DNA of 49,852 nt from Bacteroidales bacterium (GTDB taxonomy: Bacteria > Bacteroidota > Bacteroidia > Bacteroidales > Paludibacteraceae). Made by a program: the position numbers and the translations under genes. Numbering within the stretch: position 1 is the stretch's first letter; the number at the start of each line of letters is the position of its first letter. Positions 1-49,852 of the stretch are shown in pieces. The DNA lies in NCBI GenBank assembly GCA_015654525.1, contig JAATGT010000279.1, forward strand, positions 1 to 49,852, read 5' to 3'. The notes beneath the pieces are model-generated. The model worked only from the letters and a program-made list of their open reading frames with translations, did no database searches and had not been told where the DNA came from.

Positions 1-1092
1 AAAAACGTAAATAAAAACGACGATCCACTTATTATCAGCTTTACCTCCGGAACTACCGGTAATGCTAAAATGGTATTGTTGGATTGTGTATATCCGCTGG
101 CACATATTATTACCGCTAAATATTGGCACAACTTGCGCGAAGATAGTTTGCACTTAACCATTGCCGACACCGGATGGCTTAAAGCTCTTTGGGGAAAACT
201 TTACGGACAATGGATTGTAGGAGCATGCGTATTTGTTTACGATCACGAGAAATTTACTCCGGCAGCCATGTTGGAAATGATTGAGAAGTATCATATCACA
301 TCACTTTGCGCACCTCCCACTATTTTCCGTTTTCTTATTCGCGAAGACATTTCCAAATACGATTTATCTTCGTTGGAATATTGTACCATTGCCGGTGAGG
401 CATTGAATCCGGCCGTTTATGAACAGTTTTTGAAACTAACCGGCATTAAATTGCGCGAAGGCTACGGACAAAGTGAAACTACGCTTTCGCTCTTTACTTC
501 GCCCTGGATAGAGCCCAAACCGGGATCGATGGGTCTGATAAATCCACATTACGATGTTGATTTGTTGACTCCCGAAGGTCGTTCGGCCGAGGTAGGCGAA
601 CAGGGACAAATTGTGATCCGCACCGATAAACGTTATCCCGAAGGTTTGTTCAAAGGATACTACCGCAACGCCACACTGACAAACGAAGCATGGCACGATG
701 GCGTATATTACACCGGCGACGTGGCCTGGCGCGACGAAGATGGCTATTTCTGGTTTGTGGGACGTGCCGACGACGTGATTAAAAGCTCGGGGTACCGCAT
801 CGGACCATTCGAAGTGGAAAGTGCTTTGATGACACACCCTGCCGTGGTAGAATGTGCCATTACAGGTGTACCGGATGAGATTCGCGGACAAGTGGTGAAA
901 GCTACCATTATTCTTTCAAAGGAATACAAAGATAAAGCGGACGAAAAGCTGGTAAAAGAAATTCAGGCACACGTAAAAAATGTAACTGCTCCGTATAAAT
1001 ACCCCCGTATTATTGAATTTGTGGACGAATTGCCCAAAACAATCAGCGGAAAAATTCGCCGTACCGAAATCAGGGAAGGTGATAAAAAATAA
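1..1092 (+). CDS. AMP-forming acyl-CoA synthetase (5'-truncated by window)
   Basis: The reading frame is open from the first base, so the true start lies outside the window; 363 residues are visible. It activates a carboxylic acid through an acyl-adenylate and transfers it to CoA. The P-loop-like motif [11 protein letters not shown] is encoded at about 43-78. Further on come GYGQSETT, the [17 protein letters not shown] / [20 protein letters not shown] block (A7-A8), and the C-terminal catalytic lysine in TISGKIRR. The [11 protein letters not shown] wording is typical of medium-chain (ACSM-like) or acetyl/propionyl synthetases; the substrate cannot be fixed from sequence. The apparent ATG at 70 is internal, inside the nucleotide-binding motif. 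A REP-like cluster follows the stop by 17 nt. Confidence 0.9.
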
Positions 1093-1109
1093 ATAACATG
1101 CAATTGCAG

Positions 1110-1190
1110 GTAGAGACAACGCATGCGTTGTCTCTACGGCATGCGTTGTTTCGACCGTTATATGTTTTCAACCGTTATACGTTGTTTCTA
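1110..1190. repeat. REP-like palindrome with degenerate half-units (cluster 1)
   Basis: Positions 1110-1137 are a perfect 28-bp palindrome: GTAGAGACAACGCA followed by its reverse complement. Degenerate right-half copies (GCATGCGTTGTTTCGAC, then ATACGTTGTTTCTAT) follow to about 1190. The same 28-mer recurs at 4167, 5282 and 5598. Such palindrome-plus-half-unit clusters are the expected substrates of REP-associated tyrosine transposases, one of which is encoded at 5341-5931. It separates the convergent acyl-CoA synthetase and 249-residue genes and could also act as a transcript-end hairpin. Confidence 0.85.
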
Positions 1191-1937
1191 TCTGTTTTTC
1201 CATCTTTCGTTGAATTTTTCGTCAAATTTCTTTTTAAATTCGGCATATGGAATATACAAATCCGATTCCTCAAAGCCATAGTCGATAAAAACCACGTAAT
1301 GTTCAAAATCCAATCGGTAATCGGCATGTTCAATGCTAAGAAGATGAAAATAAATAATCCAACCATCGGCATCCAAGTCCTGCACCTGAGGATAATAATG
1401 AAATAAAATAGGCTGAATCATATCTATAAATTCATACAAACGCTGGTCTTTCCAGTCGAATGAATCCTGAAACTTATCTTTTATCAATTCGTAGAGCTCC
1501 GATTTTTGTTTTTCGGTCAAACCCTGAATTGTATCAAAAATAGTACGGCTGAAATAATCTGCATCCTTCTTCTTTTTTTCCCAACGCTCAAAATCGGGAT
1601 ATTTTTCACGTAGGTTTACGTTCTCTTTCTGATCACGCTTCAGATTATACAGTTCCAACAGGAACCGATGTCCCGTACGTTTTACAATCCGCTCAATGGC
1701 TTCCCACACAGCCGGTCGGTGTTCGGTTTCAAATACCGGATATTGATACCGTATCAGTTTGTGCACAGCCGGAGCCAGCTCACTCATTACCGGTAGGTAC
1801 ACATTTGTGTAGAACAACTCATCATCAAGAGTCGGTTCTACAAACTCCGTTGAGCCACGCCGAAAATACCAGTTATTCTCGTCGTACCACCACTCGAACT
1901 CCGAACGTTCCAAATCATCATCATCATCTTCAAACAT
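1188..1937 (-). CDS. uncharacterised acidic protein (249 aa)
   Basis: I do not recognise this protein. It begins with the acidic run MFEDDDDDLERSEFEWW and is rich in Trp, Tyr, Asp and Glu. It has no signal peptide or membrane segment, so it is probably cytoplasmic. The middle (about 100-180) is strongly charged and looks helical (EKYPDFERWEKKKKDADYF), and the C-terminus is basic. It starts 34 nt after the stop of the 402-residue gene, so the two are probably co-transcribed. The 3' end touches a REP-like cluster at 1110-1190. Codon use looks like its neighbours. Confidence 0.7.
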   Translation of the reverse strand: MFEDDDDDLERSEFEWWYDENNWYFRRGSTEFVEPTLDDELFYTNVYLPVMSELAPAVHKLIRYQYPVFETEHRPAVWEAIERIVKRTGHRFLLELYNLKRDQKENVNLREKYPDFERWEKKKKDADYFSRTIFDTIQGLTEKQKSELYELIKDKFQDSFDWKDQRLYEFIDMIQPILFHYYPQVQDLDADGWIIYFHLLSIEHADYRLDFEHYVVFIDYGFEESDLYIPYAEFKKKFDEKFNERWKNR

Positions 1938-1971
1938 AATAGTATCGTTTATTTTTTATAATAACTTGTTT

Positions 1972-3180
1972 TCATTCAGCCAAAACCAGTTCTTCTTCAT
2001 CAACAATGGAAATTTCCTCGGTAAAGAAATTTTTCAGAATTTGATCTTCTTTTCGTTCTGTTGGATCATTTGGTTGTATTTCGGTGAGATGCCACATCCC
2101 TGCTTTTTTCAATGCTTGTTTTAATTTAGGAACCGTATCAAAATCCGTATTGGTGTAAAAACTAAATTTATCCAGCCCTATATATTTGGAATCTTCCAAC
2201 TGTATGCCCAACTCTTTATGTAGTATGGCACCTTCGGGCGTTATTGGCGACGACAATGGAAGAAAACTGAGTAACAACACAGCACCATCCTGTTTTATAA
2301 ACGGAAAATACCCGATAGGCTTGCCAGAAATATCAAGAGCACGTATAAGACGCTGGCCATTAATTCCGGTAACAACTTTAGGGATTAGAAACGACAAACT
2401 AAAAATAAGATTCCGATACGAATTATCTTTGCAATCCATTCTTTCGGACGAACGACGCAATGCATGATTCTGAATGTATACCGGAAGTCCGATTTTCGTT
2501 TTTATCTGATTCATCACCTGCTTCATCGTTTGGGAATTTTCCTCTTCCAACACTTTCATCGGAATCTCAGCCCAAATGGGAGCAGGCTCTTTTGCTTCCG
2601 AAAACAAATTATAATATGCCAACCGGTACGATGAATGGATTTTTCCATCAATAAAAAAGTTTTTACGCTCGGGTTCAACGGATGAAACTGTAATCAGGTT
2701 TTCCATCCTACCATTCATCAAATTGGGATGCGCTTCTTCTTTACCCATATAGTAACGATAGTTAGGAAGGCTGACGTACATAAAAAGTGTCCTTGACATC
2801 TCGTTTGCACGAACCGCGTAATGGTCTTCCGGATGGGCATTTGTATATTTCAACAACGGATCTTTTATTTTTTCTAAAAGTTCAATTTGATCCGGAGCTA
2901 AATTATCTTCGTGTTTGTCAAAATTGCGCAACTTAAATATAAGCGTCATTCCGTAAGTGATATATTCCCTAAAAGTGATATTGAATTTAGGATCTCCGTA
3001 AAATGTAGTCTTTTCGTAGTGCGCAACCACCTGATTGAAAAATTGAATATAAGAACGCGGAACGCGACTTCCCTTTTCGGCCCGTACTCTGTAGGGAGTA
3101 TGTTTTGTGATCATAATATAGTGCTTCGTGCGTTTCGACAACCGATCGAACGTCGAAGCTTCCAATCCTATCAACACCAT
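1972..3180 (-). CDS. uncharacterised protein (402 aa), possibly 5'-frameshifted
   Basis: I do not recognise this family. The protein is soluble, without signal peptide or membrane helices, and ends in an acidic tail (IVDEEELVLAE). The first in-frame ATG is at 3180, but the frame stays open upstream. A second start, ATG at 3287, opens MSKKKRNVNKAGS in another frame. One extra base in the C4 run (G4 on the plus strand, 3246-3249) would join them into one smooth N-terminus. The gene may therefore really begin at 3287 and carry a one-base deletion or sequencing error. It lies upstream of the 249-residue gene in a likely two-gene operon. Confidence 0.65.
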   Translation of the reverse strand: MVLIGLEASTFDRLSKRTKHYIMITKHTPYRVRAEKGSRVPRSYIQFFNQVVAHYEKTTFYGDPKFNITFREYITYGMTLIFKLRNFDKHEDNLAPDQIELLEKIKDPLLKYTNAHPEDHYAVRANEMSRTLFMYVSLPNYRYYMGKEEAHPNLMNGRMENLITVSSVEPERKNFFIDGKIHSSYRLAYYNLFSEAKEPAPIWAEIPMKVLEEENSQTMKQVMNQIKTKIGLPVYIQNHALRRSSERMDCKDNSYRNLIFSLSFLIPKVVTGINGQRLIRALDISGKPIGYFPFIKQDGAVLLLSFLPLSSPITPEGAILHKELGIQLEDSKYIGLDKFSFYTNTDFDTVPKLKQALKKAGMWHLTEIQPNDPTERKEDQILKNFFTEEISIVDEEELVLAE

Positions 3181-3618
3181 AAATTTACGAGCCGTATTAC
3201 TGAAATCATCAAAATAAGTCTTTGTTATGGCAACACGTGATTGCAGGGGCTTCCGGCTTTGTTCACATTTCTTTTTTTCTTACTCATAATATGTTTTTTT
3301 GTAGGTTAACATTCAGATAAACAGTCTTGAAACCCGTAACTATTTACCTGTAACTACCATATTCCATCACTTCGACCAGACTGTCCGGTTTCTCTCAGTC
3401 AGCATATTTCTCTTGGTTACCAAAAGAAAGGTATAGGAATTATCAATCAATGTTGTTTAGTTAAGCACACTGAATACACCGATTTTACAGAATATGTAAA
3501 GTTGATTTGATTATTATATTTTGATAATACGCATTTAAACTGAAATTTTTATTCTGCTTTTTTTTCGTCTAATCCGTGTATTCTGTGTGCGAATCCTTAT
3601 CTTAACGACATTGAATTA
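3181..3618. other. intergenic region without a clear gene
   Basis: Apart from the possible 5' extension of the 402-residue gene (to 3287), I see no coding region. Positions 3310-3355 (attcagataaacagtcttg, then gtaac-type words) resemble the stretch at 14750-14800 (attcaggcaaacagccttg, then repeated cttgtaa), so this may be a decayed copy of a small dispersed repeat. The remainder is AT-rich and unremarkable. Confidence 0.4.
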
Positions 3619-4086
3619 TCAATGATGTTTATATACTGTGATTCCATTAGCCTCAAAAGCCTCAACCGCCGATTGAGCATCTAAAGCTGCTATAGCAACA
3701 TAAATATCGGGGTTGTATAGATAGAGGAGGAAAAACATTTTGGGTCTTTTGCCTAATACAACTACAGGGAAATAGGTTACCAGACCTTCCCTGTAACATA
3801 CAGACACATCCTTGAACTCTTTATAAGGATAGGTCTCGGCATGCGATATGTTGGACAAAAAAATTCTTTGTTTGTTTTTTTTCAACCTGTACGCTAAGAT
3901 AAGCAGCAACAATAATGCCGCCACACCTGCGTATATATGACTCATTAAAAGTTCTTTATCTGAATGGAATATAATTGCTCCGACTATACATAAAATAATG
4001 TTTAACTGTATCATCGGAACAGCAATTCTATTCTTTATTTCGATATAATGATCATTGATCACAAAATTTTTTTCTGAGTATTCCAT
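3619..4086 (-). CDS. uncharacterised membrane protein (155 aa)
   Basis: This is a small protein with two adjacent hydrophobic segments at about residues 23-41 (VPMIQLNIILCIVGAIIF) and 51-66 (IYAGVAALLLLLILAY). A basic turn (RLKKNKQR) and a soluble C-terminal half follow. The layout, a short N-terminal strand region, a two-helix hairpin and a cytoplasmic beta-rich tail, recalls small PH-like membrane proteins, but I cannot name the family. It stands alone on the minus strand, with 438 bp on the upstream-gene side and a REP cluster about 80 bp upstream of its start. Confidence 0.65.
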   Translation of the reverse strand: MEYSEKNFVINDHYIEIKNRIAVPMIQLNIILCIVGAIIFHSDKELLMSHIYAGVAALLLLLILAYRLKKNKQRIFLSNISHAETYPYKEFKDVSVCYREGLVTYFPVVVLGKRPKMFFLLYLYNPDIYVAIAALDAQSAVEAFEANGITVYKHH

Positions 4087-4166
4087 GTTTTTCGATTTAA
4101 ATTACTATCTCCTAGCACAGGCTTCACCCCTCACTAATATAACCATTATTTTATTTTTTCTATTCC

Positions 4167-4251
4167 GTAGAGACAACGCATGCGTTGTCTCTACCAGCAT
4201 GCGTTGTCTCTACCAGCATGCGTTGTTTCTACCAGCATGCGTTGTTTCTAC
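4167..4251. repeat. REP-like palindrome plus three 19-bp half-units (cluster 2)
   Basis: Positions 4167-4194 are the same perfect 28-bp palindrome as at 1110. It is followed head-to-tail by three 19-bp units CAGCATGCGTTGTYTCTAC at 4195-4213, 4214-4232 and 4233-4251. The units are right half-palindromes with a CAG linker; the first has C and the last two have T at the variable base. The array lies 13 bp past the end of the 321-residue gene and behaves as an intergenic, gene-end repeat. Confidence 0.9.
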
Positions 4252-4264
4252 AACAGCAAAAAAC

Positions 4265-5230
4265 TCAGCTCAATATTTTGTACCAATCAAACTTCTCTTT
4301 ACTTGCAATAGAAACTTCTACTGAACCCCGACACATTTCTACTATTTTACCGGCACCGGTATGCCATATTTTTTGTATTTCGTCAGTAAATCCGCGCGAC
4401 ACCATGATGGGGGTCAATGCATCACCTTTTTCGCCCATGGCCATCTGTAATGCACAGTCTTGTGCTATGAGCCAATAATGTATTTCCAACTGATTGAATG
4501 TTATCTCTTCCTTGTTCAACAGAATACACTTATTGCGCAGACTATAGAAGGAACTTTCGGGCACAACTTCAAAAAATTTCTCCCGGTTTTTCCGGCGATT
4601 GAAATGTAAATTGGTAAACAACACTTCTTCCATCACCAGCAAGGTAAGATGCAGGGTGATCGTCCAATTTTGATTTGGTGGAATGGTGAGGGCATGCATA
4701 TTTATAGTCTCGGCATTGCCTTCCATAAACGGTTTCCGGTAACTGAAATAATCGTTGATAAGATTGGCTGTCAAAGCATCTATTTGCTCCCGGGGAGTAT
4801 CCGGTTGGTGTGCCAGCATTTCCGGCGAAAGTTTTACTCCCTGAGCTTCGCACTGAATTACGAAATTTTTCAGCCCGTTTTGTGTCGCATTTTCGACCAA
4901 CACCCGAAAACGCTCTGGTAAAAACACATCATCCCATTCGAAATCTGTCTTGTTTTCAATCTCGTAATATGAACGAAGCTTCAAAGCGCCATAATGCGGA
5001 AGTTTAGTAAACGAATCCAGGTATACTTCCTTAACTCCATCGCTATTTATACCGTAATCATACCCGCAAGTCATCACAAGAATTGGATTCTCTGGATCAT
5101 CCGGCTCTGCCAGTTCTTCTGGCGGCATACCTAAAAATTCTTCTACATCGGGATTCTCTGCCGAATATTTTTCGAACCACAACATATCCACTTTATACAG
5201 TGCAAATCGCATTTCTTCTGTTCTATCCAT
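4265..5230 (-). CDS. uncharacterised protein (321 aa)
   Basis: I do not recognise this protein. It starts MDRTEEMRFALYKVDMLWFEKYS and has no signal peptide or clear membrane segment. The N-terminal 50 residues are acidic and Pro-rich (PPEELAEPDDPENP), followed by mixed alpha/beta sequence. The gene is flanked on both sides by REP-like clusters (4167-4251 and 5282-5345). With the 249- and 402-residue genes it forms a run of unknown minus-strand genes of similar soluble, acidic character. No common motif between them was found by eye. Confidence 0.65.
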   Translation of the reverse strand: MDRTEEMRFALYKVDMLWFEKYSAENPDVEEFLGMPPEELAEPDDPENPILVMTCGYDYGINSDGVKEVYLDSFTKLPHYGALKLRSYYEIENKTDFEWDDVFLPERFRVLVENATQNGLKNFVIQCEAQGVKLSPEMLAHQPDTPREQIDALTANLINDYFSYRKPFMEGNAETINMHALTIPPNQNWTITLHLTLLVMEEVLFTNLHFNRRKNREKFFEVVPESSFYSLRNKCILLNKEEITFNQLEIHYWLIAQDCALQMAMGEKGDALTPIMVSRGFTDEIQKIWHTGAGKIVEMCRGSVEVSIASKEKFDWYKILS

Positions 5231-5250
5231 AATATTATTTTTTGGTTGGA

Positions 5251-5282
5251 TTTATTGGTTTATTGGTTTATTGGTTTATTGG
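5251..5282. repeat. four tandem 8-bp units
   Basis: TTTATTGG is repeated four times without interruption at 5251-5282, directly abutting the REP-like cluster and about 20 bp upstream of the 321-residue gene start. A simple repeat of this type can change copy number by slippage and would alter promoter spacing for that gene. Confidence 0.85.
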
Positions 5283-5345
5283 TAGAGACAACGCATGCGT
5301 TGTCTCTACGTCATGCGTTGTTTCTACGTCATGCGTTGTTTCAAT
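5282..5345. repeat. REP-like palindrome plus 18-bp half-units (cluster 3)
   Basis: The perfect 28-bp palindrome lies at 5282-5309, followed by half-units GTCATGCGTTGTTTCTAC (5310-5327) and a diverging copy (5328-5345). The last unit runs into the 3' end of the RAYT gene, whose stop codon is at 5341-5343. Compared with cluster 2 the linker is GT instead of CAG, so each cluster has its own half-unit version. Confidence 0.9.
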
Positions 5346-5931
5346 CATTTTCCGTTTTATTTTTTGCCGGATTAAATTTATCTTCTTCCCATTTTGCCGG
5401 ATTGTTTTTAATATAATTCGCAATCCTTATATACGATTCTTCATCGCGAATAATTATATCGTAAAAACGTTCTTGCCAATCAAATTCGTAACCCAAGCGG
5501 TGTGCATGTTTTGTTACCGCCGATTTGTATGACCCGATAATGGACGATATTGTATTTGATCCCTGATGTTGATATCGTTTTTGTCCGGGTATTTCCGGTA
5601 GAGACAACGCATGCGTTGTCTCTACATTATGCGTTGTTCCATTATCCGTTTCCCGTTTATTTCCATTCAATGCCAAAATGCCATGTATATGATTTGGCAT
5701 TACCTGAAATACATCCAACGTAATGTTTTTTGCATGGTTTTTTATTTCGTACCAAAGCACATCCGCCAACACGCCAACATGCGATAATTGCATGTTGGCA
5801 TCAACAATATCACCAAAATAACATTCCATCCCTTTTGTACAAATGGTAATAAAATAGGCAGCATCATTCCCATAATCCCACCACGATGCACGGGCAGACG
5901 GAATACGATATTTATTCCGGAATTTTTTCAT
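5341..5931 (-). CDS. REP-associated tyrosine transposase (RAYT, Y1/HUH family)
   Basis: This is a 196-residue HUH single-strand transposase of the TnpA-REP type; such enzymes bind and cut REP hairpins with a tyrosine nucleophile. The N-terminal strand is YFITICTKGMECYFG. The metal-binding HUH motif is H81-I-H83 in VMPNHIHGIL. A segment SNTISSIIGSYKSAVTKHAH lies at about 125-144. The C-terminal SYIRIANYIKNNPAKW holds the candidate nucleophile (Y173, with Y167 as an alternative). Length fits the family. Residues 98-112 (GTTHNVETTHALSLP) are encoded by a REP unit at 5598-5640, in the variable loop between the two conserved blocks; the frame is kept. Both catalytic parts are intact. The gene sits only 3 bp after the 302-residue gene and has REP clusters downstream. 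Confidence 0.92.
   Translation of the reverse strand: MKKFRNKYRIPSARASWWDYGNDAAYFITICTKGMECYFGDIVDANMQLSHVGVLADVLWYEIKNHAKNITLDVFQVMPNHIHGILALNGNKRETDNGTTHNVETTHALSLPEIPGQKRYQHQGSNTISSIIGSYKSAVTKHAHRLGYEFDWQERFYDIIIRDEESYIRIANYIKNNPAKWEEDKFNPAKNKTEND
5598..5640. repeat. REP-like unit inside the RAYT gene
   Basis: The perfect 28-bp palindrome is at 5598-5625, followed by one 15-bp half-unit (ATTATGCGTTGTTCC). It is read on the minus strand as GTTHN plus VETTHALSLP, and because the unit is a palindrome both strands encode VETTHALSL in this frame. It is identical to the three intergenic palindromes, which suggests recent movement or conversion. Confidence 0.9.
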
Positions 5932-5934
5932 TCA

Positions 5935-6843
5935 TCACCCCTTTACCATCTTCACCGCCAAATTATACTGTTCGTCGCCGGGCAGAGTGATGGTTAATGT
6001 TTGGGTTTGGTAGCCTATTTTGGTAATTATCACGGTGTAGATGCCCGGAGCAATAGTTTTAATCTGAAATCCACCCTTTTCGGCCGATTGTTTTACTATT
6101 GGTTTGGCTACGTCGTCCTTAAGCGTAAAAGTAGCGGTAGCATTGGGTATGCCTGCACCTGTTTCGGCATCGGTTATTTTGGCTATCACTTGCATCACAT
6201 CGGTAGGCAGGTCTATCTTACGAATGGTTTTATATTCGGAGTAAAACTTAGGCTCAGAACTGCGTATAATCTCTACTTCCTTATCCATATAGCTCAAAAC
6301 TGTATCGGCTCTTTTGTATGCTTCGGCCAGGTAGCTGGTTGTACTCTTCTTATCAACTTCCGACTTGCCAGATTCCGAATTCAATGCTTCAAACTGTGTA
6401 GTTATATCCATCAATATTTTTTGTGTGGCTGCATTCAATTCGTATTTTTCAAGATTAATCAGCAAAGCATCCACCTTACTATAAATCATCTTTGCATAGG
6501 CTATCAAATCCAGTTCATCCATTCGATTCATATCCGTTTTCGAAAGGTTGGTTGTTTCCAACAGTAGATTATCTTTCGTACGAGTAGCATAAGCCTGAAG
6601 TCTTCGTTGCGTTTCCAGAAGTTCAGCAATCAGTTTAGCCTTCAGTTGCCTTTCCTGTTCGGTCAACTCTTTATTACCTTCCTGTTGCAGCTTTTTGTAA
6701 GTTTGTATTTCCAGAATAGCAGCATCAAGCTCGTTTAAATACTCCTGCGCATTAGGCAGTTTGGCAACAATAGATGAATTAGTGCCAAATAACACCTGCA
6801 ATATCAGGTATTTTCTCAGTTTTTCTAATTGAATAGTTGTCAT
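5935..6843 (-). CDS. coiled-coil protein with C-terminal carboxypeptidase-regulatory-like domain
   Basis: This 302-residue protein has no signal peptide. Residues about 1-210 are helical and charged with coiled-coil character (KKLQQEGNKELTEQERQLKA). Residues about 215-300 form a beta-sandwich of the CarboxypepD_reg type: VIAKITDAETGAGIPNATAT, then GGFQIKTIAPGIYTVIITK and GYQTQTLTITLPG. Such domains are common in Bacteroidota envelope proteins, but lack of a signal makes the location uncertain. A role is not evident. The RAYT gene follows after 3 bp. Upstream lies a 1.28-kb region without clear genes. Confidence 0.75.
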   Translation of the reverse strand: MTTIQLEKLRKYLILQVLFGTNSSIVAKLPNAQEYLNELDAAILEIQTYKKLQQEGNKELTEQERQLKAKLIAELLETQRRLQAYATRTKDNLLLETTNLSKTDMNRMDELDLIAYAKMIYSKVDALLINLEKYELNAATQKILMDITTQFEALNSESGKSEVDKKSTTSYLAEAYKRADTVLSYMDKEVEIIRSSEPKFYSEYKTIRKIDLPTDVMQVIAKITDAETGAGIPNATATFTLKDDVAKPIVKQSAEKGGFQIKTIAPGIYTVIITKIGYQTQTLTITLPGDEQYNLAVKMVKG

Positions 6844-7070
6844 AACATAGATTTTTTTGTTTGTTAATAATGATTTTTTTTTGATGTGATTTTTATAAAC
6901 AATTCGCTTTTCCTGATTTATTTTCTATGACTTTATATGTTACAATTAATGTCCTAAATGATTACCGTCTGTCTTCATTTTTAATAAAGTATTGAATATT
7001 TGATGTATATACTGCATGTTTTGATCTTACTGTTTGTTTATATGGTTATTTTAAGATGTATTTTGATCGT

Positions 7071-7255
7071 TTTGCTAACACTTTTCTTTTGTTTGCTAAC
7101 ACTTATGATTGTTTGTTTGGCCATAAGATTTGTTTGTTAATACTTTTGATTGCCATGTTAACATTAATGATTCATTTGCTAACACTTATGATTCTTATGT
7201 TTAGTCATAAGATTCTTTTGCTAATACTTATGATCATCATGTTTCCTCCTAAGAT
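7071..7255. repeat. degenerate tandem repeats (about 83-bp period, 19-bp core)
   Basis: The core TTTGCTAACACTTATGATT is exact at 7092-7110 and 7175-7193. Variants lie at 7071 (start only), 7133-7151, 7154-7172 and 7217-7235. A second word CATAAGATT recurs at about 7122 and 7205, again 83 bp apart, and CTAAGATT near 7249. This gives two copies of an 83-84-bp unit, each made of smaller related pieces. No function is known to me. Confidence 0.75.
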
Positions 7256-8088
7256 TGCTTTACAAACTAATTAGATTCATTTGTGAACCTTACAACGGGA
7301 TGTAACAATGCCAATGTAGGTCGTTACCTACCGACAGTTCAATTTGTCTTAATATGTATGTTTATTGTGAATGGTTTTCCAACGAAATGCAACCGCACAG
7401 TGTGACGGGTCAGGAAAACGAAGCGCAGAATGTGCGCATTGGATGGTCTGTTGTCGCAACAGGTAAATTTTTTCAGCCCACAGCTTGTAAAGGCACGATT
7501 CAAGGAAAACATCCATATTGGTACTATTTAGATTTTAGGTGATAGATAGCAAGTCTATAATTCATCAATCAAAACACTCTTCAACAGAGATCAACAGCAA
7601 TAATTTTCAGTGCAAATATATGCGCTATTATTTTAATTTGCAATAGATATTATGGTCGTTTTGTTCTCTTTTAATTCAGAAATTCTCAATTCTGACGAAA
7701 AAAATTACAATTTGTTATTTCAAGTAATTAATTTATTGGATTTTACAAATATGGTTAATGTTTGCTAATACATAAATATTTAACCTTTTATTGTTGTAGT
7801 TTCAATATACTTGTTTTTGTTTTGATAATAACCTTATTATAAAGCCTCAGATTGGGCATTAATCGAAAAAACGGGTTTATATAACATGCCGACCTTTCAG
7901 AACCGGCTCAGAAGCTGCTTTGAGTGCCTTCAAATAAGCTGCAACAAGCCTGCATGGGCAGAAATACATACAGAGGACACGATCATTAGAAATCCACTGC
8001 TCGCTACAACTGAAAAAACACAGTCCGAAAATGCTGATTTTTCTGAATTAAAATTCAATCACATACACAGTTTCTTTGAAAAAAGCAT

Positions 8089-8096
8089 TACTTTTG
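8089..8096 (+). promoter_or_regulatory. probable -7 box of upp
   Basis: TACTTTTG matches the Bacteroidota -7 consensus TAnnTTTG and lies 24 bp before the upp start codon. No clean TTG -33 element is visible at the usual 19-21 bp spacing, so this rests on the -7 box only. Confidence 0.45.
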
Positions 8097-8120
8097 TGTC
8101 CGAAAAAAAACAGAAAGTAA

Positions 8121-8774
8121 ATGAAAATCATAAATCTATCGGAGAATAACTCCGTGTTGAAGCACTACATTAGAGAAATTCGTTCCGTCAAGATTCAGAA
8201 AGATTCTATGCGTTTCCGCCGCAATATGGAACGCATTGGTGAAATAATGGCCTACGAAATGAGTAAAACCATGCGTTACAAAGCCGAAGAAGTAAAAACT
8301 CCGCTAGGGGTGGCGCATACCGAGGTGATTGATGAAAAAATAGTGATTTCAACTATTCTTCGTGCCGGGTTACCGTTTCATCAGGGCTTTCTGAGCTATT
8401 TCGATTCGGCCGAGAATGCCTTTGTTTCGGCATACCGCAAGTATAAGGATGCGCTGAAGTTCGATATTTATATTGAGTACATAGCTTCGCCCAGTCTGGA
8501 CGGAAAAACGCTGATTATTACCGATCCGATGCTCGCCACCGGTGGTTCAATGGAATTAGCATACGGCGCATTGCTTACCAAAGGCAAACCGGCTCATGTG
8601 CATGTGGCTACTGTCATTGCAAGTCAACAGGCTATTGATTATGTGGCTTCACATTTCCCCGAAGCTAAAACAACTATCTGGGCTGCCGCCATCGATCCTG
8701 AATTAAACGACCATTCTTACATCGTTCCAGGCATTGGAGATGCCGGCGATTTGGCTTTTGGCGAAAAATTGTAA
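8121..8774 (+). CDS. upp: uracil phosphoribosyltransferase
   Basis: This 217-residue protein converts uracil and PRPP to UMP (pyrimidine salvage, cytoplasm). The PRPP-binding loop LIITDPMLATGGSM lies at about 134-147, and the uracil-binding end PGIGDAGDLAFGEKL closes the protein. RAGLPFHQGF matches the family block that normally reads RAGLGM in enterobacterial enzymes. Length is normal (about 208-217). The gene stands alone; a -7-like box lies 24 bp upstream and a repeat-filled intergenic region follows. Confidence 0.93.
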   Translation: MKIINLSENNSVLKHYIREIRSVKIQKDSMRFRRNMERIGEIMAYEMSKTMRYKAEEVKTPLGVAHTEVIDEKIVISTILRAGLPFHQGFLSYFDSAENAFVSAYRKYKDALKFDIYIEYIASPSLDGKTLIITDPMLATGGSMELAYGALLTKGKPAHVHVATVIASQQAIDYVASHFPEAKTTIWAAAIDPELNDHSYIVPGIGDAGDLAFGEKL

Positions 8775-8864
8775 TATTAAATGACCCCTAACCACATTAT
8801 CAACTATTTTTTTTGAACGCAAATTACGCAAGTTTACACAAATAAGACTTAGGGAGTCGAATAT

Positions 8865-9094
8865 AAGTAAATGATAATTATTATTGATATGTTTTTTACC
8901 ACATAGTTCACAATAGTTTTAAATAGAAAATATAAGACTAAGAACACATAGTATTATCCCGAGCACCGGGATAATTTCAGACTAAGCAAAAGTATCGTCA
9001 GATACTTTTACTATGTGACCTAAGTCTTTTTCCTCCATTATTTCTATGTGCGCTATGTGATAGAAACATATCATTAAATATTGGAAACTACTTA
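8865..9094 (+). repeat. structured dispersed element, copy 1
   Basis: About 230 bp that match, in inverted orientation, 14551-14890. In order: an 80-bp left block; outer arm AGACTAAGAACACATAGT (about 8935-8952); hairpin ATTATCCCG-agcac-CGGGATAAT (8953-8975); hairpin AAAAGTATC-gtca-GATACTTTT (8988-9009); outer arm ACTATGTGACCTAAGTCT (about 9010-9027), complementary to the first arm with few mismatches; then a right block ending GGAAACTACTTA. The whole would fold as a stem carrying two hairpins. It has no coding capacity. Confidence 0.75.
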
Positions 9095-9347
9095 AGTAAG
9101 CAGAGAAATAGAATGTGCCATTAAAAAAAGAATGGAACGCTGATGGAACATACCGACAAGTCGGTATTACGAATTGAGCGGATATAAACGGATAATAATT
9201 GAACGGATTTAAATCTGATTTTAGTCATGCAAGCATGACTGATAAGAATCCTAACTATTGAAGATTATTTCGACTGGTCGAATCGAAGATCAACGCAGTT
9301 AAATTAAAATTAAGTACATGTTCGAAATTAGTTTATATTATTTTAAT

Positions 9348-9470
9348 CCGCCCCTAAATCCCCTAAAGGGGACTTTTGCCGCGTGAAAATGTTGATTGTC
9401 TTCGCACATATCGCACTTCGGTAGCCCCCGCCATTTATCCCGCAAGGCGGGAGGGGGTTGGGGGCAGTTA
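9348..9470. repeat. GC-rich inverted-repeat element
   Basis: The left side CGCCCCTAAATCCCCTAAAG, with a small CCCCTAAAGGGG hairpin, is roughly inverted on the right side, where the minus strand reads CTGCCCCCAACCCCCTCCCG. A second hairpin, CCCGCAAGGCGGG, lies at about 9439-9451. Similar CCCCTAAA...GGGG intergenic elements are familiar from Bacteroidota genomes. It is probably a small non-coding mobile or attenuator-like repeat. Confidence 0.5.
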
Positions 9471-9580
9471 AGACAGAGTTTTTTTAATATAAACTAATTC
9501 ATTGCACGTACTTATATTTATAAAAGCACTTATTTGCGTTGATTTGCGCATTTTGCGTAATTGGCGTTCAAAAAAGACAC

Positions 9581-12500
9581 TTAGGTCATCTTAGCGGGAG
9601 CTCCTACAAAGCAAGTGTTTGCCGGAAGCGTCTCGCTTTTCATCAACACCGACAAGGGTTCCAGCACGGAGCGGTCTTCCATCTTGGAATCGTATAGCAC
9701 TACCGCCATGCCGCCAACACTACACTTTTTGCCAATATCTACAAACGACATTTTCATCACCCTATCTTCAAAAAGATGGGTTTGAAGCGTACAATTATCA
9801 TTCAACGCCGAGTTATCGTCAATTTTCACCAAGTCGAACTCCGTAATCTGCGTGGTATACATGCACACCTTTTTCCCTATCTTGCATCCAAGTAAGCGGA
9901 GTGGATATTTTATAAACGGCGTTCCGGTAAGAACATTGAGAAAAAACAATACCAAAAAATTTTCATATACCCCGGTCACCAGTTCGCTTCTCCACACATA
10001 ATTGCTCCACAAAGGTTTTTTATCGGGCACATATTTACCAATAATAATCCACTTTATTAACGCCATAATCAACGTTCCCAAAACCGCAGCAGCCAAATAC
10101 AAAAACGGAAATACTAATAATAATTCCCAAAGATCTTTTTCTACCTGTAGGTACGACACAGCATTGGTAATCAGCGCTGCATACAATATAAACAAGGTTG
10201 TAGGAAGTGTTACACGAAAATATTCGATGCAATAGCGCAGGAAAAATAATTTTTTAGTCGGTTTATAGGTTCGTTCGGCCGTGAAATCATGATTAATATC
10301 GCGTTTAGGCAAATACACTGCCGGAGATCCAAACCAGGACGTACCATCCTTTGCCGGCAGATCTTCTTTACTCATTTTTGATAAAACTCCTACCAGTACA
10401 TCGTTGCCAAGACGTGTGTTTGGACTAATCACCGCGCTGTTGCCCACAAAAGTGCGGTTGCCGATATAGGTTTTGGCAATATCGATATAACCGTTGCGAA
10501 CATGCGAAGCTCCAACCGAAACCGAGTCGGCCAGAAAACATTCATCACCCGTAACCAGCAAGTCGGGCGAGATGAATTCGACGGTTGATATCTCCACCCG
10601 TTTTCCCATCTTTACTCCCAACATTTTAAACCAGAACTGAAGATAAAGTGTGGTGTAAAGCGTACCGATAACCTGCAAGCTCAGTTTCATCAACTGGTCA
10701 AAGAACCATTTTTTGACATAAAACGTGCTGTTGACCTTGTATTTTCCTTCTTTTATATTTCCAAGTAAAATCCATTTCAATATGGTTATCAATAATGTCA
10801 GTAAAACCACAAACGAAAGCCCTACCAGAATAGTGAACCACAAGAAATGATGACTTTCCGTAGAATAATCGAGGTGTGTAATAAGCATCATACCCGGGAA
10901 ATAGGCAATCATGGTAATCAACGGGATTAAAAACACGCTGATTGAATATAAAATGGTATTTCGTACCGACCAGAGTGTAACGGTTGGCTTTTTGTCGTTT
11001 ATTCCGATCTTTGCTGCTGGCGATCCACCCCAATTTTCATTTGCGGGAATAACACAACCTTCGGGAACAAGCGTCAAATCGTCGATGGAAGAGTTTTTCT
11101 CCATCTTGCTGTTGTGCGACAAGCAGCAACGCGTGCCTACAAAGCAATCGTCGCCTACTTCGATAGCTCCGATATGAAGATAACCGTCGGCAATGGTGTA
11201 TCCCCTCAAATGCGAGTCGGTACAAATGCTTACATTATCACCCACATTCAACAAATCGAAAATAGAAATGGCCGACGTATTGATGTAACTGTTTTTACCC
11301 ACCTTTGCTCCTACCAGTCGCAGGAATACATTCATAATGTTGGTTCCGGTAAAGTAAGTTATCGGGCAAATATTAATCACTTTGTCCACTATCCAGAACC
11401 GGAAATAATAACTTCCCCAAAGTTTGTATTTACCTGCCTTCACCTTGCCAATTACCGCCCATTTAAAGCCAATGGCAAACAACGATAGCACCGGAAGAAT
11501 GGCAAAATACATCAATAACATCATCGACAATGAGTCGAACACGCCAAGTTCTGCCTGATAGTAATAAGAATATACAAAAAACGGCCCCAACCATTCCATA
11601 CCAAACAGCAGAATGATAAAGAACATGGAAATACCCTGAAAGAAACCGCAGGTATAATAGCTCAACTTCGACGGGCTGTAAATATCCCGTTCTTTTTTGG
11701 GTGCAGATTCTTTCGGGGGTTGGTTCTTTTCTAGTTCGCGGGCCAAATCGCGCAAAACCGGAAATTTATAGACATCCACCACCGACATATTTTCAAACAT
11801 CTTCAGTTCCCGCATTTCCGAAACAACTAATGCTGCCAACAGCGAATGTCCGCCAAGTTCATCAAAAAAGTTATCGTCCATCGAGATATCATCCCGATGA
11901 ATGTTTCGTGCAATGATGCGAACCATCTCGCGTTCCAACTGGGTAGCCGGTGGAATAATTTCTTTTTGTGCTGAAAAGCCAAGCGGCGTTTGAGGAGCCG
12001 GCAAACTCTTCCTATCTATCTTTTGACTCGATGTCATAGGCAATGAATCCAGCACATCCAGGGTGGAAGGAATCATATAATAAGGTAACTTCAACCGAAG
12101 CAAGTTGGAAATTCCTTCGCGATTAATTGTTTCGCCTTTTCGTTCCACCACATAAGCCGCCAGCTGCTGCGTATCGGTATCTAATGCCACAACTGCAGCC
12201 TGAATGCCGCCGCATTGCATGATTAACCATTCTATCTCCGATAATTCTACCCTGAACCCGCGTACCTTTACCTGCGCATCGGCTCTGCCCAGAAAAATAA
12301 TATTTCCATCGGGACTCAGCTTTGCCAAATCACCGGAACGGTAATATCGTTCGGAAATGCCCTTATAGTTGTCGGTTTCAATAAACTTGCGGGAAGTCAA
12401 CTCGGGCTGATTCAGGTAGCCGCGGGCCACACTTTGTCCGCCTATCAATATTTCACCTTCTTCGCCATCCGCAACCGGTTCCAGTTGCTCATTTACAATC

Positions 12501-13459
12501 AACACATCGTAACCATCCAGCGGTTTTCCTATTGTAACAGTTTCCTGCGGTTTTAATATTGAATAAGTTGCAATAACAGCCGCTTCGGTTGGTCCATACG
12601 TATTATAAACTGCCCTACCCTTCTTGCACCATCGGTTAGCAATATCCGTTGAACATACTTCGCCGCCAAAAATAAGGGTTTTCAGTCCGGGCATGTCCTC
12701 TTTTACCATCGAGAGCAAAGTAGGTGTGCACGAAAGGAAGGTTATTTTCAGATCATTTAAAATAGAGGCCAGTTTATCGCCCGAACGCATAATTTCAAAG
12801 GTTCCGATTACCATGGTAGCCCCGACAGACAACGGGACCCAGATTTCTTCCACCGAAGCATCAAACGAAACCGAAAATCCCTGCAATGCCCTGTCGGTAT
12901 CATCAATGGAATATATTAGTTGCGCTCCGTGGATGTAATTGGCCACATTTCTGTGTTCGAGCAGCACGCCTTTGGGCTTTCCGGTAGTGCCCGAAGTATA
13001 AATAATATAGCATAAATCGGTTTCGGAACGATTTATTACCGTTGGTTTCGTTTCTGGAAGATCATTCAGCGCGGTAAGCTGATGATTCATATTAAATAAA
13101 TCATGCTGACTAAGTTGCTCCCCGATTCGCTCAAGGATTAGATCGGCAGTAATGATCAGTTTGGCCCCCGAATCTTCCATGATAAAATTTACACGGTCGG
13201 CCGGAATCTCCGGATCAAGAGGAATATAGGCTCCACCGGCCTTCAACACGCCCAGCATCGCAATAGAAACCTGAGCGCACCGCGGCATCAGGATCACCAC
13301 TTTCTCTTCCGGCTTCACCCCCTTCCCAATCAGGAAGTGTGCCAAGCGGTTCGCCGTTTTTTCAACTTCAGAATAAGAATATTTAATCTCACCTTGCTCA
13401 ATGGCAATTGCATCGGGGTAACGAGTGGCCGATCTCTCAAAAAACTGATCCAGAAACAT
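9581..13459 (-). CDS. Pls/PosA-type NRPS-like amino-acid polymer synthetase (A-T-three membrane/beta-helix units)
   Basis: The protein has 1292 residues from the ATG at 13459. An upstream in-frame ATG at 13546 only adds a 29-residue tail before the normal A-domain start MFLDQFFERSATRYPDAIAIE. Adenylation domain (1-490): YTSGTTGKPKG at about 154-164, FDASVEEIW 199-207, NTYGPTEA 286-293, YRSGDLAKLSPDG about 373-385, and K480 in SQKIDRKSL. Carrier domain (505-580): phosphopantetheine Ser539 in DELGGHSLL. Then three repeats of membrane helices plus a hexapeptide left-handed beta-helix (about 600-820, 830-1060, 1070-1292). No condensation or thioesterase domain is present. This layout and length match epsilon-poly-lysine synthetase Pls and PosA relatives. 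A hand alignment to PheA gives the pocket D200 A201 E204 S243 I263 G265 T287 V295 I296 K480, a basic-amino-acid type. It is inferred to be a membrane enzyme that polymerises a diamino acid; the product is unproven. It lies divergent to a VanZ-like gene. Confidence 0.88.
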   Translation of the reverse strand: MFLDQFFERSATRYPDAIAIEQGEIKYSYSEVEKTANRLAHFLIGKGVKPEEKVVILMPRCAQVSIAMLGVLKAGGAYIPLDPEIPADRVNFIMEDSGAKLIITADLILERIGEQLSQHDLFNMNHQLTALNDLPETKPTVINRSETDLCYIIYTSGTTGKPKGVLLEHRNVANYIHGAQLIYSIDDTDRALQGFSVSFDASVEEIWVPLSVGATMVIGTFEIMRSGDKLASILNDLKITFLSCTPTLLSMVKEDMPGLKTLIFGGEVCSTDIANRWCKKGRAVYNTYGPTEAAVIATYSILKPQETVTIGKPLDGYDVLIVNEQLEPVADGEEGEILIGGQSVARGYLNQPELTSRKFIETDNYKGISERYYRSGDLAKLSPDGNIIFLGRADAQVKVRGFRVELSEIEWLIMQCGGIQAAVVALDTDTQQLAAYVVERKGETINREGISNLLRLKLPYYMIPSTLDVLDSLPMTSSQKIDRKSLPAPQTPLGFSAQKEIIPPATQLEREMVRIIARNIHRDDISMDDNFFDELGGHSLLAALVVSEMRELKMFENMSVVDVYKFPVLRDLARELEKNQPPKESAPKKERDIYSPSKLSYYTCGFFQGISMFFIILLFGMEWLGPFFVYSYYYQAELGVFDSLSMMLLMYFAILPVLSLFAIGFKWAVIGKVKAGKYKLWGSYYFRFWIVDKVINICPITYFTGTNIMNVFLRLVGAKVGKNSYINTSAISIFDLLNVGDNVSICTDSHLRGYTIADGYLHIGAIEVGDDCFVGTRCCLSHNSKMEKNSSIDDLTLVPEGCVIPANENWGGSPAAKIGINDKKPTVTLWSVRNTILYSISVFLIPLITMIAYFPGMMLITHLDYSTESHHFLWFTILVGLSFVVLLTLLITILKWILLGNIKEGKYKVNSTFYVKKWFFDQLMKLSLQVIGTLYTTLYLQFWFKMLGVKMGKRVEISTVEFISPDLLVTGDECFLADSVSVGASHVRNGYIDIAKTYIGNRTFVGNSAVISPNTRLGNDVLVGVLSKMSKEDLPAKDGTSWFGSPAVYLPKRDINHDFTAERTYKPTKKLFFLRYCIEYFRVTLPTTLFILYAALITNAVSYLQVEKDLWELLLVFPFLYLAAAVLGTLIMALIKWIIIGKYVPDKKPLWSNYVWRSELVTGVYENFLVLFFLNVLTGTPFIKYPLRLLGCKIGKKVCMYTTQITEFDLVKIDDNSALNDNCTLQTHLFEDRVMKMSFVDIGKKCSVGGMAVVLYDSKMEDRSVLEPLSVLMKSETLPANTCFVGAPAKMT

Positions 13460-14124
13460 AATTAGTAGTAAATTAGATTGGTTATTGATTAGATAAAACG
13501 GTGTAAATTTATGTATTATATATTGCAAAAACAAAATATATCTCAATCAGACTATAAATATCCTTTGAAGTTTAATCTATTCCCTCTTTGTTAAACTATA
13601 TTTTTAATGTAATGCGCCAGAACAAACAAAATATCCTGAAACCTCAGAAGCCTTATCAAGCATCAGTGATTTTATTGTCAATATTATTTTTTGTTATTGG
13701 AATAAATTTTCCAATAACAGCAACTAAGTTTACTCAATACATATAATAATGTATTTCATCTGGATATCCACTAATCAAATTAAATTTCCATAAGTATAAC
13801 AACATCTATAACTATTCCGTTGTTATTAAGATGAGTTTCGACAACAGTTGATAATTCAGCTCCCATTTTCTTTATCAATATTATATTCACGTTACCGTTT
13901 AAAACTGGAATTAAAACAATAAATCACTTGTAATCTTAGTAATGCCTTCGAACACGGTGTTAATAGAAACAGATTACCCCTTTCATAAATCAATAATTTT
14001 ATGGGTTAAGTGTTTTGTTCTATATTTTAAAGAATTATCTTTGCAAAGATAATTCTTTAACGGTATTGGTTAATAAATTAATACAGCTCATATCATTCAA
14101 TTTCTCATTTTTTATTCACTAAAT
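13460..14124. other. divergent intergenic region between synthetase and VanZ genes
   Basis: This is 665 bp of AT-rich DNA without an open frame I can support. It holds a hairpin TGTTATTGGAA...TTCCAATAACA (13692-13719) and the 34-bp palindrome at 14027-14060. As the shared upstream region of two divergent genes it is the likely regulatory zone for both. Confidence 0.6.
14027..14060. promoter_or_regulatory. 34-bp perfect palindrome with a -7 box on each strand
   Basis: The half-site TTAAAGAATTATCTTTG is followed at once by its exact reverse complement. TATCTTTG (14036-14043, plus; 14044-14051, minus) fits TAnnTTTG on both strands. On the plus strand a TTG lies 18 bp upstream, close to the usual 19-21, and the VanZ-like start is about 80 bp downstream. 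It may be a bidirectional promoter, an operator overlapping the promoter, or a cruciform. Confidence 0.5.
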
Positions 14125-14535
14125 ATGAAACTTATAAATATTCTTCTCCGATATTGGGAATCAATTATAATTGCTCTAGGCATTCTGTATTTGTCCTTTG
14201 CTCCTCCTTCAACGTTTAAAGGCGTGCCTTCGTTCACTAATGAAGATAAACTTGTTCACTTACTTTTATATTCTGGCTTGACCTGTGTTTTAATCTTCGA
14301 TTTCAGAAGATATGCTAAAAACAATAAGACCAATACACTTGGGTTCATTTTAGTTTGTCTCGCATTTCCTATCTTTCTCGGAGGACTTGTCGAAATTCTG
14401 CAACCCATGTACTTTGCTCCCCGCACAGCCGAGTGGTCCGACTGGTTTAGCGATATTCTCGGAACATTATTGGGTTTATTGGCAATGTACATCCTCCGGT
14501 TAATGCCAAATACAACAAACAAAACTTCAAAATAG
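14125..14535 (+). CDS. VanZ-like membrane protein
   Basis: This 136-residue protein has about four hydrophobic segments: IIIALGILYLSFAP, LVHLLLYSGLTCVLIF, FILVCLAFPIFLGGLVEIL and ILGTLLGLLAMYILRL. The VanZ signature elements are present: a DK-hH run (EDKLVHLLLY), GGLVEILQPMY with the conserved Glu, and RTAEWSDWFSDILGTLLG. VanZ-domain proteins are inner-membrane; in enterococci one gives low-level teicoplanin resistance, but most have unknown roles. The gene is divergent from the polymer synthetase, and its probable promoter lies in the 34-bp palindrome. The inverted repeat copy 2 begins 16 bp after its stop. Confidence 0.85.
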   Translation: MKLINILLRYWESIIIALGILYLSFAPPSTFKGVPSFTNEDKLVHLLLYSGLTCVLIFDFRRYAKNNKTNTLGFILVCLAFPIFLGGLVEILQPMYFAPRTAEWSDWFSDILGTLLGLLAMYILRLMPNTTNKTSK

Positions 14536-14550
14536 TCTGAACAACCGAAG

Positions 14551-14890
14551 TAAGTAGTTTCCATTATTGAATGAAATATTTTTATCGTAATAGAACACAT
14601 AGAAATGATGATAAAAAATGACTTAGTTCACATAGTAAAAGTATTTGACAATACTTTTGCACACGCTGCAATTATCCCGTCTTCGGAATAATAAGTAAGG
14701 AGTAACATTTAGCAACCTGTTTTTTTCTTTCTGTATTTTTGAAAGCAAAATTCAGGCAAACAGCCTTGTAACTTGTGACTTGTGACTTGTAACTTGTAAC
14801 TGATTACTATGTGTTCTTAGTCTTATATTTTCTATTAAAAACTATTGTGAACTATGTGCTAAAAATAGATCAATAATAATCATCATTTAC
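14551..14890 (-). repeat. structured dispersed element, copy 2 (inverted, with insertion)
   Basis: Read on the minus strand this reproduces copy 1 (8865-9094) from GTAAATGAT to GGAAACTACTTA, with about 85-90% identity judged by eye. Hairpins are kept at 14637-14658 (AAAAGTATT-tgac-AATACTTTT) and 14671-14692. The loop-closing pair of the first is T-A where copy 1 has C-G. About 114 bp (14693-14806) are inserted between the left block and the first hairpin; the insert ends in five 7-bp units CTTGTRA (14765-14799). The element ends 12 bp before dprA. Confidence 0.75.
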
Positions 14891-14902
14891 CGAATTACTT
14901 GC

Positions 14903-16021
14903 ATGGTCGACGAAACACTAAAATACAAAATCGGCATCACCCTTATTAAAGGCATTGGAAACAATCTGGCTAAAAATCTGATTGCTTATGTTGGAAGCGT
15001 AGAAGGTATTTTCAAAGAAAAGCAACAGAACCTGGCTAAAATTCCGGGTATAGGCGAAGTTCTTTCTTATGAAATTGTATCGCAAAATGTATTACCTCGT
15101 GCAGAACAGGAAATAGAGTTTATTGAAAAAAATAAAATTCAGACTTTCTACTTTGCCGATCGCGATTATCCTTTTCGCCTCAAAGAGTGTGCAGACTCAC
15201 CCATCATGATTTATACCAAAGGAAATTGTGATTTAAACACCGGAAAATTTATTGGAATTGTAGGAACCCGCAATGCTACCGAAACCGGCAAGGAAAATTG
15301 TAAGGATATGATTGCCGATTTAGCTTCCATACAGCCAAATTCAATTATTGTAAGTGGATTGGCTTATGGTATCGACATTTGTGCCCACAAATCTGCTCTT
15401 GATGCAGGTCTGCCTACCATCGGAGTAATGGGACATGGGCTCGATCGGATTTATCCGGCAACACATCGGCCAACAGCGGTAAAAATGTTACAACAGGGGG
15501 CACTGCTCACCGAGTACCTAAGTATGACAACTCCCGACCGACCAAATTTTGTGCAACGAAACCGCATTATTGCCGGATTGTGTGACGCTATTGTAGTAGT
15601 TGAATCCGCTGCTCGTGGTGGGGCTTTAATTACGGGCGAAATTGCTAATGACTACAATCGAGATGTATTTGCATTTCCGGGACGTGTCAATGACGAATGG
15701 TCAGCAGGCTGCAATGCTTTGATAAAAAACAATAAAGCCTCACTAATAGAATCAGCCAACGATATTTTACAATTTATGAACTGGGAAAAACAAGATTCGA
15801 CCGATTCTCCCGCAATTCAAACGACCTTGTTCGTCGATCTTTCCGACGAAGAGCAAAAAATTGCATCCGTTTTAAGGCAACATCCCGACGGCATTCAGGT
15901 AAATGAGTTAGCCGTTCTAATGACGAAGCCTTTCAGTAAAATTTCATCGGTATTGCTGCAAATGGAATTTAAAGGCATTGTAAAATGTCTGCCCGGCGGA
16001 ATTTATAAAATCGTAAAATAA
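14903..16021 (+). CDS. dprA: DNA-processing protein DprA
   Basis: This 372-residue protein binds incoming single-stranded DNA and loads RecA during natural transformation (cytoplasm). The N-terminal helix-hairpin-helix/SAM-like region holds IPGIGEVLSYEI at about 47-58. The Rossmann core carries IVGTRNATETG (about 118-128), SGLAYGIDICAHKSAL (about 151-166), GHGLDRIYPATHR and RNRIIAGLCDAIVVVESA...GG, which together form the family signature. A C-terminal winged-helix tail (EEQKIASVLRQHPDGIQVNE) is present. Length is normal. The dispersed element copy 2 is directly upstream and may contain its promoter. A DUF4268 gene follows after 89 bp. Confidence 0.95.
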   Translation: MVDETLKYKIGITLIKGIGNNLAKNLIAYVGSVEGIFKEKQQNLAKIPGIGEVLSYEIVSQNVLPRAEQEIEFIEKNKIQTFYFADRDYPFRLKECADSPIMIYTKGNCDLNTGKFIGIVGTRNATETGKENCKDMIADLASIQPNSIIVSGLAYGIDICAHKSALDAGLPTIGVMGHGLDRIYPATHRPTAVKMLQQGALLTEYLSMTTPDRPNFVQRNRIIAGLCDAIVVVESAARGGALITGEIANDYNRDVFAFPGRVNDEWSAGCNALIKNNKASLIESANDILQFMNWEKQDSTDSPAIQTTLFVDLSDEEQKIASVLRQHPDGIQVNELAVLMTKPFSKISSVLLQMEFKGIVKCLPGGIYKIVK

Positions 16022-16110
16022 ATAGTTACTTCCTGCAATCGCGATATTGATCGGTAGTTGCTTCGCGATATCAGGAAAGACTTTTGACACCAGACCTTAG
16101 ACGAAGGAAA

Positions 16111-16563
16111 ATGTACAGCAAAGAAGAATTAAAACAATTGAAAAAAGAATTTTGGGAAGGATTTGGTACCTATTGCAGCCAGGTCCCGGCATTAAAAAGG
16201 CGGAAAAGCAAGTTTATGCTTTACAATACCAAAATGAAAGGTGTGGAAATGAAGTTTGATGCCACCCGCGAAGGGGCTTTTGTTATTTTAGAAATAAATC
16301 TGCACGATGCCAAAGCCCGATTAAAAAAATACGAACAATTTGAACAGTATAAAATCATTATGGAGAAGCAATTCCCCGAAGGACTGATCTGGGATTTTGC
16401 TTACATCCGTGAATGTGGTACTGAGGTCTGCCGCATCTACGCTCAAAAGAATGGAATAGACCTTCACCGCCGTATTCAATGGATGGAATTCTATCAATTC
16501 ATGTCCTCCGAAATGCTGAAACTCGAAAAGGCTTTTAAAGTGGTGAAAGAAGCTATCGAATAA
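16111..16563 (+). CDS. DUF4268 domain protein
   Basis: This 150-residue protein starts at ATG 16111 (MYSKEELKQLKKEFWEGF). A TTG at 16084 would add nine residues but fits the family start less well. The body GTYCSQVPALKRRKSKFMLY...EMKFDATREGAFVILEI...WDFAYIRECGTEVCRIY matches the DUF4268 pattern known to me from Bacteroidota. The fold is likely nuclease-like, as in restriction-related DUF4268 fusions, but the stand-alone form has no established role. It is predicted cytoplasmic. It lies between dprA and purH on the same strand and may be co-transcribed with dprA. Confidence 0.8.
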   Translation: MYSKEELKQLKKEFWEGFGTYCSQVPALKRRKSKFMLYNTKMKGVEMKFDATREGAFVILEINLHDAKARLKKYEQFEQYKIIMEKQFPEGLIWDFAYIRECGTEVCRIYAQKNGIDLHRRIQWMEFYQFMSSEMLKLEKAFKVVKEAIE

Positions 16564-16698
16564 ATTCAGAGTATAAATTTCTATACTTTATTCAAAGTCT
16601 TAAGACCCCTCTTTTCGTCAGCTGCAGCTGTATTTTTGTGTATTTCTGTATCAACTTATTAAATTTAGCCGAGTCTTAAAATCAATCTATTTTTTATG

Positions 16699-16729
16699 TT
16701 GATAAAACAAGTATTTTTTTGTAGTTTTG
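16699..16729 (+). promoter_or_regulatory. purH promoter
   Basis: TTG (16699-16701) and TAGTTTTG (16722-16729) are separated by 20 bp, matching the Bacteroidota TTG-N19-21-TAnnTTTG promoter. The -7 box ends 28 bp before the purH start. No purine riboswitch fold is visible in the short leader. Confidence 0.7.
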
Positions 16730-16757
16730 CATCCCATAATTAAACGTAAAACGGAAT

Positions 16758-18278
16758 ATGGAAAAAAAGCGAATAAAAAGAGCCTTAGTATCTGTTTATC
16801 ATAAGGATAAACTAGATATAATCATCAAAAAACTTCACTCCGAAGGTGTAGAATTTATCTCTACCGGCGGAACCCAGTCCTTTATTGAATCACTCGATAT
16901 TCCATGCAGTGCCGTTGAAGATCTTACCGGTTACCCTTCTATTTTGGGCGGAAGAGTGAAAACATTACACCCAAAAGTGTTTGGAGGAATTCTGAATCGC
17001 CGTGATTTGGATGTGGATAAAGCTCAGATTGCTGAATACGATATTCCTGAAATTGATTTAGTTATTGTCGATTTATATCCTTTCGAAGCCACAGTGGCTG
17101 CCGGAGCCGACGAACCAACTACCATTGAGAAAATTGATATTGGTGGCATTTCCCTTATTCGAGCCGCCGCTAAAAACTACAATGATGTGGTTATTGTAGC
17201 TTCACAAGACCAATACGAACCTTTGTTTGATATTATTTCGGCAAATGGTGCAGAAACTACTCTGGAAGAACGTCGCTGGTTTGCGAAAGAAGCTTTCGCA
17301 GTTTCTTCGCATTACGACTCTGCTATTTTCAACTATTTTGACAATAAAGAAAAAAGCGCATTCCGTTACAGCGAGAACAATCCAAAAGCACTGCGATATG
17401 GTGAAAACCCACATCAAAACGGCATTTTCTTTGGCAAATTCGACGACATGTTCGAACAATTGCAAGGAAAAGAAATTTCTTACAACAACCTTCTCGATAT
17501 TGATGCTGCAGTAAATCTGATAAATGATTTTGACGATATAACCTTTGCCATTTTGAAGCACAACAATGCATGCGGAATTGCATCGCGTCCGGTATTAGTT
17601 GATGCGTGGAATGCTGCTTTGGCCGGTGATCCGGTTTCAGCTTTTGGTGGGGTACTTATTACCAATGCAATAGTTGACAAAGCTACTGCCGAAGAAATGC
17701 ACAAGATCTTCTTTGAAGTGGTTATTGCTCCCGATTACGATTTGGAAGCCATTGAAATTCTGAGTCAAAAGAAAAACAGAATTATTCTCATCATCAAAGA
17801 TGCCAAAGTAAAAGCGAAACAATTCCGCTCATTACTCAACGGCGTATTGGTACAAGATAAAGATACACATACAGAAACTGCCGACGACCTGAAAGTGGTT
17901 ACAGAAAAGGTACCGGCAGCCGACGAAATTGAAGATTTGCTTTTTGCAAACAAAATAGTAAAACATTCTAAATCGAATGCTATCGTTCTTGCAAAGAACA
18001 AGCAAATGTGCGCAAGCGGTGTTGGTCAAACATCACGTGTTGATGCTTTGACGCAAGCCATCGACAAGGCTGATACATTTAAATTTGATTTGAAAGGAGC
18101 AGTTATGGCTTCAGATGCATTTTTTCCATTTCCCGACTGCGTCCAAATAGCATCGGAAGCAGGAATTACTTCTGTAATCCAACCAGGCGGTTCGATTAAC
18201 GATAAGCTTTCAATTGAGAAATGCAATGAAACCGGATTATCAATGGTTACAACCGGATTCCGCCATTTTAAACATTAA
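16758..18278 (+). CDS. purH: bifunctional AICAR formyltransferase / IMP cyclohydrolase
   Basis: This 506-residue enzyme catalyses the last two steps of IMP synthesis. The N-terminal IMP cyclohydrolase (MGS-like) domain spans about 1-195: RALVSVYHK, ISTGGTQ, GGRVKTLHPKVFGGIL, IDIGGISLIRAAAKNY. The C-terminal AICAR formyltransferase domain spans about 196-506 with RYGENPHQ, ILKHNNACGIA, AFGGV and SDAFFPFPD...GGSIND. KHNNACG replaces the enterobacterial KHANPCG wording, a variant of the lineage. Length is normal. It is monocistronic, with its own promoter and a REP-like hairpin after the stop. Confidence 0.96.
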   Translation: MEKKRIKRALVSVYHKDKLDIIIKKLHSEGVEFISTGGTQSFIESLDIPCSAVEDLTGYPSILGGRVKTLHPKVFGGILNRRDLDVDKAQIAEYDIPEIDLVIVDLYPFEATVAAGADEPTTIEKIDIGGISLIRAAAKNYNDVVIVASQDQYEPLFDIISANGAETTLEERRWFAKEAFAVSSHYDSAIFNYFDNKEKSAFRYSENNPKALRYGENPHQNGIFFGKFDDMFEQLQGKEISYNNLLDIDAAVNLINDFDDITFAILKHNNACGIASRPVLVDAWNAALAGDPVSAFGGVLITNAIVDKATAEEMHKIFFEVVIAPDYDLEAIEILSQKKNRIILIIKDAKVKAKQFRSLLNGVLVQDKDTHTETADDLKVVTEKVPAADEIEDLLFANKIVKHSKSNAIVLAKNKQMCASGVGQTSRVDALTQAIDKADTFKFDLKGAVMASDAFFPFPDCVQIASEAGITSVIQPGGSINDKLSIEKCNETGLSMVTTGFRHFKH

Positions 18279-18289
18279 TTTTCCCCTTG

Positions 18290-18314
18290 TAGAGACAGGC
18301 ATGCCTTGTCTCTC
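18290..18314. repeat. REP-like variant hairpin
   Basis: GTAGAGACAGGCATGCCTTG then TCTCT is a near-palindrome related to the 28-bp REP units, with GGCATGCC in the centre in place of CGCATGCG. One base is missing on the left arm, so it is not perfect. It lies 11 bp past purH and about 45 bp before mreB, and may end the purH transcript. Confidence 0.65.
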
Positions 18315-18359
18315 GGTGAATAACAATAAAATTAAACAACCTGAAAATAAATTAAGAAA

Positions 18360-19379
18360 ATGGGACTATTTTCATTTACACAAGAAATAGCTATTGACTT
18401 AGGTACTGCGAATACGATTATCATCCACAACGATAAAATTGTGGTTGATGAACCATCGGTGGTGGCTTTGGACAAACGTAGCGATAAGCTGATTGCTATT
18501 GGCGAAAAAGCACGTCAAATGCAAGGAAAAGAAAACGAAGGAATCCGTACTGTCCGCCCTTTGCGCGATGGTGTAATTGCCGATTTCTACGCTGCAGAAT
18601 TAATGATTCGCGGTATGATTAAAATGATCCCTACCAAAAATCATCTCTTCTCTCCTACCCTCAAAATGGTAGTTTGTATTCCTTCGGGAAGTACTGAAGT
18701 AGAGATTCGTGCAGTGCGTGACTCATCGGAGCATGCTGGTGGACGCGAAGTGTATATGATTTACGAACCTATGGCTGCCGCTATCGGTATTGGTATTGAT
18801 GTAGAAGCTCCAAACGGATGTATGATTGTTGATATTGGCGGTGGTACTACCGAAATTGCGGTTATCTCATTAGGAGGCATTGTTTCCAACAAATCAATCC
18901 GCATTGCGGGTGACGATTTGACTTTGGATATCGTGGAATATATGGGACGTATGCACAATATCAAAGTAGGTGAACGTACAGCCGAGTTAATCAAGATAAA
19001 CGTTGGTGCTGCACTTACCGATCTGGAAGACGCTCCGGAAGACTATATCGTACACGGACCAAATCGTATGACTGCTTTGCCTATGCAAGTTCCGGTTTCA
19101 TATCAGGAAATAGCACATTGTCTTGAAAAATCTATTTCGAAAATCGAAGCTGCTATTCTGAGTGCATTGGAACAAACTCCACCGGAATTGTATGCCGACA
19201 TCGTTCAAAAAGGAATTTACTTAGCCGGAGGTGGAGCACTACTTCGTGGATTAGATAAACGTTTGACTGACAAATTGAATATTCAGTTTCACATTGCAGA
19301 AGATCCATTGCGTGCCGTGGCTCGCGGAACTGGTATTGCGTTGAAAAACGTAGATAAATTTTCGTTCCTGATTCGATAA
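18360..19379 (+). CDS. mreB: rod shape-determining actin-like protein MreB
   Basis: This 339-residue bacterial actin forms filaments under the inner membrane and guides lateral wall synthesis. The N-terminal MGLFSFTQEIAIDLGTANTII contains the amphipathic start and phosphate-1 motif. GGGTTEIAVISLGG at about 161-174 is phosphate-2, AGGGALLRGLDKRL the adenosine loop, and the end is VARGTGIALKN. Length is usual. It heads the mreBCD-mrdA-rodA cluster on one strand with short gaps. Confidence 0.97.
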   Translation: MGLFSFTQEIAIDLGTANTIIIHNDKIVVDEPSVVALDKRSDKLIAIGEKARQMQGKENEGIRTVRPLRDGVIADFYAAELMIRGMIKMIPTKNHLFSPTLKMVVCIPSGSTEVEIRAVRDSSEHAGGREVYMIYEPMAAAIGIGIDVEAPNGCMIVDIGGGTTEIAVISLGGIVSNKSIRIAGDDLTLDIVEYMGRMHNIKVGERTAELIKINVGAALTDLEDAPEDYIVHGPNRMTALPMQVPVSYQEIAHCLEKSISKIEAAILSALEQTPPELYADIVQKGIYLAGGGALLRGLDKRLTDKLNIQFHIAEDPLRAVARGTGIALKNVDKFSFLIR

Positions 19380-19476
19380 AACTAAATTGAATTTTCGGTA
19401 GGCATTGGAGATTTCTTATGCCTACCGAAAATTTCTGTATAAAAATATATCTTTCCCTGTCTGCAGTTTCGCCCAC

Positions 19477-20322
19477 ATGAAGAATCTTATCAACTTTTTG
19501 ATTCAATACAGCGTAGTGTTTTTATTTCTATTCCTAGAGGTAATCTCCGTCACCTTGATTGTAAAGAATCAGGACTATCAAAAAAGTGTGTTTCTCTCAT
19601 CAAGCAATTCAGTAGCTTCAACCATGTTTGAGTGGAGCAACTCTGTGGTAGAATTTTTCAAACTGCGCACAGCTAACGACAATTTGTCGGAAGAAAACAC
19701 GGCACTTAAAAATCAGCTTGTCAAACTTCAAAACCAACTGGTTTCACTGAAAAAAGAGACTCCCGACTCCATTCACTTCCGCATTCCTCCCGAAATGGAA
19801 TATCAGTTTATTGCGGCTAAGGTAATAAAATGTACTACCAACAAAACACTCAATTACATTACGCTGAATAAAGGGGCTTTGGATGGTATAAAACCCGATA
19901 TGGGAGTGGTAAGCGATGAAGGCGTAGTTGGCATAGTAAAAACTGTTTCAACCAAATTTTCAGTTGTAATTCCAATTATAAACCCTAAAATTGAAATCAG
20001 CTGTAAATTTAAACGAAGCAATTATAGCGGTGGGTTACTCTGGAACGGCGAAGACTCCCGATACGCCAATCTCAACGATATAGCACGCCATGTAGAACTG
20101 GCTTTGGGAGACACATTGATTACAAGCGGACTTACCAGTACATTCCCCGAAGGAATTCCGGTTGGAAACATAGAAGATTTTAAAATCAAAACAAGTGATG
20201 CTTATTATAAGATTAAAGTAAAACTGGCTGTTGATTTTCGAACACTTTCGCATGTGAAAGTGATCAACTACCTGAATTATCAGGAACAAAAAGATTTAGA
20301 GAAAAAATCGGAGGAACAATAA
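19477..20322 (+). CDS. mreC: cell-shape protein MreC
   Basis: This 281-residue bitopic protein starts at ATG 19477 (MKNLINFLIQYSVVFLFLFL). The longer frame from 19405 adds residues before the natural membrane anchor and is not favoured. One helix lies at about 9-27, then a coiled coil at about 60-95 (LSEENTALKNQLVKLQNQLV), then the periplasmic beta domain with YITLNKGALDGIKPDMGVVS and GVVGIVKTVS. It links PBP2/RodA to MreB. It lies 97 bp after mreB and precedes mreD. Confidence 0.94.
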   Translation: MKNLINFLIQYSVVFLFLFLEVISVTLIVKNQDYQKSVFLSSSNSVASTMFEWSNSVVEFFKLRTANDNLSEENTALKNQLVKLQNQLVSLKKETPDSIHFRIPPEMEYQFIAAKVIKCTTNKTLNYITLNKGALDGIKPDMGVVSDEGVVGIVKTVSTKFSVVIPIINPKIEISCKFKRSNYSGGLLWNGEDSRYANLNDIARHVELALGDTLITSGLTSTFPEGIPVGNIEDFKIKTSDAYYKIKVKLAVDFRTLSHVKVINYLNYQEQKDLEKKSEEQ

Positions 20323-20411
20323 TAAGTTAGTTTATAGTTGACAACAAATATAAACGACTTTTCAATTGAATAAAACGATCAACTGACAATTATCAACTGT
20401 CAATTAAAAAT

Positions 20412-20909
20412 ATGCCTACAGTACTTCAAAACATAATACGTTTTATATTACTCGTACTTTTTCAGGTACTGGTGCTGGATAATATTCAATTTTTGGGATA
20501 TATAAATCCCTATTTGTATATTCTGTTTATCCTTGCGTTACCGGTACAGACTCCGCGCTGGTTCTCGCTTCTGTTGGCATTTGGACTTGGTATATCAATT
20601 GGGATTTGTTCAAATACTCCCGGTCAGCATGCATTTGCTACCGTTCTTGTAGCCTTTGCACGCGATGGCATTATTAAGCTATTCACTTCAATCGAAGAAG
20701 GAAATAATCCAACTCCTTCATTTTATACCTTTGGAGTAAGTGCTTACATAAAATATGTAGTAATACTCGTTTTTCTGCATAATGTGGCCTTATTTTTTCT
20801 GGAATCATTCTCATTCGTCAGTGGGTGGATTATTCTGACAAAAGTAGTCCTAAGCTCATTGGTAACTATACTCATGATTTTAGGGATTCAATCGTTTAGC
20901 AAAAAATAG
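20412..20909 (+). CDS. mreD: cell-shape membrane protein MreD
   Basis: This 165-residue integral membrane protein has about five hydrophobic segments (IIRFILLVLFQVLVLDNI, YLYILFILALPV, FSLLLAFGLGISIGI, YVVILVFLHNVALFFL, VVLSSLVTILMILGI). Sequence identity between MreD proteins is low, so position and topology carry the call: it sits between mreC and the PBP2 gene, as expected. The 89-bp gap after mreC contains the words CAACTGACAATTATCAACTG and TCAATT, a simple intergenic repeat. The PBP2 gene follows after 3 bp. Confidence 0.88.
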   Translation: MPTVLQNIIRFILLVLFQVLVLDNIQFLGYINPYLYILFILALPVQTPRWFSLLLAFGLGISIGICSNTPGQHAFATVLVAFARDGIIKLFTSIEEGNNPTPSFYTFGVSAYIKYVVILVFLHNVALFFLESFSFVSGWIILTKVVLSSLVTILMILGIQSFSKK

Positions 20910-20912
20910 CAT

Positions 20913-22751
20913 ATGATCAATGACGAACTTCAAAGCAGAAGATATGTAGTTGCCGGAATCATATCTGCTGTTATAGTTTTGTACATTTTGCGGTTATTCA
21001 CCATACAAATTATCGACACTAAATATAAAAATGGTGCCGATAGTAATGCCTTTCTGAAAAAGACACAGTTCCCTCCACGCGGACTTATTTACGACAGAAA
21101 CCATAAACTTTTGGTTTACAACAAACCGGCTTACGATATTGCGCTGATCATGCGTGAAATTCGCGGACTCGATACACTTGCATTTTGTAAAGCGCTGAAT
21201 ATTGATAAGCAACACCTGATAAACAGACTGGAAGAGATTAAGGACAGAAAGAAAAATCCAAACTACTCTTCGTACACCCCTCAACTTTTCATGACTCAAT
21301 TGAGTAGTGCCGACATTGCCACTATTCAACAATCGATGTATAAATACCCCGGATTTTATATTCAAAGCCGTACTTTGCGTGAATACACCTATCCTTTTGC
21401 AGGACAGATATTAGGGAATATCGGTGAGGTATCTCAACATAAAATAGATAACGACGATTATTACAAACCGGGCGATTATGCTGGCCGTGATGGGATTGAA
21501 TACACCTACGAGGAACAGCTACGGGGTGAAAAAGGTGTTGAAATTCTGTTGCGCGATGCCAAGGGTAGAATAAAAGGGAAATATGAAAACGGAAAAGAGG
21601 ATGTAGCACCTAAAGCCGGCGAAAACCTGACACTCACCCTCGACGCTCAATTACAATTGTTGGCAGAAAAGTTACTTACCGGTAAGCTTGGCAGTATTGT
21701 TGCCATTGAACCGGCAACCGGGGAGATTCTGGCTATAGCTTCAAGCCCTACATTTAACCCGGGAATTTTAGTCGGTCGTCAGCGCTCAAGAAATTATAAT
21801 TCATTGTTGCATGACCCTACAAAGCCGTTGATGAATCGTGCCACACAAGGACAATATTCACCCGGATCGGCGTTTAAAACACTTCAGGCATTGGTGTGCC
21901 AGCAAATGGGTGGAATTACTGAACATACCATGTTTGCCTGTAACGGGCCGCAGTCGTACCCGGTAAAATGTACGCACCACCACGGTTCGCCGGTAAGCTT
22001 GCTGAGTGCCGTGGAACAAAGTTGTAATCCATATTTCTGGAATGCTTTCCGTTCGACTATGGAACGAAACGGATACGGACCCAGAAATATTAATTTCAGA
22101 ACCACCTACGATGAATGGGTAGATCGGGTAAAAAGTTTTGGACTTGGAGAGAAATTCAAAGACGGCGATCTGTACGAACAATCGCGCGGATACATCCCAA
22201 CGCAAAAATTCTATAACCGGGTATATCGTTCGGAAAAAGGATGGCGTGCCATCACCATCCGGTCCAACGCAATCGGACAGGGCGAAGTGATGGCTACTCC
22301 TCTTCAGATGGCCAACCTGATGTGTGCCATCGCCAACGAAGGACATTATATCACACCCCACCTGAACAAGTGCGACTCAATGTTGAAAAAGATTCATCAG
22401 TGCAAGGTGGATAAGAAATACTTTCCGGTTGTATTTGAAGGAATGTGGCGCGTATTTGAATCAGGGACAGCAAGAGCTTCTAAAATTCCGGGCATTGACA
22501 TGTGTGGAAAAACGGGTACTGCCGACAATAGCCATGGAAAGCCACACGCAGTTTTTGTAGGTTTTGCACCACGGGTAAATCCTAAAATTGCCATTGCAGT
22601 AATAGTTGAAAATGCCGGGTTTGGAACAACTTATGCTGCACCAATTTTCAGCTTACTGGTAGAGCAATACCTGAAAGGCAAAATTACCCGAACAGACTTA
22701 GAAGAAAGAACAATTAATACTGTCACCAATTCGTATGTACAAGAACGTTAG
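20913..22751 (+). CDS. mrdA: penicillin-binding protein 2 (elongasome transpeptidase)
   Basis: This 612-residue class B PBP cross-links peptidoglycan during elongation. An N-terminal membrane helix spans about 10-29 (VVAGIISAVIVLYILRLFTI), followed by the dimerisation domain (RGLIYDRNHKLLVYNKPAYDI). The transpeptidase motifs are SAFK (SPGSAFKTL, about 313), SCN (EQSCNPYFW) and KTG (CGKTGTADN, about 533). All three active-site motifs are intact. It overlaps rodA by 17 bp, suggesting translational coupling of the PBP2-RodA pair. Confidence 0.95.
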   Translation: MINDELQSRRYVVAGIISAVIVLYILRLFTIQIIDTKYKNGADSNAFLKKTQFPPRGLIYDRNHKLLVYNKPAYDIALIMREIRGLDTLAFCKALNIDKQHLINRLEEIKDRKKNPNYSSYTPQLFMTQLSSADIATIQQSMYKYPGFYIQSRTLREYTYPFAGQILGNIGEVSQHKIDNDDYYKPGDYAGRDGIEYTYEEQLRGEKGVEILLRDAKGRIKGKYENGKEDVAPKAGENLTLTLDAQLQLLAEKLLTGKLGSIVAIEPATGEILAIASSPTFNPGILVGRQRSRNYNSLLHDPTKPLMNRATQGQYSPGSAFKTLQALVCQQMGGITEHTMFACNGPQSYPVKCTHHHGSPVSLLSAVEQSCNPYFWNAFRSTMERNGYGPRNINFRTTYDEWVDRVKSFGLGEKFKDGDLYEQSRGYIPTQKFYNRVYRSEKGWRAITIRSNAIGQGEVMATPLQMANLMCAIANEGHYITPHLNKCDSMLKKIHQCKVDKKYFPVVFEGMWRVFESGTARASKIPGIDMCGKTGTADNSHGKPHAVFVGFAPRVNPKIAIAVIVENAGFGTTYAAPIFSLLVEQYLKGKITRTDLEERTINTVTNSYVQER

Positions 22752-24201
22752 TATTAAATATGCTTTAGACTGGACAACGGTATTTTATTACGTTGCTCTG
22801 ATTTTTATGGGCTGGATCAGTATTTATGGAGCCAGCTATGATTTTGACCAGGCCAGCATCTTCGATTACAGTCAGCGTGCCGGAATGCAGTTTATTTGGA
22901 TTCTAAGTGCTTTTGCTATTGCTGGAGCATTGTTGCTGATTGATTCCAGAATGTATAACTTTTTTGCCTACTTCATTTATGGTTTTGCTATATTTCTACT
23001 GATTGTGACCATCTTTGCTCCCCGGTCTATTGCACCCGATATAAAAGGTTCGCATTCGTGGTTAGTATTTGGGCCCATCCGGTTTCAACCGGCTGAGTTA
23101 GCAAAGGTGGCAACTGCACTGGCACTTTCAAAGTTTATGAGTTCTTATAATTATAAACTTAAAAACTGGAAAGATCTGCTTCCGCTCGGGCTAATCATTT
23201 TCACTCCGTTTGCATTAATTATTTTACAAAACGAAACGGGTACCGCCCTCGTTTTTCTCGCATTCCTGCTGATGCTTTATCGCGAAGGAATGAATGGTAT
23301 TGTCCTATTAATCGGATCGTTTGCCGTGTTGCTATTTGTCGTAATTATTAAATACAGCATTGTACCGATTCAGGTAGACAGAGGTACACTCGGTATGGTA
23401 TTGGGTATGGGCATAATCCTCGTCATGCAAATAGGATATGCTATTTTCTTTGGCAAAAACACCAAAGAAGCACTTTATTTACTGCTTGGTACATCAGTGA
23501 TAGGAGGAATTACTTATCTGATGAATATCTGGTTTTATGTTAGCTACAATTATGTTGCTATATTCACCGTAGTAGCTTCATGCATCTATTGGTCAATAAC
23601 CGAACTCTTTTACAGGTATAAGAAATACTGGTTTTTGGTACTTTTCTCTTTTGGATCGGTGCTATTCTGCTTTTCGGCTGATTATTTATTTGAAAACGTA
23701 TTGGAGCCGCACCAACAAGTCCGTATCAAGGAATTGTTGAAAATGGAGAGTAACCTCACCGGTGCAGGTTATAATGTAAATCAATCGAAAATTGCTATTG
23801 GATCCGGCGGTTTTTGGGGAAAGGGATTTTTAAATGGTACACAAACCAAGCTGAAATACGTTCCGGAGCAGGACACTGATTTTATATTCTGTACTGTAGG
23901 CGAAGAACACGGTTTTTGGGGTTCTACATTGGTGCTGTTTGTGTATTGGCTACTGCTTATGCGATTACTTCGGATTGCCGAACGACAGCGCGATACTTTT
24001 AGCCGCATTTATGCTTATTGCGTAGCCAGCATATTGTTTTTTCACCTGGCAATAAACATTGGGATGGTGCTCGGCATTATGCCCGTTATTGGCATTCCTT
24101 TGCCATTTTTTAGCTACGGAGGCTCCTCGCTTTGGGGTTTTACCATTTTATTGTTTATATTGCTCAGAATGGACGCAGCGCGATTGGAGCAGCAGCGGTA
24201 A
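22735..24201 (+). CDS. rodA: peptidoglycan glycosyltransferase RodA (long form)
   Basis: This SEDS polymerase acts with PBP2. At 488 residues it is clearly longer than the roughly 370 of enterobacterial RodA. The extra length is in the middle (about 185-330), which adds hydrophobic segments such as VLGMGIILVMQIGYAIFF and ITYLMNIWFYVSYNYVAIF. SEDS signatures are kept: SWLVFGPIRFQPAELAK, the family Glu-Asp region NETGTALVFLAF, EQDTDFIFCTVGEEHGFWG, and GIPLPFFSYGGSSLWGF. Long RodA forms are typical of Bacteroidota. Start ATG 22735 lies inside mrdA. It is convergent with the acyltransferase gene 20 bp away, with no terminator hairpin visible. Confidence 0.94.
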   Translation: MYKNVSIKYALDWTTVFYYVALIFMGWISIYGASYDFDQASIFDYSQRAGMQFIWILSAFAIAGALLLIDSRMYNFFAYFIYGFAIFLLIVTIFAPRSIAPDIKGSHSWLVFGPIRFQPAELAKVATALALSKFMSSYNYKLKNWKDLLPLGLIIFTPFALIILQNETGTALVFLAFLLMLYREGMNGIVLLIGSFAVLLFVVIIKYSIVPIQVDRGTLGMVLGMGIILVMQIGYAIFFGKNTKEALYLLLGTSVIGGITYLMNIWFYVSYNYVAIFTVVASCIYWSITELFYRYKKYWFLVLFSFGSVLFCFSADYLFENVLEPHQQVRIKELLKMESNLTGAGYNVNQSKIAIGSGGFWGKGFLNGTQTKLKYVPEQDTDFIFCTVGEEHGFWGSTLVLFVYWLLLMRLLRIAERQRDTFSRIYAYCVASILFFHLAINIGMVLGIMPVIGIPLPFFSYGGSSLWGFTILLFILLRMDAARLEQQR

Positions 24202-24221
24202 AAGAAGATTTATACCCACTT

Positions 24222-25364
24222 TTATAAACGGATATAAATTTTGTTCCTATCCAACACCCAACCCATCAACCAGCAGATAAGCATCCACCACACCGAGAAA
24301 AGAAACGCTCCGAGGTAGTTGCCCGTAAAAATAAAGATATGGTTGTAGATCCACGAGAAAAGTGGTTCGTTGCCTACATGAACCATCCACATGACGACTA
24401 CACCCAATTCGCTCATCAGGTAAATAAACAATGGATTTTTACCCGTTACCAAAAAGAAATGAGTCCCCTTTGTTTTCCCCAAAAAATCGGTGATGTAGAT
24501 TATAAGTGACAGTATCAGACAATCCAACCCTACCGTCAGGACAGCATAAGAGCTTGTCCATAGCTTTTTATTTACAGGAAGAAATGAATCCCAACAATAA
24601 GCCGCAAAAAGCAGTGCGAAGCCCATTAATAAAAGTTTGGCAAGGCCTTCGTAGCTTTTACCTTTGATCTGTAGAAAACGCCCGACAGCAAATCCGGCAA
24701 TGACATTAAACAAGGCAGGTAAAGTGCTGAGTACCCCTTCCGGATCGAACGGGAAACCTTCGCCCATATACAGATGATTGACACCCAACATCCAGGTATC
24801 GAAACGCAACACAGCGTTTCCCGTCTTAGTAAATTCGCTTCCTGAAGTGCCAAAAACTAACAACAACACCCAGTAGGCCAAGAGAGCAAATACGCCCAAC
24901 CAAATAGTTCTTTTAGATCCTAAACAATAAACCATCAGCGACACGATGCCATAACATAAAGCAATGCGTTGCAAAACGCCCATGATGCGGGTGTGAGAAA
25001 CGGGCAATAAAGTCAAATGCAACTGCGCATCAAGTTTAAAAAACGGAAACCAATACATGAGGTAACCCATTAGAAAAATGAGAACAGTGCGCTTTAGTAT
25101 TTTCCATAATACCTCCGATTGCTTCATCGTTTCCCAGCGCTTGGTAACAAAGCTCATGGCATTGCCCACGGCAAACAAGAAGGAAGGAAACACCAGATCG
25201 GTGGGAGTAAAACCGTTCCAGTCGGCATGTTTGAGCGGCCAAAAGGTGGTAGCATCGTTGCCAGAGGTATTAACGACGATCATAAAGCAAACGGTGAGGC
25301 CGCGGAAGATGTCCAATGCGGTAAAACGATAGGGAGTGGAAGATAGTGTGGATGACTGAGCCAT
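24222..25364 (-). CDS. HGSNAT-like multi-pass acyltransferase (DUF5009-type)
   Basis: This 380-residue membrane protein opens with YRFTALDIFRGLTVCFMIVVN, the signature of the heparan-alpha-glucosaminide N-acetyltransferase-like family (NagX/DUF5009). About ten helices are seen. Other family blocks are HADWNGFTPTDLVFPSFLFAVG (shown here as one block only by its ends HADWNG and LFAVG), RIMGVLQRIALCYG, and the C-terminal KNPLFIYLMSELG. Bacterial members are thought to acetylate amino sugars or cell-wall sugars across the inner membrane; the substrate here is unknown. It is monocistronic and convergent with rodA. Confidence 0.85.
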   Translation of the reverse strand: MAQSSTLSSTPYRFTALDIFRGLTVCFMIVVNTSGNDATTFWPLKHADWNGFTPTDLVFPSFLFAVGNAMSFVTKRWETMKQSEVLWKILKRTVLIFLMGYLMYWFPFFKLDAQLHLTLLPVSHTRIMGVLQRIALCYGIVSLMVYCLGSKRTIWLGVFALLAYWVLLLVFGTSGSEFTKTGNAVLRFDTWMLGVNHLYMGEGFPFDPEGVLSTLPALFNVIAGFAVGRFLQIKGKSYEGLAKLLLMGFALLFAAYCWDSFLPVNKKLWTSSYAVLTVGLDCLILSLIIYITDFLGKTKGTHFFLVTGKNPLFIYLMSELGVVVMWMVHVGNEPLFSWIYNHIFIFTGNYLGAFLFSVWWMLICWLMGWVLDRNKIYIRL

Positions 25365-25519
25365 AAAAATAGGGATTTAAACAAATAATCGGATTGTAAA
25401 AATACAACCTTTTTCCGAATAAAACATTAGCCATATCATTCTTTAAAATTATCAGGGCACAGGTATTCATTCCGTTTTTTTTTACTCCCTATTGATTTTG
25501 ATTCATAGAACTAAAAAAC

Positions 25520-25560
25520 ACAAAGAACCGTTGAGAGATTCCCCCTCCACGGTTCTTTGT
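25520..25560. terminator. hairpin between TSUP and acyltransferase genes
   Basis: ACAAAGAACCG (25520-25530) pairs perfectly with CGGTTCTTTGT (25550-25560) around a 19-nt loop. There is no strong T-run directly after it, so it may be a transcript-end structure for the TSUP gene (minus strand) or a different regulatory hairpin. Confidence 0.5.
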
Positions 25561-25620
25561 ACTCCAGCCCCATTCAGACCGGGATATTCTGTTTTTCGTC
25601 CCCCCCTTATATAGGCCGGA

Positions 25621-26406
25621 TCAGATGTATTTATAAACCATATAAACGGCCACGCCCAACAGGAACACAGCATATACCTTTTTAAAGATAGCTGCCGGCA
25701 ATTTTATGGCCAATTTAGTACCAAAAAATACTCCGCCCAAAATACCTAACGCCATCAGCCCTGCATAAATCCAGTTCAAATATCCGCCCTCAGCGTATAC
25801 AATCACGCTGGGCAACCCTACAGGTAGTTGCAAAGCAGCCAATGATGTGGCTGAAGCTGCTTTAGGATTATAGTGGAAAAATTTAATGAGTATCGGTACA
25901 ATTACCAGACCACCCCCTTTACCAAAGAGACCAGCAATGACTCCGGCCAAAATACCTACTGCAACATAAATCCAAAACGAATGCCGAATTCGTTCTCCAT
26001 CAATAGGATTTTCGGGCTTTTCATGCTTTTTGCCACGAATTAATTTGGGGATATCCAGATAACCAACTGCCACATAAAGCAAAAATGCAGCATAAAGTTT
26101 CGACAATACTTTTACATCTACCGATACAGCTAACTCGGCTCCAAAAAATGAACCCGCCAGTAAACCTACCGACAGCCATAACGACTCCCTTATGTTTATA
26201 TAACCAGCTTTGTAATAAGTTATAACTCCCAATACTCCAACAGGTAGCAACATGGCTGCCAGCGACGTGGCATTGGCATTCAACATGTCCATGCCAAAAA
26301 TGGCAATCAGTGCCGGAACCATAATAATGCCACCACCAATGCCAAACAAACCAGACATTACTCCGGCCAAAATACCTAATATCAGTATTCCAATTTCAAT
26401 TCCCAT
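25621..26406 (-). CDS. TSUP-family (TauE/SafE) permease
   Basis: This 261-residue inner-membrane protein has two homologous halves. Each begins with a Gly-rich helix: GILAGVMSGLFGIGGGIIMVP (start MSGLFGIGGG, about 17-26) and AGVIAGLFGKGGGLVIVPIL (about 155-174). Each then has an N-A-T-S-L-A or A-A-S-A-T-S-L-A block (NANATSLAAML; PKAASATSLAAL). TSUP proteins export or import sulfite, sulfonates or related anions; substrate cannot be told. About eight helices are expected. It is monocistronic. Confidence 0.9.
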   Translation of the reverse strand: MGIEIGILILGILAGVMSGLFGIGGGIIMVPALIAIFGMDMLNANATSLAAMLLPVGVLGVITYYKAGYINIRESLWLSVGLLAGSFFGAELAVSVDVKVLSKLYAAFLLYVAVGYLDIPKLIRGKKHEKPENPIDGERIRHSFWIYVAVGILAGVIAGLFGKGGGLVIVPILIKFFHYNPKAASATSLAALQLPVGLPSVIVYAEGGYLNWIYAGLMALGILGGVFFGTKLAIKLPAAIFKKVYAVFLLGVAVYMVYKYI

Positions 26407-26646
26407 AACTAAACCCTTAAATCTTTTTTACGGCGCAAAATTACTTCTATTTATCGACATGCTAAACAAATTTTTTCAATAAATGAACAAAAGACCATAA
26501 ACCCACAAAAGGCTAAAAATAAATAATTTATCATTTTGCTACTTTTTTTCCAGAAATATTTGTTTTTAAAATTATTTTCTCTATTTTTGTCAACAGATTT
26601 TTAAGACTCATGTCGTCAGTAAACTCCTGTTTGAAGGAGCATAGAT

Positions 26647-27008
26647 ATGAGCAAACAGCAGATTGAAGTTACCGGGAAAGAGGAAAAAAGCTCTTTTGCA
26701 TCGCTCATCAGCCATTGAAAAACTGACCAAAAGTTGTCAGCAAGGTTTCCGACGCGGCCGAAAGTCTCTCTGAACTCAAGGACAAAGCGTCGGCCTCGGC
26801 CGAAACCTTGCCGAAACATGTAGACAGACCGCCGGCCAGGGGCGAAACCTTGTCGAAGTCCGTAGACAAACCGCCGGCCGCAGCCGAAAGCTTGCCTATG
26901 AGCTACAAGAAACTTTCGGCCGAAATTACCTCCCTCCCACTTACAAACGGATGGTTTAACGTGAAAAACCATACTGTCCATTTTATGCCTTCAGTTATTT
27001 TAATTTAG
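26647..27008 (+). pseudogene. broken gene with 14-residue repeats
   Basis: ATG 26647 opens MSKQQIEVTGKEEKSSFASL and stops at 26716-26718. The next frame briefly reads AIEKLTK, and a third frame continues KVVSKVSDAAESLSELKDK to the stop at 27006-27008. Joining the three gives one sensible alpha-helical, Ala/Lys/Ser-rich protein, so I read it as a gene with two frameshifts. The 3' part has four 14-residue repeats of the form AE(S/T)L...(V/Y)(D/K)K. A minus-strand frame (26616-26981) also exists but gives an Arg/Phe-rich translation. The family is not recognised. Confidence 0.45.
26757..26918 (+). repeat. 42-bp tandem repeats
   Basis: Three full 42-bp units start at 26757, 26799 and 26841, followed by a 36-bp partial unit at 26883. 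Each opens GCCGAAAS or GGCGAAAC and ends in a GC-rich GCCGGCC-type word. The period is exactly 14 codons, as expected for a repeat protein. The block is much richer in GC than its surroundings. Confidence 0.8.
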
Positions 27009-27078
27009 TCACTACCTTTAAATTATATACACTAACCAACTTCCGGTCTAAAAATCCGAAGCAAAAAAAAATGAAAAA

Positions 27079-27816
27079 ATGAAAATTACACGAACCAAAT
27101 TGTCACACCTCCGCAACGAGGAGCACTATCAGCTCCTGACTGAATTCAAAGGCTTAGTAATGATTTACAAGCCCGAAGTATTGGATATTCAAGCTCTTTT
27201 TGCCACTTTTCTGGTCCTTTACGGACAAGAGGGCGAAGCACTCAACAAGATCATCAAAAGCGTATTTACCCAACAGCTATCGGACGCAGATCTGCTGCGC
27301 GACAACACCCTGTATGCATTCCGAAAAAGCATCAAGGGATTTATCGACCATTTTGTGGCCGAAAAACGAAAAGCTGCTGCCAGCATTCAGGTAGTGCTCG
27401 ATCGGTACAAACAGATGGAAGTAAAACCTTATGACCAGCAAACGGCATCGGCCAACGCCCTGCTGGGTGAGCTGGATGGTAGCCTGGCTCCCGATATCAA
27501 AACACTGAATCAGGAAGACTGGGTAGTGGAAATAAAACGCACGAACGATGAGTTTGATGCCCTGATGAAAAGCCGCGACTCGCAGGAAGCTGCCAAAACG
27601 GCTCTACGGATGAAACAGGTACGTGCCGAGATAGACAAATGCGTAATCAGCATGATAGACCGTATGGATGCACTTATTCTGATTAATGGCGAGACTGTTT
27701 ATACTCCTTTTGTAAACGAATTGAACCAACGCATGACACGCTTCAACACCACCTTGGCCATTCGCAAAGGACGCAAAACAAAAGATACCAAAGAAGAAGA
27801 AACACCAACAAAATAA
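27079..27816 (+). CDS. DUF6261 family protein
   Basis: This 245-residue, mostly helical, cytoplasmic protein starts with the family-like MKITRTKLSHLRNEEHYQLL. Later blocks are LLRDNTLYAFRKSIKGFIDHF, AEKRKAAASIQVVLDRY, and NDEFDALMKSRD...VNELNQRMTRFNTTLAIRKGRK (blocks separated). The pattern fits DUF6261, a Bacteroidota family often present in several copies per genome; this assignment is from memory. No role is established. It lies 70 bp after the broken repeat gene on the same strand and is closed by a strong terminator. Confidence 0.75.
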   Translation: MKITRTKLSHLRNEEHYQLLTEFKGLVMIYKPEVLDIQALFATFLVLYGQEGEALNKIIKSVFTQQLSDADLLRDNTLYAFRKSIKGFIDHFVAEKRKAAASIQVVLDRYKQMEVKPYDQQTASANALLGELDGSLAPDIKTLNQEDWVVEIKRTNDEFDALMKSRDSQEAAKTALRMKQVRAEIDKCVISMIDRMDALILINGETVYTPFVNELNQRMTRFNTTLAIRKGRKTKDTKEEETPTK

Positions 27817-27860
27817 ACTTATATAGGGGGTAATCACTCCTTTCGGTAAACCGTTGAACA

Positions 27861-27896
27861 AAAAATGCCTGATACTTTCGTGTCAGGCATTTTTTT
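27861..27896 (+). terminator. intrinsic terminator after the DUF6261 gene
   Basis: AAAAATGCCTGA (27861-27872) pairs with TCAGGCATTTTT (27883-27894) around a 10-nt loop and continues into a T-run. This is a standard Rho-independent terminator 44 bp past the stop. Confidence 0.88.
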
Positions 27897-27945
27897 GTTA
27901 TTAGACAAATCAGGTGTTCACACTCTATTTATAATGAGTATTTTT

Positions 27946-28090
27946 TCCCCCGTAGGGAATACATATCAATAGAAAATGGAAACAGATACAACCAATTCCC
28001 CGTAGGGGATAAACCTGGGAAATGTGAATGTCCTACGGACAATAAATATACACATCTGCTTGTTCTATGGATATATAAGTCCTACGGACT
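27946..28090. repeat. cluster of short CCCCGTAGGGG / GTCCTACGGAC palindromes
   Basis: TCCCCGTAGGGGA (27997-28009), a partial copy near 27947-27957, GTCCTACGGAC (28030-28040) and AGTCCTACGGACT (28078-28090) lie in 145 bp. All share the core CCGTAGG or its complement. They occupy the intergenic space downstream of ackA. Such words are frequent in Bacteroidota intergenic DNA; function unknown. Confidence 0.7.
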
Positions 28091-28130
28091 AATTTCCAAC
28101 TCCCGATTTGGATTATTTATAAAAAGACGT

Positions 28131-29336
28131 TTACGCCAGTTTGCTACAAATTTCAAGCGTATCGGAAGCAATCATAAACTCTTCGTCGGTAGGAATTACC
28201 ACTACCTTCACCGTAGAGTCCGGTGTACTGATTACCGCTTCGATGCCCTGCGTTCTGTTGTTGACTTCCTTATCTATTTTGATGCCCATAAATTCAAAGG
28301 CCTCACAAACAAACTCACGCGTAATGCGGTGGTTCTCTCCTATCCCACCGGTAAACACAATAACGTCTACACCACCCAAAGCAGCCATGTAAGAACCTAT
28401 GTATTTTTTCAACCGGTATTCAAACATCTGCCAGGCCAGTTCAGCCCGTTCGTTACCTTCCACTCTGCCCGTTTCTATATCGCGCATATCCGACGATATA
28501 CCCGAAATACCCAACATACCACTGTGTTTGTTGAACAAAGTTGAAACAGCCGATGCACCAAGCATTTCTTTTTCCATCAGGAAGGTAACCACACCCAAAT
28601 CCACGTCGCCCGAACGGGTACCCATCATCAATCCTTCAATAGGCGTAAATCCCATAGAAGTATCAACCGATTCGCCGTTTTTCACAGCTGTTACTGAAGC
28701 TCCGTTACCAATATGAGCCGTAATTATTTTGGTGTTGAGATAATCGAGTCCCAGGTAATCACACACACGTTTCGACACATAGCGGTGGCTCGTTCCGTGG
28801 AAACCATAGCGACGGATGCCGTATTTGGTATATAATGAATACGGAATGCCATACATATAAGCATAATCGGGCATAGTCTGGTGAAAGGCCGTATCGAAAA
28901 CCGCTACCTGAGGAACCGAGGGTAACAATTCGTTGATGGCGCGTATACCAGCCAGATTTGGTGGATTGTGCAACGGGGCTATGTCTATACATTCTACAAT
29001 TTTGTGTATCACCTCGTCAGTAATAAGCACACTGCTGTTGAATTTTTCTCCTCCGTGAACCACCCGGTGACCCACCGCGTCAATTTCTTCCAGAGACTTG
29101 ATACAACCATGTTTCTCGCTAGTCAGTACACCCAAAATATATTCTACAGCAATCTGATGCTCCAGAATTTCACCTTTCAATATCACTTTTTTTCCGTCGC
29201 GACGAACATGTTTCAGAAAAGAACCTTTCATACCCAGTTTCTCTACGGCACCGGTTCCCAATTCTTCTTTGCTCTCCATGTCGAGCAACTTATATTTCAC
29301 TGATGAACTTCCACAGTTCAATACTAATATCTTCAT
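28131..29336 (-). CDS. ackA: acetate kinase
   Basis: This 401-residue enzyme converts acetyl phosphate and ADP to acetate and ATP. Motifs: LVLNCGSSSVKYKLL at 4-18, GHRVVHGGEKF at about 88-98, FDTAFHQTMP at about 146-155, HIGNGASVTA, GTRSGDVD, and FTGGIGENH near the C-terminus. Full-length, all catalytic blocks present. It is last in the minus-strand operon pta - hydroxyacyl-CoA dehydrogenase - ackA and starts 15 bp after the dehydrogenase stop. Confidence 0.97.
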   Translation of the reverse strand: MKILVLNCGSSSVKYKLLDMESKEELGTGAVEKLGMKGSFLKHVRRDGKKVILKGEILEHQIAVEYILGVLTSEKHGCIKSLEEIDAVGHRVVHGGEKFNSSVLITDEVIHKIVECIDIAPLHNPPNLAGIRAINELLPSVPQVAVFDTAFHQTMPDYAYMYGIPYSLYTKYGIRRYGFHGTSHRYVSKRVCDYLGLDYLNTKIITAHIGNGASVTAVKNGESVDTSMGFTPIEGLMMGTRSGDVDLGVVTFLMEKEMLGASAVSTLFNKHSGMLGISGISSDMRDIETGRVEGNERAELAWQMFEYRLKKYIGSYMAALGGVDVIVFTGGIGENHRITREFVCEAFEFMGIKIDKEVNNRTQGIEAVISTPDSTVKVVVIPTDEEFMIASDTLEICSKLA

Positions 29337-29351
29337 GTTTTCCGTTCCTCC

Positions 29352-30308
29352 TTATTTGATTATATTTCCAGCTTCGTCATACGTATAAAAACCTTTGCCA
29401 CGGCTTACACCAAAATGTTTAGCACGATATAAACGCAGCAGCACAGGCGATGGTTTGTATTTCAGACTGCCATACTCATCCCACAGGTTTTCGAGCAGTT
29501 TTACAATTTTCTCAATACCCATTTGATCGGCCGTGCGAAAAACTCCCTGACGGTGACCAAAACCCGCTGTAAGTACCAAATCAATATCTTCAACAGTCGA
29601 AATGCCTTCCATTAAAATACCGCAGGCCTCATTCAGCAGAATAAGAAACAAACGGATACTAATCAATCCTGCCGATTCCGTTACCGGAACATATTGGTGA
29701 TTGATTAATTTGGCAAACTGACAAACTTTATCGAAAGTTTCCTTAGAAGTATTTAAACCCGGAACAATTTCAATAATTTGCGAACCCGTTATATTTGACA
29801 GGAAATGCAGTCCGATGCAACGCTCGGTATGTTCCAGCTCGGCAGCCAGATCAGTAACAATAACAGTGGAAACATTGGAAGCAATGATAGCATTTGTTGA
29901 AAGTACTTTTTCCAACTGCAGGAATACTTCCTTGCGGTGATTCACGCGACGTTCGCCCGTCTCCTCATCATAACGAATAGCTTCGATAACAAAATCGCAA
30001 CCACTAAAATCTTCGTAGTTGGTAGTACCTGAAACTCGCGATAAAATTGCCTTTTTCTCGTTGATCGTCAGACCCCAGTTTTCAATTTTCTTGTCCAACT
30101 TTTCCTCTATACGAGTAAAAGCGTTAGCAATTCTATCTTCAGACGGTTCAAGAAAAACTACTTCCATGCCGTTCATTGCCGCAGTAGTAGCAATTACACT
30201 GCCTTCTTTCCCGCAACCAACCACGCCAATACGCGAAAACAAGGTCCGTTTCCGGTTTCGCTTGCTCAGGCCGTAGCGCTCTATTGCTTCAATCATTTCT
30301 TCTGCCAT
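29352..30308 (-). CDS. 3-hydroxyacyl-CoA dehydrogenase-like protein, catalytic Asn replaced
   Basis: This 318-residue relative of Hbd/PaaH has the NAD motif GVVGCGKEGSVIA at about 28-40. Of the family catalytic residues, Ser147 (SNVST), His168 (LHFLSN) and Glu180 (QIIEI) are present. The Asn in the usual PGFVVNRIL helix is aligned with Ile218 (AGLISIRLF). The usual HFFNP is HFLSN. The C-terminal domain is normal (NEACGILMEGISTVEDIDL...GFGHRQGVF, ending GKGFYTYDE). An N-terminal 25-residue extension precedes the Rossmann fold. It sits between pta and ackA, so a fermentative role is likely, but activity on 3-hydroxyacyl-CoA may be altered. Confidence 0.85.
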   Translation of the reverse strand: MAEEMIEAIERYGLSKRNRKRTLFSRIGVVGCGKEGSVIATTAAMNGMEVVFLEPSEDRIANAFTRIEEKLDKKIENWGLTINEKKAILSRVSGTTNYEDFSGCDFVIEAIRYDEETGERRVNHRKEVFLQLEKVLSTNAIIASNVSTVIVTDLAAELEHTERCIGLHFLSNITGSQIIEIVPGLNTSKETFDKVCQFAKLINHQYVPVTESAGLISIRLFLILLNEACGILMEGISTVEDIDLVLTAGFGHRQGVFRTADQMGIEKIVKLLENLWDEYGSLKYKPSPVLLRLYRAKHFGVSRGKGFYTYDEAGNIIK

Positions 30309-30404
30309 ATAAAACCCTCCAAACCTCCCAGAAGAGAGGTTATTTAGTTAGTATTTTTTGTTTAAATATATCTATTCCGTCTGATCACCTTTAGAATCCG
30401 GCGA

Positions 30405-31403
30405 TTATTTCATTGCCTGATTAGCCGTAATGGTAATCATTCTCACAATATCATCCACAGCACAACCACGCGAAAGATCATTGATTGGCGCAGCCATTCC
30501 TTGTAGAATTGGTCCCACAGCTTGTGCGCCGGAGAAGCGTTCCACCATTTTATAACCGATATTTCCGGCTTGCAGATCAGGGAAAACCAATACGTTTGCA
30601 TGTCCGGCAATTTTACTTCCCGGAGCTTTGCTTTGTCCTACCGATGGAACCAGAGCTGCATCAGCCTGAAGTTCTCCGTCTATCATCAATTCGGGAGCCA
30701 TTTCTTTGGCAAGGCGGGTAGCTTCCACTACTTTGTCTACAAATTCATGTTTAGCACTTCCTTTCGACGAAAAGCTCAACATGGCTACACGTGGTTCAAA
30801 TCCGGCAATTACACGGGCGGTTTCAGCCGTGCAAATAGCTATTTGGGCTAACTCAGGTGCGGTTGGATTTGGATTTACAGCACAGTCAGCAAAAACCAAC
30901 AGTCCGTTCTCACCATATTGGTGTGTTGGAGTAAACATCAACAAAGCACCAGAAACAACGCTGATACCCGGTAAAGTTTTTACAATCTGGAAAGCCGGAC
31001 GTAGTACGTTACCGGTTGTATTTTGAGCTCCGGCCAATTCTCCGTCGGCATCACCGTTTTTAATCAGCAGACAACCCAGGTACAACGGATTTTTTGCCAG
31101 TTTTGTTGCCTCTTCAAGTGTCATTCCCTTACTTTTGCGAAGTTCAAACAGCAAGTTTGCGTAAACGGGCATCTTTGCATCTGTTTCCGGATCCACAATG
31201 GATGCTTCAGCAATATGAGTAAGCTTGTTTTCGGCAGCAATTTTTTTGATCTCAGCTTCATTACCAATCAGTATCAGCTTAGCTGCTTTTTCTTTCAAAA
31301 TAATATCCGCCGCTTTTAATGTACGAATTTCAGTACCTTCGGGCAAAACAATACGTTGTACGTTTGCCTTGGCACGTGCCATAATCTTTTCTAATAAATC
31401 CAT
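30405..31403 (-). CDS. pta: phosphate acetyltransferase
   Basis: This 332-residue enzyme interconverts acetyl-CoA and acetyl phosphate. The start is taken at ATG 31403 ([20 protein letters not shown]), the usual start of the short Pta form; an upstream in-frame codon at 31571 would lie upstream of the promoter. Motifs: [13 protein letters not shown] at the N-terminus, [44 protein letters not shown] and [16 protein letters not shown]. No regulatory N-terminal domain, as usual for this class. First gene of pta-dehydrogenase-ackA. Confidence 0.96.
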
Positions 31404-31468
31404 TTTGTTGAAATATAATGTGTTGTAGTATTCGGCTAGAGGAGAAAGTCTTCGGGCTGAAAACAATA

Positions 31469-31498
31469 CAAAGATACAGCAAAATTCTAAAGTTGCAA
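31469..31498 (-). promoter_or_regulatory. pta operon promoter
   Basis: On the minus strand TTG (31498-31496), 19 bp, then TATCTTTG (31476-31469) gives an exact Bacteroidota promoter. The leader before the pta ATG at 31403 is about 60 nt, which also supports that start. Confidence 0.72.
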
Positions 31499-31597
31499 TG
31501 TAGAGATGGCAGTTTCTGTCAGATATTTGGGTCAAAATCAATTTGTATGATAAATATATCAATTTATCCATGCAAAATAAAATCAGGTACTATTTAT

Positions 31598-33664
31598 CTA
31601 AAACTCATATTTAAGCATAAACCTTAAGTCTGTTTTTCGGTTTCCTGAAATGGCTTCATTGCCACTACTGAGTGATTCTCGATTGTCGGCATACACCGTT
31701 TGCGCTATTTTAAACCACAATGAAAGATGTTTATTCAAATCATATTTTACATTCAGATAGTATCGACTCCCCAAACCAAAATACATAGGAATGGAAAAAG
31801 CGTATAACACATCCCTCTCGTAAGAACAAAAGCGATTTTCGTAGCTTACAGCATCAAAAAACTGATAACGGAAATCAACCTTTAGCGGAATTTTTTGAAA
31901 ATCATAACTCACATCCTGCAAAGCAGTAATGCCATATGTCCAGTCGGCATCACCTTGTCTCGATAAATTACCTTCCAACACATTTTTAAAGCTAAAATTT
32001 TCATACGAATAAGTCAACTGATAACGCAAGGATGTCTTTTGAGCCGGGACCACCACAGGCATCACCACTCCGGTAGTAGAAAGATTGGTTTGTTTGTTTT
32101 CATACTTAAAGCGCCAATACATCGCAATATTATTCCGGGGAGCAAAATCAGCATGAAACAAATAATCTTTACCCACTGAGGGTATATCAATGCCATACTT
32201 TGGCCAGGGGAAGCGATAACCGTCGGCATACACTGCAAATTTCCATTTTGCAAATGGGCGGATTTCAGCACCCAGATACAAACCACTTTCGTTATTTATT
32301 CTCGAAGTTTCTGAAAAAGAAGACGCATAAAATGTATCGTATTCCGGTGCATAGTAACGCTGCAAAACCACCAACCCGATGGTTGATGCCGGACTAAAAG
32401 AGCAACCGTTCAATGTTGCCATAGAACCATTATCGGTCATAGCTGTTTCTCCAAATAAGTTCAGTTTTTTCCAACGGTAACGATAAGAAATTCCACCGCT
32501 AGTTTGTTTATTCCCTGAAAAGTAAAAATAATTATATACCGATTTATTCGGAATCAATTGCCTGTTCAGTTGAGTATGAACAGCAGTTACTCCAACCTGC
32601 AAATTCATATTGGTATAAGTCACATTTCCACCCACAATTTGCTGATTCACGGTATGTTTTTTACTCAACTCATCTGATGTACGATGATAACCGGTGGTTA
32701 TAATAGTTGAAAATGCCCCATTCACCGTATCTCCATCAATCTTTTTATTAGAATAAAAAGCTGAAAGATCAAACTTTCCGAACCTGGCCGTTGCTCCACC
32801 ACCACGGAAAAAATTGCTTTCGTCGGTTGAACTACATTTCTTTAATCCCGAGCTTCGGGGTATAACATTTAATACATAAGATGATTTTCCCATAACAAAT
32901 TCAGAATAAAGAACCAACCCTTGTCCAAAGCTAGCCCGATAATCGCCCAAAACAATAGTTCTAAACTTTCCGAAATTATTTAATTGTACATGAAAGGAAT
33001 AAAAGTCATAGCCCTTACGTGTTGATCCCCAAAACTGTTCTCCGGCATCTTTTTCGGCAGTAATACCAAACAAAATCCGATCCTTAAAATGAAAATTATA
33101 TCTGAGTGAATTATAGAAATCACTTCCCAAATATTTTTTTGAATTACCTTCGGCTGAATTCTTTTCTTCTTCCGGCAAAAGTCGATAGCCTTCTTTCGTT
33201 TCCAAACCTTTATCTAGTCGAAATAATAATTTATTCTTTCCATACTTCAACAAATCAGGCCAATACAGTTTCTTATTTACATCAGCCGCCTCACCAACTT
33301 TCACGAAAGGCAACATCCGCCGGATATCGGTCATATCAAGACCCTCAATCAACTGAAGTTCGTAAATAGTATTCATCGAACCAAATTGATATACATAAGC
33401 CTGAATGTTTTCAATTTGAATATCGGATAGAAATGGCAATTTCTCTAATTGCTCACGGGTTGCTTTATTGAGATTAATCGGATTTTCAGCACAAAACATC
33501 AAATCTTCGAAAAAGCTATTGTAATCTATAGTTTCGGTACTTTCTGCAGTATATTGTTCGAAAATATCCGCTATAAGTTGTTCGGTGGTAGAAACAGCAT
33601 CCTGTGCTCTTAATGGATAAGAGCAAACAAAGAAGAACAGCGAATGAACAAACAGGCGTTTCAC
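31598..33664 (-). CDS. outer-membrane barrel with N-terminal ComEA-like helix-hairpin-helix
   Basis: This 688-residue protein has a signal peptide (MKRLFVHSLFFFVCSYPLRA, cut near residue 20). Residues 63-122 form a duplicated helix-hairpin-helix: INLNKATREQLEKLPFLSD and IYELQLIEGLDMTDIRRMLP, closely resembling the DNA-binding ComEA pattern INLNTA...L..LPGIG. The remaining 550 residues are alternating aromatic/polar beta-strands and end in RFMLKYEF, the terminal-Phe signal of outer-membrane barrels. A barrel with a periplasmic HhH could handle DNA at the outer membrane, but this is inference. It follows the smaller barrel gene by 26 bp (likely operon). Confidence 0.85.
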   Translation of the reverse strand: MKRLFVHSLFFFVCSYPLRAQDAVSTTEQLIADIFEQYTAESTETIDYNSFFEDLMFCAENPINLNKATREQLEKLPFLSDIQIENIQAYVYQFGSMNTIYELQLIEGLDMTDIRRMLPFVKVGEAADVNKKLYWPDLLKYGKNKLLFRLDKGLETKEGYRLLPEEEKNSAEGNSKKYLGSDFYNSLRYNFHFKDRILFGITAEKDAGEQFWGSTRKGYDFYSFHVQLNNFGKFRTIVLGDYRASFGQGLVLYSEFVMGKSSYVLNVIPRSSGLKKCSSTDESNFFRGGGATARFGKFDLSAFYSNKKIDGDTVNGAFSTIITTGYHRTSDELSKKHTVNQQIVGGNVTYTNMNLQVGVTAVHTQLNRQLIPNKSVYNYFYFSGNKQTSGGISYRYRWKKLNLFGETAMTDNGSMATLNGCSFSPASTIGLVVLQRYYAPEYDTFYASSFSETSRINNESGLYLGAEIRPFAKWKFAVYADGYRFPWPKYGIDIPSVGKDYLFHADFAPRNNIAMYWRFKYENKQTNLSTTGVVMPVVVPAQKTSLRYQLTYSYENFSFKNVLEGNLSRQGDADWTYGITALQDVSYDFQKIPLKVDFRYQFFDAVSYENRFCSYERDVLYAFSIPMYFGLGSRYYLNVKYDLNKHLSLWFKIAQTVYADNRESLSSGNEAISGNRKTDLRFMLKYEF

Positions 33665-33690
33665 GAAAGTTCCATTTGAAGTGTAATACC

Positions 33691-34506
33691 TTATTTTCTA
33701 AACCGATATTTAATCGCAGCGATGGTGTTTAATCCCAATAATGGATGTGATTCGCAATTCAAATCTACCAAGAAAGCTCCTGTTTTAAATCCAGCTCCGA
33801 GGCACGGAACAAAATAATCGGAACCATAAGCACCCAATTTTATTTTAAAACTTTGCAGCATCTGATAGTCAAATCCGGTAGCAAAACGATAATCGCTGCT
33901 TAACTCTTTATCAATCTGAGTTCGCCATGTCAATTCCGGTAAAAAGAAATATTCCGTTCCCAAACTGAAAATAGAAGGAATACGTTTTGTTACATATTCC
34001 GTTTTAATATTGGCTTGAATTGGATTAAAAGAATGGAAACCCAAACTGAAATTGGAAGTGAGCTTCACCGACAAGCCAAACTGAGGCAAAAAAGCACCGT
34101 GATAAGAATTGGACGCCGTGAAATAAGCTGTATAATAATTAAATTGCATGCCCATTGAAAATTTATCGGAGAAATTCCGCGAGAATCCTGCACCAACAAG
34201 CATCTCATGATAAAGTGAGTAACCAAAATACGAGAAAGACAAACCTGTATTGATTAAGCTGGAAGGCAAAGCGAATTGAGCAGTTTTGGTTGAAAGCTGC
34301 GAGATTAGATATCTGTTTTCAAATCCAATACCCCCTTCACATTGTTCTGCATAACCCAACATAGCCGGATTATTAAATGCCGTCCAGTTTCGCGAATCGG
34401 CAACCGAAGTTTGCGCAATAGCGTTTGAAGAAGGAATTATATTCGAAATTTGAGAATAGGATTGCTGGTTAAAAGCAACCGTAAGTAAAAAAATGACCTT
34501 TTTCAT
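33691..34506 (-). CDS. outer-membrane beta-barrel protein
   Basis: This 271-residue protein starts at ATG 34506 (MKKVIFLLTVAFNQQSYSQ), a signal peptide with a Bacteroidota-type cleavage before ISN. A longer frame from 34596 begins with a TTG and gives no signal peptide. The mature part shows FNNPAMLGYAEQCEGGIGFE and many amphipathic strands, ending IAAIKYRFRK. This resembles PorV/UPF0164- or FadL-like barrels, but I cannot assign a transport role. It is the first gene of a pair with the HhH-barrel protein. Confidence 0.75.
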   Translation of the reverse strand: MKKVIFLLTVAFNQQSYSQISNIIPSSNAIAQTSVADSRNWTAFNNPAMLGYAEQCEGGIGFENRYLISQLSTKTAQFALPSSLINTGLSFSYFGYSLYHEMLVGAGFSRNFSDKFSMGMQFNYYTAYFTASNSYHGAFLPQFGLSVKLTSNFSLGFHSFNPIQANIKTEYVTKRIPSIFSLGTEYFFLPELTWRTQIDKELSSDYRFATGFDYQMLQSFKIKLGAYGSDYFVPCLGAGFKTGAFLVDLNCESHPLLGLNTIAAIKYRFRK

Positions 34507-34700
34507 CGCATTCAAAGGTTTTAATAATAAAAAATCCGTAAATACTAGAGTATCAAATTCAGTTTTCAAAAATATCAAAAAGTTATGAATCAACAATAAA
34601 TATCTAAAAAAATATTTATCAAAAGCATAAATTCCGTCTATATTCGATATTCTATGATTAAATATTTAATTTTGCCATTATAAAATCAATCAAAAATAAA

Positions 34701-35303
34701 ATGAAAAATTTACTTTTCGGATTGTTATCCAGACTCCGCGGAAATGACCAACAGATATTTGCTGCAAAAAAACAGGTGCGCCAACAAATTCGGAGACTAA
34801 AGCAAACAATATCTGAGGATGAAAAAAATCAGGAAGCTGATGCCGTATTCTGCAAAATAGAAACATTTCCGGAATTTAAAGCTGCCAAAAACATTCTGCT
34901 CTATTGGTCAACTCCCGACGAACTACCAACTCACGCGACAATAAGAAAATGGAGTGTGGAAAAACAGCTAATACTTCCGACAGTTGAAGGTGATGGTTTA
35001 ATTCTAAAACACTACCTCCCGAACGGAGCGATGAAACAAGGTGAATTAGGCATTTGGGAGCCAGATACAGCTGAAATATGTGCCGGAAATGTAGATCTGG
35101 TAATTGTGCCGGGAGTGGCATTTGATCACAAAAAGAACCGTTTGGGACGCGGTAAAGGATATTACGATCGATTCTTTAGAAAAAACGAAAATGTTCTGAA
35201 AATTGGAGTTGGATTCGATTTCCAGCTACTTACAAAAATCACTTCAACAAAGATGGATGTCAAAATGGATAAAATTGTAACCGCATCGAAAACAATTAAA
35301 TAA
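34701..35303 (+). CDS. 5-formyltetrahydrofolate cyclo-ligase
   Basis: This 200-residue enzyme converts 5-formyl-THF to 5,10-methenyl-THF with ATP. Family blocks: KKQVRQQIRRLKQTIS at the N-terminus, FKAAKNILLYWSTPDELPT, the ATP motif VPGVAFDHKKNRLGRGKGYYDRFF (key part NRLGRGKGYYDRF at about 145-157), and the end TKMDVKMDKIVT. The first 20 residues (MKNLLFGLLSRLRGNDQQ) are an unusual extension. The 3' end overlaps the convergent 244-residue gene by 8 bp. Confidence 0.92.
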   Translation: MKNLLFGLLSRLRGNDQQIFAAKKQVRQQIRRLKQTISEDEKNQEADAVFCKIETFPEFKAAKNILLYWSTPDELPTHATIRKWSVEKQLILPTVEGDGLILKHYLPNGAMKQGELGIWEPDTAEICAGNVDLVIVPGVAFDHKKNRLGRGKGYYDRFFRKNENVLKIGVGFDFQLLTKITSTKMDVKMDKIVTASKTIK

Positions 35304-36030
35304 AATTATTTGATTCAACAAAATCATCGACTCTGGTCAATTGCTTTTCACCCTTACGATAGTAATAAACCAATCCGTATGTCTTGCATTTAATCAACCG
35401 AGAATAAGGCTTATCATCTTTATACTTGGCTTCTACCTGATTCCAAATCTCCAAAATAATTGCATCTCCTTTCTGGCGTAAACTAACCAGTTCTTCCCAG
35501 TTCCTATTTGTGGTACTTTGGTGAAGCTTCTGCGTAGACTTGTATTCTTTAAAAACTTCGTAGTGAACCTTTACTTTGGCTATTGTAGGATTATAAATTG
35601 GCAATCCTCCATTTCGCAAACGCTCATTTTCTCCGTCAATAATGCATTTTCCCCAATGAAGTAGCAAAGCTTCAGTACTTAGATCAGGCACTGTATGTAC
35701 ATTGGGATCTAACTGATAAAAAAGCTTATGTTCTTTTTTTATATCGCCACGAATAACCGAAAGATTAAATACCTGAATGAAGTGAGAAATATAAAGTCGG
35801 GCATTGTGAACGATTTGTTGGTAACGCTTATTTGCCGACACCTGGCTTTCGAGTGTCTGCTGGTATTGAATCAGCTGTTTTTCGAAAATATTCAAATAAG
35901 TTTTGGCCTCATGGATGGTTTTATAAGAGACAACTTGATCACCATAGTTTTCTTTGTCTGCTTGCTGGATGGCCGTACGCAATGAACGCAAGCGAGCCTG
36001 ATCAGTATTGGGGAGTCGGCGGTATGGCAT
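35296..36030 (-). CDS. uncharacterised protein (244 aa)
   Basis: This is a soluble helical protein starting MPYRRLPNTDQARLRSLRTA. Its charged sequence includes a central YISHFIQVFNLSVIRGDI and a C-terminal beta part (YGLVYYYRKGEKQLTRVDDF). I recognise no named domain, though the layout is seen in Bacteroidota hypothetical proteins. It is the last gene of the minus-strand run from the PASTA gene and lies 47 bp after the prenyl synthase stop. It is convergent with and overlaps the folate gene by 8 bp. Confidence 0.7.
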   Translation of the reverse strand: MPYRRLPNTDQARLRSLRTAIQQADKENYGDQVVSYKTIHEAKTYLNIFEKQLIQYQQTLESQVSANKRYQQIVHNARLYISHFIQVFNLSVIRGDIKKEHKLFYQLDPNVHTVPDLSTEALLLHWGKCIIDGENERLRNGGLPIYNPTIAKVKVHYEVFKEYKSTQKLHQSTTNRNWEELVSLRQKGDAIILEIWNQVEAKYKDDKPYSRLIKCKTYGLVYYYRKGEKQLTRVDDFVESNNFI

Positions 36031-36077
36031 AACAATTATTTTACGATTAAAACTGTTCTGCCGACAAAGATAAAAAA

Positions 36078-37055
36078 TTAATCGTTTCTAAACATTAATT
36101 TTTCTGCTAATTTTCTCAATTCTTGCTTTTTATTCTCCAAAACAGCTACCTTATCTAATTTTGCGATGGCCTTACTATAAAAAAACTGCATCTTATCTTC
36201 GCAAATTGTCTTTACGCCAAGTCTGTCAAAAACTGAAGTAACCGCTTTTATCTTCTGTTCCGATAGGTTTTCGTCCGAGTTAAGCAACCAATTCTGTAAT
36301 TCTGTTACATCATCTCCTTTTGCCAGTTCAAGAGCATGAATCAACAAATACGTTTTTTTGTTACAGAGAATATCACCTCCTATTTTTTTGCCGAAAGTTT
36401 TCTCGTCACCATACACATCAAGCAGGTCGTCTTTCAATTGGAAAGCCAAGCCAATATTTATCCCGAAATCGTATAGCAATTGAGCATCTTCCTCTCCTGC
36501 TCCTCCTATCCAGGCACCGGTTTTAAGTGCACAACCAAGCAAAACAGCAGTTTTCAATCGGATCATTTCCAGATATTCCTCTGCTTTGACAAGCTCCCTG
36601 TTTTCAAAATCAACATCGTATTGCTGGCCTTCACAAATTTCAGCTGCAGTTTGAGAGAACAAATCCAACACCGGTTTTAGGTATTGCGATGGCGTTTTAG
36701 CAATAAACTTGTAAGAAGTTATTTGCATAACATCTCCTGAAAGAATCGCCGTATTGTCATTCCATTTTTTATGCACTGTTAGTCGACCACGACGAACGTC
36801 AGCACGATCCATAATATCGTCGTGTAGTAACGTAAAATTATGAAATATTTCTAATCCAATGGCCGTGTTGACAGCTACCTGGACATCATCCGAAAACAAA
36901 TTACAAGCCATCAGCGTCAATACCGGACGAATACGTTTTCCACCCAATGAAAGCACATAACCGATCGGTTCATAGAGGCCGCGTGGCTCTTTACTCCAGT
37001 CAATTTGATCAATTTCAGTGGAAATTAGTTGAACTGTTTTATCAAATGTATTCAT
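36078..37055 (-). CDS. trans-polyprenyl diphosphate synthase
   Basis: This 325-residue enzyme condenses isopentenyl units. The first aspartate-rich motif is LLHDDIMDRADVRRG (DDIMD at about 79-83) with GGKRIRPVL before it. The second is FQLKDDLLDVYGD (DDLLD at about 211-215), followed by GGDILCNKKTYL. Residues before the first DDxxD (NFTL) are of the type that sets chain length, but the product (farnesyl up to octaprenyl) is not certain. It follows ddl by 31 bp in an envelope operon. Confidence 0.92.
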   Translation of the reverse strand: MNTFDKTVQLISTEIDQIDWSKEPRGLYEPIGYVLSLGGKRIRPVLTLMACNLFSDDVQVAVNTAIGLEIFHNFTLLHDDIMDRADVRRGRLTVHKKWNDNTAILSGDVMQITSYKFIAKTPSQYLKPVLDLFSQTAAEICEGQQYDVDFENRELVKAEEYLEMIRLKTAVLLGCALKTGAWIGGAGEEDAQLLYDFGINIGLAFQLKDDLLDVYGDEKTFGKKIGGDILCNKKTYLLIHALELAKGDDVTELQNWLLNSDENLSEQKIKAVTSVFDRLGVKTICEDKMQFFYSKAIAKLDKVAVLENKKQELRKLAEKLMFRND

Positions 37056-37086
37056 ACTGCATAGTTACAGATTAGAAGATATATAA

Positions 37087-38064
37087 CTAAGATAGTTCAT
37101 TTTCAATAATCTCCGTCATTACGTTTTTGATGTCCAATCCAGCAGCAGCAATTTGTTGAGGAATAAAGCTGGTAGCAGTCATTCCCGGTGTGGTATTCGC
37201 CTCTAATAAATTAATCACATCACCTTCTGATATAATATAATCAATGCGAACGAGACCTTTACAACCCAAAATATCATAAATTGCAGATGTAAGCTTTTGA
37301 ACTCGTTCTGTCAATTCCTTACTAATCCGTGCGGGTGTAATTTCTTGAACCTGACCTTTGTATTTAGCATCATAATCAAAAAATTCATTTTCACTTACCA
37401 CTTCAGTAATAGGCAAAACCTGTGATTTAGTCTTAGTCTTATAAATTCCACAAGTAATTTCAATCCCCGACATGAAAGCCTCAATCATAACCTCACTTCC
37501 TTCCTCAAAAGCACGAGCAATAGAAGGTTGCACTTGTTCAATACTTTTTACCTTGGTTACTCCAAAGCTACTTCCACCCACATTCGGTTTCACAAAACAA
37601 GGAAATCCAATTTTTTCGGCAACTTCTTCGTCGGTAACAGTTTGCCCTGAGCGTAAAACTAATGATTCGGAAACCTTTATCCCAAAGCCTTTTAAATACT
37701 GATTACAAGTAAATTTATTGAAAGTAATAGCTGCAGCAAGAACACCACAGCAAGAATATGGTAAACCAATGAGATCAAAATAACCTTGCAAAATACCATT
37801 TTCACCTGGCGTGCCATGAATGGTAATGTATGCAAAATCAAAAGTTATCTTTTCTCCGTTTCTGATAAAACTAAAGTCATTTTTATCAATGGCAATCTTT
37901 TCTTTATCCGACCATTCTATCTGCCATGTTTTACCTACTATGGTTACAATAAATAAATTGTAACGTTCTTTGTCCATAAATGAATACAATCCTGCTGCAC
38001 TTTTCAGTGAAACAACAACTTCAGATGAGTCTCCACCCGCTACGATGGCAATATTTTTTTTCAT
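37087..38064 (-). CDS. ddl: D-alanine--D-alanine ligase
   Basis: This 325-residue ATP-grasp enzyme makes the D-Ala-D-Ala dipeptide of peptidoglycan. Motifs: IAVVAGGDSSEVVVSLKSA is represented by IAIVAGGDSSE at the N-terminus; HGTPGENGILQGYFDLIGLPYSCCG at about 90 (HGTPGENG); the ATP-grasp loop VKPNVGGSSFGVTKV at about 156; and the metal/ligand end LLEANTTPGMTATSFIP. Length is normal. Genes around it encode an envelope PASTA protein, RluD and a polyprenyl synthase. Confidence 0.95.
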   Translation of the reverse strand: MKKNIAIVAGGDSSEVVVSLKSAAGLYSFMDKERYNLFIVTIVGKTWQIEWSDKEKIAIDKNDFSFIRNGEKITFDFAYITIHGTPGENGILQGYFDLIGLPYSCCGVLAAAITFNKFTCNQYLKGFGIKVSESLVLRSGQTVTDEEVAEKIGFPCFVKPNVGGSSFGVTKVKSIEQVQPSIARAFEEGSEVMIEAFMSGIEITCGIYKTKTKSQVLPITEVVSENEFFDYDAKYKGQVQEITPARISKELTERVQKLTSAIYDILGCKGLVRIDYIISEGDVINLLEANTTPGMTATSFIPQQIAAAGLDIKNVMTEIIENELS

Positions 38065-38101
38065 AAAACCTTTATTTTAAAAAGATAGTTTGCTTTATAA
38101 T

Positions 38102-39172
38102 TTATTCCTCAGCTAATACCTTTGCATAATTTCGCCACTTATCAATCAGCTGCTGCATATCATCCGGTAATTCACTTTCGAAATGCATAAACTCTCCTGT
38201 CCGAGGATGCACAAAACCTAAAGTTTTAGCATGCAATGCCTGTCGGGGACAAATATAAAAACAGTTTTTGACAAACGCTTTATACATAGCTGTCGTATTT
38301 CCCTTTAAGATGATATGCCCACCATACCGCTCATCATTAAAAAGGGTATGTCCGATATGCTTCATGTGGACACGTATTTGATGCGTACGCCCAGTTTCAA
38401 GCCTACATTCCACTAAGGTTACATAAGCCATACGCTCCAACACTTTATAATGTGTTACCGCATGTTTTGCCAATGGATTTTCACCTTCCGGAAAAACGGT
38501 GAACAACATTCTGTCACGCGGATCACGAGCTAAAGCACCTACAATAGTCCCTTCGTCTTCCTTCACATTTCCCCAAACTAAAGCTTGGTAACGACGTTGT
38601 GTTGTTTTATTAAAGAACTGTTTTCCTAAATTAGTTTTGGCCTCTTCCGTTTTGGCTATCAAAATTAGTCCCGAAGTATCTTTATCAATTCGATGAACCA
38701 ACCCGATACGAGAATCGTTAGCATCAAAATTTGGATTATCTTTCAAATGCCAGGCAACAGCATTTAGCAAAGTGCCGTCAAAATTTCCAAATCCGGGATG
38801 TACTACCAGATTAGGTTGTTTGTTGACAAGCATTATTTCATCATCCTCGTATACGATATTGAGTGGAATATCCTGTGGAATAATTTCAAATTCATTGGGC
38901 GGATAAGCCAATACGATGGTTATAACATCAAGAGGTTTAATTCTATAGTTTGACTTCACAGACTTACCATTTACCAAAATATTCCCAGCATCTGCAGCCT
39001 CCTGAATCCGGTTACGGGAAGTATTAGACATACAGTTTACCAAGTGTTTATCAATACGCACCATGGCCTGACCTTTATCCACTACAAAACGGAAATGCTC
39101 GAAAAGCTCTTGCCCCTCTCCTACTCCATCAATTTCATCCTCTTCTATTTCCTCTAAAAAATCTTCTGACAC
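38102..39172 (-). CDS. rluD: RluD-type 23S rRNA pseudouridine synthase
   Basis: This 356-residue enzyme has an N-terminal S4 RNA-binding domain (RIDKHLVNCMSNTSRNRIQ...GNILVNGKSVKSNYRIK). The RluA-family core carries LVVHPGFGNFDGTLLNAV, the catalytic block LVHRIDKDTSGLILIAKT (active Asp in HRIDKDTSG, about 162-170) and RLETGRTHQIRVHMKHIGH. The first 25 residues are acidic (SEDFLEEIEEDEIDGVGEGQ). It is probably specific for helix 69 like RluD, though the RluA family is hard to split by eye. It follows the PASTA gene by 21 bp. Confidence 0.9.
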   Translation of the reverse strand: MSEDFLEEIEEDEIDGVGEGQELFEHFRFVVDKGQAMVRIDKHLVNCMSNTSRNRIQEAADAGNILVNGKSVKSNYRIKPLDVITIVLAYPPNEFEIIPQDIPLNIVYEDDEIMLVNKQPNLVVHPGFGNFDGTLLNAVAWHLKDNPNFDANDSRIGLVHRIDKDTSGLILIAKTEEAKTNLGKQFFNKTTQRRYQALVWGNVKEDEGTIVGALARDPRDRMLFTVFPEGENPLAKHAVTHYKVLERMAYVTLVECRLETGRTHQIRVHMKHIGHTLFNDERYGGHIILKGNTTAMYKAFVKNCFYICPRQALHAKTLGFVHPRTGEFMHFESELPDDMQQLIDKWRNYAKVLAEE

Positions 39173-39193
39173 GTTTTGGCAATTATGTAAGTT

Positions 39194-40030
39194 TTAGAAA
39201 AACTGTTCATCAGTTTCCGCTTGTTTTTTATCTTCATCAAAAACTTCATTTAGTCTTTTTTTATCTCTGGTAAGATAAATGTCAATCTTGCTACCAGCTG
39301 GTAATGAACTACCGGCCGAAGGTAATTGGCGATAAACGACATATTCCGACTCATTATTGCCTGAAGGTGTTACGTCATATTGCACTGCACCAATAATAAA
39401 TGAAGCAGCAACTATTTCATCATTTGCCTCATCGTATCCCTTTCCTTTTAGCATAGGAACAGTTGTACTCTCTTCACCCAAACCATTACCCACTACCAAT
39501 ACCAAAGCACTTCCTTCTGGTACACGTGTTCCTGGCAAAATAGTTCTCCCGTGAAGTTTTACTTCCGTAACCAAATCTTTGTATTCTGATGGTACATACT
39601 CAACACTGGCAACGCTCAAGCCTATAGATTGTAACATAGCATCTGCCTGACGATAAGAGACATCATCAATTTCAGGTAAAGCTACTTGTCTTACTTTACG
39701 AGAATTAATAATAATGTAAACCGGACGATTGGTTTTGATTGTTGAGTTCGGAGCAGGAATTTGATCTATGATTGTTCCTAATTTTTTATCACGAACATAA
39801 ACTGAATCAATCACTTGAACATATAACCCCTTTTTTGCCAATAAAACCTGGGCTTCTTCAACATACGATCCTCTCAAATCTGGTATGACTTCAACTTCGC
39901 CATGGTGGGTGTAAAAATCCATACAGAACAGCGCTCCCCACGATAACACTACTGCTATACCAATGGCAATAAGCACATTCTTAAGTACAAACCCACCGAA
40001 AGTTTCTTTCCAAAATTTTTTTAATTCCAT
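39194..40030 (-). CDS. membrane-anchored three-PASTA-domain protein
   Basis: This 278-residue protein has one N-terminal membrane helix (about 16-36, VLKNVLIAIGIAVVLSWGAL) and an outside part with three PASTA units. They begin VEVIPDLRGSYVEEAQVLL (about 43), VALPEIDDVSYRQADAML (about 114) and TTVPMLKGKGYDEANDEI (about 190). There is no kinase domain. PASTA domains bind muropeptides or PBPs in other phyla; a wall-sensing or PBP-partner role fits the ddl neighbour. It is first in the operon of five minus-strand genes. Confidence 0.9.
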   Translation of the reverse strand: MELKKFWKETFGGFVLKNVLIAIGIAVVLSWGALFCMDFYTHHGEVEVIPDLRGSYVEEAQVLLAKKGLYVQVIDSVYVRDKKLGTIIDQIPAPNSTIKTNRPVYIIINSRKVRQVALPEIDDVSYRQADAMLQSIGLSVASVEYVPSEYKDLVTEVKLHGRTILPGTRVPEGSALVLVVGNGLGEESTTVPMLKGKGYDEANDEIVAASFIIGAVQYDVTPSGNNESEYVVYRQLPSAGSSLPAGSKIDIYLTRDKKRLNEVFDEDKKQAETDEQFF

Positions 40031-40199
40031 AGTTGATCGAAATTATATGACTTGATTATCAAAGGAATGAACTAAATGAAAAACTGTTTTAATTAGATTC
40101 CAAAAATAATCAATTTATTGCTTCATAAGGGCATAAAAACAAAAAAAGTAAAAACTTACCGGAAGTCTTTACTTTCTTTATACTGTTTTAGCAGATAAA

Positions 40200-40358
40200 T
40201 CAATGTTTGTGGCGTGCCTCATCTGCAACAGAAAGTTTTGATCTACCTTTAGCACGGCGTGCTGCTAATACTCTACGTCCATTAGCTGTTGCCATTCTTT
40301 CACGAAATCCGTGTTTGTTTTTTCTTTTTCTAACAGAAGGTTGGAATGTCCTTTTCAT
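40200..40358 (-). CDS. rpmH: 50S ribosomal protein L34
   Basis: A 52-residue basic protein: [20 protein letters not shown] at the start, then [20 protein letters not shown], ending DEARHKH. This is the full L34 signature (KRTFQPS, HGFRxRM, GRRVLxxRRxKGR). The start ATG is at 40358 and the TGA at 40202-40200. It has its own strong promoter. L34 genes are often near dnaA/oriC in bacteria, but no dnaA is in this window. Confidence 0.97.
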
Positions 40359-40407
40359 TGCTTTTTGTATTTTGCGTTATTATTTTCTCTTTCTGAGTTT
40401 GGGACTG

Positions 40408-40438
40408 CAAAAATAGATGTTTTTTTCGAAACTACAAA
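40408..40438 (-). promoter_or_regulatory. rpmH promoter
   Basis: On the minus strand TTTG (40438-40435), 19 bp, then TATTTTTG (40415-40408): an ideal Bacteroidota sigma-ABfr-type promoter. The leader to the ATG is about 45 nt. A TGTTGATAA word, DnaA-box-like, lies just upstream at about 40440-40448. Confidence 0.75.
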
Positions 40439-40513
40439 CTGTTGATAACTTTTTCTGTTTGTTTTTCATAAAGTAATTTTTTATTCCATATCATATTCGT
40501 ATTTAAACTTACT

Positions 40514-41737
40514 TTATATTTTATCTCTCATATCTATTTTAACTGTAATTTCAGTATCACCACGCTTTAAAAGAAGTACTAGCGGACGTCGGCTCGGGGT
40601 TTCAAATATCTTTCGGATATCGCCAATCGTCATTAAAAAGGTTTTGATGCCATTTACTTCTAATAGTTGATCATCGCGCTTTACTCCGGCTTTTTCAGCA
40701 GGTGAATTTGCCCAAACTTCAAATACTTCTATCAAAGTAAATGCTGTAGTAAGTTGCATCACTTCAATACCAGCAACATTATATGAATATCGTTTTGTAA
40801 AATTAGAATTTGGCTTGAAATAAAATTTCATGTTTTCGTAATCAATAAACATATTGAACCGGCTCAATATTTGACTACCAATTGTACCATCACGTTTTGA
40901 ATTTGTTATTATACCTTTAATCGTTGTCGAATCAGGAAAAGAAACGATAGGATCTTTAAGGCAAAACTCTCCGAAGCAAATTTGAGGAATGTGACCATAT
41001 TTACCAGTTATTATACCATTCAATCCTTCACCAATAGTTCCCTGTACCCACTTAGGAGGTGCCTGAACCGATTCTTTCGTAAAAGTTTGAAACCATGCAT
41101 TGAGTTCTGCACCGGTGTCAATGAGCATTCTTGCTTGCTTACGTGTGCTGTCTGATTTTAAAACTGATAACTCAACAAACATTTTTTGCAACTCAATAAA
41201 AACAGGCAGCATTCCATATCCTTTGGGGGCAATAAATGAATCGGAATTATAAAAACGAATTCGTCTGCTTGAATAATCAATTTCAACAGTGTGTCCCTGA
41301 AAAAAATCAATTCCTATAAGTCCGTTTATTTTAGTTCCTGTGTGCTTTGATAAATTGAAAACATCATTGTGAAGGACATAAACCGTTTTATTTTCCAGTT
41401 TTAATTTACCTGCTTTCAATGTGTTGTAACTACTTGTATAGGCTTCTAAATGATCATCTCCACCTAGCCCCATCAAATCTTTTACATCCGAGAAATTTAG
41501 TGACAGCTTGTCGCCCGGATCTAATTCTGTAATTATGGTATTTCTGATTCCTGAATCTAAAATAAGATTGAGTGCGGAAGATTCGTTTACTTTTACTGTT
41601 ACAACCACATAACTCCCTACCATTTCAAAAGGAATGGATGCTATTGGTTTTAATTTGTTTTTTGAAAACAAATTGGCTACAAATAAAAAACATAATGTGA
41701 AAAGTATTACTCTCCTCATAATGATATGATTTTTCAA
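40514..41737 (-). CDS. retropepsin-like aspartyl protease with PDZ domain
   Basis: A 407-residue exported protein: signal segment RRVILFTLCFLFVANLFS (the start may be Met7 rather than Met1). There are two aspartyl-protease halves: LNLILDSGIRNTIITE at about 56-71, with DSG, and RMLIDTGAELNAWF at about 203-216, with DTG. A C-terminal PDZ domain follows at about 320-400 (YNVAGIEVMQL...SPAEKAGVKRDDQLLEVNGI...RRPLVLLLKRGD). Such protease-PDZ proteins are common in the Bacteroidota periplasm; substrates are unknown. Monocistronic. Confidence 0.87.
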   Translation of the reverse strand: MKNHIIMRRVILFTLCFLFVANLFSKNKLKPIASIPFEMVGSYVVVTVKVNESSALNLILDSGIRNTIITELDPGDKLSLNFSDVKDLMGLGGDDHLEAYTSSYNTLKAGKLKLENKTVYVLHNDVFNLSKHTGTKINGLIGIDFFQGHTVEIDYSSRRIRFYNSDSFIAPKGYGMLPVFIELQKMFVELSVLKSDSTRKQARMLIDTGAELNAWFQTFTKESVQAPPKWVQGTIGEGLNGIITGKYGHIPQICFGEFCLKDPIVSFPDSTTIKGIITNSKRDGTIGSQILSRFNMFIDYENMKFYFKPNSNFTKRYSYNVAGIEVMQLTTAFTLIEVFEVWANSPAEKAGVKRDDQLLEVNGIKTFLMTIGDIRKIFETPSRRPLVLLLKRGDTEITVKIDMRDKI

Positions 41738-41936
41738 TGAGCGAAGATAGCATTTTTTTTATATATATTTATTTGAATAGTCATTATTTGTGTTGAAAAT
41801 AAGTTATTTGTGAATAAATAGAAAATTTGAATACGCTCATAGCTAAAGATTAATTCAAAATTTAATCGTATTTAATTTATTAAGCTATATTTTTGTACTG
41901 AAATAAAGAGTTGAATTCATATAAACACAGTAAATC

Positions 41937-42800
41937 ATGGACTTAAAAACTCATAAAAAAATAATAGCAGCTCAACGGGCTGAGATTACCGAGTGCCACA
42001 TTTACACACGGCTTGCCGAAAGGAGTAAAGACCAAAACAATGCCGAAGTACTTCGAAGAATAGGTCAGGAATAAAAAAAACATGCTGATTTTTGGAAAAC
42101 AAAAACCGAATTGGACGTAAAACCTGATAACTGGAAAATTTTCCGGATTGTATTTTTTGCACGTTTACTCGGACTTTCGTTTGTGCTGAAACTGATGGAG
42201 AAGAAGGAAGGTACCGGCTCAAAAACTTATGCTGAACTATCGGATGTTTTTCCTGAAACTCAAAAACTTTCGGAAGAAGAAAAAAGCCATGAAAAAGAAA
42301 TTCTGGGTATGCTCGACGAAGAAGGACTTCAGTATGTAGGATCTATTGTTTTGGGTTTAAATGATGCATTGGTTGAATTAACCGGTTCATTAGCCGGTTT
42401 TACATTGGCACTTGGCAGCACAAAAATCATTTCTTTGGCTGGTTTGGTTACCGGAATATCTGCAGCATTGTCTATGGCTGCATCTGATTATCTTTCATCG
42501 AAAGCCGAAGGAGATGACAGAGCCAAAAAATCTGCTATATACACCGGTGTTGCTTATTTATTTACAGTTGCATTTCTTATTTTACCTTTCCTGTTGCTCG
42601 TAAATAAATTCATTGCTTTGGGAATAACGTTATTCACAGCGGTATTAATCATTTTTTGTTTCAACTATTATATTTCCATGGCAAAAGATCTTAATTTCAA
42701 AGCTCGCTTTTTTGAAATGACGTCTATAAGTCTTGGTGTTGCTGCTTTCTCATTCCTTGTTGGATACGCTTTAAAAGCAGCTTTAGGAATAGATATTTAA
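41937..42800 (+). pseudogene. ferritin-like + VIT1/CCC1 iron/manganese transporter, in-frame stop
   Basis: ATG 41937 opens MDLKTHKKIIAAQRAEITEC, a ferritin-like helix with the E-x6-Y pattern (EITECHIY). After 45 codons a TAA (42072-42074) interrupts. The same frame then continues KKHADFWKTKTELDVKPDNW and the VIT1 domain: EEGLQYVGSIVLGLNDALVELTG, GFTLALGS, TGISAALSMAASDYLS and three more helices, to 42800. The stop stands where the family has the Glu of the iron-binding E-x-x-H (here stop-K-K-H). One G-to-T change from GAA or GAG would explain it. The 42111 TTG is unlikely to be a real start. An intact gene would move Fe/Mn out of the cytoplasm. Confidence 0.85.
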
Positions 42801-42820
42801 AACCTACTTATAAACTGATT

Positions 42821-42862
42821 ATCCCGGATATGAAATAATTTTTTGTATTTTATATCCGGGAT
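42821..42862. terminator. bidirectional hairpin between convergent genes
   Basis: ATCCCGGATAT (42821-42831) pairs perfectly with ATATCCGGGAT (42852-42862) around a 20-nt AT-rich loop. It lies between the VIT1 gene and the convergent epimerase gene and suits a two-way transcript end. Confidence 0.65.
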
Positions 42863-42891
42863 GATTCGTTTAAACATACTCGAAAAATCCA

Positions 42892-43872
42892 TTATTTCAT
42901 CATTCCGTTTTTCTTAAACCAACTCATTGATTCCAAAATTGCCTGTCTTAGTTGGGTTTCAGGCATAAGAAGTCCGGCTTTTATTTTTTCATTTTTATAG
43001 TATTCACGTATCTGCAATTGTTGGAGATTCATAGAGCACACTTCAGTTTTTACTCCTAGCTTACGTATTAAATCTCCAATTTTTCCCGCTGCAAGCAATA
43101 TAAAATCAGGGACTTCAATCAAGCATTGTTTATATCCACCGATTTGTTTTTGAAGAATATAAAAGTCTTTAAACGATAAATTCACACCGGATGCCAAATA
43201 ACGTTCTCCATTGTTTCCCAAAGTCAAAGCATTACATACTGCCGCGGCTACATCCGTTACAGCCACAAAGTTTTTACCACCTTTGGGTATAAACATCAAC
43301 CATTTTTTATAACCCATAAGCATTAATTTACCCGAACTCGGTTTGGTATCATAAGCTCCAATCATAAATGTTGGGTTGATAATAATTACATGCCGGTGAG
43401 GTAGGAGAGAGGCTTGCACAAAGAGCTTTTCAGCCTGTACTTTACTTCGGGCATAAAACGATTCGATAAAAGGATATTGAATAGCCGCATTTTCATCGGC
43501 CGGTTTATTTTCAGTTCCAAATCCAACGGTGTTGGCTGTACTTACAAATATCAACTTGTTTATATTTAATTCATCAGCCACTTTAATAATTTGAGCTGCT
43601 CCATCCACATTCACTTTGCTATAATCCTCATAATGGAGTAAATTCGTGGCTGTGATGGCAGCTATATGAATAATGGCATCACAACCATGTGCCGCCTGTT
43701 TCAGGCAATGATAATTGGTAAAATCTGCTTTAAAAATCTCAATATCGTCCATATTGAAATATATTTTATCGGTACTGCGTACAATTATCTGTATTTCACA
43801 TAGCCTTCTTTGCAATTCCAACACCACATTATGTCCCAATAATCCATTGGATCCGGTAACTAAAACCTTCAT
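42892..43872 (-). CDS. NAD-dependent epimerase/dehydratase family protein
   Basis: A 326-residue extended SDR: N-terminal KVLVTGSNGLLGHNVVLEL with the GxxGxxG motif (GSNGLLG at 7-13), DAIIHIAAITA, FVSTANTVGFG, and the active-site YxxxK as YARSK in ESFYARSKVQAEKL at about 139. C-terminal half VNLSFKDFYIL...MSWFKKNG. The pattern is near dihydroflavonol-reductase/NAD(P)H steroid-dehydrogenase-like proteins of Bacteroidota; substrate unknown. Monocistronic, divergent from the SDR gene at 44001. Confidence 0.88.
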   Translation of the reverse strand: MKVLVTGSNGLLGHNVVLELQRRLCEIQIIVRSTDKIYFNMDDIEIFKADFTNYHCLKQAAHGCDAIIHIAAITATNLLHYEDYSKVNVDGAAQIIKVADELNINKLIFVSTANTVGFGTENKPADENAAIQYPFIESFYARSKVQAEKLFVQASLLPHRHVIIINPTFMIGAYDTKPSSGKLMLMGYKKWLMFIPKGGKNFVAVTDVAAAVCNALTLGNNGERYLASGVNLSFKDFYILQKQIGGYKQCLIEVPDFILLAAGKIGDLIRKLGVKTEVCSMNLQQLQIREYYKNEKIKAGLLMPETQLRQAILESMSWFKKNGMMK

Positions 43873-44000
43873 TTTTTATCGTTTAAAAACAGCTCTTACA
43901 AAAGTAATAAATCTTTTATGCAATTTATTGAATTCAAAAAATAAGAGTTATTTTAATAATCAGTATATTTGCAACTAAATAAATATGTGACTAATAATAC

Positions 44001-44822
44001 ATGGAAACAAAAGTAGTTTTAATAACTGGTGCCAGTGCCGGAATTGGTTTATCGGCAGCAACACAATTAATGAACAAAGGAGTCAGGGTATATGCAGCTT
44101 CCCGTCGGAGTGGTAATGCTCAAAAAGCTTCGAGGGGAGTAGGGGAGTTGATTCCCGTAAAAATGGATGTAAACAATCCGGAACAAATAGCTTCGGTGGT
44201 TGCTCAAATACTGCAGGAAAATAAGCGTTTGGATGCTGTTATTTGCAATGCAGGAAATGGTATTGCCGGATCTGTAGAAGACACTTCGAACGAAGAAATG
44301 CGTTATCAGCTTGAAACTAATTTTTTTGGTGCGGTAAATACTATCAACGCCTGTTTGCCCGTTTTCAGGTCGCAAGGATATGGTAAAGTAGTAGCCACAT
44401 CATCGGTAGCAGCTATTGTTCCTATTCCTTTTCAGGCATTTTACTCGGCTGGAAAATCGGCTTTATTGATCTTTATGCAAGCATTGGCCATGGAAGTAAA
44501 ACCTTTTGGCATTCAATGTTGCACTATATTACCGGGCGATACCAAAACAGAATTTACAGCAGCCCGCAAATATACCGAAGCTTCGCAATCGATCGACTCA
44601 GCTTACGCTAAAACCATGAAATCGTCGGTAGGAAAGATGGAAAAAGATGAGCAAAACGGCATGGATGCTCAGGTTGTAGCCAAACAAATGGTGAATCAGG
44701 TTATGAGTAACCGTATGAAAGTAACCGTGGTTCCCGGATTTCAGTATAAAGTAATATGCTGGTTGTTCAACCGCATCCCCGCTGCCACTCGTTTGTGGGT
44801 TGTAGGTTTACTCTACGGTTGA
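44001..44822 (+). CDS. short-chain dehydrogenase/reductase
   Basis: A 273-residue classical SDR: VVLITGASAGIGLSAATQL (TGASAGIG at about 8-15), VICNAGNGIAGSV (NAG), catalytic SSVAAIVPIPFQAFYSAGKSA with Ser, Tyr and Lys (YSAGK at about 149-153), then LPGDTKTEF. The end (VPGFQYKVICWLFNRIPAAT) is hydrophobic and may touch the membrane, as in retinol-dehydrogenase-like SDRs. Substrate unknown. It is divergent from the epimerase gene with 128 bp between, and closed by a terminator. Confidence 0.9.
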   Translation: METKVVLITGASAGIGLSAATQLMNKGVRVYAASRRSGNAQKASRGVGELIPVKMDVNNPEQIASVVAQILQENKRLDAVICNAGNGIAGSVEDTSNEEMRYQLETNFFGAVNTINACLPVFRSQGYGKVVATSSVAAIVPIPFQAFYSAGKSALLIFMQALAMEVKPFGIQCCTILPGDTKTEFTAARKYTEASQSIDSAYAKTMKSSVGKMEKDEQNGMDAQVVAKQMVNQVMSNRMKVTVVPGFQYKVICWLFNRIPAATRLWVVGLLYG

Positions 44823-44846
44823 AAATACCAACTAATCAGCTATTTT

Positions 44847-44880
44847 AAAAAGGCGGAGAATAGTTTCTTCGCCTTTTTTG
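44847..44880 (+). terminator. intrinsic terminator after the SDR gene
   Basis: AAAAAGGCGGAGAA (44847-44860) pairs with TTCTTCGCCTTTTT (44866-44879) with one G/A mismatch, followed by T residues. Standard terminator 25 bp past the stop. Confidence 0.85.
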
Positions 44881-44930
44881 TATTTATAACATCAACTCAT
44901 CCCATCAGTACAAAAACAGCGTTTCATAAC

Positions 44931-45269
44931 CTATCAACAAGCTGTTGAAAACTTACTGAAAAGCTGTGATAGAAATATCATAACTTGATTTGGAAATACG
45001 AAAACTATATTCTCTTATCGATTGTTTTGATACCACCAAAATAGTTAGCACATTTTTAGTAGCTACTTTTTAACCTGTTTTGTGCAGTTATCAGCTGTCA
45101 GGTTAGTAAAAAGATACTAACTTTGCAGTTATAAACAAGATGTTGATAAAGTTTATACTAAGCTGTTTTACACTATATATTCAAAAAAATATTTGTTGAA
45201 AACAGCGCTTTCTTTTTTGATAAAGAATTATACAAGTATTTTGCTATATTTTTATGAACCTTATGAACA
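44931..45269. other. AT-rich region with DnaA-box-like 9-mers
   Basis: Words close to TTATnnACA or the reverse TGTnnATAA cluster here: CTATCAACA (44931), TGTTGAAAA (44943 and 45194), TTATAAACA (45129), TGTTGATAA (45141), and the tandem TTATGAACC-TTATGAACA (45252-45269). The 460-bp space is AT-rich and without genes. Genes to the left are mostly on the minus strand and genes to the right mostly on the plus strand, as around an origin. dnaA is not in the window, and only TTATCAACA is within one base of the usual TTATCCACA box. I hold this as a candidate only. Confidence 0.3.
45102..45124 (+). promoter_or_regulatory. inverted repeat overlapping a -7 box upstream of nadA
   Basis: GTTAGTA-aaaaga-TACTAAC (45102-45121) is a 7-bp inverted repeat whose right arm overlaps TAACTTTG (45117-45124), a TAnnTTTG -7 box. 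No clear TTG -33 box is seen. The position suits an operator that blocks the promoter. The leader to nadA would be about 210 nt. Confidence 0.4.
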
Positions 45270-45338
45270 GCCTATTATTATCTTCATAAGTTTTTTTGAA
45301 AAAATAAAAAGAATAATATTAATGTGTTTTTGAAAACT

Positions 45339-46274
45339 ATGAAAATGGACAAAACTCAACTTATAAAAGAAATCGCCCGGCTGAAAAAAGAAAAGAATGC
45401 CGTTATTATGGCGCATTATTACCAAACAGGCGATATACAGGATATAGCCGACCATGTGGGCGACAGTTTGGCTTTGGCTCAATGGGCTGCCAAAACAGAT
45501 GCCGACATTATTGTGCTTTGTGGCGTTCATTTTATGGGCGAAACTGCCAAAATTCTTTCTCCAACCAAAAAAGTACTTGTTCCCGACCTCAATGCCGGCT
45601 GCTCGCTTGCCGATAGCTGTCCTGCCGACGAGTTTGAGACCTTTACTAAGGCTCACCCTGATTATACAGTCATTTCGTATGTAAACACTACTGCGGCCGT
45701 AAAAGCACTCACCGATGTGGTGGTGACTTCGACCAATGCTAAGAAAATAGTGGATCAGTTCCCCAAAGATGCGAAATTAATCTTTGGACCGGATCGAAAT
45801 CTTGGAAATTATATCAACAGTGTTACCGGTCGTTCTATGTTACTTTGGGACGGAGCATGCCATGTACATGAGCAATTCTCTGTTGAAAAGTTGGTGAAAT
45901 TAAAATCGGAACATCCCGGTTCGTTGATTCTGGCTCACCCCGAATGTAAGAAAACGGTGCTGCTTATGGCCGATTTTATTGGAAGTACACAGGCATTGCT
46001 TAATTATGCAACCGATTCGGACAATAAATCATTTTTGGTAGCTACAGAATCAGGTATATTGCACGAAATGCAAAAACGAAATCCGGATAAAGAATTTATT
46101 CCTGTTCCGCCAAACGATAGTACCTGTGCTTGCAACGAATGCAACTTTATGCGTCTTAATACACTTGAAAAGCTATACAATTGTTTGAAGGATGAAACTC
46201 CTGAAATTTTAATTGATGAAGAAATACGGGTAAAAGCTGTAAAACCTATTCTGAGAATGTTGGAGATGAGTTGA
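45339..46274 (+). CDS. nadA: quinolinate synthase
   Basis: This 311-residue [4Fe-4S] enzyme makes quinolinate from iminoaspartate and dihydroxyacetone phosphate (de novo NAD). ATG 45339 ([15 protein letters not shown]) is chosen over a GTG at 45324; ATG 45345 is also possible. Motifs: [23 protein letters not shown] (key HYYQ...D), the first cluster Cys in [24 protein letters not shown], the second in [14 protein letters not shown], and CACNECNFM holding the third. nadB and nadC are not in the window. Own terminator follows. Confidence 0.95.
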
Positions 46275-46299
46275 TTTTATGCTTTAGAATAATTATAAT

Positions 46300-46338
46300 A
46301 AGCAGACTTTGATTAAAATGATCGGAGTCTGCTTTTTT
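46300..46338 (+). terminator. intrinsic terminator after nadA
   Basis: AAGCAGACT (46300-46308) pairs with AGTCTGCTT (46326-46334) around a 17-nt loop, then a T-run. It lies 26 bp past the nadA stop. Confidence 0.82.
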
Positions 46339-46390
46339 ATGCAATAAAGTATAGTTCATCGTGAACAACCAGAGCTCAAAACCGTTAAAC

Positions 46391-46424
46391 TAATGCCGGT
46401 TTTAGCAACTAATTTCCGGCATTA
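46391..46424 (+). promoter_or_regulatory. hairpin in the leader of the adenosyltransferase gene
   Basis: TAATGCCGG (46391-46399) pairs with CCGGCATTA (46416-46424), 20 bp before the start codon. It may regulate translation or stabilise the leader. The space is too short for a complete cobalamin riboswitch and no B12 box was recognised. Confidence 0.4.
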
Positions 46425-46443
46425 ATATTTAAAAATAGCATTT

Positions 46444-46971
46444 ATGAAGGACGGTTTATTACAAGTATATACAGGCGATGGAAAAGGAAAAACTACTGCA
46501 GCTTTTGGTTTGGCTTTTAGGGCTTATGGCAGAGGTTTTAAGGTAGCAGTGGTGCAGTTTATGAAAACATGGATTACAGGTGAAGTACAACTGGCCGAAA
46601 CATTGGAAAATTTTCATGTTAAGCGCATTGATACATCTCCAAAATTTACCTGGGAAATGAATGAAGCTGAGTTGGAGGAGCTGAGACTTGAAATAAGAAA
46701 AGGATTTGAATATGTACGCAATCTGGTGAAAGAGAATAAATATGATTTACTTGTTTTAGATGAAATTAATCATATTATCATCAAGGAATTTGTATCGAAA
46801 GAAGAAATTCTTGAATTTATTGATTCGAAGCCCGACACATTGGAAATAGTAATGACCGGTAGAAATGCGCCTGATTGGTTGATGGAAAAAGCCGATTTGG
46901 TAACCGAAATGAAGTGTATTAAACATCCGTTCGAAAAAGGGATTCCTGCCCGCGTAGGAATTGAAAAATAA
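46444..46971 (+). CDS. corrinoid adenosyltransferase (CobO/BtuR type)
   Basis: A 175-residue P-loop enzyme that adds adenosyl to cob(I)alamin or cobyrinic acid diamide. The Walker A variant GDGKGKTTAAFGLAFRAYG lies at about 11-29 (family form GxGKGKTTAAxGxAxRAxG). VVQFMKTWITGEV follows, then the Walker B-like YDLLVLDEINHII (about 100-112) and VMTGRNAPDWLMEKADLVTEM. The closing PFEKGIPARVGIEK matches CobO (GIxAxxGIExD) without the final Asp. Adenosylcobalamin would serve methylmalonyl-CoA mutase-type fermentation. Monocistronic. Confidence 0.92.
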   Translation: MKDGLLQVYTGDGKGKTTAAFGLAFRAYGRGFKVAVVQFMKTWITGEVQLAETLENFHVKRIDTSPKFTWEMNEAELEELRLEIRKGFEYVRNLVKENKYDLLVLDEINHIIIKEFVSKEEILEFIDSKPDTLEIVMTGRNAPDWLMEKADLVTEMKCIKHPFEKGIPARVGIEK

Positions 46972-47000
46972 TCAGCCGTATTTCTATCTATTTTGCTGTT

Positions 47001-47130
47001 AGAAATTGCTGCTGGCATACTGGCGGCTTTTCCGCCCCGGGCGGATTCATAAAACAGAGCGTTTTGGCTCTTTTCTCTTCGTCAGAAATTGCCGCCAAGG
47101 TGTGCGAGGCAATTCCGCCCCGGGCGAAAT
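47001..47130. repeat. pair of GC-rich direct repeats
   Basis: AGAAATTGCYGCC-like starts (47001 and 47084) and TTCCGCCCCGGGCG ends (about 47029-47043 and 47113-47126) are found twice in the same orientation, 83-84 bp apart. Each copy can form a GGCGG/CCGCC hairpin. The block is much richer in GC than its flanks and shows no reading frame. Confidence 0.65.
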
Positions 47131-47172
47131 TGCTTACAGTGGATTGGCAGCAATTTTTTCTTTGTTTTTCAC

Positions 47173-47203
47173 TTGAATTATTTGAAAATATGCTTTATAT
47201 TTG
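47173..47203 (+). promoter_or_regulatory. promoter of the AraC-like gene
   Basis: TTG (47173-47175), 20 bp, then TATATTTG (47196-47203) matches the Bacteroidota consensus. It lies 21 bp before the ATG. Confidence 0.65.
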
Positions 47204-47224
47204 CGGCATTAAACCTCAAATTTT

Positions 47225-47647
47225 ATGCGTATGAATATTACTTTCAAACAATATGCACCCGCCGACTTGTATATCGGTGTTGGAGAACCTGAAACGCTCG
47301 AAGCTGATAGCGAACAGGACGATGTTACCGGATTTCGTCCTATAGGTGGTCCTTTTCTGAATGCTTTTGTAAATAATCTGCATTATCTGGGCATACACTC
47401 AGCCGATTTTCATGCTAAAAAATTGGGTATTTCGTCTGACGATTTATGTTTAACTGTGCAGACACTTACAGGTATGTCTTATATCGAGTTTACTGCCCAA
47501 TATATTCTATTAATGGCTACCGACCTGCTAAAAAACAGGCAGCATACCGAATTGAAAGCGGTGGCTAAGCGCCTTGGTTTTGCAAGTTATTCGGGTTTTT
47601 ACCGGTTTATGCTTCGCAATGGAAAGGGAAAACCGAGTTGGATGTAG
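47225..47647 (+). CDS. small AraC-like DNA-binding protein
   Basis: A 140-residue protein starting MRMNITFKQYAPADLYIGVG (Met3 is also possible). Residues about 60-140 fit an AraC/XylS C-terminal domain with the first helix-turn-helix degenerate (AKKLGISSDDLCLTVQTLTG) and the second clear (ELKAVAKRLGFASYSGFYRF). There is no sensor domain of normal size; the first 60 residues may bind a partner. A stand-alone regulator with its own promoter; targets unknown. Confidence 0.7.
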   Translation: MRMNITFKQYAPADLYIGVGEPETLEADSEQDDVTGFRPIGGPFLNAFVNNLHYLGIHSADFHAKKLGISSDDLCLTVQTLTGMSYIEFTAQYILLMATDLLKNRQHTELKAVAKRLGFASYSGFYRFMLRNGKGKPSWM

Positions 47648-47705
47648 AATAAAGCGTACTTTATTTTTCTCAAACATTCTGTTAGGTGCTTCTGAAAATT
47701 ATATT

Positions 47706-47713
47706 TACTTTTG
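47706..47713 (+). promoter_or_regulatory. -7 box of the small barrel gene
   Basis: TACTTTTG fits TAnnTTTG and lies 47 bp before the ATG at 47761. No clear -33 TTG at the right distance. Confidence 0.4.
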
Positions 47714-47760
47714 CAAGGTTAGTAAATCAATTATGTTTGATTTGTAAAATTTGAATCATA

Positions 47761-48345
47761 ATGAACTGTAAAGTAATTATTTGTATAGCTGTTTTATTTT
47801 TAGGTATGAATGTTTTTGGACAAGATTTAAAGAAAGTCTATGTCGATGAAACATCTCAAACCAAGTCCTTGAACGGAACTGATAACAATGAAATAAGAAT
47901 AAACCTTTTAACTTCAGTTGTTGGTCTTCCCGAATTAAATTACGAAAGATTTCTTGCCGATAATATGGGAGTGGGTTTGGCCGTTGCTGTGTCTGTGGAT
48001 AAAATTGCAAGTATGTCTTTGCGATATATGGCCTTACCCTATTATCGCCTTTATTTTGGAAGTAAAAAAGCATCCGGGTTTTTTATTGAAGGAAATACGG
48101 CTTTGGTAAGGCAAAAGGAGCGAACTTATGATTTATCTTATGATAATATTAATAATACATATTATTATACTAACATTCGTATTCGGTCTACTACTAATTT
48201 TGGATTCGGTGTGGCTACCGGATTTAAATTTCTTAGTAAAAATGGTTTCGTTGGTGAAGTGTATTTAGGAGGAGGACGGCTGTTTGGTGATCCTATAGAC
48301 GATGCTTATCCAAGATTGGGTATAACATTAGGCAAACGATTTTAA
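47761..48345 (+). CDS. small outer-membrane beta-barrel protein (194 aa)
   Basis: Signal peptide MNCKVIICIAVLFLGMNVFG, cut before QDLKK. The mature part shows EIRINLLTSVVGLPELNYERFLADNMGVGL (start EIRINLLTSV), then alternating strands, and ends RLGITLGKRF with terminal Phe. This is the pattern of 8-stranded DUF3575-type outer-membrane proteins of Bacteroidota, but the family call is not certain. Closed by a terminator shared with the convergent U32 gene. Confidence 0.75.
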   Translation: MNCKVIICIAVLFLGMNVFGQDLKKVYVDETSQTKSLNGTDNNEIRINLLTSVVGLPELNYERFLADNMGVGLAVAVSVDKIASMSLRYMALPYYRLYFGSKKASGFFIEGNTALVRQKERTYDLSYDNINNTYYYTNIRIRSTTNFGFGVATGFKFLSKNGFVGEVYLGGGRLFGDPIDDAYPRLGITLGKRF

Positions 48346-48363
48346 ACTCATAAAAATGATATT

Positions 48364-48391
48364 AAAAAAGCGGATGTTACTCCGCTTTTTT
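48364..48391. terminator. bidirectional terminator overlapping the U32 stop codon
   Basis: AAAAAAGCGGA (48364-48374) pairs with TCCGCTTTTTT (48381-48391) around a 6-nt loop. It has A and T runs on both sides, so it can work in both directions. The minus-strand stop TAA (48379-48377) is in its loop, so the final codons of the U32 gene form one stem arm. Confidence 0.85.
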
Positions 48392-49639
48392 TGTGCCGTG
48401 TTCTGTTGGAACTATTTTAAACAGCTTATCGTTTCGCCGTATTAATTCATTGGTTTTTATAGAAAAATAAGTACCTTTTTCTACTTTGTCCACCGGTTCC
48501 AGTTTTACGCGAATTTCTTTTATCGTGTCTTCGTAAGCGCCGGTTGTTTCGCCGGTAATCAGTATTTCGTCGCCTACCGAAAGATATTGCGCTTCCAGTA
48601 AAAATTCGGCTACGCCTAGTTTGCTGAAGAAGTTGGTACATTTAGCAACATAAATTTTTTTGTGCGTAGCTTCCGAGCCGTAGTTCTTGCTCCATTCGCC
48701 CAGACGCTGTCCAAGGTAATAGCCGTTCCAAAATCCACGATTAAATACTTTGCTAAGGCGTTGGTCCCATTCGGTCACTTTCATGTCTGAAAACGTCCCG
48801 TTGATACATGATTCTATGGCTTCGTTGTAGCAACCTACTACCGTTTTTACGTATTCTGCTCCGCGGGCACGCCCTTCAATTTTGAATACACGCACACCGG
48901 CTTTCAGCATTTCGTCTACAAAGCCTATTGTTTTCAAGTCCTTGGGTGACATGATATATTCATTATCAACTTCCAGCTCTATTTCTGAATCTTTGTCTTT
49001 CACGGTATATCCCCGGCGGCAAATCTGGTTGCAGGCACCCCGGTTGGCCGATACGTTTTTTTCGTGCAGACTCAGGTAGCATTTACCCGAAACTGCCATG
49101 CACAGTGCGCCATGACAAAACATTTCGATGCGGATGGGTTGACCATTTTTACCCAGTATATTTTCTTTTTCTATTGCTTGATGAATTTCTGAAACTTGTT
49201 GCATGTTTAGTTCGCGAGCCAGCACTACTACATCGGCAAACTGTGCGTAAAACTTCAACGATTCTACGTTCGAAATATTTAATTGTGTGGATAGATGTAC
49301 TTCTACTCCAATGCTGTTGGCATACATCAATGCCGCTACATCGGCAGCAATAATAGCCGTTACTTCCGATTCTTTAGCCACATCAATAATCTCACGCATT
49401 AAAGTCAAATCATTGTCATATAAAATAGTATTGACGGTCAAGTAGCTTTTTACGTTGTTTTCGCGGCATATGCTGACAATTTTGCGTAAGTCTTCGGTTG
49501 TAAAATTGCTGCTGGATTTGCTTCGCATGTTCAGCTTTTCAATGCCGAAATATACCGAATCTGCACCGGCTTTGATGGCTGCCGAAAGACTTTCCCACGA
49601 ACCTGCAGGGGCCATGATTTCTATATCTTTTCTAATCAT
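48377..49639 (-). CDS. peptidase U32 family protein (TrhP/YegQ-like)
   Basis: A 420-residue protein: IEIMAPAGSWESLSAAIKAG, then ADSVYFGIEKLNMRS at the N-terminus. The U32 signature is EMFCHGALCMAVSGKCYLS at about 172-190, then NRGACNQICRRGY. Conserved Cys residues in these two blocks are present. A C-terminal beta-barrel (about 330-415, VGDEILITGETTG) is of the collagenase-like type. Relatives such as TrhP are needed for 5-hydroxyuridine at the tRNA wobble position; others were called collagenases. The tRNA role is the better guess. Confidence 0.88.
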   Translation of the reverse strand: MIRKDIEIMAPAGSWESLSAAIKAGADSVYFGIEKLNMRSKSSSNFTTEDLRKIVSICRENNVKSYLTVNTILYDNDLTLMREIIDVAKESEVTAIIAADVAALMYANSIGVEVHLSTQLNISNVESLKFYAQFADVVVLARELNMQQVSEIHQAIEKENILGKNGQPIRIEMFCHGALCMAVSGKCYLSLHEKNVSANRGACNQICRRGYTVKDKDSEIELEVDNEYIMSPKDLKTIGFVDEMLKAGVRVFKIEGRARGAEYVKTVVGCYNEAIESCINGTFSDMKVTEWDQRLSKVFNRGFWNGYYLGQRLGEWSKNYGSEATHKKIYVAKCTNFFSKLGVAEFLLEAQYLSVGDEILITGETTGAYEDTIKEIRVKLEPVDKVEKGTYFSIKTNELIRRNDKLFKIVPTEHGTKKAE

Positions 49640-49680
49640 TTTGTTCTTTAAATTATGAATTATGCATCTTTAATTATGCA

Positions 49681-49852
49681 TTATTTTACAAATTTCGGTG
49701 TCAGTTTTTCTATTGTAAAACTGATTCCAGCACGCAACTGTTGGTAATGAAAATCTTTAATGCCATATTGATATTGAGCGAAATAATTTATCTTTCCACT
49801 TTTAATGCTGAACTTTGTTGCATACACTAAAGGCGTATCACCATAATCGGGT
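49681..49852 (-). CDS. C-terminal part of an outer-membrane beta-barrel protein (truncated by window)
   Basis: The last 56 codons of a minus-strand gene are visible, ending with TAA at 49683-49681. The reading is PDYGDTPLVYATKFSIKSGK, then INYFAQYQYGIKDFHYQQLR, AGISFTIEKLTPKFVK. Alternating strands suggest an outer-membrane barrel end. The rest is outside the window, so the family cannot be told. It is upstream of the U32 gene on the same strand, 41 bp away. Confidence 0.6.
   Translation of the reverse strand, partial: PDYGDTPLVYATKFSIKSGKINYFAQYQYGIKDFHYQQLRAGISFTIEKLTPKFVK

What the first reader, a model, noticed from the sequence alone, without database searches (positions are those of the whole stretch)
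9581..13459. Pls/PosA-type synthetase with a basic-amino-acid specificity pocket
Seen: one 1292-residue chain with adenylation and carrier domains, no condensation or thioesterase domain, then three membrane-plus-beta-helix units, the layout of epsilon-poly-lysine synthetase. Aligning the A-domain by hand to PheA gives D-A-E-S-I-G-T-V-I-K, very close to the lysine code D-A-E-S-I-G-S-V-C-K that I remember for bacitracin synthetase. Inference: this bacterium makes a homopolymer of lysine or another diamino acid (ornithine, diaminobutyrate), a polycation. To my knowledge such polymers are poorly described in Bacteroidota.
Basis: partly seen in the sequence, partly recalled or inferred. Interest (0 to 1): 0.75.

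Follow-up and report, generated by a model that had tools for sequence, protein, structure and literature searches.

The report
Bacterial poly-lysine-making enzyme gene
This is a complete gene for an enzyme of the kind that strings lysine into a positively charged, often antimicrobial polymer, found here in a bacterium of the Bacteroidales, a group for which I found no report of such polymers.

Summary
[quoted passage not shown]), and no condensation or thioesterase match. AlphaFold2 models the C-terminal part as three helix hairpins, each followed by a beta-helix. It has counterparts of the five residues reported to contact Lys-AMP in the Streptomyces poly-lysine synthetase, and the alanine proposed to mark lysine. 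Best explanation: an epsilon-poly-L-lysine synthetase. It belongs to a Bacteroidales clade of 23 tree rows, 22 with this exact pocket, two of them named isolates. The gene stands alone and is patchy in its genus (6 of 36 genomes over the cut-off, own included). The family is known to be widespread, so this is a new member of a known kind. What is added is the lysine assignment, the clade, named carriers, and a conservation pattern that points to the third beta-helix unit for catalysis. No product has been shown.

The parts
9581..13459 (-). Pls/PosA-family synthetase, 1292 aa, intact; likely epsilon-poly-L-lysine synthetase
12002..13459 (-). Adenylation domain, residues 1-486
   Evidence: AMP-binding PF00501 and AMP-binding_C PF13193; TIGR01733; AF2 model pLDDT 88.6 for residues 1-598
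12020..12862 (-). Span of the codons of the specificity code D200 A201 E204 S243 I263 G265 T287 V295 I296 K480
   Evidence: alignment to PosA positions
11735..11923 (-). Carrier (thiolation) domain, residues 513-575, with phosphopantetheine Ser539 (codon 11843-11845)
   Evidence: PP-binding PF00550; GGHS at 536-539
9593..11638 (-). NRPS_term_dom polymerisation domain, residues 608-1289
   Evidence: TIGR02353 601.3 bits, cut-off 423.1; same place; AF2 pLDDT 90.8
11453..11668 (-). First helix hairpin (transmembrane), residues 598-669
   Evidence: AF2 helices, hydropathy
11000..11377 (-). First beta-helix unit (C1), about residues 695-820; least conserved unit
   Evidence: 7 of 126 columns at 95% or more
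10766..10966 (-). Second helix hairpin (transmembrane), residues 832-898
10295..10672 (-). Second beta-helix unit (C2), about residues 930-1055
   Evidence: 24 of 126 columns at 95% or more
10043..10255 (-). Third helix hairpin (transmembrane), residues 1069-1139
9584..9952 (-). Third beta-helix unit (C3), residues 1170-1292; most conserved unit
   Evidence: 29 of 123 columns at 95% or more
9749..9784 (-). QTHLFEDRVMKM block, residues 1226-1237, proposed active-site segment
   Evidence: identical in 74 of 77 aligned rows

Best explanation
The gene encodes a membrane-bound epsilon-poly-L-lysine synthetase. The adenylation domain activates L-lysine with ATP: Asp200 and Lys480 hold the amino acid's amine and carbonyl, and Glu204, Ser243 and Thr287 hold the side-chain amine. 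The lysyl group is loaded on the phosphopantetheine arm of Ser539; one phosphopantetheinyl transferase (205 aa) was found in the genome. The C-terminal domain then joins it through a side-chain amine to a free lysine or growing chain that is held without a covalent bond, over and over, giving a short polycation. I place the catalytic site in the third beta-helix unit around His1228-Glu1231-Asp1232-Arg1233-Lys1236. The three hairpins anchor the enzyme and may guide the chain outward. Shown here: domains, pocket residues, conservation, fold model. Inferred: substrate, product, active site, export, and an antimicrobial or surface role.
For: TIGR02353 over its curated cut-off. Pocket DAESIGTVIK by alignment to PosA. 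The Lys-AMP contacts of Pls_A (D213, E217, S256, T301, K495; passage of PMC11253843) correspond to D200, E204, S243, T287, K480. Position 2 is Ala, proposed for lysine; Met is given for Orn and Phe for Dab/Dap (PMC10522769). Control: a Streptomyces homologue with a diaminobutyrate transaminase gene next to it reads DFECLSAVTK. The same ten letters occur in 56 of 78 rows of the tree. A phosphopantetheinyl transferase is in the genome. AF2 models of both halves are confident. The reaction scheme follows PMC9205021 (passages).
Against: I know of no measured activity or product for any member of this clade. Identity to characterised PosA is only 35.6%. The 7WEW residues were matched through PosA and near-constant offsets, not by a direct alignment to 7WEW. 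Arginine is a formal alternative: the ApnA A1 pocket, described with Glu204 and Ser243, takes Arg and Tyr, and a family member from Bdellovibrionales prefers Arg. No export, immunity or degradation gene was recognised beside it. The position-2 rule is the PosA authors' proposal.
Confidence: 0.8

Rival explanations
1. A Pls-family enzyme that polymerises a different basic amino acid: ornithine (as PosA), diaminobutyrate, diaminopropionate, beta-lysine or an arginine-like substrate.
For: Family members share Asp and Glu at code positions 1 and 3 (PMC10522769). PosA also activates lysine weakly, so pockets overlap. All four actinobacterial plasmid homologues that I read have Phe at position 2.
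Against: PosA reads DMEHNGTVSK, Dab/Dap-type enzymes have Phe at position 2, the beta-lysine code is DGESISVVNK and the Arg-preferring one DSECYGGVTK. None matches. M218A in PosA raised lysine efficiency nearly tenfold.
Confidence: 0.12
2. An enzyme that transfers one or a few lysines to another acceptor (lipid, polyamine, cell-wall amine) instead of making a free homopolymer.
For: Single C-terminal units match left-handed beta-helix acyltransferases, and few family members have been tested.
Against: The whole polymerisation domain of proven polymer synthetases is present over its curated cut-off, with the C3 block identical in 74 of 77 rows.
Confidence: 0.06
3. A decayed or silent gene with no product.
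For: Patchy: 6 of 36 genomes of the genus, own included, are over the cut-off, and no operon is seen.
Against: The frame is intact, and motifs and pocket are kept at 66-81% identity across the clade.
Confidence: 0.02

Closest known systems
Epsilon-poly-L-lysine synthetase Pls of Streptomyces albulus (adenylation domain PDB 7WEW)
   Same: A-T-three-unit membrane layout; the reported Lys-AMP contact residues have counterparts in the window protein
   Different: Different phylum; solitary gene; whole-protein identity to Pls itself was not measured (adenylation domain 7WEW: phmmer E 4.7e-72)
Delta-poly-L-ornithine synthetase PosA of Acinetobacter baumannii (PDB 8G95-8G98)
   Same: Same architecture over the whole length, 35.6% identity; also described as a single-gene operon
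   Different: Pocket DMEHNGTVSK against DAESIGTVIK: among others Ala for Met and Ser for His
Bacitracin synthetase BacB module 1 lysine adenylation domain
   Same: Code DAESIGSV as printed in PMC3207962 (passage) against DAESIGTV
   Different: Part of a multimodular NRPS with condensation domains and no such polymerisation domain (recalled, from no call)
Left-handed beta-helix acyltransferases and gamma-carbonic anhydrases
   Same: Fold of the C1-C3 units: maltose O-acetyltransferase 3hjj and gamma-CA chains of complex I are among the 50 Foldseek rows listed
   Different: Only single units match (TMq at most 0.18 in those 50 rows); no full relative of the C-terminal domain in the PDB copies searched (60 of 64 and 50 of 491 rows seen)

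Membership tests
Pls/PosA family (cationic homo-poly-amino-acid synthetases) | TIGR02353 NRPS_term_dom over the curated cut-off | tested here: met
   601.3 bits, cut-off 423.1
Pls/PosA family (cationic homo-poly-amino-acid synthetases) | One adenylation and one carrier domain with phosphopantetheine serine | tested here: met
   PF00501, PF13193, PF00550; Ser539
Pls/PosA family (cationic homo-poly-amino-acid synthetases) | No canonical condensation or thioesterase domain | tested here: met
   no such Pfam family at E<=0.001
Pls/PosA family (cationic homo-poly-amino-acid synthetases) | Three pairs of transmembrane helices alternating with three beta-helix units | tested here: met
   AF2 model, hydropathy; a prediction, not a solved structure
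Pls/PosA family (cationic homo-poly-amino-acid synthetases) | Makes an isopeptide-linked homopolymer | not testable with these tools
   needs enzyme assay or culture extract
Epsilon-poly-L-lysine synthetase (Pls proper) | Lysine pocket: Asp, Ala, Glu, Ser, Thr, Lys at the corresponding positions | tested here: met
   D200 A201 E204 S243 T287 K480 against contacts in PMC11253843 and the position-2 rule; no direct alignment to 7WEW was printed
Epsilon-poly-L-lysine synthetase (Pls proper) | Activates L-lysine in preference to other amino acids | not testable with these tools
   needs ATP-PPi exchange
Delta-poly-L-ornithine synthetase (PosA) | Ornithine pocket DMEHNGTVSK | tested here: not met
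   window reads DAESIGTVIK
Poly-Dab/Dap synthetases | Phe at code position 2 | tested here: not met
   Ala201

The most novel reading that the evidence does not exclude
A lineage of Bacteroidales makes and releases epsilon-poly-L-lysine from a single stand-alone gene that comes and goes between species, and polymerisation is carried out by one active site in the third beta-helix unit while the first unit is mainly structural. Bacteroidales (mostly anaerobes; recalled) would then be an unexplored source of this antimicrobial, with two named isolates ready to test.
Probability: 0.4. Interest if true: 0.55.

Novelty: new member of a known kind. Interest (0 to 1): 0.36.

Why it matters
Poly-lysine is approved for food preservation in an increasing number of countries (abstract of PMC8117764), and production outside actinobacteria and fungi is little explored. 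If the Bacteroidales enzymes make it, these bacteria may use a polycation for competition, surface charge or biofilm control. The family's conservation pattern also gives a testable hypothesis for the active site of a polymerisation domain for which the PDB searches made here showed no solved relative.

Tried and rejected
Plus-strand reading of the coordinates: stops throughout, so the gene is on the minus strand. Gene cluster or operon: the nearest listed genes on both sides lie on the other strand (upp 8121-8774 +, VanZ-like 14125-14535 +; ORFs under 100 aa were not listed). Among 27 loci of the clade compared (window included), 8 ORF groups are shared by four or more loci: the synthetase, and seven groups of small ORFs whose printed representative lies inside or overlaps the synthetase gene. 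Of the groups shared by exactly three loci, an ABC-exporter-like and a histidine-kinase-like one lie outside it, each in 3 of 27 loci and neither with a member in the window (these two labels are mine from the sequence). Flanks are short in several of those loci. RNA features: 0 Rfam matches, 0 tRNAs. Promoter scan: 24 sites against 16.2 expected (sd 4.8), not informative. Phage origin: 3 of 79 phage records with a match cover at least 80% of the query, at 29.5-35.2% identity, two named Acinetobacter phage; not followed. Plasmids: 63 of 3000 records with a match cover at least 80%, all under 60% identity. Direct alignment to 7WEW: tried through a Streptomyces query, but that homologue is Dab-type and 7WEW was not the alignment printed; published contact residues were used instead. 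Weak TIGR02353 matches: 56 of 60 genomes, and 13 of 14 control genomes, ring at E<=0.001; only matches over the cut-off were counted (7 of 60; 1 of 14 controls). L119 was first read in the wrong frame and corrected to DFEYVGTVTK.
Full report
Observation. The finding's coordinates hold an intact open frame on the minus strand. The mechanical ORF is 9581..13546, and the ATG at 13459 gives 1292 residues. Reading the plus strand gives stops throughout. NCBIfam TIGR02353, 'Pls/PosA family non-ribosomal peptide synthetase', matches residues 608-1289 at 601.3 bits against a cut-off of 423.1. Pfam finds AMP-binding, AMP-binding_C and PP-binding over their cut-offs, plus hexapeptide repeats, and no condensation or thioesterase family at E<=0.001.

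Pocket. The PosA paper (PMC10522769; abstract and sections 4, 6, 8-11, 13 and 14 read) gives the code of PosA as DMEHNGTVSK and names the residues that contact ornithine in co-crystals. A PosA gene was fetched from a public record (L115). The eight positions numbered in the paper (217, 218, 221, 260, 280, 304, 312, 313) carried the published letters; the Gly (282) and the final Lys (502) were placed by me from the code and the conserved C-terminal motif. In a MAFFT alignment of 87 rows those columns read D200 A201 E204 S243 I263 G265 T287 V295 I296 K480 in the window, that is DAESIGTVIK. The review PMC11253843 (passages) lists the Lys-AMP contacts of S. albulus Pls as D213, E217, S256, T301 and K495. 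The window residues D200, E204, S243, T287 and K480 correspond in kind and order, with offsets of 13, 13, 13, 14 and 15; I could not print a direct alignment to 7WEW. The PosA authors propose that position 2 sets chain length: Phe for Dab/Dap, Met for Orn, Ala for Lys, with M218A raising lysine efficiency nearly tenfold. The window has Ala. As a control, a Streptomyces homologue with a diaminobutyrate transaminase gene beside it reads DFECLSAVTK; the four actinobacterial plasmid homologues read all have Phe at position 2. The code of the bacitracin lysine module is printed as DAESIGSV in PMC3207962 (passage).

Relatives. A scan of genome contigs kept the best 80 of 352 related stretches. Identity to the window is 66-81% for 27 Bacteroidales-clade rows (five of them apparent copies) and 35-45% for the other 56 rows compared. 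In a FastTree tree of 78 rows, the Bacteroidales clade has 23 rows with SH-like support 100; its sister is one Elusimicrobia row. The tree is quick, its deepest forks are weak (67), and it flags odd letter make-up in many rows. Of the 23 rows, 22 carry DAESIGTVIK and one DAESVGTVVK. Over the whole tree 56 of 78 rows carry DAESIGTVIK, in several phyla. Other Bacteroidota (Pedobacter, Taibaiella and others) lie in a separate clade, several with about 200 extra residues at the N-terminus of the open frame. Named isolates within the window's clade are Segatella paludivivens DSM 17968 (L047) and Bacteroides neonati MS4 (L053), both with full-length open frames and the same code.

Host and distribution. 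The window lies in a 4.16 Mb, 361-contig, 89% complete genome with one TIGR02353 match over the cut-off and four weak ones. In the same genus 6 of 36 genomes, own included, are over the cut-off, and 1 of 24 genomes from other families of the order. The five other same-genus hits lie on contigs whose lengths equal those of records fetched; one of these five is titled Paludibacter, the rest Bacteroidales, Bacteroidota or Bacteroidetes. The genus is therefore probably Paludibacter; this is inference. In a phylum sample of genomes at least 80% complete, 6 of 394, own included, are over the cut-off. The gene is uncommon and patchy, though some absences may be assembly gaps.

Surroundings. The nearest listed genes are on the opposite strand: a uracil phosphoribosyltransferase (8121-8774) and a VanZ-like protein (14125-14535; under its Pfam cut-off, over its NCBIfam one), then dprA, purH and an mreB, mreC, penicillin-binding transpeptidase and FtsW/RodA group. 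No neighbour outside the gene was shared by more than 3 of 27 clade loci. PosA is likewise described as a single-gene operon. The genome holds one phosphopantetheinyl transferase match, with ACPS and 4PPT_N domains in 205 aa, which could activate Ser539.

Fold and active site. AlphaFold2 with 68 rows gives the C-terminal 703 residues at pLDDT 90.8 and pTM 0.89: three pairs of long helices, each followed by a beta-rich unit. This agrees with the model described in the PosA paper. The best Foldseek matches are single units of hexapeptide acyltransferases and gamma-carbonic anhydrases, with TMq at most 0.18 in the 50 of 491 rows listed, and a sequence search of the PDB lists only such proteins and chance-level hits among the 60 of 64 rows shown. 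The A-T half is modelled at 88.6, and its best match is the LgrA initiation module in the thiolation state. Conservation is uneven: columns at 95% or more in 77 rows number 7 of 126 in C1, 24 of 126 in C2 and 29 of 123 in C3, and QTHLFEDRVMKM (1226-1237) is identical in 74 of 77 rows. I infer that C3, with help from C2, holds the active site. This may already be known in part: a mutational study of the three tandem domains exists (Kito et al. 2013, seen only in reference lists), and a figure legend in PMC7179176 marks conserved residues of the tandem domains for polymerisation.

Mechanism. [quoted passage not shown] The window protein has the parts this needs. What is shown here is domain content, pocket identity, conservation and fold model. 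Substrate, product, linkage, length, export and biological role are inferred.

Novelty. The family, the lysine code and the wide distribution are known. I found no paper on such polymers in Bacteroidota in the searches made (titles and abstract starts of the listed rows seen), but the library is open-access only and the PosA supplement, which lists homologues, was not read. I file it as a new member of a known kind.

Noticed in passing
L079:7479-12509 (Geothrix limicola), and by similar length L076, L077, L085, L088, L091, L092: Pls-family synthetases of Holophagaceae carry about 200 extra C-terminal residues; in the one tested (L079) this is a 4'-phosphopantetheinyl transferase domain (PF01648, 2.5e-15), so the enzyme may activate its own carrier domain.
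   Followed up: partly
L100, L104 (Pedobacter), L084, L087, L089, L097, L106; also L077, L079, L092: About 170-240 extra residues of open frame before the adenylation domain; no Pfam match for the one tested (L100), but the junction looks to me like the end of a condensation domain (recalled motif, untested).
   Followed up: partly
window 5341-5931 (-): Weak match to REP-associated tyrosine transposase (48.3 bits, under the cut-off of 80).
   Followed up: no
window 28131-31571 (-): Acetate kinase, 3-hydroxyacyl-CoA dehydrogenase and phosphate acetyl/butyryl transferase in a row: possible acid-forming fermentation cluster.
   Followed up: no
phage record MT835761.1 10356-14264: A Pls-like protein over the full query length at 29.5% in an 18.9 kb record labelled Bacteriophage sp. 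from human faeces; may be host DNA.
   Followed up: no
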